Assembly: GCA_001600175.1 (NCBI GenBank)
Contig: BCJC01000006.1
Span: forward strand, 945,968-1,009,967
Reading direction: 5' to 3'
DNA from: Erythrobasidium yunnanense
Lineage: Eukaryota; Basidiomycota; Cystobasidiomycetes; Erythrobasidiales; Erythrobasidiaceae
Length of the DNA stretch: 64,000 nt
The notes under the pieces: generated by a model
Databases searched by the model: none
The model's input: only the letters and a program-made list of their open reading frames with translations
Told to the model about the DNA's origin: nothing
Position numbers and translations under genes: made by a program
In this document: positions 1 through 64,000 of the stretch, in pieces
Layout of the letters: the number at the start of each line of letters is the position of its first letter
Numbering within the stretch: the first letter of the stretch is position 1

Positions 1-816
1 TTCTTAGGAGAACCTAAAGGAATGAACTCTTTCCCGGTAGCTTTTGCTTCCTTCTTCTTTTCTGCATTGTATCGGTAGGCTGCAAGGACAGATCGATTAG
101 CGTGTTGTGCAAGAATCGGTAGTCGAGACAAGTCACCTCGTAGCTGTCTATTTAGATCCTTCCTCAGCTTCTCGCTATCTGCTTCACCCCATTCTAGCTC
201 AGCAAGAGCTGCAAAGACATGGTCGACTGTGATTGTCTTGTTTCCTTTAGCAGCCGCATGCTCGGCCGCTCTGATCAAACACACGTAGTGTATAATCAGC
301 TGGTGCCCCCCACTTCAGATTGTTGATGCCTGCTCACATAGAGCATAGATAGTTGATGAAGATGGTGCTGCCTTTTGTCAAAGCCAGAGGAACATCTTTC
401 TCTGCGAGATACATCGCGTCATCAGACTCCAGAGTATGTAAGAGAAATAGCGGAACACACTTACGCATCTTGGCGGTTGCTGGTAGCTGTTTGCAAAGAC
501 AAACGCGTCAGACCGAAAGAACCAAGCTCGGCCTCAAAGTGGACCATACAGCAGACTTTGCCAGCTTCGTCACTGTCATGAAGGCATTGAAACGTCAGTC
601 TAGCACGCTGACAAGCAGCAAGCGGATCCAACCTGAGCTTTTGGGCAGCTCGAAGTCCTTGATGCCTTGGCCTTTGTCGCCCACTGCCGCCGCTGCAGCA
701 GTGATAGGTCCAAGTCCTAATGCAGAGTTTCCGTTGCCAACTTCTGGCCCATCGTCTTCGTAGTCATCGTCCAGCTGGGATCTCGCGGGCCTTGCTTTCG
801 AACCCTTTGGCGGCAT
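1..816 (-). CDS. DPB4: DNA polymerase epsilon histone-fold subunit (Dpb4/POLE3-like), 3' end cut by window edge
   Basis: Nuclear histone-fold protein that pairs with Dpb3 in DNA polymerase epsilon; the same subunit also serves ISW2/CHRAC-type remodelers in known species. The first exon (816-633) starts MPPKGSKARPARSQ and is acidic and alanine-rich, ending DFELPKSS. Splicing to the next exon gives LPKSSVTKLAKSAV, the family's typical entry into the histone fold. A later exon reads LPATAKMQKDVPLALTKGST and FINYL, followed after a further intron by AEHAAAKGNKTITVDHVFAA and LAELEWG, which is the last helix. At least three introns of 50-70 bases interrupt the fold. The lysine-rich tail runs off the window, so the stop is not seen. 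The call rests on family pattern; other histone-fold proteins lack this combined signature. Confidence 0.88.
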
Positions 817-1067
817 GAAGGTCGTTCGCAGTCGTCGTTACTGTTGGTGTATATCTTCCAAATCCAATGAATGTCCCAGAATCTTTTGTATTTCTTGTTT
901 CTTGTCTTTCGTCCAAAACAGCTTGACCGCGAAGTTGACTTGAGATGAAGCAGCGACGAGCTGGACGACGAGCAACAAGACTGCAAGCATAGTTGACACC
1001 ATTGCGAGCATATCATAGCGCGACAAGAAAGCAGCAAGCGTTTTAGCCAGCTTCAGAAAGCTTAAAG

Positions 1068-2329
1068 ATGGTTCAAATGGACCTCGAGTATGCCAAACAG
1101 CATGCGCCGCTGGTGCTGTATCTAGCAGCAGTCACCTCTCTCTCGTATCACCTTCTTCCGCCGATACATCTCATCCCATCTTCGCGCTCCTCTACCTACT
1201 TCTTCATACTCGCCATAATCTCCCTTCTTCTGACATGGACATACATGTTCAAGTTCATGTTTCAATCATATGCAGATGCAAGGAGAGCAGCGGGGCCATT
1301 CGCAGAATATACGACAACCAGGTGGTTACGCGAGACATCACTCTTCAAGCAAGCGTGGGAGTATGTATGCGCAACTAGCGAGCGGTGGTACCTCTCTAGC
1401 CAGCTCTGCATATTCACAACAACTACATGGACGACCTTCTTATGCGCAGAAGGTGACTTACCTTGCTTTCTTACCTATCGTGGTGCAAGCTAATATTCGC
1501 AACAGGCTCTCGCCGACCCGAACTACGCAATAGAGTATGGCGATATATGATACTGGGGCAGATAGTCGCCATCTCCTTCGCTTCTTCCCTCTTCCTCTCT
1601 CTTCTTCGCATTCCAAGCCAGGATTTGCGTGCTGCGCGATCAGGTCGACGTGTATCTGGACCATCCGCGCGGACCCCTTCCTACTTTACTTCACCCTCCT
1701 ATCTTTTAGTACTGTGTACCCTGTTGGCGGTGCTTACTGTCTTTGTAACACCAGCAACGATCGGCAAAAGCTCGTTCCTCCCCAATCTCCTGCTTATGCA
1801 TGTCGTCATCGTCGTTCCTCTTATGGCGCTCAATACGCAATCAGAAAGCACTGCCACTGCCACCCAGCTGCGGCAGCGGCGGCATTCCCGACTCCCGAGC
1901 ATATCTGTCGCTTTGACGCCTCAACAGGCGTTCCTGCGCGAGGTCAAGAGCTATTCAACTCTATATACGCTTATATCTGCGATAGCGCTGGTCTTACAGA
2001 TCTGGAACACGCTTCCATTATTATCAGCTAGCAACTGGAGCATCACGAAGATGGGTCAATTGATCAGCGATACTATCTGGATCTACCCATCGCAGAGCAG
2101 TATATCTCTCGATGTCATCTGTACAAATTTCATTTGGCAGACCTGGGCGTGCACGGAGATCTGGAGGCTCTCGGAACATATCAAAATTCAGAAAACGAAG
2201 CAGATCGCCCTGGCGCTCTTCTTGATAGGCCTTACGCCAAGCTTTAGTGCAGCTGTGGGGATATCCGCTTTCCTTGCGTTACGGGAGAGATGGCTTAGAG
2301 GCGTTAGAGGTGTGATCAAGTTAGATTGA
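1068..2329 (+). CDS. polytopic membrane protein of unknown function
   Basis: Two exons, 1068-1452 and 1506-2329, join in phase (a Gly codon split by the intron) to give about 402 residues. I do not recognise the family. The N-terminal part has hydrophobic stretches around residues 15-35 and 42-65, then a soluble stretch with SYADARRAAGPFAEYTTTRW. The second exon opens with SRRPELRNRVWRYMILGQIV and carries several more hydrophobic segments, including one near residue 240 and one near residue 370, ending in a basic tail RGVRGVIKLD. No signal peptide cleavage site is evident, so it is probably an ER, vacuole or mitochondrial membrane protein (inference). The start is the first ATG after stops and gives an acidic-basic N terminus MVQMDLEYAKQHAP. 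It lies divergent to the Dpb4 gene about 250 bases away. Confidence 0.7.
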
Positions 2330-2386
2330 TCGGGTAGAATCATCTTCGGTAGCATGCAATTCGTTCTCAAGCTTTTGTATACTATC

Positions 2387-3251
2387 TTACTGTCTAGAAT
2401 ACCACGCTAGTACGATAGCGAGTACTGCTACAACGACAGCTAGAACAGCAAGGAAAGCTCTTTGCAGACTCTCCACCTTGCCCTGCTGCATCTCCTCATT
2501 CTTCATAAAGTCTTCCAATGATGTAAGTGTGACTTTAGATCCCGCTATAGCTTGATGTGCCTTTTCTACTGTCTTGCGTGAATGGGTCAACTTGGCTGAG
2601 GCGGCTGATGTCATATGTTCCGCCGAGTCGATGCTCCCTTGCACAGAGCTGAGCGTAGCCAGACTGCCAGCTACGGATTCTCGAACATCCTACCAATGAA
2701 CAGAGTCAGCGATGCAACCTTGATCCGGGTTGAGAGTCAGTGCTCACCGAAGCTGTAGAGTCTTGCACTTCGTATTTGTTGAGAATGTCTCCCCAGAGTA
2801 GTATCTTGTGCTCTATGCTATGCTCGAGCAGTGCACATTTGCGCTCGTGCTCCTTACAGCTAGCAATGCAGGCTGCGATTCTTTGTCTCAAGTCTTGCGA
2901 GATGATAGGACTGTTTACCAGCTGGGAGTCATGCGAAGTAGAACGCGGCTGATCTGCCTTGGGTCGCGGTAGCCTATCCAGCTCGTCATCGCTTGAATAG
3001 TCGGTGAGCAGCTGCTTATTACTCAGCGGAAGACTCGCAGAAAGAGGGGAGCGTGATGGGAGACGTCGAGAAGACTGTGTTAGAGACTGCTCGCTCGTGG
3101 ATTCTCGCTCATCAGGAGCCGGACTTTGAGGAGCTGAGATCCGGATAGCTGGCAGGCTGCACAATAGATAGTCAATCATGGACGCTCTTAGAGTGACAAT
3201 GAGATCCAATGCTTGCCTGAGCCTGCCTTTGCGATGTCCTCGTCGATGCAT
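2387..3251 (-). CDS. tail-anchored coiled-coil membrane protein
   Basis: Two exons (3251-2748 and 2689-2387) join at a GT-AG intron of 58 bases, in phase 0, giving about 268 residues. The N-terminal half is basic and serine-rich, with an acidic patch SSDDELDRLPRPKADQPRS. The second half has long helix-prone stretches (residues about 120-245), and the protein ends in one hydrophobic segment, AFLAVLAVVVAVLAIVLAWY, four residues before the stop. This is the layout of tail-anchored proteins such as SNAREs and SNARE-like tethers, with the bulk in the cytosol. I see no clear SNARE zero layer, so a SNARE name is not justified. The far N terminus could start later than 3251. Confidence 0.6.
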
Positions 3252-3398
3252 GGCCGTTCGTTGTCTTCTCCCTGACTGCTTTCGCTAACTTCGCTTAATC
3301 CAGCTGACTCCCTGTTCGCTACCTCTTTCCTGACTGATCCTCGTCGTTCCCTGCTGCTTCAAGCTCCTCCCACATCTGCCCTTGACACTGTCACAAAG

Positions 3399-6300
3399 AT
3401 GGACGGTCAGAACCAAGACGAGCCGGCATCAGTCCTGCGAAATGCCGCAAAGAATGGAAACCACCTCAAACATGCTCGCGAAACAACAGGATATCTCGAA
3501 ATCAGGTTAGGGCGTAGCTATGCGAGCGAGCTCTTGCTTTCCAGAGAAGCTGACATAAGACACCCGTCTCCGTAAACAGCGATTATGGTATGCTTACAGT
3601 TGACCGGTCCAAATGACACCAATCTAATCCTTTTCATACTATGCAGCCATCATTGGAAACTTGCGAACCGCTGCAATGGTCTCGAGAGACGCTTCCATCG
3701 ATAGTTCGTCATAATATGCTCACAGAGTATTTCGTCTTTCAGAGTAGCTGAGCCTCGTTTCCATAGGCTTCTGCTTCCCATACTTCGACTCTCCCTCTGT
3801 CTTTGCGCGACTTCTCGACAAGGACATCGGCGGTCATTTCTCGATACAGCCGCTAGCCGAACAAACGCATAGCAAGCAGCAATACCTACCCAACAGCGCC
3901 ATAATATCTACCAAGTTTCTATGCGATGCTGGAGTATGCACCGTCACGGATTATATGCCCCGTCCCTCACCTGCTGCAAGGGGAGATAAGCCGCTCCTCC
4001 CATGGCTCGTCAGATCAGTCGAAGTCATCCGAGGGACACTCGACTTCAGGATGGAGTGCTTCCCTGCTTTTGACTATGCTAGAATGGAGCATACAACAGA
4101 AATCACCGATGATCAGAATTGCGCAAAGACGGCAGCGGGCAGATACCGACAGAAGGCCACATTCACTTCAAAGCTCATGAAGCTTGAGCTAAGAGCTTTT
4201 ACGGGATGTAATCCAGATGTGGGCGCATGCTCGGTGGAGACAGTGCCGGACCTGGATCTTCGTCCCGACACGACAAGCTGGCCCAGGCATAAGGGTATGT
4301 TCCTTTATACCTTATTTCAAGCCAAAGACTGAAGCAAGTTCTTTTCTGACAGGTCCCGGAGTTTCATGTCTCTTCACCTTGAACGAAGGCGAGACAGCCC
4401 ATTTCATTCTTCGACAAGACCCCGAAGAAGCGGAGATAGTATCGGCTCCTCCACCTTCCCTTTCTAATGCGGTCAGAAGTGATCGGGCCCCTATCGTCGA
4501 GAGAGAGGGCAAAGACGGACTCAACATCAAGACCACCAAGTTTGATCTGGCACAATATGACCCTTTACTCAGTGAAAAGCTTGTTCAGTCTCTTCAAGAT
4601 TCTGTGGGTTGACATGTAAACTGCGATGTCACAAGCATACTGACCCCTCTCCGCCATCAGACTGTCGCATATTGGTATTCATGGATGTACGTCCGCGCCG
4701 CTTCTTTATTGATAAAGTGTTAAGACAGTTTCCTCAAAGTCAACAATCTAAGTACCACGGACGATGGAGGGAGTTTGTGCATAGATCGGCAATAACACTC
4801 AAGCTTCTCACCTTCGAGCTTACGGTAATCCTACCGGATCCGTAACACTAATGTCAACTTATTGTTTCTGTTTCTCAGGGCGCCATCGTTGCAGCAGCGA
4901 CGTTTTCACTGCCGGAATCGCTCGGTGGCGAAGGGCGAAAGTAAGCTCACGGCGCAAAACTTCGTCAATACGTGCACCACTCACATGAGTTTCACGTCTT
5001 AACAGCTGGGATTATCGTTTTTCGTGGATACGCGATGCTTCCTTCAGCGTGTATGCGTTGATTAGACTGGGTTTCGTATCTGAAGCAACAGCCTATATGG
5101 ACTTCATATCAGCTCGGACGGCAAAAGGTCGGAAAGACAAGCCGTTGCAGATAATGTTTCCTATACGAGACGAAACGAGTGAGTGCTCTCGATACTCTAG
5201 GTGTACGCTTGCATAAGCTCACGCGCCTACTTGCAGAACTGGAGGAGGTATCTGGATTGAGAGAGTCTCCAGTAACGTCCCAGTCCTAATGCATTCATGC
5301 AGATTGAACTTGACCACCTCGAAGGATATAAGGGTCAAAAGCCGGTTCGTATCGGGAATGGCGCAGCGGATCACGTCCAATTGGACGTATATGGCGAGCT
5401 CATGGATGCGTAAGCGCTTTCCCCGAATAGTCTTTAAGCGTATCTAAAGCTATGTCATAGTGTTTATTTGACAAACAAGCTCGCAAGACCTGCTTCGTGG
5501 GAAGACTGGAAAGGCGTCCGTGAGATGATGGACTACGTCGTCGCTAACCACGACCGCAGCGATGCTTCTATCTGGGAAGTTCGCGGGATGAGCCAAAACT
5601 ACCTCTACAGCAAGATCATGATGTGGGTGGCTCTGGACAGAGGGCTGCGCCTGGCAGATAAGCGATCGTTCCCGTGTCCGAAGAGAGCAGAATGGCTTGC
5701 GGCAAGAGACTTGATCTACGAACAAGTCATGGAGAAAGGCTGGAATGAAGAGAAGGGTCACTTTGGCCAGAGTTACGAAAATACCGAAGCTCTCGACGCT
5801 TCAGTCATGGTCATGCGTGCGTCCTCCGCTGGCTGCAATAGGGTCTTAGGCTAAATCGAGATCCCTTCACAGCACTGGTCTTCTTCATTGCACCGACGGA
5901 CCCCCGATTTCTCTCAACGATGCAGCAGATACTGAAGCCGCCCGAGCGAGGAGGTCTGACAGCCAACAATCTCGTATATCGATACGATGTTAGCAAGAGC
6001 CAGGATGGTGTTGGTGGAGAGGAAGGCGCTTTCGGTGCGCAGGAAATCACGGCTCGCAACCAAAGCTGATTGTGATGTCTCATAGTCATGTGCGCATCTT
6101 GGACTATTGAAGCGCTCACTCGGGCTGGGCAATACGACAAGAAGCTCCTCAGTCGAGCCCGAGTAATGTTTGAGGACCTAATGGGCTATGCAAAGTCAGT
6201 ATCCGAGCATCTGCGCACATCTGTGTCTAGCTGAAGCGCGCTCCTTACAGCCATGTTGGCCTCTTCTCCGAAGAAATAAGCAAGAGTGGTGAAGGTAAGA

Positions 6301-6506
6301 ATGCGTATCATCATGCTGACTCCGGCTCGAAGCTGAAGTTTGCATAGCTCTCGGTAACATCCCTCAAGCTTTCTCATCTATATCGATGGTAAGTCCAGAC
6401 GGAGAAGTGGTTGGTACCCTGCGATGGCTGATGCTGCTGTCCGGAATAGATCTCAGCAGCATTCAATCTTGATCGTGTACTGAGCGCTAAGCCGGTCGGA
6501 GAGTGA
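3399..6506 (+). CDS. bacterial-type GH15 glucoamylase/trehalase-like glycoside hydrolase
   Basis: A multi-exon gene with about ten or more short introns. The protein begins [20 protein letters not shown] and enters the N-terminal domain of bacterial-type GH15 proteins at [20 protein letters not shown], followed by [20 protein letters not shown]. The (alpha/alpha)6 catalytic part includes [40 protein letters not shown] and [20 protein letters not shown]; the Glu in WEVRG is the expected general acid. The C-terminal part has [20 protein letters not shown] with the expected base Glu in SEEI. Members of this family hydrolyse alpha-glucosidic bonds (glucoamylase or trehalase). No signal peptide is visible, so it probably acts inside the cell. 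The usual Trp of the SIDW motif is Ser here. The gene ends at TGA 6504-6506. Confidence 0.85.
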
Positions 6507-6648
6507 AGCCATAGCAGAAGACTAAATGGGAAAACTTCTTGGCAATGCATTCGTCTAGCCATTCATGTAGCAACAACACGACTTTTTAAGGCTATACCCA
6601 CTTCTACTGATACCACTAATGTTGCTGAACGAAACTTTACTTTTAAAT

Positions 6649-9600
6649 CTAATCTATCTCAATGATGCTTCGGTCTCCTGCCCTGTCCTTCGATGATTTT
6701 GCTCTTCGAGAGTCATCCATATCCTCATCATCACTATCTCTTCCCGAGTCGTCATTGCTTTCCTCAATTATCGGACTACTGCTGCGCGCGGCTCGGAGAT
6801 GAGCGATTCTTGAGGCGGTTGTGTCTTTCGGAGGTAATCCTGCTATGTCTTTTGCATTATTCTTCTTTCTCGTTTTCTTCGGAGGCTCCTGCTCTTCATC
6901 GTTATCTTCTTTTTCCATCTTCTTTTTGCTACCTCTCTTTGGCTTGACAGGTCCGAGTGTGGTCAGCTCGATCTTCAGGCCACACGCAGCAAGTTGATCT
7001 TCCTTCCAGCGAGTTAAGCGGGTTGCTCCGCTTCCTGGCTTAATATATGCTGGACGACAATCCTTGTCAGCCTTTGTTCGACACTGGAACGTCTCACTGA
7101 CAAATAACGGTGTAGGCAGTCTGAACAAACAGCTCTTGAAGGTAGCCATCCATCAGAAGCTGTAGAAGAAGCAGCTCCGCATCCTGTTCGAGCGGAGGTC
7201 AGTAATATTTCGTGGGAGGAGGCCAAGGTGTACGTACATCTTTATTGACTTCCACCTTGCCTCCGCACAATTCCTGCAAATCTACGCTTCCTTCGCTATT
7301 TCCTTCGAGCTTGAATCGTCCCTTTCCTAATCCTCTGACCAGATCGCCAGCTTGGGGCAGAGTGACTCTTCCTTTTTGCTCATCGACCGCCTTGAATACC
7401 TTGCAGATCTTCCAGGCATCTACAGTAACATCTCGAACGCTTATCACGTCTTTATCGGTCGACGCACTGCGTAGACAGTTGTCACAGTGACCGCAGGCAG
7501 ATTGGTCCGAGCTTGTGAAAGGCGCTACAACTGAAGCTGGATTGCCGAAATACTTGTCGAAAAGAAGCTTTCGGCAGGTCCTATAGTCGATTGCGAAAGA
7601 AAGCATCGAATATACTTACGTATTGCGGTATTTCAGCAAGTAGAACTATTGTGAGAGAAGCCGTACTTACGCTTCTGAGTACTGTCAACTTCAGCTAGCC
7701 CCAGGGTACTCAGCCTCGAGGCATCCGCTGGTCGGAACCAAAGTACACAGTCTGAATCTTTGCCATCTCTTCCGGCACGTCCAGTCTCTTGGTAGCTATA
7801 GAAAAGCGTATTAGTAACGGCGGTTATTCTCCTGGACAGTATCACTTACTAGCCCTCCATACTCTTGCTGATGCAGTGATGGTAGACGTATCTCACGTCT
7901 GGCGCATCGATACCGAGTCCGAAAGCGATAGTAGCGACGACACATTTGACTCTTCCACTCCTCCACTTTTCATGAATAGCTTGCTTTTGACTGTCGCTCA
8001 TGCCTGTTACACGTTGTTAAGGTCCATTGTCAAACGAGAAGACTGGCAGGACGACTTACCGGCGTGATAGGTTCCAGTCTTGATCTTCCCTCCGCTCGCT
8101 AGTTGCAGTCCCTCTGCAACGGTTGTCGTGTCTTTCTGGCTCAAACAGTATACGATACCCGTATGGCCTGCATGTTTCGCCATGATCTCGTCCGCCATCT
8201 CCTGAACAACAGCAGGCGCTGAAGATGGTTTGGATCGGATGGAATAGTGTAGATTCTGTCTGTAGAGAGGAGCGGAGAAGAAGACCGTCTTGCCAGGTTC
8301 GGCTTCTTCCCCAGCCGTGCATTGTTGTAGTCGTAAAATCCGTACGACGTCGTTGAGAACTGCTCGACCGCACGTTGCTGTCAGAGCAACGATCGGAACG
8401 CTGGGAAAGAGCTGCTTCAGGGTAGATAGTCTTTTGTAGTCGGGTCGGACTGAAGAATGCGTTCAGCGCATGGTTTTGTAACGCTAAGTGTTTCAGATCT
8501 CACAATCGTGACCCATCTGAGAACAGCAATGAGACTCGTCGATCGCTATTCTCGCTAACAACCCGACTTCGTTCATCTTGCTTAGGGTCTTGAAACACGT
8601 TGAAGATCAAACAGGTTAGATGCAGAGAAAGAATATTAGCTGCAATACCTACATTAATGAAGGTCTTCGATTTTGCCATCTTTTCAGGCGTGACGTAGCA
8701 TAGCTTGATAGGCTTTTCGCCGCCTTGTTCGTTGCGGAGCAGCATTCTTCGGGTGATGTCTTTGATCTCTGCATGCTCAGTCGTTCCGGTGATCCTGAAA
8801 ATGAGTCAGCATAGCTGAGGATCATCCTATCATATCTGGACTGCCTACATGACAGCCTCGACTCCTTTCTCTCGTAGATGCATCACTTGATCTGCCATCA
8901 AAGACAAGAGCGGTGATATCACCAGCGTGCATCCGGGTGTGAGGACCGCAGGAGCCTGGAAGCACACGCTCTTCCCTCCACCTGTAGGCATAATACAGAT
9001 GACATCTCTTCCATTCAGGACTGCGTTCAACACTCCCTCTTGACAAAGTCGCAGTTTCTTGATGCCGAAGACGTTCGATAGGGTCGCTTGCAGTTTCTTT
9101 GTCCAGGTGAACTGGCTCGAATCGGAGTAGTCCACAGTCTTCTTGCTTTTGCTAGTTGCTGTTGTTGCAGTCTTTGCAGATGTGATGCTTGACACGGTTC
9201 TTCTCGCTTGAGCTTGTCTAGCCATTAGATCGTCTCGCTTCTTCTGCAGAGCAACCCGAGCGTCCTTCAATTCTTGTATTTCTTTGTCAATAGAGCTTAT
9301 CTCTTGCTTGTACTGTCAAGTGCATCCATCAGTTTGTTTCGAACTTACGGTCCTCTCTTCCGCTTACAGCAGTTATCTGGTCGTCGTAGTCATCACTCGT
9401 GTTACTCGTCGGCAGATGATTCTGTGGAGCATCGAAGATCATGTCCTCTTCATTGAGTTCGTCCTCGTATTCGGATAAGTCGATGGGTTCTCGCGCTTTT
9501 CCTTTGCCCCTTCCAGTTGTCCCGTTTGTTCTAGCATTGTCGTGAGGAGGAGATGCATTAGTTGTATGTTTCCTGCCGTTTTGCTCTGTTTTCTGAGCGG

Positions 9601-9811
9601 TTTGCTTCTTCTTCTTTGAAGCAATAAAGACATCATCGGACGCGTCGGATGGACCAGCAGCATGGTCGGCGTATGCTGGATACTGGTTCTCTTCTGCCTC
9701 CTGCTCGTACTGAATCTGCAGCGCCAGCTCGGCGTCGATGTCATCCCAATCCTGAGGTGGTCCCGCTGGGTTGTCGTCGCCTTGAAGCTCTGGCTGCCAC
9801 TGGAATGGCAT
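6649..9811 (-). CDS. RecQ-family DNA helicase, RECQ1 type
   Basis: A multi-exon gene for an ATP-dependent 3'-5' DNA helicase of the nucleus, acting in replication and repair. The N-terminal extension is acidic with nuclear-type basic clusters, then a short coiled coil around [20 protein letters not shown]. Helicase motifs appear in order: PTGGGKS (Walker A), [78 protein letters not shown] and [14 protein letters not shown]. The RQC zinc site shows a Cys pair in CGHCDNCLR. The phrases KMAKSKTF and YCLSQKDTT fit human RECQL1 better than BLM/Sgs1. The C-terminal tail is basic then acidic. The motif after the DESH box reads SQMGHDF where the family has SQWGHDF. Confidence 0.88.
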
Positions 9812-10688
9812 GGCCAGCTTCTCTAGTTATCTCAGCGTGTTGGTAGGAAGACAGCCTGCGAATGCGAAGAACTTCATGCGGAGAAACGATATCGAGCCCG
9901 CTCCCGCTGGACGACAATGGGTTGAAGACAGAAGTCAAGACGTTGGCTCTTCATTACACATCATCTCACTTGTGATGGTAGACATGGCGAATGATGTATA
10001 CGACCTCAGTGTCTCGTGTACTTGTACGCAAGATGGGCTGCCTTCATCGTTGAGCTGACAGCTTGAAGGCAACTGGACCGCACTTCCAGCTGGACGCCTC
10101 GGATAAGTTACATGGATTGTGGTTCTAGTCTACTGAGCCACGCATCACGGCAAGTTGACTGGTCGTTCTTGGCAACTCTCTCCTTCCGTCTCTGGGCGCC
10201 TTCCTAAATGAGCCGTCAAAGAGAACCTTCTTTGGAGTGTGGAAGCAAACCAGGAACCTTTCGACATGCTAAATTCTGGCACTACGGACTGTTCTCCTGA
10301 GTACCTGAAGCATCCGCCGACCTGCTGACGGTCCTTCAGAGGTCTAGCCGTATTCGAGGAAGCCCTGCCCTGGTAAAATGCGACAAACACGCCTCAAAAA
10401 GCAAGGCAGAGTGGTCCCGGACACTCAGTCAGTGGTGCAAAGGGCAAGCGAGCAGTCGATACTCAATTTTTAGAAATACGGCGGCAATCCCTGAACAGCT
10501 CCACAATGGCCATTGCATGAGGATATTTCGGAAAACTCGTCTATCTCATACGCGACTTTCTTGCTTCTATTCTCTTCATTATACGACACACCACACTCTT
10601 TCAACAGCTGAACAGCTAACGCACCTGGCTACCCGGCCCCAGTCTATCCCGAACAAATCCCACAAGCTTTCGGTGGCCCATACACGAC
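9812..10688. promoter_or_regulatory. gap between divergent helicase and sulfatase-like genes
   Basis: About 880 bases lie between two start codons that point away from each other, so both promoters must be here. Open frames in it are short, lack family features and carry no plausible splice chain. Pyrimidine-rich sequence just before 10689 fits a fungal 5' leader. I see no RNA gene or repeat. Confidence 0.5.
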
Positions 10689-13318
10689 ATGGTCAATCTA
10701 CTCCCTGTAGCTCTTGTGCACGGTTTAGTCGACCAGGCTAGCTTTGCTTTGCTCTACTACAAGATACACAAACTTTCAATCACGCTCCCTTTACATTCGA
10801 AAACATTCTGGTACTATGCTCCAAGCTGTCTACTCTCCGACATACTGGTTATTGGCGGTTTGCAACTAGCCGCGTCATACTTGCATCCATCTCACCAAGC
10901 AAGTTCGGCGGGCAGCCCACGGTGCAGCCAAGGTGAACTCGAGGCTCTATTACAAGATGTCGAGAGCCATCTGTCTCTGCTTGAAAGCGAGAAATTCGAT
11001 ATAACTGCGAAAGAGCGCCCAGTCTATCAATATACGAGCTACCTTCGCGCATGCTGCAAAGTTCTGCTCGTAGGGATATCCCTGCTTACAAGCTTTGTTA
11101 GCTTTTCAAGCGTTGTGGCCTACAAGAGCGAGCGTGAGTCTATTACCCTATGTTTACATTCGAGCGCTAAACCGAATTGCCCATAAACGCAGATGCCATC
11201 TTCACCTGGAAGCAAGCTTACGACAATTTGGGATCAGCGCGAATCTTAAAGCCTATCTTCGACGAGTTCTGGCCTCTCTTCCTGCTCGTAGCAGTCATCA
11301 TCGTTTCGGGCGGGTTGATCATCACCGCTATCCGTATAGCTTTCAGTCTACTTATGGGTAGGCGGAGGTCACAAATTCGCCTGCCTCTCGTTGGCACATG
11401 TATACTGGTCTGGCTCATATACGCTGCTATCGTGCGGCCACCAATCCAGGCTCTTCAGGTGACGCGCCCTCAGCCGATTATCCGAGCAATAAACTAATCT
11501 TCGATGATTAGGCCACAAATCTTCTACTCGATGGCTTCTCCTTCGCTCTTTCGCTCATCTTTGGTCTCTCGGATCATGCCAAACTACAGCGCCTTCAAGT
11601 TTCTTCAGCCAACGGCACAAGCATATACGGAGCTTCCAACATGTTTTCTCCTCGCCTCACGCCAGTTGATGGGATCGAACACGTCTTCTTGATCTACCTG
11701 GAGAGTGGAGAGTCGGCAGCTTGGCCCTATACGCCGGAGTTCTGCAAGACTCGTGATTGCGCAGACATTGCTCCAGAGTATGATACTCCAGATCACTTCA
11801 CTCCATTTTTCAAGTCTCTCATCGATGGCGACCCGCACGCACTCTACATGGAGGATTTCCGCACAGTAAGCTCGGCCTCCTCAGTGGACATGACCCACGT
11901 CTGACGATACGGAATGTCCAGAACGTAGCCTTCACCACTAAGTCCCACCTGGCTACCGAATGCGGCACGATCCCAGAAGTCAAGGACGGCGTCGTCACTG
12001 AAGCTTCTATGAAAACATCTCTGCCCTGCTTACCTGATCTGCTTCGCGCATTAGACAGTAAATTCAAGTCGAGCAAGTTCATCGTACGTACCATTCATTC
12101 TCAGGGAATCAGAACTCGTTGTTGACCAGTAATCTGCTTGATCAGGCGCAAGACACAACTACAGACGCCTTCGGCGAGACAGCTAGGCAGACAGGATGGG
12201 ACCAGATGTTTGGCAGAGCTGACATGGAGAAGGCCTGGCACGAAGGACGACCCTTGACGAATTGGTGGGGTTACAGCGATGAAGAGATAGCACCTTTCTG
12301 GTGGAACTGGATCGACGCACGTCTAGCTCATAAGGAGCGTATCTTTATGAGCTGGTCTGGCTCGACAATGCATCTTCCTTTCGACCTACCACCTTTCATG
12401 GAGCCTATCAAATATACATCGGGAGCTTCCGTCACCAACGGATACCTGAATACAGTGAGATATGTAAGTGTCATTTCGCAGAGTATAGCAGATACATGCT
12501 GACATGTATACTTAGACCGACAAACAACTCGAGCTATTCTTTGCTGGCTTGAAAGAGAGGGATATCCTGGATAAGAGCTTAGTCATCATTCAGGGTGATC
12601 ATGGTCCTCGCATCGGCGCAGACGGCTCCTGCGGTATTTGGGGCTACTTCGAACGCATCTACAAGACACCCTTCCTCGTACGCGCCCCCGGTCTCATCTC
12701 CTCAGCTATAGCACAAGACTCCCAGAAACCCTTCGTATCGATCGACGTTCTACCCACCATCCTAGACGCTCTAGGCGTTGATCCTTCCCTCGTCTCTCAA
12801 TACCCTGGCCGCTCAGTCCTGCGCCAGGTAGAGTCCGACGCCGTTCGGGATACCTTCCACGTCCAGCTACCAGGCAACCAATATCCTCACATCAACCGAT
12901 ATGAAGAAGAACATAGGTACAAGGCCAGACGCAGTGGAGACGGTGACACCTGTGCAACGGATATACGAGTGGATCCGGATGAGACATTCATCTACTGTGC
13001 AATCAGTGTAAGCGCAACATTCATCCCGTATGCGTGCAAAAGCTGACTTGCTGTGTGTAGGGCTGGAATCCGGTACCCTACGTCGATGAATCGGGAACTG
13101 AGCAGTTTGGAGATGGTGTGGAAGCCGGTCTATGGAAGGCAGGAAGCGAAGAAGAAGCTGGACTCATCGCGTTTGCCAAAGAAGCAGAATCACTCTTGAA
13201 TCAACATCTGGCAACGAATGCCGTCTATTGGAATCCAGAAAATGCCGAGAAGTATCAAAAATCAAATCAGTTATTATTGCAGCAGTTAGCAGAATCTTCG
13301 TCTTTCGAGCAACGGTAG
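10689..13318 (+). CDS. membrane-anchored sulfatase/LtaS-like enzyme (alkaline phosphatase superfamily)
   Basis: A multi-exon gene. The N-terminal third has about five hydrophobic segments (starting LLPVALVHGLVDQASFALLY, then YYAPSCLLSDILVIGGLQLA, and a pair after 11200), and the rest is a large exposed domain. Metal and active-site motifs fit the alkaline phosphatase superfamily: an early Glu in IYLESGESAAW, a candidate nucleophile Thr in FTTKSHLATECG, and the late metal site IIQGDHGPRIGADG. This topology is that of LTA-synthase, MdoB and phosphoethanolamine transferases, which move or cleave phosphoglycerol-type head groups. The actual substrate in fungi is not known to me. The C-terminal part (RYEEEHRYKARR, WNPVPYVDESGTEQFGDG) does not match a named domain. 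It ends at 13318 with SSSFEQR. Confidence 0.75.
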
Positions 13319-13653
13319 TGAGGCTCCACATCGTCCGAAGTAGTACAAAGGGGGCCAGATGTTGTCAGTAAAATCATGGGTCTTAATCTTGTTGTTTATG
13401 TAGTGCGAGAAGAGCAGGCTCTTTGATGTAAACGTCGTATACAGACACCAGATAAACTGCGAATGCCAAGGACCTATCGCTAGATTGTCTGTACGAAGAC
13501 GGGACAGTTTTCCTGCCACCTGCTGCGCGTGCTGTTGCATCGCGATCGACTGATATGAGCAGAAATTGCCCAGAAATAGATGTCGTCCTCGACATATGTG
13601 CTGCTAGTGCGGGGCTGGCGGAGAACTTGTAGCGCCGTGGCCTTTACAAGTTG
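13319..13653. other. short intergenic stretch between convergent genes
   Basis: About 335 bases between the stop of the sulfatase-like gene and the stop of J-like gene A. It should hold the two 3' untranslated regions. The small open frames here show no family feature or splice context. Confidence 0.5.
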
Positions 13654-14928
13654 TTACGCAGCGCTCGATAGGGAAGACACAATTATGCCGTACCAATGCT
13701 TGATGACGTGGTATTCTAGGTACACGAAGGACCCGAAGACAAGCCAATTGGCTACAGTGAACCAGCAGAGTTCCGCATCGGAAGCTTGTTCCTCCCGAGT
13801 TCGTACTTCTTCAACGACTCTTATGCGCTCAAGCAATCGGATGAAGGCGAGGTGCAGAAATACCCCACCTCCCGTCAGAAGTCTGACGCATGCCATCAAA
13901 GGCCAGAGATGTATCTTCACTGACATGCGCAATATTGCCATACCCCGGGAAGAACTTGGCCTCTCTGACCAGGAGTATATTCCCGTGGCTATCAGAGCAG
14001 GCACCGATGAGACGAGTCGTACAAGAACAGGCCGCAATGGAATGGGTAGAGGTCGTGGGTTCGCCGATAGAATTGGGTCATGAGGCAGGTCTTTCACTGT
14101 AGTGCGTAAGAGGGCAGGGTTTGAAGTCCGTTCCGATGCCTTTTGCCTTTCTTCCGCAATGGCCTTAAGGCGGTCCTGCTCCTTTCTCTCGCGATCCTCC
14201 TGTAATTGCTTAGCGAAAGCTTCTCGTTGCCGCTGAGATGCTGATTTAGCATTGGTAGTCTTCGAGCTACGCGACCGAGGAGGACTACGGTGCAGGGGTG
14301 CCATCACTTCAGTCGAAGTATTTTCAGGCTGTGAAGGGGTTTCTTCAGCGGGCGCCTGCAAGGCTGGAAAGAGCTCTTGTAAGGGAGGTAGAGGACTGCC
14401 ATGTGCTGCACTGTTTAGAATGATCAGCATGAGGCGGTCACCGTGGATTCTGTTGCCGCCGACTTACAAGAGCTCGTCCAGCACATCTTTGGCGTGATTG
14501 ACGTCCTTCAACCGCTTCTCGGCCTTTTTATCACGGTGGAGCTCAGCACGCGGTTTCAACGCAGCGCATTGCTCGATCCAGAGAGTCCGGATAGTCTCAG
14601 GGTCGGCTTTCTCGTCTGGGTGGAGTCTGAAGATCTTGTATGCGCCCACAGCGGCGTCATGACTGACTTCGTAGCAGCGTGCGGACGCGTGGAAGGATCT
14701 GTAAATGATGTATTAGCCAGCAATTTGTATTTCAGATTACTGAAAGCCAGCAGCTACTTACCGGCGTAGCCTCGTCCCTAGAGCATTGAAACGTTGTATC
14801 CGAGAGCCGACGAAGCGAGCTTGATGAGCACAGCAGGGCTTCGATACCGTCGCTACAGCGGCCCCGACTTCGTTGAAATTGAAGATGCCAGAATTGAGAC
14901 GTGGGACAAGTCTCGAGAAGACAGCCAT
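13654..14928 (-). CDS. mitochondrial J-like protein A, HPD-less, with C-terminal membrane segments
   Basis: Three exons (14928-14762, 14698-14468, 14410-13654) join in phase to give 384 residues. The presequence starts MAVFSRLVPRLNSGIF and ends LRRSFHASAR, a classic mitochondrial targeting and processing pattern. Exon 2 carries a J-like domain (about residues 71-132): AYKIFRLHP, helix II with TLWIEQCAALKPR, then KRLKDVNHAKDVLDEL. Where a J-domain has His-Pro-Asp this one has Lys-Pro-Arg, so it should not stimulate Hsp70. The third exon encodes a proline-rich linker, a charged coiled coil (QREAFAKQLQEDRERKEQD) and two hydrophobic segments near residues 300-325 and 347-368. It is first from the left of five tandem paralogues (A-E) with the same intron layout. 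Function is unknown; a role at the mitochondrial inner membrane is inferred only from signals. Confidence 0.75.
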
Positions 14929-15474
14929 TAGGCAGTATCGCTTCTTCAACCTGCTTTCATAGATGAACAATGCATCTAGAAGACCAGCTTGACTTTGGGT
15001 ATGACGGTGGTCGTGCTTTGACGGCAAAGTCTGCTCCTCATCTCTTCGCGATTTTCACGAACAAAAGAGAGTGCCTGGCTACCAAGTCGTGTCGTGTAAG
15101 TCACCAGCAGCTGGGAGAAATTGACCCAACTCGCTGGGGACATAAAGTATTGACATGAGAAGCAAAGCTGCAAGTCAGAAACCCGTCGCCGTTGATAAAG
15201 CAGGTTCGTAATAACCTCTGTCGCGCTAGACTTGCTGCCATCGGGCTACTGCCTCACATTATGTATGGTCTAGTTTCCAAGATCCGGGGCTAGGACACGC
15301 TGTACGATCAGATCTATAGCAGTCTCGGTAGTACGAACTGGCAAAACATCCAAAATGAAAAGAGAATTCCTTCGTAGGACCAGAACCGTGGTGTTTCATC
15401 TCCTTCTAGAGGGCGAGGCGGAGGTTCCCATCGGGTCTCTCGTGGAGGCGGTACGCGAGGTTTGCGAGTTTCGC

Positions 15475-16174
15475 TTATTGGATGTGCGGTCGCATGTGCA
15501 GCCCAATGTTGCTGTGTTGTCTCATTGTACTTGTGCCCATGAGTGAACGCAGCTTGAACTTTGCTATGCTTGTGATTCGCAACAGGCCGCATCTGTTATG
15601 CACCGGTCCCGCTTTGGCAGAGGATGAAGGTAGAGGTAGAGGGTCCACCAGCGCAGGTATCGTATCATGGTGCATTGCTCTATTCATGATAATAGTCAGC
15701 TCTGCCCTGCTCACTCAGCAACGGTTATCACGAACGAAAGCTTCTTCAGATCATCATGTGCAGCATTGGCATTCTGCATGCGCCTCAAAGCATTCGGATC
15801 CCGGTGAACATCAATGCGTGGTTTGAGGTTTGCACATTCGTCCAGCCAGCGGTGCTTAATGATAGCGTAAGACAGTGCCTTATCAAGGGGCAGACCTAGA
15901 GCCCTGCACGCGGCGATAGCTTTATCACGATCCAAGACAGACATTTGACATCGTCGTGAATGGTGGGAGTAGGATCTGTGTGATGGCAAGTTTCAGCTTA
16001 CAGAGTTACGGGGGATGGTCTATCGAGATCCCAGACAGCTTACCGTGTAGCTAAAGCAGCTGAGCACCGATCTATCCGTAGATGTGCACCGCTGTGGTAA
16101 GTACGTAGCCATCGTATTGATGAAGCCGGGGTGGGGTGTGAGAGGAAGGAAGTCCGCTTGAGAGTGAGGAGCAT
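15475..16174 (-). CDS. mitochondrial J-like protein B, HPD-less
   Basis: Exons 16174-16044, 15975-15736 and 15679-15475 join in phase for about 191 residues. The presequence begins MLLTLKRTSFLSHPTPASSI and continues with Arg but little acid, ending ATRSYSHHSRRCQ, as expected for a mitochondrial import signal. The second exon (240 bases) has the J-like domain: ACRALGLPLDKA, YAIIKHRWLDECANLKPR, RRMQNANAAHDDLKKL. It is the closest relative of A in this array, sharing the C-A-x-L-K-P-R pattern in helix II and a nearby H-R-D. The last exon shares only a loose proline/leucine pattern (DTIPALVDPLPLP) with siblings. The 3' end is uncertain: another open frame at 15592-15314 ends in a hydrophobic segment, EGILFSFWMFCQFVLPRLL, and could be the true C terminus under different splicing. 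Confidence 0.68.
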
Positions 16175-16539
16175 GGATGGTCAGAGGGAGGATGTTTGAG
16201 CAATGGACAGCAGTCTCTTTGTTCGTATGAAAAGCTTTAGAGTGCTCGGACGGCAGTCCATTGCCCCCGTCTTTTCAGTTTTTCTCAACAATAGGGCGAT
16301 CAGTTTCTTTTGGGCTTTCTTGTAGGCGATGTTGTCGTTCCTGGAAGGTAGTGATGGCATGCTATCATAGACACCTGTCATCTCGTCAGTCGATGTTATT
16401 TCTCATCGGCGAGAGCTAACACGCAAGTCCTGATCACAGCAGTTGCCGCGAGTTTGTGGATGGGCTTTAGCGAAGCCAGAATATCGTACAACACTTTTGA
16501 AGAATGCCTGGCTGAACGAAGCTTAGATCCCCATTCATC
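16175..16539. other. spacer between J-like genes B and C
   Basis: About 365 bases between the stop of gene C and the start of gene B. It must hold the promoter of B and the 3' end of C. Two minus-strand open stretches (around 16530-16390 and 16381-16181) have no convincing start, splice sites or J-like motif. They could be remnants of another copy or untranslated sequence, and I cannot decide. Confidence 0.4.
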
Positions 16540-17352
16540 CTACGAGCGTGAGCGCAGAGCACTAATAACATCGAGGGCAAAGAACGCCACCGGCGCAAGG
16601 TCCGCCATGGTATGAAGACCTTCTTGGCTGTCGACCTGTGGTGAGCGGCGGTCGACCGTCTCTGACCCTTCCACCCGCGCCGGCTGCATCGGAATGCTTC
16701 GGCTTCCTCCTTTCGAGGCGACCTGACGGCCAGCTTCTGCTGCAGTCGAAGCGTTATAGGCTTCCAATAGACGACAACCTGTGTCGAAGACCCCCATAAG
16801 CACTTTTGCTTGCGCTTGCATCCCCAGCGCCGCGGTACCATCGCCGGCAGTAAGGGTCTCTATTCCATGTGCAGTGTGCGAGACGTTGTTCGAGATAGAA
16901 GAGGAACCTGTCAGAGGCGGAATTACGCCGTCGCGAAGTGTACTGTCCAAGTCTTTCAGTCAAAAGCTCGCGCATGGGTAGCCACAGGCGATGACTTACG
17001 AAAGCTGTTTGAGATCGTAATGCGCTGTATGGACATCCTTCAAGTGCTTCAGTACCCCCGCGGTTCCTTTGCTATCATTTATAGCCTGCTCCATCAGCCT
17101 TGAGCTTGCTTTCAGCCAGTGGTTTCTGAAGGTTTCGTATGGCACTTCTTCGTATGAAGGCAGATTCAGTATATGGTATGCTCTGATGGCTGCATCGCGC
17201 TGGTCTGGTTGCAAACCAGAGCTGTTCGAGTGCATCTGTCGATATGATCAGCAAACCGCCTGTCTTAAGTTTATAACGCTGGCTCTCACCGGTAACCTTG
17301 CAAGGCTAGAGGAACTTGTCGTTGAACTTGCGTATATCCTGTATGTAAACAT
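16540..17352 (-). CDS. mitochondrial J-like protein C, HPD-less
   Basis: Exons 17352-17290, 17235-17000 and 16942-16540 give 233 residues. The N terminus MFTYRIYASSTTSSSSLARL is Ser/Thr-rich with Arg and no acid, fitting a mitochondrial signal. The J-like domain (residues about 30-98) has AIRAYHILNLPSYEEVPYET, then NHWLKASSRLMEQ and LKDVHTAHYDLKQLS. The HPD position reads Met-Glu-Gln, the most degenerate of the set. The first intron is in phase 0 rather than phase 2 as in the other four, while the second sits at the same domain edge and phase. The third exon starts TLRDGVIPPLTGSSS, sharing the proline-leucine stretch seen in B and D, and includes a moderately hydrophobic end (MADLAPVAFFALDVISAL). 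Function unknown. Confidence 0.7.
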
Positions 17353-17435
17353 GATACTGCTCGGGTCTGCCTTGCACTCGCAGAGATGGTGCCGGATAGC
17401 GTTTGCTTGATGCGATGGAAGGACATCACTTGCCT

Positions 17436-17806
17436 TCAGGTAATGACAGATGCGATATCAAGCAGAGTACTTTTGATGGTAGCGATAGCTGAGTGCACAG
17501 ACGGCAATTGACTGCCCTCCTCCTTGAGCCAGTTTTAACAATAGCGTAATCTGCCCTTTGTAACGTGGACAGGGCAGTCCTGCTGGTTTCTAAGAAGCAT
17601 CTGTATTGTGGGATGCCGGAAGCTCATCGTATACGACGCGCGGAGATGCATCGCTGGTTAGTGCTGTCGAAAGGCGTTTCTCGAAGTCGGAACAGTCGCA
17701 AAGTCGAGGTTCCTATACGTGAGCAATGAGTGCAACAGTACCACTCGATTGTTCCACATGCGCAAGCTTGTGCCGCGGCGCTGCTACCGAATACAGTGAT
17801 AGACAA
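17436..17806 (-). pseudogene. decayed J-like copy between genes C and D
   Basis: The minus strand between D and C still shows pieces of the J-like family. Codons for DYAIVK match YAIIK of gene B, and directly after them NWLKEEGSQLP matches HWLKASSRLM of gene C. The two pieces lie in different frames, with a stop codon between them in the second frame. An upstream piece reads RCISARR, reminiscent of the FHASAR processing site of the siblings. The helix I segment is not readable in a single frame. I read this as an old tandem copy that lost function, not a gene. Confidence 0.5.
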
Positions 17807-17874
17807 GAGCCGACTGAAGTGTGGTGTTTCTTCCGTCCGTGGGGTTCTACACCAGCTTCTAATGCAGCATGTCC

Positions 17875-18851
17875 TTATCCTGCCCGATCTTGTGCTTCAG
17901 GCTTGTGCTTCATCCAGTCAATGACTGTCCTAAAGAACCACTGCTTTGGCGACAGGACGGAAGAGCCCGTTCGGCGATTTTCTATCTCGGTCTGCCTCTG
18001 TTCTGCTATCATCTGTCGAGTATACCATCAGACACACACGCACACATGTCAGCTATTAGACTGAGCTCACCTTCTTTCTAATCGTAGTCTGAAGCATGCT
18101 CGCCAGTATTCGCTCGGCTTGTGTCGGACCTGCTACCTTGGCTGTTTGGATAACAGCCCTTCTGGTTCGTGTAGAGGCCGACTTGACCGCTGTAGCTTTG
18201 ACTTCCTGCTGTGCTGACCGCAAGCGCTCCTCGTTGCGCTTGCTGGACCGCTTAGCTGCTTTCCGGAATCCTCGCGAGAGCGCATCTCTCCCGGTCGCAT
18301 ATGTAGTAGCTTTTTTCACGGAGTTCTTAGGCTGCGGCGGCTCTGAGAGGTTAGAGGGGGACGCTTGTGCTCGGGTCGGTGGAGGGCACAATGGAGGCAG
18401 GGGGTCGGAACGTGTGTTGGTAGGACTGTAGAATATGTAAGTAATCACATAGCGAGCAGCGTGCAGAGTATACAAGCTGAAAACGGATTACTCACTACAA
18501 GCTTTCAATATCATCCACAAACGCGTTGACCCTTTGCATCTCATCGTTAGCCTCCGTGTTTTGCTGAATCAGGAGAGGCTGGAGCCTTAGAGCTATCGCT
18601 CTGCGTCGTTCTTTCACAGTTTCCCAAGGCACATAAACTGTTAGCGGCAAATCCAGGGCTTTGTATGCTGTCTTGAGGTGAGCCAGCTTCGATGGGCTGT
18701 GGTAGCTCCTGAAGGACGCGGAGGACGGCAGGCAGCTGTGGTTGTCTCTGTCAGTTTGCGTTGATCTAAGGCTTCTAGATCATCCAGCCAACCGGCGCCA
18801 AGCAGCCAGCGAAGCGAAGTGTCGTCCGCTTTCCTGACATCGACATAGCAT
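17875..18851 (-). CDS. mitochondrial J-like protein D, HPD-less, basic C-terminal region
   Basis: Four exons (18851-18793, 18735-18496, 18425-18071, 18012-17875) join in phase for 263 residues. The presequence MLCRCQESGRHFASLAAWRR leads to SASFRSYHSPS, matching the processing-site region of A and B. The second exon is 240 bases, the same as in B, and holds the J-like domain: AYKALDLPLTVYVPWETVKE, RRRAIALRLQPLL, RVNAFVDDIESL. The HPD position is Gln-Pro-Leu. The third exon opens with TRSDPLPPLCPPPTRAQ and becomes very basic (KKATTYATGRD, RGFRKAAKRSSKRNEERLRS), a stretch that could bind nucleic acid or acidic lipid (inference only). The last exon adds VLSPKQWFFRTVIDWMKHKP. The consistent exon phases argue for a living gene. 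Confidence 0.72.
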
Positions 18852-18861
18852 GACGAGGCGT

Positions 18862-19161
18862 TCCAAAGCTTCTGTATTTATAATGTACCAGCGAGTTAGG
18901 AGCAGGTGGGAGAGCGGAGGGCACACTGCTTGGACAGCGCGGCGTCTTTCTGGCATCTCAACAATCGCAACAAAAGGACTCTGCCGGCAAAGCTGTTCCG
19001 CGTTACGTGCTGCTTGTCTTATGGAAGCTCAATGTTTTCTTCAATGCTGAACGGTTTTCGAGGATCACCAGGCTGATGCGATCCAGGCTTCTCAGCGTTC
19101 GAAGCTCCATTGTCGAGCCAGCGCCATTAAGAGCAAGCATCGAAGAACGGCGAAAACACAT
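18862..19161 (-). pseudogene. decayed or unresolved J-like copy between genes D and E
   Basis: Minus-strand sequence starting at ATG 19161 reads MCFRRSSMLALNGAGSTMEL, basic and hydroxyl-rich like the sibling presequences, and reaches LSFHKTSST, which resembles RSFHASAR of gene A. That frame then stops. In the next frame follow NAEQLCRQSPF and MPERRRAVQAVCPPLSHL, clearly like VKERRRAIALRLQPLLIQ of gene D. The two halves are not joined by a convincing intron. It looks like another tandem duplicate that has decayed, and its 3' end runs into the start of gene D. A spliced gene with unusual sites cannot be excluded. Confidence 0.45.
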
Positions 19162-19284
19162 AGCTTGGTCGTTTCTGTAAGAGATTTGACGGTTTGCCCA
19201 TGGAAGCCAGCATGGCCAGTACTCGACCGAAGCAAAAGGACCGTCCCGCAAATCAACTCCAAGACAGTCAAGACCGCTATCTAC

Positions 19285-20371
19285 CTAGAACGTATCAAGA
19301 GCAATATAGCTCTCTCCGTGTCGTATTTCAGTCGAGATCTGGGCACAACTCCCGTCTGTAGAAGCCCAAGCTATGCACCTTCGCTGGAGCGTCTCTTTCG
19401 AATATCCTCCATCTCCTGTTGCTGCAGCACGATCTGGGAAAATCTGAGTCAACGGAACATGCCCGACGGTAGAAGGGGGGCGCTTCACGTTATCCTGCAT
19501 CTTGATCAGCTTGTTCTGCAACTTGATAAGCTTGTCCTGCAAGTCTTGTAAGGCGTTCTTAAGAATGCGGTTCTGCATTTCCTGCTCTACAGCCTTTTTT
19601 ATGCTTGATTCCTGCTCGGTAGCAGGTTTTCTACCTTCTTCTAACGCCGGCTGGACTTGCGTAAAGACCTGTGCCCGTTCCGCTAGCTTAGCCCTGGCAG
19701 GCACTGTCGCGCAGCGTGGCTCTTTGCCCGCTGCCAGCTTCTGTATGAGCTCCTCGATTACATTGTCGCACTGTGTTGCAGCTGCGGCGCTTTTGCAAGG
19801 GGAAGCGGCGGCACAAGGTATGCGAGGAGAAACCGAAGCTGAAGGGAGCGAGAGCTTTGCGCTAGGTGCAGCAGAAGAATCGTTGTGCATGTTCTCCAAG
19901 ATCGTCCGCAAGGGCGCGAATGTGCCGGGTGACTGAGGTTCCACAAGCTTGCTGAAATCCGTATATGTCAGCATTGCAAAGCTAAAAAGCCAAGCAGCCT
20001 CGTAAACTCACAATATCCTTTGTATTACGCTCGTAAACCCCTTCACGGCTTGTATCTTAGCGCCTGCTGATGCGACGCCCATGCTAGCTTTAGGCTGATA
20101 CTGCTTTATCAAGCTTCGCTGTCGCTCCTCGAGCATCTTGATCGTGATAGATTGCCTAGTGGGAAGTCCTAGGTATGCATAGGCAGCAAAAGCTTCGGCT
20201 CTACTGGGCAGATTGGACTTCGCTTCAAACGGGGTGTGCGAGAGATGACTACGAGCGCGAAAGAGACCAAGATCAGTGGGTTATGGTGGAAGGTTAGCAT
20301 GTGTCTTCAGCCAGCTACCGGAGAGCGCTCAATCTTCGCACAAAGCATCCGCGCTTATGCCAGATCAACAT
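19285..20371 (-). CDS. mitochondrial J-like protein E, HPD-less, with C-terminal coiled coil
   Basis: Exons 20371-20319, 20248-20012 and 19951-19285 join in phase for 318 residues. The short presequence MLIWHKRGCFVRRLSALRHL is basic with no acid. The J-like exon (237 bases) reads AEAFAAYAYLGLPTRQSI, LEERQRSLIKQYQPKASMG, VKGFTSVIQRI; the HPD position is Gln-Pro-Lys. The third exon starts KLVEPQSPGTFAPLRTILEN, passes through an alanine/serine-rich linker and then forms a coiled coil with an internal near-repeat (LQDKLIKLQNKLIKMQDN), suggesting self-association. The tail TEIRHGESYIALDTF matches nothing I know. It is the most upstream gene of the tandem array, and the SET-Tad3 gene follows on the same strand. 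Function unknown. Confidence 0.72.
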
Positions 20372-20675
20372 CGTCCAGCAGGCTCAGCGATTGTCAGAGG
20401 TTATGACTAGGAGCAGAGAAGAGAGTGATTTCGCTTGCGACAGTGTCATACTCGAAAAGGCCCAAGGGGAGCGCCTGTTCCGCATTCTGTCTGACGGGGT
20501 CCTGGCTAGCTCGTACAGCACAGAGTCTAAGGCTGCCTGGGTGTACCCATCATGTAGGATTGAGCAAATTATAACAGGGCCTTCGCAAGGGGTTCATGAT
20601 GTCGAGTTAGCAGAAGGCAAGAGGTGGCACTCCACAACGATTTGTTCACAGCAAGATGTAACATGTACTTGGAAT
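20372..20675. promoter_or_regulatory. promoter interval upstream of J-like gene E
   Basis: About 300 bases between the stop of the SET-Tad3 gene and the start of gene E on the same strand. It must contain the terminator of the first and the promoter of the second. A plus-strand open frame crosses it but shows no family features. Confidence 0.45.
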
Positions 20676-22299
20676 CTATGGATCTACATGCTCTTCTCTT
20701 ATCCTCTGTCTCATCCACTTCCAGTCTCCCTCGGGCCTGACTTTCCATACCTCATATCGATGATTCGTCGTTTTCTGCGTTGGTAAACCCAAATCAGCGC
20801 AGATCACCTCCGGATATTGTTATCCTACCTCCTCATGCAAAGAATACTCTGTTCCAGCACCTCCAGCTCCCGGACTATCTCTGATATAGACAAGCGTGTT
20901 GATCCTACTGTGCAGCAGCGCCATACTACACAGCAAACACGGTTCATGCGTCATGAAGATCGTTAGACCTGTCAGAAGATAGTTGGAGTTCCTTAGACCT
21001 GGAGGCCGCGTATCGGTCCTATCAAGATTCGCAACGTGCGAGATGAGATTCATGACCGAATGCTCGAGAGGGTTCGCAGAAGACGTGCGCGTATCGTGCG
21101 CCTGCGATAGCAGAATAGGGAGACTTTCCGAAGAATGGTAATTATTGTCCCACGTCTCCGTAACTCGACATGCTATGCCCAACTCTCCCTTCTTCATTGC
21201 CGCATTGGCGTATTTCACGACTTCCGATAATTGCGCTTGCATCCAGCGGAGTTTTGGTTTTGTAAAGTATTCCTCTCTTTCTTTCGCTAGTACATCGGCT
21301 TTTACGGGGATCAGAGTAGTCGGCCAGTATTCTTTACTCCATTCTTTTTGCTGCGTCTGCGTACGTGCTGGATTTGCTGGAATGGACACAATGCTGATTG
21401 GTATGGTTCCATCATGTATCGGCGTCAGAGTGGAATTTCGGAACAGTTCTTCAAGCTCAAATCTGTCCGAGCCTTCAACTTCAGAGACAAGCACCTGGAC
21501 ATGCGGGGAATCGGGAGCGGGCTTCCGAATACGCTTGCAGTGTCTGAGATGGGGCATCGTGTCGAATCCTGCTGATTTGAGCAGAGACAGCAAGGCAGGT
21601 GACTCGTTCGGAAAGATAGTCGCGATGTAGACTTGGACTAGATGGGCAGGCAGAGCGTGAGCATTTGCGGGCGCACGTCTTGGATAGACTTCGATGAGGT
21701 GGTCACACACTGAGTTCGAGAGGCATATCCTCTGGTGAGAGTATGTTCGTAACGAGTTGCAGAGGAGCATCCTTGAGCGGTACGATGGGATCTTCCTCCT
21801 TCGAATGGGCTAGCTCGATACTGCTGAAGGAGTGTAGGACCTTGTCTTCTGTTTCTGGCGGTTCTACATCCTTGTTGAACAGCAGTTCTCCCTGCTGCCC
21901 AAAATGCACGCCGTGGCCGTAGTAGATGCACAGCTCTTCTCCCGGCAGTATGTCTCTCTTTGTAGAGTATCGGATAGTTCCTCTCTCCTTATCTAGCGTA
22001 TATCCTACATTCGGTGCATCGTGCAAGTGATTAAACAGGCTTCCCATTCCTAGGGCCAAAGCCATATCGCCATTGCGAGACCAAGTGAAGAGGTAGGATT
22101 CAAAGATAGTGGTTCGCAGTGTATTGTCATTGTACTGCGATGCTGGCACAACCAGAACTGGCGATTCTTCAACGACAGTATTTGCTGGAATATTCTTGCT
22201 CGCGAAAACACCTCGTCCACGTCCAGGCTGCGTTCGCACGCAGATAGCGTTGCTGCGGATGTATGTAGTAGCATCGTCATTGTCATCTCCCGTAGTCAT
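20676..22299 (-). CDS. TAD3: SET-domain protein fused in frame to tRNA adenosine deaminase subunit Tad3
   Basis: Exons 22299-21711, 21637-20829 and 20774-20676 join in phase (589, 809, 99 bases) for 498 residues. The N-terminal part is a SET domain: GRGRGVFASKNIPANTVVEE, then MGSLFNHLHDAPNVGYTL (the usual NHSxxPN is NHLHDAPN here) and LPGEELCIYYGHG. After a linker ending LSPEDMPLEL a 73-base intron with GTGTGT donor and pyrimidine-rich acceptor leads into IQVYIATIFPNESPALLSLL, a typical Tad3 N terminus. The deaminase part has HSVMNLI, with Val in place of the catalytic Glu as in all Tad3 proteins, and EPCLLCSMALLHSRI with two zinc Cys. The last exon, NHRYEVWKV, is the family's usual end. Tad3 pairs with Tad2 to make inosine at tRNA position 34. 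Without splicing of the first intron, only the SET protein is made (stop at 21703). Confidence 0.78.
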
Positions 22300-22371
22300 T
22301 GTCGTGTTTCTTCTAAGATTCTGTTCATTTGAGATGGTTTCCGTCAAGACGATACAAGCACAATCAAGAAG
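22300..22371. promoter_or_regulatory. 72-base divergent promoter between SET-Tad3 and GRASP genes
   Basis: Only 72 bases separate the two start codons, which point in opposite directions. Either both genes share a very compact bidirectional promoter, or the transcripts begin inside each other's territory. No known element stands out. Confidence 0.55.
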
Positions 22372-23617
22372 ATGGGTGCAGCAGAGTCGCGTTCGTTGAC
22401 TTCGACGTCTGCAGATAGCAGCATACGCGGGAGAATAGGCTTCCATGTACATCGACTGACATCCTCCCTCCAATCCCTCACTGACCTGATTGTTGCCAGG
22501 TTCTGCGCGTCGCTGATCACAGCCCGGCTGCTCTGGCTGGATTGGACGTCTTCTTCGACTATGTAGTGGGCTACCAGGGAATACCATTGACTGCAAACAT
22601 GGCCCAAGGTCAGCAAGGCATAGGCAATATCGAAGAAACACTCGCGAAAGTAGTGGAGGAACACGAAGGGATCGAGCTCTCATTGCAAGTATGGAGCAGC
22701 AAGCGCGGTGAACTGAGAGGTAGGCATACATAGCTAGTCAGTGGTCCGAGCTGAGCTTGTCTCTAGAAGTCACGGTCGTGCCTAGTCGCGACTGGTCTAG
22801 CGTGATAAAGCATCGCGCTTCAAACGGAGAAAGCGTGTCTGAAGTGAATCTCGACGAAGTGCAACCATCTCTACTCGGTCTCTCCCTGCGACTCTGTAAT
22901 CCTGATGGAGCGCTGGAGAAGGTAGGCGTCTTTAACGAGACCATCGACCATTGCTGAGTATGATCGCAGGTATGGCATGTCCTGGAGATACTGGAAGGGT
23001 CACCCGCCGAATCAGCTGGCCTCGTTCCCTTCGGCGATTACATCCTCGGCTATTCAGGCGGCGTCTTGCATAAAGAGTCTGACTTCTACAAGCTTATAGA
23101 AGAACACGTCGACAAACCGTTACGGCTCTTTGTCTACAACAGCGACTTTGACGTGACGAGGGAGGTAGTTATTGTGCCTAATCGAGCATGGTCTACGAAT
23201 ACGCTGGGCGGATCTGGAGAGGGAGGGTTGTTAGGATGCGGAGTTGGATACGGAGTACTACATCGTATACCAAAGCCACAAGGACGGCCGGAAGGCCAGG
23301 GCAACAGTGAAAGCGCGTCTCAGGCCGGGCAAGCGCAGGCGCAGCAACAGCGGTCAAATGTGCTAGCAGCCACTTCTTCACCTTCTCAAGCAGTACCCAA
23401 AAGAATGACAGCATCAGTCGCGCCTTCCACGCCTCCCAAAGCATCAGCTTCCATTCGCCAATTCCCATCAAACAACAGCAGTCCAAGCAAATCAGCGTAT
23501 TCTTCGGCACCTCCTTTTGGACTAGCAGCTCCACCGAGAAGCCCTGCGCGGAGTGCAAGTCCGAGAGGCAGCTTCGCAGAAGGTATTAAGGAAGAAGAGG
23601 AGGAGAATTTGGCGTGA
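22372..23617 (+). CDS. GRH1: Golgi reassembly-stacking protein (GRASP/Grh1-like)
   Basis: Peripheral membrane protein of the early Golgi and ER exit sites that tethers membranes and serves unconventional secretion. The N terminus MGAAESRS offers Gly2 for lipid modification, as in animal GRASPs. After an intron starting at the Val of GFHV the first PDZ-like domain reads VLRVADHSPAALAGLDVFFD and YVVGYQGIPL. The second PDZ-like domain has LLGLSLRLCNPDGALEKVWH, SPAESAGLVPFGDYILGYSG and CGVGYGVLHRIP. The C-terminal 120 residues are Ser/Pro/Gln-rich and low complexity, as expected for the regulatory tail. The match in order and spacing to the GRASP core is very good. It ends in an acidic EEEEENLA. 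Confidence 0.92.
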
Positions 23618-23931
23618 TGAGACGGTTTATTCGAGCCTTCTTGACTTTCCATGCAGTGTAGAGTGTTGTGTTACATACTTCTCATCTCGCAGTATGCATC
23701 CGCTGCAACGTCGTTCTTGTTATGATTTAGCGCGTCTCCTTTTGTCTTGCTTAATCCCATCCGAGACACACTTTGGAACGCCTCTCCTTCTCTCTTGACA
23801 TACTGCTACGACAACGTAGCGCAAGCGCTGCGTCGCTTGTCTCATTTGTAGCCCTGATATAAAACTCGGACCTTGAAGAGAAAATCCTTCAAATCGCTAT
23901 CACTTTCGTCCGTTTTTGCTAGCGCAGCAGC
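23618..23931. other. intergenic stretch before TMA23-like gene
   Basis: About 310 bases between two genes on the plus strand. It should hold the GRASP terminator and the TMA23 promoter. No supported gene is visible. Confidence 0.45.
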
Positions 23932-24922
23932 ATGGCCTTCTCACCAAGCACCTATCTTACATCTCAAGGCTGGTCAGGCCCTGGCAATGGATTACAAAAA
24001 GGCGGCATCAAGAAGCCCGTGACGGTTGCTCACAAGACAAACTTGAAGGGAATAGGCAAGGAGCGCGATACTGGCTATGCATGGTGGGACGACGTTTTTG
24101 CGCTGGTTGCGAACAAAGGAAAGGGCGGTCAGGTATGTTTCTGGTTCTTTGGTCGTTTGCAGGAGATTCTGAACAAATGATCTGATTCTGCAGGCAAAAG
24201 ACCTCAAGAGGACATCTACGGGCATCTATAGTCACCTAGCACCATCTACAAGCGGAACCGCGACGCCTGTCGATCTAGAGACCCTATCTTCGAACGGGAC
24301 TCCCTCTTTTTCCTCTGCTTTTCACACGGATATCATCGGACAAGCGAAACTCGAAGCTACACGGAGAGAGTTCTATTCCAAGTTCTTGAGAGGGAGGACG
24401 CTGGAAGGTTCCTATGACTCGCCGCAGGAGGCGCAGGAAAAGACACCTGCACCCGTGCAAGAAGAGCAAGAGCAGGATAAGGTAGAGCTCAAGAGACTGA
24501 AGAGGGAGCGCAAAGAAGAACGAGCACGTAGACGAGCGCAGAAAGCAAGTGTAGAGGCAAGCCCTGCAGGAGCAGCGGGAAACGGACAAGCAGAAGCTAG
24601 TACTTCGCAACTACCACCTCCTCCCAAGCAAAAGAAGGAGAAGCGTAAGAGAGACAAGATAGAAGACAATGTTGTCTCTTTTGAAGATCCTTTGGCACAA
24701 GCTCTATCGTCGGATGCCAACACGATCCTGGATGTATTGGTAGTACAAGGGAAGCGCAAGAAGCGCAAGCGAGACAAGGAGGGCGTAGAGGCATCAGATG
24801 CACAAGAAGAATCTGTGGTGGACAAGCTGGAGGCGCTGCGACCGCAAGCTGATGAAGAGGCAGCGCGTATGGCCCAGAAGCTCCGCAAGGAGGAGCGTCG
24901 GCGCCGGAAAGCTTTGGAGTAG
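23932..24922 (+). CDS. TMA23: G-patch nucleolar protein, TMA23/GPATCH4-like
   Basis: Two exons. The N terminus reads YLTSQGWSGPGNGLQKGGIK, then KPVTVAHKTNLKGIGKERDT and GYAWWDDVFALVA, which is the short G-patch of yeast Tma23 and human GPATCH4 including the WW before the fold ends. G-patch proteins activate DEAH helicases, and Tma23 works in ribosome assembly in the nucleolus. The second exon, after an intron of about 70 bases, is charged: LKRLKRERKEERARRRAQKA and two KKRKR-type clusters separated by acidic stretches, a nucleolar localisation pattern. The protein ends KLRKEERRRRKALE. The start is the only ATG ahead of the domain. Confidence 0.87.
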
Positions 24923-25089
24923 CCGTGATGCTGTGATAGATCTCGAAGAAGCTCGTAGAACGATGTTGTTGTACGATTACAAGTCACGTTTCATAGTGGC
25001 CGATTCGTAATCAACCTTTCGAGGTCTTTCTTTCCTTTCATCTCGCTTCTTTTCTTCTTTCCAGCTTGATCTCTGCGCCTATAAGCAAG

Positions 25090-28000
25090 ATGCTACGCTC
25101 GTTTGAAGGGCAGACGCGCAGTCGGCCTACCATCAACTTGGGCGGAGGCTCGTCATCGAGCAGCGCATCGACTTCGCTGGATCCTGCAGAACGGGCTCGC
25201 AGGGAACGACAGGGAAGAGATGAGCATCGCAGACAGGATAGAGCAGCGAGGAAGGTGCAAGGATGGTGGAGGAGCAGAAGAAGCGCCCAAGCGACCAGAG
25301 ACCAGCTTCGCAAGACATGGGATGCCATCGACCTTTCTACGTCTAATGTCAGCGATGCTGTTCCATATACTGCCCTCCTAGCTGCCTTCTTCACTCCTTC
25401 CAACAAAGCTGACGTCGCAAGGCTCGCTATCTGGTCACGCACAATGGCAGTCGGCAAACCGCAGATCTATCTGTTCCAGGTGTTTCATCAAGCCGCTACA
25501 ACGTCTACAGATGTACTCACTCGCTGGTGCTTCATTGTCAAGCGCATAGCAAGCATCCTCCTCAAGCAAGCGCCTACGTAAGTCTCGGTGCAGCATCATC
25601 GCAATGGCCTATGCTTACATTTACATTATATCCCCCAGTCTTCCTTCTGTACCTCTATTCCTCGAGCTCGTCCGCCAGCTTCTCGATCCGGCAAAGTACA
25701 AGGATCTCGGGCTTCCGGCTACCTACCAGGACTTTCCAGCGCAACTGGCAGAGTCTCTCATCCAGAAGGGCGCATTCCAAGACATCCGAAAACATGTACT
25801 CGCATTCGTAAGTCTCCTTTCTTCGATCCTAGCTGTGTCTCTGCTAATTGGCGTCGTGCAGCCTCTTAATAGCAAGCCTCTGCCGATCTCTGCAGGCCCA
25901 AGCATGGCTATCGCTCTGTCACTCGTGTCTCGCTTGCAAAATACACCGTCATACCATACAGCTCTCTCGCTGTTCACCCAGAATATCCTCTCCATCCCCT
26001 CTCTGGCTTCATCCGCCCGACTACCGAATCCATCCCTCAATACTCTCACATCCTCTTCTGGGAACCTTCCCTACTTCGATATACTGGCGCAAATTGCAGA
26101 AGCGCACAATAAAGGCAACTCCAGCCAAGCGATCGGTTCAGCGTACCTACTCGCGAATTTGCTCAATATAGGAAAGAACCGTATCATCTCCTCGGTGCAG
26201 GCGGCCGCGAAGAGTGCGAGTACTACTGCCGCCCAGCCTGTACCGCTCACTTCCAAGGATCTTGTCGCATTATTAGCAGGATTGCAAGCGTGTTTGGCGA
26301 GCGTGCCGAGCGAGATCCTAGCGAACTCCTCGACAAGCTTTGATGGGAAGGGAAAGTCGAGGGAGACCGCTATCGAGATCCCATCAACTGAGATCGATGA
26401 TCTGGGGGATATTCGGATGTCTGACGCAGGTGCTGGTGGAAGTGTATCATCGGCATCTACAGCCAGATTAGACCCCGCTACATACACTTCCATAAAGACA
26501 CTCATTTCAGAAACCTTCCTGTCATCTCTTATATCTCTTTCTACTCGATTCTCCGCTTCTAGCCGTCCAGCATTGTCATCCTTCCTCGTAACGCTCCTCC
26601 ATCGGTGGTCAAGCGAACGCGATCATATCATCAACACCTTAGTCTATTCAGGTTTAGTCGGTGCTGGAAAAGGTCTACTTCGGGAGATCTGGAGAGGCTG
26701 GATCCGGTCTTCGGCTTTGGCGAAAGCCATCAGTAGCTCAGACAGCAAGACCGGCTCGAGCGCCACAAATACAATTCTTAACTCCCTCCAAGATCCCAGA
26801 TACGCAGCGGAATGGCCGCATGTCATACTGTTGGCGGAGCTGTATACACGATGCTTGCTCACGCTCGGAGACGACGAGTTCTTCTCATCAGCTTCTGCAG
26901 GAGGGGCAGGCCCGAATGCGGCAGCTGTCAATAGCCGCAATCCGTTGACTATCGATGAAGTCATTGGTCTAAGCTCGCTCTTCAGAAATATTGCATTCGC
27001 GCTGTATTGGCAGCCGGAGGTACTCAAGAACGCGAAAACTGGTGCAGACAACAAGGTTGCAGGAACTCCAGTCACTCTGGAAGCACTCAGGAAACTGTCT
27101 ACAAGGCTGCTTCAGGTTATACATGCCAGAGAGTAAGTATCATCTCTATAAACAATACTTAGACCGGCTTGCTCACAGGACATGTTGCCATCTTTTAGCT
27201 CACGTCGCCAATTTACTCCCAACAACCACTGGATCATGACTTCTCAGATGGATCTGCAGTCCTTCATCGAATCAGCCATCTTGGAGGATCAAGCTATTGA
27301 TAACGATAATGACTCAAGAATGCCATCCCAAGCTGGCGGAGAAGACAGTGATGACGAAGACCTGCCAAGACCACATGCTACTCTTCGTCGAAATCTGCCT
27401 AGCAGACGGCAGATGGCTTATCTAAGTCCACGTCTTGGGGTGCTGAACAACAGTATGTTCTACTGTCTCTAAATTCCCAAATCTGAGCCTGTTGGCTAAC
27501 ATATCGTTCTCTGCTGTTTGTAGTCCCCTTCGTGATACCCTTCGAGACGCGAGTATCCATCTTTCAGCAGTTCGTCATGAATGACAGAGCCAGATTAGGT
27601 CTGAGCGCGAACAGTCATCGAGGCTTTGACGGACGCAGAGTTGCTGCTGCCGCCACGATCAGACGAGGGCACGTAGCAGACGATGGCTTCGCTACCTTGA
27701 ATGGCCTGGGCAGCCAGCTGAAGGAGCGTCTGGCAATCCGATTCATCGACCAGTATGGACAAGAAGAAGCTGGAATAGATGGAGGCGGCCTGTTCAAGGA
27801 GTTCTTGACGAGCCTTAGTAAAGAAGCTTTCGATATTGATCGAGGTCTCTGGCTCGAGAACGAAGCTCACGAGCTTTATCCAGCTTCGACAAGCTACTCA
27901 AGGGATCGTGAGTTCTTCAGAAGATGTCTGTTCCCCTTAATGGCTAATCTTCTGCATAATTGCTTCAGCCTTCTCATTGCAATGGTATGCATTCCTTGGT

Positions 28001-28835
28001 CGCGTTATGGGCAAAGCGTTATACGAAGGTATTCTCGTCGACGTGCCATTCGCCCCATTCTTCCTATCAAAGTGGCTCGGCCGAGCTAGTGGATTCGATG
28101 ATCTAGCATCCTTCGATCCCGAGCTATACAGGGGTTTGGTCCAGCTCAAGAACTATCCTGGGAGTGTCGAAAAGGATATGTCACTCAATTTCGCTGTTAC
28201 AGATGATGGTGAGTCTGCGTTTCAACCGTGACTAGACACTTCGTCTAACACTATGTGCAGACTTCGGCGTTAGTCGCACCATCGAGCTTGTGCCGAACGG
28301 AAGCAATGTCGCAGTCACGAACGAGAATCGAATATCCTACATCTACCGTATATCGGACTACCGTCTCAACAAGCAGATTGAGCGGCAATGCTCTGCTTTT
28401 TTCTCCGGTCTCTCCGACTTGATAGATCCTAAATGGCTACGTATGTTCAACCAGGTCGAATTGGGTCTGCTGGTCGGAGGAGCGGAGACAGCTATCGATA
28501 TCGACGATCTCCGTCACAACACAGTCTACTCTCGAGGCTTTGACGAATCTCATCCGTCAATCCAATACTTCTGGAAAGTCGTCAACGATTTCAGCCAGAA
28601 CGACAAGAAAGCACTCATCAAGTTCGCAACTTCCTGCCCGAGACCGCCTCTACTAGGTTTTGGGCAGCTCAATCCCAAGTTCGCAATCGGAAATGGCGGC
28701 AGTGATGAGAGCAGATTACCTAGCGCGAGTACCTGCGTGAACCTTCTCAAGCTACCTACCTACTCTCATCCCGAGACTCTGAAAGCCAAACTCAGAGCTA
28801 GTATCAATTCCGGTGCAGGTTTCGACCTGTCGTAG
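25090..28835 (+). CDS. HUL5: HECT E3 ubiquitin ligase, HUL5/UBE3C-like
   Basis: A long multi-exon gene. The N terminus MLRSFEGQTRSRPTINLGGG is followed by an IQ-like basic helix AARKVQGWWRSRRSAQATRD, the layout of Hul5 and UBE3C/UBE3B. A long helical middle part follows. The HECT domain occupies the last 350 or so residues: PFVIPFETRVSIFQQFV, GIDGGGLFKEFLTSLSKEAF, WYAFLGRVMGKALYEGILVD, ELVPNGSNVAVTNENRISYI, FSQNDKKALIKFATSCPRPP and finally STCVNLLKLPTYSHP, where the Cys (codon 28734-28736) takes the ubiquitin thioester. Hul5 works at the proteasome to extend ubiquitin chains and clear misfolded proteins. All catalytic landmarks are present, so it should be active. Confidence 0.9.
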
Positions 28836-28940
28836 TATCAGTCACAATGCAATTTCGTTATAAGTGTAGCATTACCGTCATAGCAGTAGTAGTTGCAAAG
28901 CATGCTCAGCTTCCTCTTCTGCTGACTAACACGCGACTCC

Positions 28941-30068
28941 ATGCAAGTCTTTCGAAAGCCTAGCTGGCTTTTCGCTGCTGGTCAGAGGTGTCTGTCCTCG
29001 TCTTCAAGTACCCTCACTCCTGTGTCGCTTGTCTTCGACCATTATGCTCCTCCTGAAACATCAAGGAAAGGCCCGCTTGTGATTTTGCATGGGCTTTTTG
29101 GAAGCAAGCAGAACTGGCGTTCGCTGTCAAAATCGCTAGCTCAGAGAACGTACCGTGATGTCTATGCGCTGGTACGCCTCGACGCTTCTCCAGCATCGCA
29201 CAAAACCTGGCTCAAAAGTCGATTCTTGCTGGCGTTCTGCAGGACCTCCGGAATCACGGCAACAGCCCGCATCATGAAGGCATCACGTATCGTCATTATG
29301 CAAAAGATATCTCTGCCTTTTTCGAACGCGAGAAGCTCGAGAAGGTCACTCTGCTTGGACACTCAATGTACGTTGCGAAAGAATCCTCTTCAAGCGATAC
29401 GGTAATTTCTAACAATTCTCTTCTGTCTGCAGGGGCGGGAAGGTAGCAATGGCGCAAGCACTCATCGAGCCAGACAGCCTGGAGAAGCTTATCGTCGTCG
29501 ACATCTCGCCGGCAAGGGGAAAGATATCTGCAGATTTCGCAAAGTATACACATGGCATGCAAGAAGTAGACGACGCAAGAGTGAGAAGTAAGAAAGAGGC
29601 GGATGTCATTTTGCAGAAATATGAGCCCGTAGGTCCCGTTTTGCGAGATTGCCTGAGTAAGCTGAAGATTACTGTTCACAGAGTCTTCCCATCCGTCAAT
29701 TCCTCCTCACTAATCTCATACAGGACTCGAAAGAGTCACCATTTCGGATACGACTGCCTCTGAGTATCCTGCTGGAGAGCATCGAGGATATTGGCGACTT
29801 TCCATATCTGCCTGAAGACGGTGTGACGTTTACGAAGCCCACGCTCTTCATCAAGGGGTCGGAGAGCAAGTACATTAACTCGAAGAACATGCCTGTCGGC
29901 CAAGCGCTGTTCCCGCAAAGTCGGCTAGAGACGATCCAGGGTGTCGGGCACTGGGGTGAGTCCGCCCGTCCTGACTTGCGGAGTAATGACTGAAGGATAG
30001 TTGCAGTCCATAGCGAGAAGCCGAAGGAGTTCTTGGATCTCGTCGAGTCGTTCTGTGCCGAAGCGTAA
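28941..30068 (+). CDS. IMO32: mitochondrial alpha/beta hydrolase, IMO32/ABHD11-like
   Basis: Multi-exon gene. The N terminus MQVFRKPSWLFAAGQRCLSS is a mitochondrial-type presequence. The hydrolase fold begins GPLVILHGLFGSKQNWRSLS (oxyanion region HGLFGS), continues NHGNSPHHEGITYRHYAKDI, and has the nucleophile elbow GHSMGG, split by an intron after GHS. The late acidic and His residues fall in FIKGSESKYINSKN and GVGHWVHSEKPKEF, giving a full Ser-Asp/Glu-His set. ABHD11/Imo32 proteins are matrix hydrolases linked to protection of lipoylated enzymes. The closest families are bacterial YbfF-like esterases; the presequence argues for the mitochondrial member. Confidence 0.87.
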
Positions 30069-30154
30069 GGCCGATATCGCTTTTGGATGCCTCTGCCGTT
30101 CGCGAGCGCCCCAAAAGGTCGCAGAGAGAACTACGTGTGGAGTCATGACGCTGA

Positions 30155-32022
30155 CTACCGCTTCACGATAACGCCCGGCGGCCTACGCAGGCTTTTCAGG
30201 GAGCTAGCTGAGGAAGGTGGAGACGCTAAAGAGGGCGATGGAGTGACAGCACATCTCATCAGCTTGGTAGCTGGCTTCATCCCAAGAAGGTCGCTAAGGA
30301 CAAAGTCGCCTTTGCCCGATTTCTTTTTGAGAGTGACTGGCACGCGGTCGTCGAACTCCGCTGCGCGCTTGTTCTTCGTGGAGTAGGCAGCGGAAGTCTC
30401 GCCTGCTTTGAAGAAGCGGAGAAGCATGAGAGGGTGTTTGTCGGGCAATGGGGGCGCAGCTGGGTCCTCTTTGTGGTGCGGCATGACCCTGTAGAATGCG
30501 GGAAGTTGTCTAGCCTCGATATCTATTCCTGCTGGGATATTGATCATTGTCTCACGGTATTCGTCCACTGCAACATCGGAGTCGTAGTCCACGTCCTGCT
30601 GTACGCTGTCTCGCGGTTCAGAGCTGCCAGAAGCTTGCTTCTTTGTGTGGGAATCACCACTCTTCCTTCTTCTCCCACTGACCTTCTTCTTCCTCCAAGT
30701 CGCATCCATCTTGCTCATGCTTAGCTCGGCTTGCAGGACCGACTTTGACGCCTCGAACCCTCCCGCTTGTTCATTGCCATCTTCGCGTAGCAAATTGGCT
30801 GCAATAGGCGCAGTCGTATACACTTTGCCGAACGCGTGGTGCGAAGCTGTAAATGGGTTATGTTGGACGGGTAATCGCGGATCGTGCAAGCGGGTTTCGT
30901 CCAGCCTGGTAAGATCCGTGATCAAGAGAGAAGGAGGTATCGACTCGTTAGGCAGAGTTTGGATTGCTTCGGCACTATCGTCTTTGACTAGAGGCGCGAG
31001 AGCGATCTGTCGCAATCGAAGATAGATGGTGTCCAAGCCTTCGTCGACGAAGAGGGATCGATGCCTATCCATAAAAGCAGGGAAGAAGGGTGGAGAATGT
31101 GGAGCGGCCTGGCGCAAGATGTTCCGTGCCTCTACGCACGACGTGTTGCGGAGGTCTGGCAAGAAACTGTCAATCCGCAATACAAGACTGGCGAGCTACT
31201 GCACCCACCTATCATCTGTAAACTCGGGAACTTTGCTAGCTTGTCTATGGATCTATCGGTTATCCTCCTGCATCCGCGCAAGGAGAGGATCGAAAGCCTT
31301 TCGAACACGTCTGCTGTTTCACCCACGTCTCGCGCAAGAATGGTGACGCTGTTGTCGTCGAGCAGGGAGATATTGTCTAGACGCAAAGCGACCAGTGTCT
31401 CTGCCAGACGAGTCCGAATCTTGTACATGTCTTCCGGCGTGAAAGCAGTGTTGGAAAGGTCTAGGAAGGTGACGATGTGAGGAGGTAGGAAGTTGTTGTA
31501 GGACTCGAAGATATTGAGAGGCTGGAGCTGAGGCTCATCGTCAAATACAATGCCTTTGAAACACTTGAAGCCAGTAGGTACATCCTGCTGGGTCTGGCAG
31601 ATGCGCTTCCAGACAGAGAAGGGTACATCATCGCCATAGACTTGCTGTACGCGGGAGACGAGCTGCTTGACGAGGTGCGACGGGATATCGACTTGCGACA
31701 GCTCGTCCAGGACTGCTTCTTCGCCTATCTTCGACGCGACCGCGCGTAAACAAGCCTTGACGAGCCCAGACGTCGAGCCAGCAGCTTCGCCATCAGAAAT
31801 CTTGCTGAGATAGGGCACTATTGGAGCACTAGCAGCCTTTGCGGCGGCCTCCTTGTCGAGAAATTGTCGAGAGATTCGACGACGAGCTGGCGGAAGGACA
31901 GCGTCCTTGTGTCCCAGGCCGTCACCAGACAGCTGCCATCCTGACATCGCATCTTTGCTGACATCTGACTTGGTGTTCAGCTTCCTCCTCTTGTGCTTCT
32001 TCTGCTGGCCTATCTGCTCCAT
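30155..32022 (-). CDS. leucine-rich-repeat-like protein, nuclear-type signal, unknown function
   Basis: Two main exons split by an intron near 31205-31165. The N terminus MEQIGQQKKHKRRKLNTKSD has a strong basic cluster of nuclear-signal type. The middle has irregular leucine-rich segments: FLDLSNTAFTPEDMYKIRTR, LVALRLDNISLLDDNSVTIL and LSILSLRGCRRITDRSIDKL, the last being a typical F-box-protein-like LRR turn. The second exon is mostly disordered and basic, with RKKKVSGRRRKSGDSHTKKQ, and ends LRRPPGVIVKR. No F-box is visible. It is convergent with IMO32, with the stop codons under 100 bases apart. I cannot name the family. Confidence 0.65.
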
Positions 32023-32353
32023 TTGGAGCTGGCGATACCGCCAAGGATTTTTGGCGAAGAAGAAGTTCTCATTAACCTAGTTACTGTGCCGTATCTGCAA
32101 AGTATCGCCCTTATGGGTCTCTTCTGTTTCTCACCGGTTCACCTGCGCCCGATCTTGAGGGGACGGGCCGGCATTTGAAAGGCAATAATCTTGGCCCACA
32201 GCCTTTCGAAGCACTCAGTTGCGCCGTACCGCAATGTGGATGCTGTCTCTTTCCCCTGTTTCCTTCAGTTTAAAACGCAGTTACAGCCGAAGATATATCG
32301 CAGCAAGCTCAGCCCTTTTCTTATACAAGCTACCCACACATACAAAAGATACA
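32023..32353. promoter_or_regulatory. gap between divergent LRR gene and first secreted-protein gene
   Basis: About 330 bases between two start codons pointing apart. It should hold both promoters. No supported gene or repeat was seen. Confidence 0.45.
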
Positions 32354-32806
32354 ATGTACATCAAACTGGCCCTAGTCTCTGCCGCCTTGATGGCTGGCAT
32401 TCAATATGCCGCAGCGGCCGACATCGGAGAGTACTCAGGTTTAGTGCCAAGCGGATGCACGAACAAGATGAACGAGGCAGCTATCGATGATCCGCTGGAC
32501 GTACAGTATTATATGAAGACCTGCTCAGAGGGCAAGACTACAGAGTGAGCCCCATTGACATCCATAGACCGCAGCCGTATCACTGATGTTCTTGGCCTGG
32601 CAGTCGCTGCGTAGACTGCGGCAACAGAACCTCCAAATGGTACTGGCACTGCGGTCCAGAGGAGGTTGGCTTCAAGGAATGCGAGGTGAGCGGGTCTCTC
32701 CTTTTGCCCTTCAATACCGTATAGCTGATCTGTATACAAGTTCGGCTGTAACGATCAGCCAGACGGAACAACCATAACTTGCTCTGCCGATCCTGGCCTT
32801 TTCTGA
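32354..32806 (+). CDS. small secreted cysteine-rich protein 1
   Basis: Three exons give about 114 residues. A clear signal peptide, MYIKLALVSAALMAGIQYAA, is cut after the Ala run. The mature protein has eight Cys in the order SGC, KTC, RCVDC, WHCG, ECEFGC, TC, and ends SADPGLF. Two introns of about 50 bases split it after KTTD and after ECE. The two neighbouring genes have the same signal peptide pattern (LVSAALLA), the same intron places and a matching Cys skeleton (GCTNKM, YWHCGSGG in the others), so this is a tandem family. Such proteins in fungi are often effectors or surface proteins, but the role here is unknown. I know of no named domain matching it. Confidence 0.8.
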
Positions 32807-33292
32807 GCGAAATGAACTGAGCTGAGCCGTTACCTGACTTTCATTCTGCCCGTCTTACGGTGATGTACGAAGACGAAGAAGCATACATGAGCTACAATAC
32901 TCTCTCAACTACTGCCTCCCCTGACGCGCTTTCAGTGAAAGCCGCAAGGCTTGTGTCGCGGAAGATACTCCCTGCTCGTCGCAAACCGGCTGAAAATCCC
33001 ACGGACCCTAAGCGTTTCAGGCTCATGACCATATATCGGATGCTTGGCTACTGTCCTCCCGAGACTGGGACAGTTGCGCATGAGACTGAGCCCGATACCC
33101 GGTAGATGAAAGGGGACCTGGCTCGGTAGCGGCTGACTGATGAATTTTGGTGTCGCTATCTTTACTGCTCGACAACATCACAACCTGGCTTCTGCTTCAC
33201 TACGTCTACAAGACACCTTCAACTGTCTGAACATCCGCAACTTAGACCTTAGCCCACATAGAAAGACACCCCTCGCAGGTCCAGCAGCCACG
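32807..33292. other. spacer between secreted-protein copies 1 and 2
   Basis: About 490 bases. A plus-strand open frame (32860-33105, starting MMYEDEEAYMSYNTLSTTAS) has no signal peptide, family match or splice context, so I do not call it. The rest should be promoter of copy 2. Confidence 0.4.
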
Positions 33293-33812
33293 ATGCTCTG
33301 TAGCTTTTCAAAGATGCTCTTGGTATCAGCAGCTCTGCTGGCTGCCACTCACCTCTGTGCAGCGACCGATGATGACCAAGTTCAGAACTACTCAGACTGG
33401 GTACCAAAGGGCTGCACCAACAAGATGACAGAGTCGGTATTCGAGGACGAGGACGACGTTCAGTACTTCTATAGGACTTGTCAATGCAAGGGCAACGGCA
33501 ATACCTGCAACCTGCGTTCACGGATCAGACTGAGTTCATGGAGTAAGTACTAATATTCTCGCATCGGGAAGCTACCCTGACAGTATTCTTGTGCTGCAGC
33601 CGCTGCGCTTGGTGCTCAGAGAAGGTACAAGGAGGATTCCCCGGTGGTAATCCTACTGCGTATTGGCATTGCGGTTCGGGTGGAAGCATCGGCTTAGAGA
33701 GTGCAAGGTAGGTGATCTTTATCGTATCGTTCAAGCGTCAAGCTGATTTTGCTGACATCAGAATGGCTGCATCGACAATGCAGACGGGAAGACCGTTACT
33801 TGCAATAATTAA
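33293..33812 (+). pseudogene. small secreted cysteine-rich protein 2, probably broken copy
   Basis: The first exon is clearly a sibling of its neighbours, with signal peptide MLCSFSKMLLVSAALLAATH and the segments SDWVPKGCTNKMTESVFEDE and DDVQYFYRTCQCKGNG. The second and third exons are still recognisable at the DNA level (CSEKVQGGFPGG, YWHCGSGG, then NGCIDNADGK), and the splice sites remain. However, the exons do not read in one common frame as in copies 1 and 3, with about two breaks. It therefore looks like a recently lost copy, or one with an altered C terminus. It is much closer to copy 3 than to copy 1. Confidence 0.6.
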
Positions 33813-34406
33813 TGCTTTGATTGCCTCGGCAAGCTCGCGTGCATGTTGTACAATGAGTGTAGCTCTTGTACTTTTACGTGTAACCGAACATACAGATTAG
33901 CCCTCCAATGCAGGCTCTTGCACTTAGGACTATTATGTAGTAGGTCTGCAAGCCGTCGAACCTGAACAATGCTTTGACTCCGGCTTCAGTTAAGCACCAG
34001 TCATCTGCCTTTCTACGGAGCGCCTTGGCTGTCAGTCTTGCCTTGCGCAATCAATTCTCAATCATGCCCTCCAACAAATCGCATATCATTCAGCTGAATT
34101 TCCCAAGTATCATGTGTTCTCAAGAGCATGGCTCTCCACCGGATCCGTGGGGATTTCAATTCTCTTCCCGCTTGAACTGCACAAGCGATGAAGGACATCA
34201 AGCGCCATCTGAAAGGGACGCGGGTCAAAGCAGGCGGCCGTATGTCCTTTCGCATTACTGATTGACTAGAATGTAAAAGCGTAGCCGCTCTGCTACAGCT
34301 GACCTCTTCTCTTACCGACGCAAGCTGCATCCAGAAAAGCACAGAAGCCTAGGCGCAGGCTTTGCATAGTCGACACCCACCCCATTCACGAACTCCAGCA
34401 GCTACC
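33813..34406. other. spacer between secreted-protein copies 2 and 3
   Basis: About 590 bases. Only short open frames without family features were found. The last 60 bases before copy 3 resemble the leader of copy 2 (CCAGCAGC before the ATG), as expected from a duplication that included upstream sequence. Confidence 0.4.
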
Positions 34407-34925
34407 ATGATATCCACCCTCCTCAAGATGCTCCTAGTATCGGCAGCCTTGTTAGCTGGTATTCGGCTCTGCGACGCGACCGAGGCGGAACAAGCTCTAT
34501 ACTATTCTGACTGGGTCCCTAATGGGTGCAGCAACGAGATGACAGAGTCTGTCTTTGAAAACGAGAACGACGTTCAGTACTTCTATAGGACTTGTCAGTG
34601 CAAAGGCGGCAACACTTGCAATTTGCGAGCGCAGTCCCAAACGGAGTTCAAAGAGTCAGTAGGTATACCCCATACTGACAACCTCGTCCTGACAGTACTC
34701 TTTTTTTTACCAGCCGCTGCGCACAGTGCTCAGGCAAAGTGCAGGGTGGTTTCGTGGATGGCTACCCGACCGCGTACTGGCATTGTGGCTCGGGAGGACG
34801 CATTGGCTTCAGGGAGTGCAAGGTAGGTGTGCTTTACCATGCTGCTAACCTGACTAGCTGAGATGCATGTATAGAACGGCTGCGTCGATAACCCAGATGG
34901 AACGACCGTTAACTGTTATAACTGA
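34407..34925 (+). CDS. small secreted cysteine-rich protein 3
   Basis: Three exons in phase encode a signal peptide (MISTLLKMLLVSAALLAGIR) and a mature protein with SDWVPNGCSNEMTESVFENE, DDVQYFYRTCQCKGG-type sequence (here NDVQYFYRTCQCKGG), then NTCNLRAQSQTEFKD, RCAQCSGKVQGGFVDG, YWHCGSGGRIGFRECK and NGCVDNPDGTTVNCYN, for about ten Cys. The last exon after ECK is very short. The paired Cys and small size suggest a disulfide-stabilised extracellular protein. It shares more sequence with copy 2 than with copy 1, so copies 2 and 3 are the younger duplication. A role as an effector or surface protein is only a possibility. Confidence 0.8.
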
Positions 34926-35063
34926 TTCTTCGTTCCCGCTTTTCACTTCGATACGATCCTGTACAGTAACTCCAGCTTTGCAATTGCACGCTTCCCGCCT
35001 TGCTTTGAGCCTTGACATCTCAGAGGCTGCCCTTGCCCTCACCACTATCAGCCGGCCTGCGGG

Positions 35064-38000
35064 ATGTCAAACTTGAATAATGACTTGATTCAGGTAGAAG
35101 CAGAGATACCAGCAACTACGACAAAGCTGAATAAGTAGTCTGGAATCGACAGAGAATCAACCTCCTCTCGGACGTCTTCGCGGCTGTGGGCGAGGGCGAG
35201 ATTGATCTGCCTCGTGCGTTTACTTAGCAATGTGATGAAGTATGCTGGATCTCATGCTTCTACTCTGCAGAAATCTGCGTGGTCGGGTCGCAAAGCTCCG
35301 GCAAGTCGAGTGTCCTCGAGAACATAGGTGAGGGCGACGTGCAGACTTGAAAACCGGGCAGCTGGCTGACACATAGCTTCGTACGTTTGTAGTTGGCCGT
35401 AGCTTCCTGCCTGTGAGCTCTGGCGCTTCCACGTCCCATCAAAGTGGTATCGTCGAAAGGTTCTAACGCCCAATTCACAGCGAGGTCAAGGCATCGTAAC
35501 GCGCCGTCCGCTGGTGCTTCAGCTCGTCCATATACCATCCGAACGAGACCGTCTTCCTACTGCAATAGGCCGCGACCGCGAAGAGCCGGGACACGAAGCA
35601 GCTGAAACGTCGACAGCAGCAGCCTCGAAAAGCGCTGTACCCGCAAAGCAAGAGTATGGCGAGTTCCTACATACGCAAAGCAAGCGCTACTACGACTTCA
35701 ACGAGATTAGAAAGGAGATAGAGGCTGAGACGTAGGCTTCCGCATCAAGTCGTACTGTCCCGGCAACAGACTAATAACTCATATCTGCATCAGCCTTCGC
35801 ATTGCTGGATCAACAAAGGGTATCTCTCGCCAACCTATCCACCTCAAGATCTACTCCACCGAAGTCCTCAATCTCACGCTCGTCGACCTGCCTGGTCTGA
35901 CCAAGGTACCCGTGGGGGATCAACCAACAAACATTGAGGTACAGATAGAACGACTCGTACGCGACTATGTCGAGAAGCCCAACTGCATCATCTTGGCCAT
36001 ATCGCCGGCGAATGTAGATCTGGCCAATTCAGACTCCCTTAGACTGGCAAGAAAGCTTGATCCGCAAGGTCGCCGCACTATTGGGGTGCTTACAAAGCTG
36101 GATCTTATGGAAGCGGGAACGAACGCGTTGGATATCCTAAATGGCAGGGTCTACCCTCTGAAGCTTGGGTTCATCGGTGTCGTGAACCGGTCGCAGCAGG
36201 AGATTATCGGTAACAAGTCGATGGAGGAAGCGCTGGAGGATGAAATGCAGTTCTTTAAATCGCATCCGGGTTATCGGAACATCTCGCATCGAATGGGCAC
36301 GCAATATCTCGCTCGCACGTTGAACCAGGTGAGATAGAGTACTATATAGAGTGATCAGGCTGAACTGAGCTCTATTGCGTTTAATAGGTCCTCATGCACC
36401 ATATTCGGGACAAGCTGCCGGACATGAAGGCACGACTTAACACGCTGATGGGCCAGACACAGCAAGAACTCAATGCATTTGGCGGCGCCGCTTTTATGGG
36501 AGATCAACATCGAGGCTCTCTTATTCTCACCCTCATGACGCAGTTCGTGCGAGACTTTGTATCCTCGATAGACGGAACATCCTTCGAAGCATCAACAAAA
36601 GAGCTTTGTGGAGGTGCACGTGTCTATTACATCTTCAACGACGTCTTTGGACATGCCCTCGAAAGCATCAATCCTACTAGCAACCTCACTACATCCGATA
36701 TCCGGACGGCCATTCGCAATTCGAAAGGCCCGCGGCCAAGCCTTTTCCTGCCAGAAGTTGCTTTCGAACTCCTCGTCAAGCCTCAAATCAGACTTCTAGA
36801 ACCTCCCAGCTTGAGATGTGTCGAGCTGGTCTATGAAGAATTGATGAAGATCTGCCATAACTGTACCAGCAAGGTCAGATACACATTCCGTAGCGAAATT
36901 GTTTAAAACGTGCTGAGTACCATATCATCATTCGCCAGGAACTGCAAAGATACCCTCGATTGCATGCGCGGCTTATCGAAGTCGTCTCGGAACTTCTGCG
37001 CGAGCGACTAGGTCCGACTACCGAATACGTACAAAGCCTCATCAGCATTCAGACAGCCTATATCAATACCAATCACCCAGGCTTCCGAGCTGGAACACAG
37101 GAATATGCGCGTCAGAAAGCAGCTCAGAACGCGCAACCGAAGCCGAAGAGCGTCCTTGATTCGAAGAGAATGCCAGACGGTCATATCGAAGAATTATCAG
37201 AGACAATGGGAACATCATCTCAGGATGGAGAAAGTGATGGTGGCTATCCTACGCTAGGCAATGGGCGGCCGGCTGGTCGTCCATCGAATCCTGCTGTCGA
37301 CCGCGAGATCAACAAGCACCGTCAACCATCGCACAGCCAGCATGATCGGAAGTCATCCATGTCATCCAATGCTACAGCATCGAATAGTACAGTCAACAGC
37401 GCGCTTTACGGCGGACAAGCTGGATCGAGCAGAGCGGCCTCAAGTACGCACTTACAGCCCAATGCATATATGAACTCGTCAGCAGCAATGTCCAGCTCCA
37501 ACCCCAAAGACTCTTTCCTCAACTACTTCTTTGGCGGCGCAAGCCTAGCTGGTGGCTCTTTGGTCAACAACGGAGGATCCAGCAGAGACAGGAACACCAA
37601 TCTACCCGACTTAGGTGGTAGCAGAGAGAATCCATTGATGGGAAGGAAAGGTCATGAGGGAGCTGCAGCAGCGTACGACATGAAGAGTCTGGACAAGCAT
37701 CTTGATGCCGATCAGCTGCCGAATACCTACTCTGCACCGAATGGACCAGTACAAGATCAAGACGAGATGGCGATCGAGCTCATTCAATCCCTCATCGCAA
37801 CCTACTTCAGCATTGTCCGCCAGACGATTCAGGATCTGGTTCCCAAAGCTATCATGCATCTTCTCATCAATCATTCCCGCGAAAGCGTTCAAAATCGCTT
37901 GGTCGCTTCGCTATATAAGGAAAATTTATTTGAGGACCTGCTGTTCGAAGACGAAGGCCTAACAGCGGAACGAGCGAGAATCAAGGCATTATTGGATTCA

Positions 38001-38096
38001 TACAAAGAGGGTTTCAGAGTAAGTGCTACATCACTGAGTCTGAGAGAGAACCCGACTGATGATATTACTCTGCAGGTTCTGAGTGACGTACTGTAA
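35064..38096 (+). CDS. DNM1: dynamin-related GTPase of mitochondrial and peroxisomal fission (DNM1/DRP1)
   Basis: Multi-exon gene starting [10 protein letters not shown], with four short introns in the first 400 bases. After splicing the GTPase core reads [20 protein letters not shown], then [20 protein letters not shown] (P-loop), [40 protein letters not shown] and [19 protein letters not shown]. The stalk follows, with FPEVAFEL-like sequence (here [15 protein letters not shown]) and [21 protein letters not shown] long Ser/Asn-rich insert (about residues 560-760) occupies the insert B position, where adaptors bind in Dnm1. The GED ends [20 protein letters not shown] and VLSDVL. The full dynamin order without a PH domain fits Dnm1, which cuts mitochondria and peroxisomes from the cytosol. 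Confidence 0.92.
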
Positions 38097-39196
38097 AATG
38101 TAGAATAAGCGAACATCAACCGCTCAAAGCGATGTACACGAAACCGCTCCCTGCTTGATTAAGCACTCCTCATACTGATGGTTCGTTTGCATGGAGAGTG
38201 AATCGATGGCTCGCAGCTCCTCACAATTCCATATGCGTTATCGTTTCCCTTTCTATCGCGGCCTCAGGATAGATCCTGCAGAAGCTGATTAACACAAATA
38301 CACTGGCACTTTCTCACTTGAGTCTGAATCCGATACAATGCAAGACCCTTTGTAAGACTTAAGGCACCGCACCGACTACTGGCCTCCCACTGGACAACTC
38401 GCTCCGTGATCGTTCGATACCTGCCAACCCACGCAGGCAAGCTAAAGGAATGGGCCAATCCTTTGGCAAAGTGCACGAACAAGGCGGAGTGCGCTTGACT
38501 GTGTTACAGTGCCTGATTGCCAGTGCACTGATTCATCAGTGCAGAAATATGTTCGCGACAAACCGAGACACCGCAACAGTCGATTGTCTGGCAAACGCAA
38601 TGAGGAGCCGGTACTCTACGAAGAGAGGTGTGTAAGGTGCAACAAGTCAGTTATTGCACTCTATACGCTCATGTCATCGATGCACATGCAGAATGTTTGT
38701 CCAGGTATCTAGGCACCACAATAGACTCAGTGAAATCGGTGTATTGCGGAGGGTGCCGCACCAAGAGGAACAAAAAGAAAAGAAAGCAAAAAACGAGCGC
38801 GAGTGCACAGAACGCAAACACGCAGTTCGATCGGGAATACGGTGCCCGAGACCACAAGCCGAAAACCACTTCCAGAAGGGTAGTTACGTAACCAGTCGAT
38901 GCGTTTATATCCATGGCCAAGCAGAATGAAACGACACATCAGACATCTGCCGGCTGCGGCGGTTCTTGATCCCGTGGCTCATTTGAGAGGCCCAGTGCTA
39001 CTGCTATGACCAAGTACTCTGCTACATCGATGCTGAGCTTGTGAAGTCCGCCAGGCGCGCTCGACGGTTCCTGGTTGAGGTAGTCCCTGAAAGTCGAGCT
39101 TGTTCACCTGATAGCTGGCATGTCATGTCGCAAACGTGTACTACGGCACGCCAGATCGTCCCTCTAGCTTACGCTGAGTCGGCTACAACTCCCCGA
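38097..39196. other. gene-poor stretch, possibly holding one small gene
   Basis: About 1.1 kb between the stop codons of DNM1 and ARV1, long for this window. Around 38509-38891 a plus-strand stretch reads EERCVRCNKSV and, after a possible intron, CGGCRTKRNKKKRKQK, a paired CxxC with a basic tail that could be a small zinc protein. No start or splice chain is convincing. Near 38524-38543 lies a perfect 9-base inverted repeat with a 2-base centre. No tRNA or snRNA fold was recognised. Confidence 0.35.
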
Positions 39197-40252
39197 TCAT
39201 GACCTCGTATTGTCTAAGCCAGACAATGCTTCGCTTATGAACCAGACGATACCAGCGGTGAGGCCCGAGCATGCCACTCCGACTACGATAGACGAGTCCA
39301 TCAACGTAGACAGCGCCACGCTCCTGCTGACCATTTCGGCGCTCTTGAGGAGGTAGGTCTCGAGGTGTAGCTGATCTGAGGGCAGAACATCACGCCACAC
39401 CAAAGAGAGAGCCATGAAGAAGAGCTTTGTGATTGAAGAGAATGCTAGAGCTTGCGAAATGACTGCCAGACTGAGTAGGGATCATCAGGTAAAGCAGCGT
39501 GGTAGATGGTACTGAGCCCTGTACCTCGGCCGAGGTAATCCTTGCAGTTCACTCCAGCAAGTCGTGAATAGACATACTGAAACATGCCAGAGTATCGTTT
39601 CTGTGTGCGGCGGGTGAGCTAGCGCCGTTGGTATCCTGAAGACAGAACGCATACCCAATATCTGCTGGAAGATGAAGTGCAGAGTGAGGTCCGGTGATCC
39701 ACGTTGCAGCACTGAATGGCAGGATATACATTAAATCAGTCGTAGCCAGACCGCTTATCCCACGAATCTCTGACCTTGCATCGACCAGCTCAGGTCTAGG
39801 AGATCGCTTTCAGCACATATACTCGAGCACCACATCACAGGCTACCTACACGTCTGAACGGAAAAGATCGCCAGGCTGAGTCTAAGCGAGCCCATCCTCC
39901 TCTTCTTGCCGCTCGCAAGCCGCATTTGGCCAGTCTGACCAGATGCATTACAATTATAGAGGAGGTGCCTGTATACGGAGGGCTTCGCGAGCAAGAGGTC
40001 TATGAGGAGGAGGGTAGTCGGGTGTTCGATGTAAGTATCGACGAGACGATTGCATCGCGGCTATACGTGACGGACTAGATCAGCTTCGACGTAGATTGTA
40101 TTAGTATGGCCAGAATCGCGCACGCAGCTTGATAGATCGTATTCCGTGCGACCGCGTTTGATGATGAGGGATACTGCCTTGAAGCCGCAGTGGATGCATC
40201 GGAGGTTGTTCGCATGGCCATCAGTAGTCGCAGTATCGTTAGCATCAGGCAT
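39197..40252 (-). CDS. ARV1: ARV1-family sterol/GPI lipid homeostasis protein
   Basis: The first exon, 40252 onward, reads NNLRCIHCGFKAVSLIIKRG, then TEYDLSSC and GHTNTIYVEADLV, the Arv1 homology domain with its first CxxC. A following exon has DLLLAKPSVYRHLLYN, which is the Arv1 continuation. Hydrophobic segments then follow (LSLAIFSVQT; MYILPFSAATWITG; QALAFSSITKLFFMALSLVW) and the last one ends GLTAGIVWFISEALSGLDNT. Arv1 is an ER membrane protein needed for sterol traffic and GPI precursor flipping. Intron boundaries inside the membrane part are not settled. The second Cys pair expected after the first is reduced to a single Cys (SSCVRDSGH). Confidence 0.75.
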
Positions 40253-40404
40253 GATCAGTCAGATTATTCGAGCACATGGAGAGGATCGATAAGGGCCGAA
40301 AGCATCGGATCATCGTCAACAAGCTTGCGACTTTCTTTCTTTTGGTTTTTATGATCCATAGCGGACGTCTTTGCAGCTGGATCCAACGCTGAGCTGCTGC
40401 TGCC

Positions 40405-42876
40405 ATGCCTCGTCGTCCTGATCTGACATCCGAGCCATCGGCGGGAAATGCACCAAACCTCATGCAAGGAGCTATCGACAATGTGCCCAGATCCAGCGGG
40501 AACAACAAGCAAGCAGAAAGAACAGAGTCGCACGACGACGACGAGCAAGATGATACTTCAAACAACGAAAGAACAGCCTTGCTTCGAGGAGGAAAGTCCG
40601 CTTCGTCATCTTCGGCATCAGCAAGCAATCTGGCAAGCAAGACGTTCGCAACCTCCTCAGACTCTGTGGAATTGACGTATATGATGCCTACATAGCCATG
40701 GTATAAGCGGCCATCACCCTGGTATATCCATATCCACTTAACATGCTTTGCCCTCGGTCGGTAATCTGTAACTTGGATCTTCCGTTAGAGCAGTTCACTG
40801 ATATGCCAATGATTGGTATCTGAATAGGGATGGGCATGGTAGCGGCGCCCAGGCTAGAACTCTTCACCCAGGTCATCTGCCAGCAGATCAATCAAGATGC
40901 GATCGCAGCACACCTTCCTATGCTCTTCCTCGATCCACAACAGTGTAGACACTCTACAACGGTCCAGAAGAGGGTTGCGCAGCTCAATCTCTTCCTCCAG
41001 CTTATTATGGGCATTCTATGCATCATCACTACCTCTTTCTGGGGAAGCATGTCAGATAGATATGGCAGGAAGAAGGTACTCATCCTCAACATGCTCAGTT
41101 TCGTGCTTGGCGACATAGTCCTCGTGACTGTATTCACCTTCCCCGATCGCGTCTCGTACTTCTGGCTTCTGATCATGCCCGCTTTCGAGGGTTTATTTGG
41201 CGGCTATGGAGGTAGGCAGACGTCTCACCGCATGGCTCCACGATGTACTAAAGGGCTTGCATGTTTCAGGCGGCCAGAGTATCATGTCTGCCTACGTAAG
41301 TTTGGCAGATACATGATTTGCTGTCACTAGCTAAGATTTTTTTTGGCTACAGATCGGCGACTGCACTGCATCAGGTTCGCGAGCTGGAACCTTCTCGCTC
41401 ATGACCGGATTGCTATTCGGCGGTATCGCAATCGGACCCGCATTAAGCTCGGTCCTGATTCAAGCGACCGGAACGACCTTAGCGGCATTCTATGCTGTAC
41501 TAGGTCTGCACTCTGTACAAGTACTCTACACTATCTTCATCATGCCTGAATCGCTCGGCAGAGACAAGCAAGCAGAAGCTACGCGAAAAGCACACCAACG
41601 TAAGCGAGAGAAGGAGGACCAAGCGAGGATGCACGCTTGGGAGACGCAAGGAGAAGGATATCCAGCCATCAGAAGGATAGGAGACATTGTCAAGCGGACG
41701 CTGAAACCTCTGACGGACATCTTTGCGCCGATCGCATTGCTGGCGCCGAGGAGAACATCTTTAGGCGGACTAGACTGGTCACTCCCTCTGGTCGCACTCG
41801 CAAATGCGCTCTACTCGATGATGGTCGTAAGTCGTGATTGTCTCCAGTATATGCGCCATCACGCTGATATACCGATTGGCAAACAGTCCATCTATTCCGT
41901 TAAGATGCAGTACGCTCAGTTGAAGTTTGATTGGACAGCTGTCGAGCTTGGCAATCTGCTCTCGATTGTAAGCGGTATTGCTTTCGGGAAAACCTTGCAC
42001 AGCTGACCTAATCTCTGCTATAGATGGGTGTCGTTCGTATAGTCGCTCTACTGGTCATCATTCCCCTGGTGGTCAAGCTCGTCCGAAAGCCTCATCTTGA
42101 GCCTCTGCGAGACCCACCTACCAGCATGCCCGGCGCGGCTGCCGCTGAGTCTGGAATCAGCGCTGATGCCGGTCTGTCGGGCTTCTCGCGAGCGGAAGAT
42201 GAAGAGTGGGACAAACACAAGGCTGAGCATCGCGCTGTACATGATTACAGTAAGTGCTACGCCCTCCGCCTCCACATGATGGCGTTCTAAGTCGCAACCT
42301 CTCGCAACAGAGTTCGACCTTTACTTGTCAAGATTCTCGATTCTCATTGATATAGCAAGCTACGTCGATCTCATCTTCACTACTACAGCTGGCCACTTTA
42401 TGCTCTGCGTGGTCGCGCAAAGTCTAGGATCGGGCGCAAATCCGTAAGGCCAACCATGCTTTCGCATATTGACCGCTACTCTGACAGCTTATTCTCATCG
42501 CAATAGGGCATTGCAAAGTCTCGCTCTGATGTTCGCAGATCCGGCCGAAACGGGTACCCTTATGGGCGCTATGGCTGTATTTACCATCCTGTTTGCCCAA
42601 GTCATTGGCCCGCTCTTGTTCAACGGCGTCTTCGCGTAAGTCTCGCCCGCATGACCGCAGAGCTGCCGTGCGATCACATTCTGACGTCTCTTTCGCGATA
42701 GTGCGACTGTCGACACGTTTCCTGAGGCGTTCTTTGTCTTGGGAGCCAGTATATACATGCTAGTCTTCATCACTCTCTTGGTAGTGCGCGTACGACGTCC
42801 CAAATGGAACGGCTATTCGGAAGCAAGCAGTAACATCGAGGCTGTTGAGAGTGACATTCTATCGGTAGATCCATAG
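40405..42876 (+). CDS. major facilitator superfamily transporter
   Basis: Multi-exon gene for a 12-helix transporter. The cytosolic N terminus is acidic and Ser-rich (DDDEQDDTSNNERTALLRGG). TM1 begins RPSPWYIHIHLTCFALGMGM followed by VAAPRLELFTQVICQQ. The loop after TM2 has the MFS signature WGSMSDRYGRKKVLILNMLS. TM5 is in SLMTGLLFGGIAIGPALSSV, followed by a long charged central loop (RKAHQRKREKEDQARMHAWE). The second half ends FVLGASIYMLVFITLLVV and a short cytosolic tail to TAG 42874. Similar basidiomycete proteins resemble the proton-coupled folate/heme or drug groups; the substrate is not predictable. A TAG in the reading frame at 40693-40695, just before TM1, is either in a very short 30-42-base intron or a true stop. 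Confidence 0.8.
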
Positions 42877-42954
42877 GCTACGTAATTCTCATTTAAATAT
42901 CCTCAACTGTACGAATGTGGACAATCAACAAGCATAAATTGCTGTACGCTCGAT

Positions 42955-44684
42955 TCACGATCTCCATAGCTCGGGGCTTCGACTTATGTCCTGCAAGGTA
43001 GTACCTAGATACTCGTAATCCGAAAGTTCGTTGTAGATTTGGGCTGTATTTTAGCATCAGCAAATATGCATGACAAATATACGAGGCATCACACACCGCA
43101 TATTCGGACCCAGAGCTTATCATCGTATACAAAGACGATGGTTGCGCATGAATAGTCGTCCATCAGAATCCACGTTATCTTGTCAGCTACTTTGTCCATG
43201 TCGCAAGCTGGAATCTCGACAGGCGGTTGTACTCGTATGTTGGCCTGTGAGTGATGGAGGTCAGCACTTGTGCCTACAGACCTATAATAGCCATTCCTAC
43301 TCACCATCGAGGCTATCAACCTGCTCTCCTCATTCTGCATGACTTCGGTTTTGAGGATTCTAGCTATGGTATTTGCGCCATCTACTGCAAGGTCGTGACA
43401 ATACGCAAAAATACGATCCTCCCCTCCGCACTGTATCCGAAAATCGAGGGCTGGTGATTGTCTTGCTCAGCATTCGCTACGAGCGTGCGCAATGGAGAAG
43501 TATCACCTGTAGGTAGAGACAGTATACTACTGACGTCTTGCGTGCCGGTGTATGAGAAGTCAGCATCGAACGCTGACGAGGACTCTATCGTTTTAGGTGT
43601 CTGTGAAGAAACGTATCCGAAAGAGGTTGGAACTGATCCGGTGAGAGTCAGCCCTGTCCTGTCACTGATAAATGCTCCTCACATGTCTCTATCAAATGAT
43701 GGTTGCTAACACGTTGGTCAGCGTGGGAGGATAGCCTTGAAAAGCTCATGTCATACTTACCGCGCAGGTACCTGTGAAGAGCGTCAATAGGTGAACTTGT
43801 CATGAGACTGGAGTAAGACCTACGTAAAAGACTGCTAAACTTCGCGTCGCAAAACACCATTTGTGAGCGTTAGAGACCCAAAAGTCTGGATCCGCTTTCT
43901 CTAGATCGACCGGCATCTGTCCCATGAGATGTGCAGCATCGACCAGACTGAGTATGTCGTATTCCTTGAAAAGTGCACATATCTCAACCCAGGGCATAAG
44001 CACGCCTGGCCGAGAGACTATGGCATCCAGCAAGCCTAGGTGAAGCCGTTCATTTGGACTGAGGGTCGCCAATGTCTCTCTTATGACTTTCCGCGTTGCT
44101 GCGAGTATTGCATGTTTCGATTGCGGAAGGACAAAGTCGACGGGTATGAGGCGAATCCCCAACTCGTTATAGTGGTCTCGCAGGTAATAGAGGGTGTTGA
44201 GACAGGCGCCATATATGGCACCAGGGAAGTAGACTGCGGTGAAATCAACGTTTTGTAAATGAACGAGCAAGGATCCGGGCTGCTCACGTATGCAATCGCC
44301 TTTCTGCCAGCGTAAGCTTCGTAATACAATGTTGACTCCAGTCGTGGCATTGAGGACGCTAATCAGAGATCATCGGATCATTGAGATTGATGTACGATCT
44401 GCGGAGCACCTACAAAGCGACGTTCGTGCTGGCGCAATGGAGATAGTCTGCGACACTAGCTTTCACATTTGGCAATTCTTGATAGATAGTCCGACGGAAC
44501 AGTTTATCGGGATTTCGTTCGGCCTCGGCTAGAAGCACAAGTCAGCCTCGTAGTTGAGGGTTCACGAAGGCTACCCACTTAGCCATTTCTGACGGGCAGC
44601 CATCACAACTTTCGGGGAAGCACCGACACCTCCATGATTGAGATTAATGAAGCCTGCTTCGAATTCGAATTCCTCGTCCCGCAT
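42955..44684 (-). CDS. class V aminotransferase-fold PLP enzyme (isopenicillin-N-epimerase-like)
   Basis: Multi-exon gene. The start region reads MRDEEFEFEAGFINLNHGGV and GASPKVVMAARQKWL, the usual beginning of these enzymes (LNHG). Next come NPDKLFRRTIYQELPNVKAS and NATTGVNIVLRSLRWQKGD. The core has ILSLVDAAHLMGQMPVDLEK with the PLP-binding Asp, and DPDFWVSNAHKWCFATRSLA, where the Lys after AH should form the Schiff base. The C-terminal part after an intron gives VRICAQIYNELSDYEYLGTT. The family includes cysteine desulfurases, kynureninase-like and epimerase-like enzymes; the pattern is closest to the epimerase/sulfoxide-lyase group. Substrate unknown. The sequence LPHFGHA just upstream belongs to the family too, so the true start is probably in a further 5' exon. 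Confidence 0.78.
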
Positions 44685-44759
44685 CGCGTGTCCGAAATGG
44701 GGCAGATTGTCGTTTCTCGCTTCATGCACCTGAGGTACAAGCGTCAGGTGAGACTGGAG

Positions 44760-45519
44760 TCATTGTAGAATACGACTACCGACTATCTTGCCATCCATCT
44801 GTCTTCGCTTGTCGACCTCTGCGTATTCTTCGGGATTGGACTGGCCGCCTACCCAGAGATGGGCTTTGTCCCGCAAAAATTCCGCGTAAGACCATAGTTT
44901 GGGCTCCAGCATTCGAATGTCTGCAGTCCATAGATATACATATGCGGGGACCGGGTCTGAAGGCGACTCGTTCGCTAGAGTTTCTGAGCGGGAGGCTTTG
45001 CGGAAGAGTGACAGGGGCTGAACCTGGGCTTCCGCTCGAAAGTATTCCTTTGCAGATGGCGAAAATATGTCAACGTCTAAGAGAGTCCTCAGCCTCCGCG
45101 AACCTACATCGCCTTCGAATGTGTCCAGAAAGCCGATGTCCGATCTTGTAAGGCCTCTTACCACGGTGCCGCGAACACTCGCCTCATCATCAGAGAGACT
45201 GCGAGCCATCACGCTGCGACCTTGCGAAGCTGGAATAACAGCCGGATAGTCCACGCCCTTGACGTGATGACGGGTGTGTTCCTGCGCAACAAGCATGGGT
45301 CAGGTGAGAGACGTGATATGAAGGACAGAGACGTCAGTAAGGAGGGAAAGGAACCTTGAGGACTGCGTCTGCGAATTTCAGGTGGTCATGCGAAGTTCCG
45401 ATAACGCGACACAAGATGTCAACGTTCATCAGAGTTCCTGCAGCGAGAGCTTCAGTAGCTGTCACTATTTTCACTTCTTTAGCAGTCTGTACCGTAAAAG
45501 AAGCAGACGAAGCTGCCAT
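44760..45519 (-). CDS. gamma-glutamylcyclotransferase-like (AIG2 fold) protein
   Basis: Two exons. The first starts MAASSASFTVQTAKEVKIVT and has AAGTLMNVDILCRVIGTSHD, the GTLM turn of the GGCT/AIG2-like fold (usual form YGTLM). The second continues EHTRHHVKGVDYPAVIPAS, then VRGTVVRGLTRSDIGFLDTF and EGDVGSRRLRTLLDVDIF, matching the V-x-G-x-x-x-x-G-L and the D-x-F/Y-E-G pattern of this fold. The end (SYAEFLRDKAHLWVGGQ, then KIVGSRILQ) is a helical tail. Such proteins cleave gamma-glutamyl amines or act on small peptides, though several members have other roles. Its start codon is 45 bases from that of TGS1 on the other strand. Confidence 0.75.
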
Positions 45520-45564
45520 CTTGCGACTTCGACATTGTTCGGTCCCGGCTAACTGTCGATACGA

Positions 45565-46807
45565 ATGGGTCGCCGTGCGCAAGCCAATGCCAGAACCTTG
45601 AATTGGGCTGTTCGCCAGGTCTTCCAGCCTGTCTACACTGAATTGGCACCTCCCAAATCCACTGCGAACGCGAACGACGATGATGGGCGAAGTCAAGAGA
45701 TTCTGATTTCCACGCAAGTCGAAAGCCCGGCGCAGCCATCTCAGAACAGCTTAGGGAAGCGCAAGCGAGTAGAGTCCTTACATGATGACTCTGCTGCGAT
45801 ATCTGGACAAGAAGAGACCGGTCATGTCGAAACGCGATACAAAAAGTCGAACCTCCCACCGGCGCTGAAGAAGTGTAGGCTATCTGCTATCATATCCTTC
45901 CACTCACCCAGCTGATCTGATGTTGCCTGTAGATTGGTCGGTCACGGCAGCCAAGCCAGTCTCTCTACGCGAGCTGAGATCATGTTTTCAGGTCGCAGCG
46001 CTATCGACTGTTTTCCCGCTATGACGAAGGCATAGAGATGGACTATGATGGTACTGCCTCCCTGCTCTGCTCTATAGCCGCTTATTGACCTGCTTTCAGG
46101 CTGGTTCAGCGTCACACCTGAAAACATAGCTGCCCAAATAGCAGAGAAGTGCAGGTGGGCTGGCTTAAATATTTTGCATGTGTCACTACTGACCTGATTT
46201 GTGTAGATGCGGTACGGTCGTCGATGCCTTCTGCGGAGTCGGAGGCAATGCAATCCAGTTCGCGCTGACATGCGAGAAGGGTGAGCATGCACTTTGTACA
46301 TCTTACTACCTGCCTGACCATGTCACAGTCATAGCGATAGATACCTCAGCGACCCGCCTCGCGTGTGCACGGGCAAATGCCAAAATCTATGGTGTCGAAG
46401 AGAATATCGAGTTTATACAAGCCGATTTTGTGGAATGGGTAAAGTCCCGCACAGATGCATCTAAGTCTCAAGAGCCGATAGATGTAGTCTTCATGTCGCC
46501 GCCTTGGGGAGGAATCGACTATCGAGTGGAAGAGTCGCCCAAGGAGGGGATACCTTCTACTCAGTCTTCAAGCGCATACTCGACATACGGCCTTTCAAAA
46601 CTAGCACCTCTACACGGTAAAGACCTCTTCGACCTGGCGAGAGCTTTGACACCTAACGTGGCATATTATCTGCCACGCAATCAAGATATCCATGAAGTTG
46701 CAAGCCTAGTCAGCGAGAACGAGAAGGTTGAAGTCGAGGAGGAATGGATGGGTTCGAAACTGAAAGCATTATGCATTTACTACGGAGAACTAGCAGCATC
46801 TAGCTGA
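45565..46807 (+). CDS. TGS1: trimethylguanosine synthase, cap hypermethylase
   Basis: Nuclear enzyme that adds two methyls to the m7G cap of snRNA and snoRNA. The N-terminal exon (45565-45874) is disordered and basic (LGKRKRVESLHDD). The conserved core begins KKYWSQRYRLFSRYDEGIEM, reached only by way of a 4-base exon (45933-45936), then DYDGWFSVTPENIAAQIAER. The methyltransferase part has VVDAFCGVGGNAIQFAL (SAM site), VIAIDTSATRLACARANAKI and the catalytic SPPWGG with its cap-stacking Trp. The last part, YYLPRNQDIHEVASLVSENE, is typical for the family. The gene ends at TGA 46805-46807. The match with human TGS1 and yeast Tgs1 is strong. Confidence 0.9.
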
Positions 46808-46950
46808 ACAACGCATCTTTCGAGCTGAATTTAAACGATAAAGTGGGATACAGAAGATTGAAGGAGAATTAGGAACAAGCTGCTGTAGTGTTGCAACGAC
46901 AACTTCTGTCACATAGGCTGTTACATCTCTGCTAGCTTGAACTAAACATA

Positions 46951-49237
46951 TTACTTCTTTCTACCAGCTTTGGTAGTTGCACTGTTTAACTTGGACTTTG
47001 TCACGTAGACGTGACACTTATGAGCGTGCTAAAAGCAGAATCATCAGCACGCAGACCGAGGTTAGTCAACTGTGAACAAGCAGTCTTACCTTATACCAAA
47101 GGGCGGGAATGCGATGGGAGGCGCCTTCGGATACATTCTGACGACGAGTGGTATAGGTAACCCAGGTGTTGCACTGATGGCACAGACCCTCGGTTGAGCC
47201 CTCGTCTTCATTGAGTCGAGTTTGGCGGGGAGCAGCAAAATAAGTTCCGGATACAGATGAAATGCCGTGTGAGAACTGCTTGTGATACCTATGTGCCACT
47301 GTCAGCTAAACGCGTACCTCCATGAGAATAGCTATCGAAGACTTACCAGAACGCACTGTTCTTGAGTTGCAACCACTTTCCAGGGTCACACATGTCACAG
47401 AAGCCCTCTTTGGAGGCGGCGTTGCCTCTAACCCAGAGCGGGGTATACAGGTCTTGCTCGAAACGGAGCTTCTGTTGACGGGCGCCATCGCCTGGGCTCT
47501 CAGTGTTATCGGTGAGCACAGGTAAGGATCGGATGCCGCTGAATGTTGGAACTGCTATAAGTGTGTGGGAAGAGGTACTTGCGGTAGCGGGCTGAAGTGG
47601 ACTGGGAAGTAACGAGGAAGAGGGCATGTACCGATTTGCGGCCAGCACAGAGGGCATCTGCTGTTGATGTGGAAGGTACGGCTCATCTTCAGGGAGGTCG
47701 ACGTAGTCGGTTTCGCTGTCCGAGTTGGCCTTGATTGCGAATGTTGTCTGAACCGAAGGAGTTATCACGTAGTCTGAGGTTCTGGCTTCCTGTGCCTCTT
47801 CATCCTCCTCGCTGTCGAGGTCGTCCGATCCTCCCACTTCAGGACGTACTGACGCTATTGGCGATGACAGTCGACGATAATTGCTAGGTCGAGCCATAGT
47901 TTCGGGACGAAGGTGAAGATTGAGACCCAAAGCCGGCTGAACAACGCTTGCTGCCGTTTCATGGTGTGCGTTTTCACTCGTTATACTCGAAGGTGGGCCA
48001 GCCTTGATGGGAAGCTTCTCGGTCTCGACTATCGCTTCGAGCCGAGGACGTTTGCTTCCAAGATCGATAGACACTGTCCTAGGATTGTTTCTCACAGGAA
48101 ACAGCGGAGTAGGCTTCGCAAAGGATGATACAGGCTGGTCCGAATATTGGAAGGACGGCATGAAGTTACGCGGATTGCTGGGAACTGGTGTTGTGCCGTA
48201 TTGGTCGATGTACTGACGCTGCGTACCATAATCAAGCTCGGCAGCTTGGTAACTTCTCTTGCCAAGCGAAGAAGGCTGTGGCCCCATCACCGAAAAGTAA
48301 TCCGAGGGAATGCCCGTGTTTCTGGAGAATAGAGGAATAGTGTCGTCGGGCGAAACTGGAAGGGACGACTCGACTGTGGAGGTACTCGCTCGACGAGACT
48401 GACAGTCCTCATCGACCATCAGCCAGTTAGGCACCTGCGCGACTTCGGCAGGATGATCGAGTCCTGCCATGTGCTGCTGCCACTGCAGGGCGCTTGCTTC
48501 TTGACTCGATTTGGGGATTGCGAAGGTAGCAGGGTAGCTGTTGCGACGGAAGTGTCCATCGGCGTGAAAGGTTGGCTGAGGAGGTGCGCGGATGTCTTGC
48601 TGTTGGTATTGCATGCTGAGCGTATTGAGAGCGGCAGGGAGGCTTCCATCTTCTTCTCGTTTCAATGGATCGACGAAGGCGTAAGAACGCTCACCTGAAG
48701 GGCTCTGAAAGCAACGCGATTCAGCATATATTCAGAAATTTCAGCAGCGTTACTCACCCAGTGGCTATAGACAGTGCTTGCCATTGAATCCATGCGAGCA
48801 TGTCCATCGTTCCATCCGCAATACCTGAGCGGCGAGCCCATCTCAGACTCTTCATTTGCTCCCCTGACATTGCTCGCCAGGACTGACGATACAAGCTTGA
48901 CAGGGCTGGAGTTGCTGTTCGATCCGGGCCAATATGGCAGGTTGATCAGGGTGTTTGTGCCGTGAGATGGGAGGTATACTGGAGACTGCTGAATTCGCTG
49001 AGATGGGTTGTGAACGAAGGCCGAATGCTGGACTTGCTGTACATTGCCGTACGGCGAGGGCAACGCATGCACCAGGCTGTACTCTTGTTGATGATAGACG
49101 GGAGACTGATGATAGGAAGGGGTACCAGCATAGGCCAGTGAGCCTTGCCAAAGCTTTACGCGCTCCGGCGGACTCATGTGCATGTTTTGAGAAACAAGAG
49201 CCTCTGCTCCTCCGTGACCGGAATTGTTGTTATGCAT
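46951..49237 (-). CDS. Rua1-type zinc-binding transcription regulator
   Basis: Multi-exon gene. The N-terminal 190 residues are Gln/Ser/Pro-rich (SPERVKLWQG-like sequence, QQVQHSAFVHNPSQRIQQSP), and the middle is disordered with an acidic run DDLDSEEDEEAQEA. The end is the Rua1 C-terminal domain: YTPLWVRGNAASKEGFCDMC, then DPGKWLQLKNSAFWYHKQF, HGISSVSGTYFAAPRQTR, GLCHQCNTWVTYT and WYKHAHKCH after a last intron. The Cys and His pairs (CDMC, CHQC, HAHKCH) should bind zinc. The Ustilago Rua1 protein, for which the domain is named, switches on a glycolipid biosynthesis cluster, but the domain is widespread in fungi, so the target here is unknown. No such cluster lies beside it. Confidence 0.8.
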
Positions 49238-50559
49238 GAAGGACAGTTGCGTAGATAGATGGGCAGCTCAAATATAGCATGAGCTTGTTAGAGTTGATGA
49301 AATCGCCAGCCTGGGTCGAGTCCCTTACACTGGATGTGTCTCGAAGCGGGCTGAGGTTAGATGTCAAGATGAAGAGAGATCAGAGTGCGTTGGAAGTAGA
49401 CATATTGCCTCTCGATTCCAGCGCCAGGACATGCGCTGGCGAGTTGACGTTTTCAGGCGGCGAATCCCCCCTTGGACACGACGTCGCTGCCCAGGGGTTC
49501 TTCCCAGGGGGCTAGAGGGGGAGACGCGGCCAAGCAGACAGACAGGATTTCGACAGAGATTGGTGATGTACAACTTGCTTCCTCTCTCAACCGCAAAAAG
49601 AATAGTACGGCAGCCTGAGAGTGTTTTCATCAGATCTGGAGGCAGAAGGGCAGGGAAGCGCGGAGGGGGATGGCTTCGGCAGTGGAGGACGGCGATACGT
49701 GTGATGTGGATGTGCGATGCGGTATCAGCGGGCTTAAGGTCTGGACAGCGCCTGTCTGTCATTTTCATTAAAGGCCTGTCGTCCAATAAACGTCGACCCG
49801 CAAACTGTAAAGTTCGCAGCGAGTAACTGGCGATCCACATCGACATTACCTTCTGCAGTGGTTGGAGTATTATTCAATGCATCTCAAGAACTCTCAGCTG
49901 TCGTACGATGGGTCTAATGCATCTTATATCGGAAAAGGCACAAGCGATAACGTTTAGCGTTGTGGTGCCTGAAAAACAAGGTTGCACTTTCCAAGACGAG
50001 TTTCCATCCGAGCCTAAGGCTGAGGCTGCTATTTTTCAGCTTCAATGTTCTGTATAAGTTACCTGTGACACTCTAATAATGAGCTGCCATGCTGCCACAT
50101 AGCTATGACTGCCGTCGAGATATGTACACATCGTTGACGAGGTCGAGTACAGTGCAATGATTTGTATACGACCATATGCTACGAGTATCACAGACCAGCT
50201 CGAAAGTAGAATCGGTGCACTGGGAAGTTGAAGCATGTGTTCGCCTTGCTGAGCGTGGCGCGTCGTGAGGCGCGGGCTAACCTCATTTGTGCGCTCTCGT
50301 GATAGGCTAATCTGACTGTCGCCGTGCGCAGCATACTGTGCTGACGTTGTGACGCCTAGGTCCTATACAGAGCGCCTGATAGAAAGGGCTGAGATTGCGC
50401 CTTGATTGGTCGAAACCTGCGTACGAGCTTACGAGAGGTCCACGCAGTCGAGAGAGTGTACCGACGTATATCACAAACAGGAGAGCTAGCCTTGACGTAG
50501 AGCCTGCTAGGTGCCACACCTTTTCGTACGTAGATATCGTGAATTTCGGCTTGGACTGA
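49238..50559. promoter_or_regulatory. long upstream region of the Rua1-type regulator and 3' end of MON2
   Basis: About 1.3 kb with no supported gene, the longest gap in the window. Between about 49494 and 49526 several runs of AGGGG appear (AGGGGTTC, AGGGGGCT, AGAGGGGGAG), the core of the fungal stress element, 250-290 bases upstream of the regulator's start. Open frames on both strands here are short, GC-biased and without family features. A long control region is common for fungal regulatory genes. Confidence 0.45.
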
Positions 50560-53500
50560 TCAGGAGAGGGTGTGCCCGAGCTCGTGTCCGACGATGTCGA
50601 GGCATCGACGAGCCAGTGTCTTTGCACTTTCTGCCAACAATGGTTGAACCACACGGTTAGTATTGCTGTCAGATGCTGAGGTGACTCTGCCTTGCGAGTA
50701 GATGGCTCGGTATGGCACAGCAGGATGCCCCGTCTTGTCTTCAGAAGCCAGAGAAAGAAAGCCAACGAGCAGGGGGTAGAGCTCGAACAGATGAGCTCGT
50801 GTCGATTGCCTGCATGCGCTCGACAATGGCTTGTCTGGCACATTATTTGATTCTGCCATTCAGTAGCGTCAGTTTACGCTCAGTGAATAAGCTGCAGAAT
50901 CAGCTCACCCTGTCCGTTGTCTTGCGATACTGGCTGTTGGCTAGCCTTGCGACTATATGCAGCCGCGAAGCTGCCTTGCCACAATTCCAGCTGCGATAGC
51001 TTCGAAAGCACATACACGACTTCTTCCTCTCTGACACTGCAAACGACACCTGTCAGAAGAGACAAGAAAGGGTATTGCAGCAGACTTACCGCGAGAATGG
51101 GAAAAGGCCCCTAATCTCGGAGTCCGCAAGGTAGCTTTCCAAGACTCTCTTGCATCTCGTCATCAGCATCGGAATAGAGTGTTCAGATACTCGTTGCCCT
51201 GAAAAGAGTGTACAAAACAAAACTGTTAGCCTGACCTGTAGCTGTCGAAGCTGAAATTCATCAAGTACGCACTCTCGGTATCGCCTGCACACATCATGAA
51301 CAGTAGATCTAAACACCAATACGAAAACCGCTCTCTTGGGAGATCGATCTCGTCCTCGGTGGATCCTGCTGGAAGGGCATGGGATCGCAGGTTTCCGTTG
51401 GCTTTAGGACTGTTTGCAGTCTGGGGAACTTCTTCATGTTTTGGCTCGTGTAGGTTGGAAGCTGTCGACAGGCTTCGTGCCAGTGCGATTATAGCATCGT
51501 CAGGAATGGATGAGTTACCAAGTTTGGGCACGATATCGGCTTCCAGCGACGAGAGAACAGCATATTCGAAATCCTCTTCTGCTCTTTGCTGAACTAGAGT
51601 CATGCCGAGCACTGGATCGTTATCTGCTTCCAGTATAGCCCGGTAACCTTCGATGACTTTGCGCCAGATATAAGCGATGGTCTCGCCATCCACGTCTAGC
51701 CAGATTACATCAGCCGAAGCTTTTAGAGTACGTTCAGACTATGTCTTACTGGATCCTAATTCGTCCAGGAAGGTAACCGCTGCTTTGGCCAGCTCGAGGA
51801 AGTGGAGCGTTGCCGTCTTCCAGAGAGGTGTCTCCTCCCCGTATCGCGAAGGAGGTGGGCACTCGTACTTGAGCTTGAGAGGTATGATATAGGCCTACAA
51901 CACAATAGTCAGCGTAAGACTTCCGCATGATGAGTCGTCGGACTGACCGAAAAGATCCGCTCTACTGCACTCGTATATATTGCAGGCTCAGTTTCGAAGC
52001 GATGGTATATCTCCACGATTTTGTTGGTACTGGTCTTGGAGAGGGCGATGTAGGTTACTTTCTGGTTCTGACGCTTCAAAGTGCCGGGCGCGGATGTCGC
52101 CAGCTGTGAACTCTGTCCATCGTGCGTGTAGGCTAGACTCATGTATTCCGAAAGGTCCTCAAGCACTATAGCTGCCACCTCGTGCGACGAGAGCTCGACT
52201 CGGTCAAGCACCTTAAGTACCGCTACTTGAAGCGGAGATAAGACATCTTGGTCCAATCGGTAGTCTGGGCTGTAGGGATATGTAATGATGCCTTTCAGGA
52301 TACTTAAGAGCTGTTGACATTCTTCCAGCGTGAACGGGATATAGCCTCCCGCTTGCAAGTTTAAGAGGACCGAGGTATAGGCTTCGAGGTTTTGTTGGGT
52401 CAGATCGCGCTTTTCGTGCTGCACTATCTGATTTCCAATAGCTATACATGCGTCCCAGGCCGTCCGTGCTACGAAAACACCCCTTTCTTTCCGGTCTTCT
52501 GGCCAGACTGCAGTGCATATCCTGTCGAGGCACTTCATCGCAGCTGTCGCGACGGCAGGGCGGTTGGTGATAAAGCTCTCCTGAATGTATTCCACTAGTG
52601 TTGTGCATACTTTCGAGAAGGATTCGAGCTGGTACAGACTGGTCGGCAGCTCATTGAAAAAGACGGATCCGGCCGAGGCGAGAGCCAGAACCTTCGAATC
52701 GTCCCATTGCTTGTGCAGAAGTGGGACTCCCATCGGTGTGACTTCACCATCTGCGTCCTTGTCTTCCTCTACACTGCGCAGACCTTCATCTAGCGATCGT
52801 AGTAGCGGGAAGATGACCTTCCAGAGACATTGTTCCCAATAGGCTGGGTCAAGGCTGCCTCCATATAGCTCGATGGAGCGCCATAGGATTTGAATAGCCC
52901 CGTCTCGGACTTCTTGGCGTCTGTCTGAGCATAGTTCTAGAAACCGCAACAGCAGAGCCATCCAGAGATCGAGGTAGTCGTGGCCTTCACCTGTCTGTCG
53001 ATGCTTCATCTGTACATGGTCCGAGACTTGCCAGAGAAGGTTGCCAGCCTGTTACAAGCGTTTCAGCAGAGTCCAAGCGGCGGTTCGCGGAAGTGCTTTA
53101 CCGTCAAAGCTACATTCACATCCTCTATCTGTTTGCCGAACTCCGCTAGCGTCACTATACAGATATCCAGCTCTCGCTTCGATAGTGCAGCCAGGAAGTC
53201 GCTACATATCAATTGCAGGGAAGGAAACGCTACCCGAACAAGCAGAGGATTGCGGCCCACGCTCGTCGGATCCAATTGTTCCGAAGCTCTCCTTTCTCCT
53301 GAAGTGCCTGTGATTGGCGGGCAAGCCAGTCTGAGGATGTTGAAGATCACGGTCCAGCCGCATAGTAGGGAATGACCATGGCTCTCCAAGATCCGAAGCA
53401 ACGTGTCTAGCGATGCTTTTCGAATTTCAATGTCCGTAGAGCTTTGTGATCGTGATTGCAGTTCAGCCTGTTCCGACAATGCTTGGAGGACTTGTTCTTG

Positions 53501-56500
53501 CGCTCGTCTTTGTGCCTCTTCAGGCTCTTTCTCAACATCTTTGGGGACCGCACTGACGATCTTGTCGAAGACTTCGGCGGCGTGCGTCCGGACATTGCTT
53601 TGTGCAGACTGCCAATGTTGTATCAAGAGTAGGTGCGAAATGATGATATCCCAGCCGATCTCGGAAGGTCGAGCTATGAGTCTTTGCATGTTCATGAGCG
53701 CTACTTCGCCAAGTTTGGTTGTGGCATAAGATCGTTCTCCATGGCGCTACTGCAAAGTCAGCGGAAGACCGCGGTTATACGCATCGATTGCACTCACCAA
53801 CGTTCTCAATACGTTGATGCCTGTCCGCTTGGGCTGTTTGACGAAGCCTTCCTCCAGTGTTGGACTCATGATGACAGATGAATCAGCATCGTTATAGCCG
53901 CCCGTCTCGCTCGTGGGTATCCCGATCATTTCGCCGTTCAAGCGGCACAGCGATGCTACAAACCACCTGAAAGCATCATCGTCTAATGCACGTGAAACTT
54001 CGAAGAGCCTAGCGTTCCGTTGTTGTGCGGCTTGTTCATCGGCGTCGGAGGGTATGAAGCGCGATAGGGGAGAAGCTGAGGGCGCCGACGAGGAAGAAGA
54101 TCCTGTGCCGGCCATTGCTGAGCTAGCGGTCTTGGCGGGAGATGAGTGTGAAGTGGAAGCTGTTGACGCAGGAGTAGAGCGCTTCTTCTGCCGTCTGCTT
54201 ATGTCCGCCCGAACGACAAAGTCGGCATTTTGGAGGGCTTTTCAGAGCCATTGAACAACGTCAGCTTGGGGTAATCTATATCGCAAGGACCAGCTCACCT
54301 TCGAAGATGTAGAACCACGTTTTCTCGAGACTTCCTGCCAGCGCTTGTGACACTCCCACGAGGGATCTCAAGCATAGTAGATTTCGCGTGCTTAGACACA
54401 TAGTCTGTGTATGACTCGCTTGCGATGTCAAGCCTAGCGCATCCGTGCTCGCCGTGATGATAGACGAAGTAGTCTGTCTCGTCATCTGACTGGGCGCATT
54501 TTCTGATGCTGCGAGGTGAGAAATGATAGATGGCGGTACGGCAAACTTGCATAAACTGATCAAGAATGCATCTCTGGGCGTCTTGAGGTTCAAAACACCG
54601 CATGTCGTAGTGAAATTCTGGTAGGATGTTAATGTATGCGTGAACAGATCGTCATCGAGGTTTGTAGTGAGGAAGAAAGAGAGCGATGCAAGTAGGGCAG
54701 GCCAGCCTGCGTCCGCCATGGCTTTCGTAGTGCGGAGTGTGTTGTAAGCGGGTTCGGAGGGTAATTTGTCCAAATCCAATGCCGGAGGTGCGGGTAGGGA
54801 CTCGTTGTCTTTCCAAGGTCGAAGGTTCATGAGCGTTTGATAGGCTTGTAATGCACTGCCTGCGAACCCGTCGGCTATGGCGTTGAGGCATTGTAGAGCA
54901 AGTAGGAAGATGTACAGCTCTGGAATGTTTGGAGCGTCCGCTTTGTCAAGCTGATCGATACTGCAACCCATTTCATCAGCTAAATCTCGGCCCCCAGCTT
55001 GGTACACGTACCACTGCAGCTTCACAGACGCAGTCTGCAACGACAACCCTTCTTGACCGGTATAGCCTGCAACTCCAACCGTGCTCGCAGCCTGTTGTGC
55101 GATCCCAACGATGCCATCCACCATCCCGCTTACAGACGAATAGTCGGCAGCATTCGGGTCCGTAGGCACACCTTGTACGAGCGCTGTTCCCGTACCTAGC
55201 AGAGCAGGGCGTTCCGTCGCTAGGCGATTCAGAGCTGTGATCATGCTTCTGAATACTGAGCGTTTCGAGAATGACGATGGCCTGGTCTCGTGAATGCTGG
55301 TTGTAGAGCTGTTCTTCTCCATTTGCGGCGAATCCGATGCTTCGTGATAGGGCGCTCCATCGTAGCGCGTGAAGATCTTGCTTAGGAACTCGAAATCACC
55401 ACATAGACCTCTCAGTATCTCGAGTGCAAGTACGCGCATCCAAGGCGGACTACTTCCACTTCCGCTCGTGTTTATCAAATTCGACGTTTTGCCCGCTGCT
55501 TCTTTCCCATTCGCAGCTGAAGCAGAAGAAGGCAGACCAGCATGGCTCAGCGGATGTCCACCACTTCCTTCGATCTCGCCGGGAGCTACTATCTTGATGA
55601 ACATAGAGAGGAAGATCTCGGCTTCTGTGGAGAGGTCGTCGATGAATTTCTTGAGGAGCAGATACATGACGCGCATCAGGCGGAGCGTGGTGCTGAACGA
55701 GGGTTTCTCAGCCAGTGAGCGGATGAGAAGCGGTGAGAGTAAAGTTCGTAGAAGATGAAGGAGCTCAGGATGCTAGATGCACAAGCCGTCATTTCAGCAA
55801 GATTCAGCTTAGACTGTAACGGAAGCAGTGCCTCACCCGCCGAAACACCTGAGAGAAGTCTGATAAGACACTCTCGATAAGTTCCAGACCAAAAGTTCTT
55901 GGCAAGCTCTGTAGTTTCAGGAAGCTTGGACTTTCGCCATTCACAAGAAGGCAGATATCTTCGAAGAGTAGGTATGCGTCTTTGGCTGATGGCAGCAGGT
56001 AATATGGCTTCTTTTCAACACTGTCGCTATCGACCTCTTCATCTGCAGCGTGTGGTAGTTCTACTGTGAACTCTGTCGGGACAGGACCTGGAATCGTGCT
56101 CATTCAGTACTAAGCTACGCTTGATCGGGAGCAAACGCACCTTGTACACTAGGATCATCTCTTGAACGAGCTAGTAGACGATCTTCGTCGTCGACTGCTT
56201 CGAATACAAACATAACGAGCTGTCTGAGCGTAGCAGCTGCTGTTGACGAGACTACTCCGATCTTTGATTCCTGAAGCTTGAAGGAGATTAGGAGGGTCTA
56301 GAGCATGACAAGAGTCTAGTATCAATATCAATGACAGTTAGTCTTGTAAAGTTGAACCTACCTCTGCTAGAAGGTCCGCATGGATCTCCTTGCAATTCGT
56401 CAGAAGGGAGGAGAGAGTCTGTAGCGTCTTGAGCTGTATCTCTACGCCTTGCGATAGTACTGTTCTGAGCGTATTCAAGATGACAGGTACGGTTGCCTAG

Positions 56501-56978
56501 GTCCACAAGCACCAGCTTAGAAATGCTAATCCAGCCTACGATCAGGATGGACGCACCTGGGTGATTGCACCTCGTATACTAGTCAAGCGTTGTAGCCCGC
56601 TGACTGCTATACTGACTACTTTTGTGTTTCGAGTCGCGCATCCTAGGACTATTGGTGCCAATAAGATTGGATGTTTGGCAGGCGCCGACGTGGATACTGC
56701 ATCTTGTTCTGATACATCGCATCAGTATGGATCACAGCTTCGCGATGGTAAGTGCAATCCACCTTGATGCAGGTCGGCCAGGGCGTTATCAGGGTTGGCC
56801 TTCAATGTAGCGAGGGCCTTGTCTGCGGCCTATAACCATTGTTATATGCTGCTTAGAATGACTATCCTGCAATGTGCGATGGTTGGCTGCCCACCTCCTT
56901 TACGTCTGGATGTCTCCTCCCGGCTTCTTTGGACAGTGCTTGGAGCTCGCTTGTGAGGAAGGTCAAGGATGAGGACAT
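50560..56978 (-). CDS. MON2: MON2-like trafficking protein of Golgi and endosomes
   Basis: The largest gene, about 6.4 kb with many short introns. The N terminus [28 protein letters not shown] and then [20 protein letters not shown] is the DCB start of Mon2, a relative of large Arf-GEFs that lacks the Sec7 domain and works with Dop1 and flippase Neo1. Middle parts include [31 protein letters not shown] and [20 protein letters not shown], typical of the HUS-like box, and later [40 protein letters not shown] and [20 protein letters not shown]. The last exon, [20 protein letters not shown] and [14 protein letters not shown], is the family's C-terminal end. No catalytic site is expected; it is a helical scaffold. 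Confidence 0.88.
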
Positions 56979-57227
56979 GGTGTATCGCTCCTAGTTACTC
57001 CGTAGCTCTTGGCTTGCTTGTATTGATATTCGGACTTGTTACTGCATCGTCACGCGGATTTGGCGACTAATTGGAATAGCTCGACTGAGTATTGCTTGCT
57101 CTTATATCATTATGGATACCTTGCTAGAATGTATACGTATTCTGTTTCTTGGTTATTAAAGTCGCCAGAAGGAACAAGGTCAAGGAGCTTCTTCTTTCTC
57201 GCAACTTGATCCCAGTCGCATTCAGTC

Positions 57228-58437
57228 ATGGGCTATGGTACACGCTCCAACCGAGTTCGCATGGACAGCATCGACACCTTGACATTCTACAGCAACGAGC
57301 AGACAGCGTACAGAAGATCATCACCGGTAGACAGCCTCACGTGTATCGGGAAATCATGCATGATCTACCAGCCAGACGTGGTGCAGTGTACGAAACAGGG
57401 TGGAAGAGGTAATGACATACAGTGGGTGCGTTCACTACTCCAAATACTTGCAAAAAGCTGGCGAAGAGAAGCTGAGTGACGTGTCATATTATAAAAGAAA
57501 TGCCAGGCAGACCTTCCATCAAGCATGTAGGGTGTCCATCCTACTCTGTATATACAATACTGACGTATGACCTTGATACCAGGCGCTTCGGGAGAGTAGA
57601 AGTCTCATGCGAAGGATACGACAATCCCCAAGATGAATACATCTTGAAAGGCTAGCTAACACTCCCTTTCCATCTCTACCTCACTATTACTAACGAGGAT
57701 TATGTACAGGCTCATGCGGCCTGACTTACCATCTCGTACCTGCGAATCCGAAACTCGAGGATCCAAATTATATCCCCTCATGGAACAGGACAGGCGAGTT
57801 CGGTAAGCTTTACTTCCATCATACTACTCGCCTTGTATCTCCTCTGATTCGAGAATTCGCGCCAGCCTCCAAATTCATTAGCAACCTCTTCAACTTCATC
57901 ACCCTCAGCATAATTCTCTACATCCTCTACTCAGTCATCTTACGTCCTCTCTTACGGTATTTCTCAAACAATGCACCGCTCGTACCTGGGCAAGCAGGCG
58001 ATACCAGGCGACCACCACGACCTTGGTTTGGCGGCTTTGGACCAGGAGGAGGAGGAGGCGGTAGCGGAGGGCCTGGATCAGGGGGAGGAGGGAGACCGGG
58101 CGGTAGACCAGATCTGCGAGACGAAAAGCCATCGACCACCACGGAATCTGAGGCTCCATGGGCGTCCGTGAATGCGGGCTTCAGACCTGGGTTCTGGACG
58201 GGCCTAGCGGGCGGAGCACTGGGAGCAGCAGCTACGAACCATCTACTCAATCGAGGGAATGACCAGCAGCAGCAGAGGAGATACGCAGCAACCGCGCCGC
58301 CGCAAGGAGGAAGAGGGTTCTTTGGCGGCGGAGGAGGAGGTGGAAGGGATTGGGATAGAGGTGAAGGACCTAGTGGGTCGAGTGGGATGGGGAGCATGAG
58401 AAGCAGCTCTGGATTCGGAGGGACTAGGAATCGCTAG
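57228..58437 (+). CDS. SARAF-like ER membrane protein (store-operated calcium entry regulator family)
   Basis: The lumenal part reads NRVRMDSIDTLTFYSNEQTA, YRRSSPVDSLTCIGKSC, YQPDVVQCTKQGGRGNDIQW and, after an intron, KCQADLPSSM then RFGRVEVSCEGYDNPQDEYI and LKGSCGLTYHL, which is the SARAF/TMEM66 pattern with its Cys set. One membrane segment follows, LFNFITLSIILYILYSVIL. The cytosolic tail is Gly/Pro/Arg-rich (FGGFGPGGGGGGSGGPGSGG), then GFRPGFWTGLAGGALGAAAT, also typical. In animals SARAF shuts down STIM/Orai calcium entry, but fungi lack that pair, so the fungal role is open. The signal peptide must lie in an upstream exon between about 57000 and 57228 that I could not fix, so the given start is a minimum. 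Confidence 0.83.
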
Positions 58438-59061
58438 ATCAGATGTCGTCGGCTTCTCCAGCTACAAGCGATAGCTGCCTCTTCTTGAGGAAACTTCTGC
58501 AATACAACATTGAGTATGTAGAAGCAGTACACAAGCAAGAAACCCTGCTCTGGAGCATATTCAGCTATATCGACGCGTCGCTTAACACGCGTTTATTGCC
58601 ATTCCTCAGACTGAATGCTCCAGCACAAAGGCCATGCGACGACACTCTGCAGGAGCACATAGCTTGAGTGAAGACCACGTTGTGATTTAGTATATCTTGA
58701 TTGCTTGTTGAAGGCTGGTGATACGTCCACCTATGGGACGTGGACTGAACGCGCCTTAATGCCCGCTAAGATGCTGTCTTCGCGCTGAAGTTATAGCTTA
58801 TTGTGGGCCGTACTAGTATCTTTTAGAAGTGAGGGGCGTTTCTTCTCGTCTAGCTTTCTTGACTTTCTTTCTTTCTCTTTCGCTTCTTTCGCTTCCTGAC
58901 CAACCCGACCTCAAATACATAACGACCTTCTAACGACACCCACACTCTTTTTACAATCACACTCTTTCAATCACTAACGAACACGACCTCTGTTGTCTCT
59001 CCCTCCCTCAAGCTTTCTTGCCCTGCCCTATATATAGCAAACGAAAACAACAACGATAACG
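58438..59061. promoter_or_regulatory. intergenic region with pyrimidine-rich leader
   Basis: About 620 bases. The last 220 bases before the next gene are strongly pyrimidine-rich with CTTTCTTT-type runs and many ACGAC/AACAA triplets near the ATG, a common form for highly expressed fungal genes. A short open frame at 58443-58667 has no family feature. No repeat or RNA gene was seen. Confidence 0.5.
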
Positions 59062-59836
59062 ATGAAGAGCTTTTCCCTCTCCCTTGTGGTTCTCTTCTCT
59101 TTGATCACATACAATCACGCAGCGTGGACTTCTTCCTCCACTTTATTCGAGAAATCCCTTCCTCGACGAGACAACAATATCCGAGCGAAACTCCGTGCAC
59201 GCGCATCTCCTTCTCCTCCTAAACCAGCTCATCACTCTTTAGCTTTGAGCCCTCAAGCCAAGTATATACAATGTCCTGCGCCGGGCTTCCAGCAGCAGAT
59301 CGTACCTGAGATATTCTACTATGGAAGTGGAAGAGTAAAGACGAGATGCCAGCTTTTGAGCGCTGGAGGTGAGTCGCTGTATGAGTCGGCAGTGTAGAAG
59401 TGGGCTGAGAGGGAGCGGCGCAGGCGGCTTTTCATACTGCGACTATGACGGCTACACAGGCGACTTGGTGGGGACGTCCGCTGTTCCAGGAAACGAAGTC
59501 GACCACTGCACGGGCACTCGGGCGATGTAAGCCTCAAGCTCCTTTCACGTCACTGACTGCCATAGCTGACAGCCCTTTCTCCTCAGCGCCGCCGAGAACT
59601 TCAAATCTGAATGCCGCACGATCTGCGCTGGCCCTACTCCATTCGTATACGGCCTCATTGACGTATACGACAAGCGCGTGACTTGCTTCTTCAATGGCGA
59701 GAAGACTGGATCGGACGAGAAAGTAGAGTTTGGGTGCGCTTATGACGCTGAGAATGGGGAGTATGTAGGAGCCGTCACGCCTGGAACAGCGTGCAGGAGC
59801 ATTTCGGTCGAACATGGGACGTGTGCAGCTGCTTGA
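59062..59836 (+). CDS. secreted cysteine-containing protein of unknown function
   Basis: Three exons. The signal peptide MKSFSLSLVVLFSLITYNHA is cut after HAA. A basic pro-like stretch with a possible Kex2 site (SLPRR at about residue 37, then RAKLRARASP) follows. The mature part has YIQCPAPGFQQQIVPEIF, TRCQLLSAG, FSYCDYDGYTGDLVG, DHCTGTR, ECRTICAGPTPFVYGLIDVY, VTCFFNGEKTGSD, FGCAYDAENGEYVG, ACRSISVEHGTCAAA, for about ten Cys. Introns fall at a Gly codon and after TRA. I do not recognise the family; the overall style fits small extracellular or cell-wall proteins of basidiomycetes. Its leader suggests strong expression. Confidence 0.75.
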
Positions 59837-60417
59837 GTGAGGAGATTGAGTTGAGAAGGGAAAGCAGGAAGAAATGGAGGAACGGAAAGTGACGGCTTGA
59901 CAGGGCTGAGAGGAAGATAATAGGAGATGGCGACGATACTTACGACATGACATGAACGACAGGAAATCGATACGTACTTATAACCCACTCTGTGTCTGGT
60001 AGGTAAGCATACCCTTTGCTCGTTGTACAGTAGATGAAAGGGGAAAGGAACGACATCACAGGATCCTCTCGATCTGCGACCTCCGATGTGAGCAGCTGCA
60101 TCGTTCTGCGAACTTTATTGAGATTACGGCTTTGCGGGATTTCCAATACTAACAATGTCCTAAAGTTTCTGGGGAGGTACAAGGAATAGAGAGAACTAGT
60201 AATGCTAACACGGCTGTTCGTTTCGTTAAGGAAGGCCCAGAACTAGATACATATGGTTCGGATAGACCAAGGTGAACATTTGAGGAAGGCGTTGAAGAGC
60301 TGATCTGGCTAAGTGCGTACGTCTAGAGGGGAGAGGAGAAGAGGTAAAGAGAGATATGAAGGAAGTGTCCATGTATGAAAGTCGTGTCGTCGTCCATCAA
60401 TGCGCGAGCTAAACCAG
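59837..60417. other. intergenic region between convergent genes
   Basis: About 580 bases between two stop codons facing each other. Open frames here are short and lack features. No inverted repeat or RNA gene was recognised; it should contain both polyadenylation regions. Confidence 0.45.
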
Positions 60418-61002
60418 TTACAAGAGCATAACCGCTCCTAGTCCAACGCAAAGCAGGAGCCCGACGCCCGCTACTGCACCTCCTGCTTTCCTACTCTTCT
60501 CAGCACCAGAAGAAACTTTTCCATCTGCTCCTGTCGTGGTGGGGCGCGGTGGTAGATATTCGGTATACGCGAGCACAGAGCCGGACATGGGTGCTTGAGG
60601 CGAAGGAGTGGGCGCGAAAGTTGCTGAGAAGGTCGAGAATCCAGATGTCTGTACGCCGTTTACAGTGTAGTAGACGAGGTAGGTAGCTGTCAAAACCACA
60701 GAAACGTTCTAGTCAGTTTGTTTGCGATGTTTGGAGAGGCCAGGCGACCAGAATAGAGGTACGTACTCGGAGGAGCAGTGCTCGTTGCAGCACCTGCAGA
60801 AGCACTGCTAGGAGGAGCACCCAGTCCTTCCTGTCCCAAGTTCTGCGAAACTATCGATGTCGAGCTTGTTGCTGGATCCTGAACCGCCGTCGTTGGATCC
60901 GCCGCTGCTGCTGCTGTCGTTGCTGCCAGTTCTGTAGAGAGTATCGTTGTGCTTGCCAGACCAGCTGCATCCGTCCCTGCGCTGAAGACAACTGTGTTTC
61001 CA
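60418..61002 (-). CDS. Ser/Thr-rich surface protein with C-terminal anchor signal, 5' end unresolved
   Basis: Two readable exons. The first (from 61002) has GNTVVFSAGTDAAGLASTTI and an Ala/Thr-rich run to SSASAGAATSTAPP. After an intron comes TYLVYYTVNGVQTSGFSTFS, then TPSPQAPMSGSVLAYTEYLP. The C terminus is hydrophobic and ends right at the stop, AGVGLLLCVGLGAVMLL, after a short basic spacer (KSRKAGG), as for GPI-anchor signals or a single membrane helix. The start exon with a signal peptide must lie above 61002 and could not be fixed; the nearby stretch ADLALVFSAFVFA looks like a signal peptide but is in another frame. Cell-wall or surface location is inferred. Confidence 0.55.
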
Positions 61003-61582
61003 CTGCGAAAACGAAGGCCGAGAAAACGAGCGCAAGGTCAGCCCACCCCATCCATCATCCCAGATCTCAACCTATCAAGGATAAAACGCCATGATCTTGT
61101 TGATGATGGTGTACACCTTTAAAGGTCGATGGATGGTGCTTCAAACGCACTCTGCGTCCTCGCTGCTCGCTAACTGAGGTCGAGGTGCTCCCTGCACGAG
61201 GCTGGATCCAAGTAAGGCTACCAGCAGACAGCACCGCAGCCAGCTTTGACTGCTGTTATTCGATGATTGCTGTGACCGCTGTATCATGGTTGATATTAAA
61301 GGGTTGGATGATGGGCAAGAAGCAAGGTCTCACGCCAAACTTGCTCGCTCGGGCCAAGGCAAGGCAGCATCGCCCGCCCAGATTGCGATACTGCTGATTC
61401 CAGTGCCTGCAATGCTTAGAGATCTACATCTACACATACATTATAAGGCTTGGTATACTTCCCAGGCCATTATACATACACTGCTTAGTGAAAGAGCGGA
61501 CGCCAAGCAGGGCATTCGATCTCGCGCGTTTAAAGGTTCCTTTGCTTGTCGTATGTCTGCTAATACTCAACTAAGAGTGCCA
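61003..61582. other. interval between anchored protein gene and carrier gene
   Basis: About 580 bases. Its left end should hold the missing 5' exon and promoter of the Ser/Thr-rich gene, and its right end the 3' region of the carrier gene. No supported gene was seen in the middle. Confidence 0.4.
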
Positions 61583-62970
61583 TCACGCTCCTAGCCAGCT
61601 CTTGCATGTTTCGTACGTCACGAAGCTTAGGGATATCGAGGGTGCTACTTTCAGCAGATTGACGCCTGCGAATGTCAATCAACGGTCAGAGCGCTACGTA
61701 CACATAGATTGCACTTATTTAACTCACCCAAGCCTGTGTATAAGCCACGTAGGCCTTCTTTCCGTACGATCGTCGCGATGGCATCGAACGAATCTATAAA
61801 GAATCAGCATGCGGCTGAAGCATGTGCTTTAACGACCGGACTAACTGTTATATCGGAAATCCACCTTGTCCTTCATGCCCGTCACTTGCATCTTCCGCCG
61901 CAGCACGTCCAGAGGGTATGTAAGGGTTTGGGAGATCGCGCCTGCAGTCGCACCGCAGGACAGCTTGCGCCATGTACTCGGTGGCCGGTCAGGTGGCTAT
62001 GGTCTCACTCTTAGCTCAATTTCGCTACTGTGAGAGTTTCGACTTACGGTGAAATAGATCTTGAGCAGCTCGTAAAAGGTCTAGTGACAAGGTCAGCGGA
62101 TTTGAGGCGCGAGACAGTTGAAAGGTTCCTACGAAGTTGAATGCAACATAAGGCATAACTCCGGCTGTCGTAGGTCCGATCCCTTTATATAAGGCTCGTA
62201 GGCCGCCCTCCTCTTTAAGCACCTTGATGCCCATGCCTAGGACGCCGGGATCTTTCGGTTTGATAAGAGTAGCTGTACCGTCACCTATCTGTGCTGCTGT
62301 TAGAGTGAGCATATACATTTCAGCGTCTATACCTACGAGCCCGAGTTCAAGACGATGAGGCCGACTTACCTTCGGCTGAAGCCCCTATTGAAGCTGAGAC
62401 TATACTGATTCTACTCCGCACGAGATCGAGTGGATAGGTAGCTACGACTGAGCACATGCCAGCCAGGGCGCCAGCTGTGAGGCGCAGAGGCGTGTCCAGC
62501 GGGACGGTCCCGTCTTGAGTGAATGTTTTCTTGAAGAACTCGTAGCTGCTGAACTGCACAGCGCTATACGGCATGATCCTCAAGCAATTGACGCCATTTC
62601 CTCTGAACATGCCCTTAATGCCTTCTTCTCTCCATATCTTGGCCAGAGCAGACAGGACGCCTCCATACTGTTTCCCACCACCTTGACACTGGTATATGAT
62701 CTTCAACCTGTTCGTCGAGGGAGAGCGTGTCTCAGCCGGACAGTCTCGGATAGGGGTCTTTTGCAGAAAGCCTTACCTTTCTAATGGCGCTACGCTCGTT
62801 CTACTCACTGCACCTGCTAATGCACCAGCTAAGAAATACGAAGAGACGAGGTAGGAAGAAGCTGCTGCTCTCTGGCCCTCCGGCGGCTGTATAGGTTCTG
62901 CTTTTGCAGCCGGAGGAGGAGTCGCATTCGCAGCGCCAACGGGGATAGATGTAGATTTGGATGAGGACAT
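61583..62970 (-). CDS. mitochondrial carrier, YPR011C-type (APS/PAPS carrier-like)
   Basis: Multi-exon gene of the SLC25 family. After a disordered start (MSSSKSTSIPVGAANATPPP) the three repeats appear. Repeat 1: YFLAGALAGAVSRTSVAPLE RLK. Repeat 2: LTAGALAGMCSVVATYPLDL VRSR. Repeat 3: CGATAGAISQTLTYPLDVLR RK. Matching helix-even motifs include WREEGIKGMFRGNGVNCLRI and LKEEGGLRALYKGIGPTTAG. The phrases RIMPYSAVQFSSYEFFKK and VMPYVAFNF fit yeast YPR011c, shown to carry adenosine 5'-phosphosulfate and PAPS across the inner membrane, better than the CoA carrier Leu5. The end reads NLLKVAPSISLSFVTYETCK SWLGA. All signature Pro and charged residues of the gates are present. Confidence 0.85.
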
Positions 62971-63350
62971 TATGCTTGACACTCTTGAAGGTTCAGATTG
63001 TGCCAATCGCTTGCAAGACGGTAATGGATCCCGGCAATTCAACTCGTTCGCATCAAGAGCATATAGATACGATCCATGTAAGGTAGGACTGTGCGTGTAC
63101 TACAGATAGTGCATGGATGTTGTCTTGCGGGTTGTATATCGATTTTGACTGGCAATGGCTCGAAGTCCAAGCTTGCCCTTCGCTCGACTGGTCCACATAC
63201 CAGCAACGACGCGCCGATTTCGATACAATCTACACGCTCCCTGCCTTGAAATTCCTTCAGCGCACTTCTGACTGCCTGGCGCCTGTCATCGTCCAGGCTT
63301 TGCGCTGCTTTGGCCTCCCGATGATCTGATAACTGAAGTCGGTCGCACCC
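62971..63350. promoter_or_regulatory. gap between divergent carrier and kinase-like genes
   Basis: About 380 bases between start codons pointing apart, so both promoters lie here. The open frames on either strand look incidental. Confidence 0.45.
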
Positions 63351-64000
63351 ATGTCTACACACCAGTGGCCTCTAGATTTGCAACGGAGATCAACTATCGT
63401 ACTTCCTGCGCCTCGCTCGCCATGTCCACCTGCCCAAACAGAACCTGGCTATCGCAAGCACTGGTACAAGGAGCTGGAAGAAATGCGTACACGGGGAAGC
63501 AATTCAGCTGGTTTGAGTCTCACACTCGACTATCCCCTAGCGGATGACCCGCGTAATGAAGGCATAGTCTGGGCATGTTGCCCATCCGAACGTGAAGACA
63601 TCAAGCTCGTCCTCAAGATCTTTGACTATGATGAATTGGTGTATAGTAGGTAAGTCTATAAGTCGTGCAGTGTCCCCTCTTACCGGCTCGCGCTTAAACA
63701 ATGCCTCACGCCTAGTCCGAACGATGGTACTGTCGAGTATCCCGATACTACACTTTGGGCTGGCGAAGAGTTCGCCTTCAACCACGTCAGGAATCAGCAG
63801 GGGAAGCTCCTGCCGTACAGCTACGGCTTCTACGAGGTGAACTGAACAGAGGAACCTGTCGCCGACCCTCAGCTAATCATTGTCCACATACCCATAGCTG
63901 ATCCTCGAAGGTACCATAGTGTGCTGTCACCTAATGGAGGAAATTGACGGCATCCTCGTGGACGAAAATCTGTTCCATGGCTCAGGAGAGCATTGGCAGC
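63351..64000 (+). CDS. protein-kinase-like or phosphotransferase-like protein, 3' end cut by window edge
   Basis: Partial gene. The first exon reads MSTHQWPLDLQRRSTIVLPA and later EGIVWACCPSEREDIKLVLK IFDYDELVY, where LVLKIFD resembles the beta-3 strand Lys region of kinase-like folds. After an intron follow LWAGEEFAFNHVRNQQGKLL and PYSYGFYEV, and a third exon gives LILEGTIVCCHLMEEIDGIL, similar to the hinge of APH or choline-kinase-type proteins common in basidiomycetes. The catalytic loop lies beyond the window, so activity cannot be judged. The start is the first ATG in frame with the beta strands. Confidence 0.5.

Follow-up and report, generated by a model that had tools for sequence, protein, structure and literature searches.

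A tandem array of five genes for J-like proteins lacking the HPD motif, with predicted mitochondrial location, in Erythrobasidium yunnanense

Five tandem genes built on one plan

Five genes, A to E, lie head to tail on the minus strand of Erythrobasidium yunnanense contig BCJC01000006.1, at positions 13654..20371 of the window (the whole stretch of 64,000 nucleotides that was analysed). Their limits fit open, spliceable models, which are given here with the residues found where a J domain carries its HPD motif.

Gene A: 14928-14762, 14698-14468, 14410-13654, minus strand; 384 aa, 3 exons
J-like domain exon of A: 14468..14698, minus strand; KPR at the HPD position
Gene B: 16174-16044, 15975-15736, 15679-15475, minus strand; 191 aa, 3 exons
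J-like domain exon of B: 15736..15975, minus strand; KPR at the HPD position
Gene C: 17352-17290, 17235-17000, 16942-16540, minus strand; 233 aa, 3 exons
J-like domain exon of C: 17000..17235, minus strand; MEQ at the HPD position, phase 0 entry
Gene D: 18851-18793, 18735-18499 (or 18708-18499), 18425-18071, 18012-17875, minus strand; 262 or 253 aa, 4 exons
J-like domain exon of D: 18499..18735, or 18708-18499 with an alternative acceptor, minus strand; QPL at the HPD position
Gene E: 20371-20319, 20248-20012, 19951-19285, minus strand; 318 aa, 3 exons
J-like domain exon of E: 20012..20248, minus strand; QPK at the HPD position

All five genes share a leader exon, a single exon that holds the whole domain, and an unrelated tail. 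Their 11 introns are 54-84 nt long and run from GT to AG without exception (11/11), and the open frames extend over 192-385 codons in every gene. The five-gene minus-strand array described in a first-pass annotation of this DNA is thus borne out, as are its domain exons of 231-240 bases (231, 240, 236, 237 and 237 nt from A to E, or 210 nt for D with the alternative acceptor) and its phase 2 exit from the domain exon, which holds in 5/5 genes; entry into that exon is in phase 2 in A, B, D and E and in phase 0 in C. The same annotation had given every gene a presequence exon, a domain exon and one last exon. This is right for A, B, C and E, but not for D, in which a total of four exons means that two follow the domain. 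Codon usage supports the models weakly, with scores near zero (negative for B), and among the first exons the frame that is read scores best only in A. No 8-mer is common to at least three of the five in the 250 bases upstream of each gene.

The domain exons and their relation to J domains

The domain exons of A to E are homologous to one another. Domain identities to A are 15-37%; in whole-genome searches the B query recovers A (36% identity, E 7.2e-9) and C (E 0.0011), and the C query recovers B (E 0.006). A profile of A, B and C matches D with an hhalign probability of 90.6, a profile of A to D matches E with 80.4, and the scores of the comparisons A-B, B-C, ABC-D, ABC-E, D-E and ABCD-E were each reached by 0/60 column shuffles. 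In addition, B and C share a 61-nt stretch, 70% identical, that covers helix III and the splice donor.

Further copies were sought at several scales. A whole-genome search with five single-domain queries and their consensus returned only array members and one match at E 0.456, which reads by eye as a ubiquitin-specific protease and was rejected as an extra copy. With an HMM of the five, the window extended by 10 kb in both directions gave these five genes and, beyond them, nothing better than E 0.13. A large protein collection, possibly poor in spliced fungal proteins, held no homologue of A (E limit 10) and no match for the five full-length proteins or the five domains (E limit 1 each). No account of such an array was recognised in the literature searched, which consisted mainly of open-access papers.

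The relation to J domains is most evident when the array is taken as a family. The family profile (A2) aligns with a profile of six J domains from the same genome at an hhalign p of 4.9e-7, a score reached by 0/100 column shuffles, and the same count was obtained for the ABC profile alone and for the DE profile alone. The best 10 of 12 matches in a PDB profile search are J-protein chains, at E 0.061-1.2. Seven of these are named DnaJ, two "Curved DNA-binding protein" and one "HCG3 gene", the last three being chains that we take to be J proteins. When A2 was compared with the six J sequences singly, two matched (probabilities 62.6 and 72.0) and the other four gave 0.3-1.7.

Individual members are less easily placed. 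Pfam DnaJ (PF00226) recognises the domain exon of A at E=0.0029 and 18.1 bits, under its cut-off of 27.8, and the same scan of domain exons gave no DnaJ match for B, C, D or E (4/5). With full-length proteins, the coiled-coil model LegC3_N (E 0.028) outscores DnaJ (E 0.05) in A, and there was no Pfam match for B, C or E; NCBIfam gave a single weak DnaJ match, to gene A at E 0.069 (1/5). Compared alone with J domains, B and C stay within the range of shuffles (27/100 and 32/100, respectively, reach the score), and E has an hhalign probability of 1.6.

The array shares several sequence elements with PF00226. The helix I pattern A-[YC]-x-x-[LF]-x-L-[PH], which corresponds to the A-Y-x-x-L-x-L of J domains, fits 5/5, as the first-pass annotation had stated. 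Helix II lies at the normal distance from the loop proline, which is itself present in 4/5, and helix III is kept. At the aligned position HPD is absent in 5/5, and we read the same residues there as that annotation had: KPR, KPR, MEQ, QPL and QPK from A to E. The string H-P-D does occur in gene A, there in the loop between helices I and II (residues 82-84) and outside the position of the J motif. A register built on it was rejected, since Pfam aligns A to profile positions 3-54 in the standard register and the string is absent in B to E. What sets the array apart from PF00226 is that it falls under the Pfam cut-off, comes as five in tandem, and has mitochondria-type leaders and unrelated tails.

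As a family profile, then, the domain of A to E appears clearly related to J domains, with support that is uneven between members. The HPD is likewise altered in type IV J-domain proteins, according to the portion of a review cited here (PMC13254874), and the family profile would place the array among such HPD-deviant J-type domains, weakly for B, C and E when taken singly. The earlier description of the array as J-like, HPD-less and tandem is upheld on the same terms, by the family profile, the PDB matches and the paralogue scores.

Loss of the HPD in 5/5, low codon-usage scores and an altered first intron in C could also mark the cluster as one of former J proteins in decay, with hardly any function left or none. 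However, five frames remain open over 192-385 codons with GT-AG introns, and leader and domain are kept in all five, so that we regard decay as very improbable.

Leaders, tails and the comparison with Pam16

The products of A to E are predicted to be mitochondrial from their leaders. The first 30 positions of the five, pooled, contain 3 acidic residues, a number as low in only 11/20000 shuffles. An R-x-[FYL] cleavage-like motif is typical of mitochondrial presequences, and 4/5 proteins have one at or near domain entry: R-S-F in A, R-S-Y in B, R-S-Y in D and R-H-L in E. None of the five (0/5) has a membrane-span-like window at its N-terminus by hydropathy. The mitochondrial location given in the first-pass annotation stands as a prediction from the leaders, in which the net charge is raised only slightly (1164/20000 shuffles reach the value).

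Behind the domain each protein goes its own way. By hydropathy, the tail of A combines a charged coiled-coil-like stretch with two membrane-span-like segments (residues 256-279 and 303-326), and that of C has one C-terminal membrane-span-like segment (residues 211-230). B has a short, basic tail, D a basic one, and E a long one with a coiled-coil-like stretch. Tail-tail comparison within a library of these five sequences gave no clear similarity (E no better than 0.11 for whole tails and 0.044 for a single stretch), and the only PDB matches to the tail of A were designed proteins (E 0.28-0.58).

Such tails and low codon-usage scores, in a row of tandem genes whose domains are 15-37% identical to that of A, are what might be expected of genes that evolve fast in a conflict between nucleus and mitochondrion or in some other arms race, control of mitochondrial inheritance being one example, with the J-like domain as scaffold. 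However, age and rate could be told apart only with relatives, and no mating-type gene was recognised among six other window ORFs tested against Pfam. We consider this explanation improbable.

The first-pass annotation had suggested regulators like Pam16/Tim16 (PF03656). In such a scheme each protein would bind an active J partner, Pam18 or a different one, and restrain that partner at the import motor. In outline the two are alike: Pam16 is also J-like, HPD-less and mitochondrial, a location that is predicted for the array; the cited part of one report describes it as having no HPD and giving no stimulation of mtHsp70 (PMC12953747). The membrane-span-like segments of A and C would suit such a role, but they come after the domain. 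Yeast Pam16 has DKE at the HPD position, according to the excerpt cited (PMC13254874), where the array has its own five readings. In addition, other contigs of the same genome carry Pam16 and Pam18-like genes of the ordinary kind. The array profile did not match this Pam16 (hhalign probability 0.1), in a test of little power because the same Pam16 also failed against the J profile, and the Pfam scans listed no Pam16 match to A, B, C, D or E. Thus, the idea of Pam16-type regulators is left without specific sequence support, and we think it improbable.

Possible roles of an HPD-less J family

Given tandem gene models, mutual homology, a J-type family profile and a missing HPD, the reading that we favour, at about even odds, is a type IV (HPD-less) J-protein family whose members serve in mitochondria as docking modules that act independently of Hsp70, each with a tail specific to its gene. 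The domain is without the three residues used for Hsp70 switching, and hence the family looks like a chaperone part reused for another job. The array would be a family of five nuclear genes in tandem, encoding mitochondrial proteins, that arose by tandem duplication and then diverged strongly. An N-terminal presequence, ending near the start of the domain exon, would import each protein, and the mature protein would begin with the J-like domain. This domain is predicted to have lost HPD-dependent activation of mtHsp70 and may instead dock to a partner J protein, to mtHsp70 or to an assembling complex, a docking or adaptor function that we infer, while the unrelated tails could direct each paralogue to a client or place of its own.

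Precedent for inactive J domains in mitochondria comes from trypanosomes. TbPam16 and TbPam18 have such domains and, in the part of the report cited, are proposed to act independently of heat shock proteins (PMC11349236), which is the function suggested here for the array. These two differ from A to E, as far as sequence shows, in being counterparts of Pam16 and Pam18.

Mrj1 of Cryptococcus neoformans offers another comparison, made at the level of description. The portion of the study cited presents it as a J protein of mitochondria that is narrow in distribution, contains a coiled coil and co-precipitates Qcr2 (PMC7373193). Its broad plan, with leader, internal J domain and coiled coil and a narrow species range, resembles that of A to E, which could be HPD-less cousins of such proteins and help in the assembly or stability of complexes of the inner membrane, respiratory or other. 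In contrast to the array, Mrj1 has and needs its HPD: the same portion describes an H111Q mutant whose growth is impaired in the same general way as that of the deletion mutant (PMC7373193). Assembly factors of this kind are an unlikely explanation, though one that we hold less remote than Pam16-type regulation.

The docking reading can be taken further. A J domain released from Hsp70 may have been multiplied in tandem to serve as a general docking module, with a different tail joined to each copy, giving a lineage-specific, chaperone-independent toolkit that does not descend from Pam16; we offer this extension tentatively, and doubt it more than the docking reading itself.

Whether deviations from HPD are accidental or selected is called enigmatic in the cited passage of a 2026 review (PMC13254874). 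HPD-less J proteins have so far been known one by one, and the array is a tandem set of five. That all five are without HPD in place while they keep the leader and the other parts of the domain suggests that the domain was retained for another reason. The array would then be a natural series of variants for asking what the J fold does without Hsp70 activation.

Relation of the array domains to each other and to J domains

The five tandem minus-strand genes of the array, A to E, each carry a J-like domain in one exon, and by sequence these domains form a single family. Compact size, spliced genes and short introns point to a probable fungal source. In searches of the whole genome (20.9 Mb in 10 contigs, with the window at C6:945968-1009967), the A domain found B at E 1.4e-8 and C at E 0.054, the B domain found A (7.2e-9) and C (0.0011), and the C domain found B (0.006) and A (0.12). 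The D and E domains each matched themselves alone, and a consensus query built with information from all five domains found A to D and missed E. Using hhalign, the combined profile of A, B and C was aligned with D at probability 90.6 and with E at 28.8, D was aligned with E at 54.1, and the profile of A to D with E at 80.4; none of 60 column shuffles reached the observed score in any of these four comparisons. At the DNA level, B and C share 70% identity across 61 nt that take in helix III and the donor site.

The first-pass annotation called the domains J-like, which stands for the family as a whole: the five-row profile matched one built from six J domains encoded in this genome, with p 4.9e-7 and probability 92.5 (hhalign; 0/100 shuffles). 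Against the J profile, the ABC profile scored 31.0 (shuffle maximum 15.9) and the DE profile 26.7 (14.1). Support for single members is uneven: A (0/100), D (0/100) and E (0/60) exceeded their shuffles singly, and B and C fell within them (27/100 and 32/100 reaching the observed score). Taken one by one, two of the six J sequences were matched by the five-row profile (62.6 and 72.0) and four were not (0.3-1.7). A PDB sequence search with this profile gave 12 matches at E <= 10; the top ten were J-protein chains (E 0.061-1.2), seven named DnaJ and three that are J proteins under other names, followed by 'sohair' (E 2.7) and eIF3A (E 6.1). Pfam assigned DnaJ to one of the five domain exons, A (E 0.0029, under the cut-off), and in full-length A a coiled-coil model came slightly ahead of DnaJ (E 0.028 vs 0.05). 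The spacing from the start of helix II to the loop proline is, by eye, that of J domains.

Gene models and genomic setting

Coding sequences are open in all five models, and the 11 introns are all GT-AG and 54-84 nt long, most with a CTRAY-like branch site by eye. Intron 1 of D has two possible acceptors, giving 57 or 84 nt, of which the 57-nt form fits better with the other array introns. The phase 2 exit from the domain exon noted earlier recurs in all five models. The first intron is in phase 2 in A, B, D and E and in phase 0 in C, where the acceptor looks as if it had shifted downstream. The first intron of C lies at 17236-17289, and the bases just 5' of its acceptor still encode S-Y-R-Q in the domain frame.

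Codon usage gives weak support to the models, with totals of 3.7 (A), -4.9 (B), 11.8 (C), 1.5 (D, scored with the shorter domain exon) and 10.2 bits (E). The read frame ranked top of three in all five domain exons and in three of the five third exons (A, C and E; B tied, D did not), and was not top in the fourth exon of D. Because it was favored in the first exon of A alone, the leader models lean mainly on splice signals and the common pattern.

Gaps between successive genes are 546, 365, 522 and 433 bases. The array is flanked by a sulfatase-domain ORF on one side and, on the other, by the following ORF:

20820-21809, minus strand: deaminase-domain ORF (PF00383), resembling Tad3 by eye, in the same orientation as E and immediately upstream of it

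Past it lie SET-domain and GRASP-domain ORFs. Pfam assigned a domain to five of the six ORFs tested; the plus-strand ORF at 34353-34826 had no match at E 0.01. A hydrophobic, signal-peptide-like stretch was seen by eye near its start.

Targeting, the HPD position and possible function

A mitochondrial location is predicted from the leaders. Over their first 30 residues, the five proteins together have 3 acidic residues (as few in 11/20000 shuffles) and a net charge of 17 (as high in 1164/20000). Where the domain exon begins, or close by, A has R-S-F, B and D have R-S-Y, and E has R-H-L; R-x-[FYL] ahead of the cut is the pattern of processing by MPP plus Icp55. Membrane-span-like windows were found at A 256-279, A 303-326 and C 211-230, and at the N-terminus of none of the five.

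The residues at the HPD position, between helices II and III, are as first reported: KPR in A and B, MEQ in C, QPL in D and QPK in E. A literal H-P-D occurs in A at residues 82-84 (14614-14622), within the loop that joins helices I and II; it lies 22 residues ahead of the true HPD position and could trick a motif scan. Because His and Asp are absent, HPD-dependent Hsp70 stimulation by A to E is unlikely. In Mrj1, a mitochondrial J protein of Cryptococcus neoformans, a His-to-Gln change at HPD causes the same general growth defect as deletion (PMC7373193), and the HPD-less Pam16 does not stimulate mtHsp70 (PMC12953747).

The sequences give no specific sign of a Pam16 relationship: the Pam16 of this genome went unmatched by the array profile (probability 0.1), in a comparison of little power because that Pam16 itself missed the J profile (0.2). 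An ordinary Pam16 gene lies on contig C3 and a Pam18-like gene with HPD on contig C1 (88% identity across 41 residues with a partly approximate query), so the array comes on top of the normal motor. The Pam16 and Pam18 of trypanosomes, whose inactive J domains have been proposed to function without Hsp70 (PMC11349236), offer a precedent for such a mode of action. The tails of A to E showed no clear similarity when compared mutually. From the retention of the J-like domain in five diverged copies with dissimilar tails, we infer that the domain may serve for docking, with the location and client of each protein set by its tail.

J proteins with a deviant HPD are already known (PMC13254874). Among the papers listed by our literature searches, none was recognized as describing a tandem mitochondrial array of this kind.
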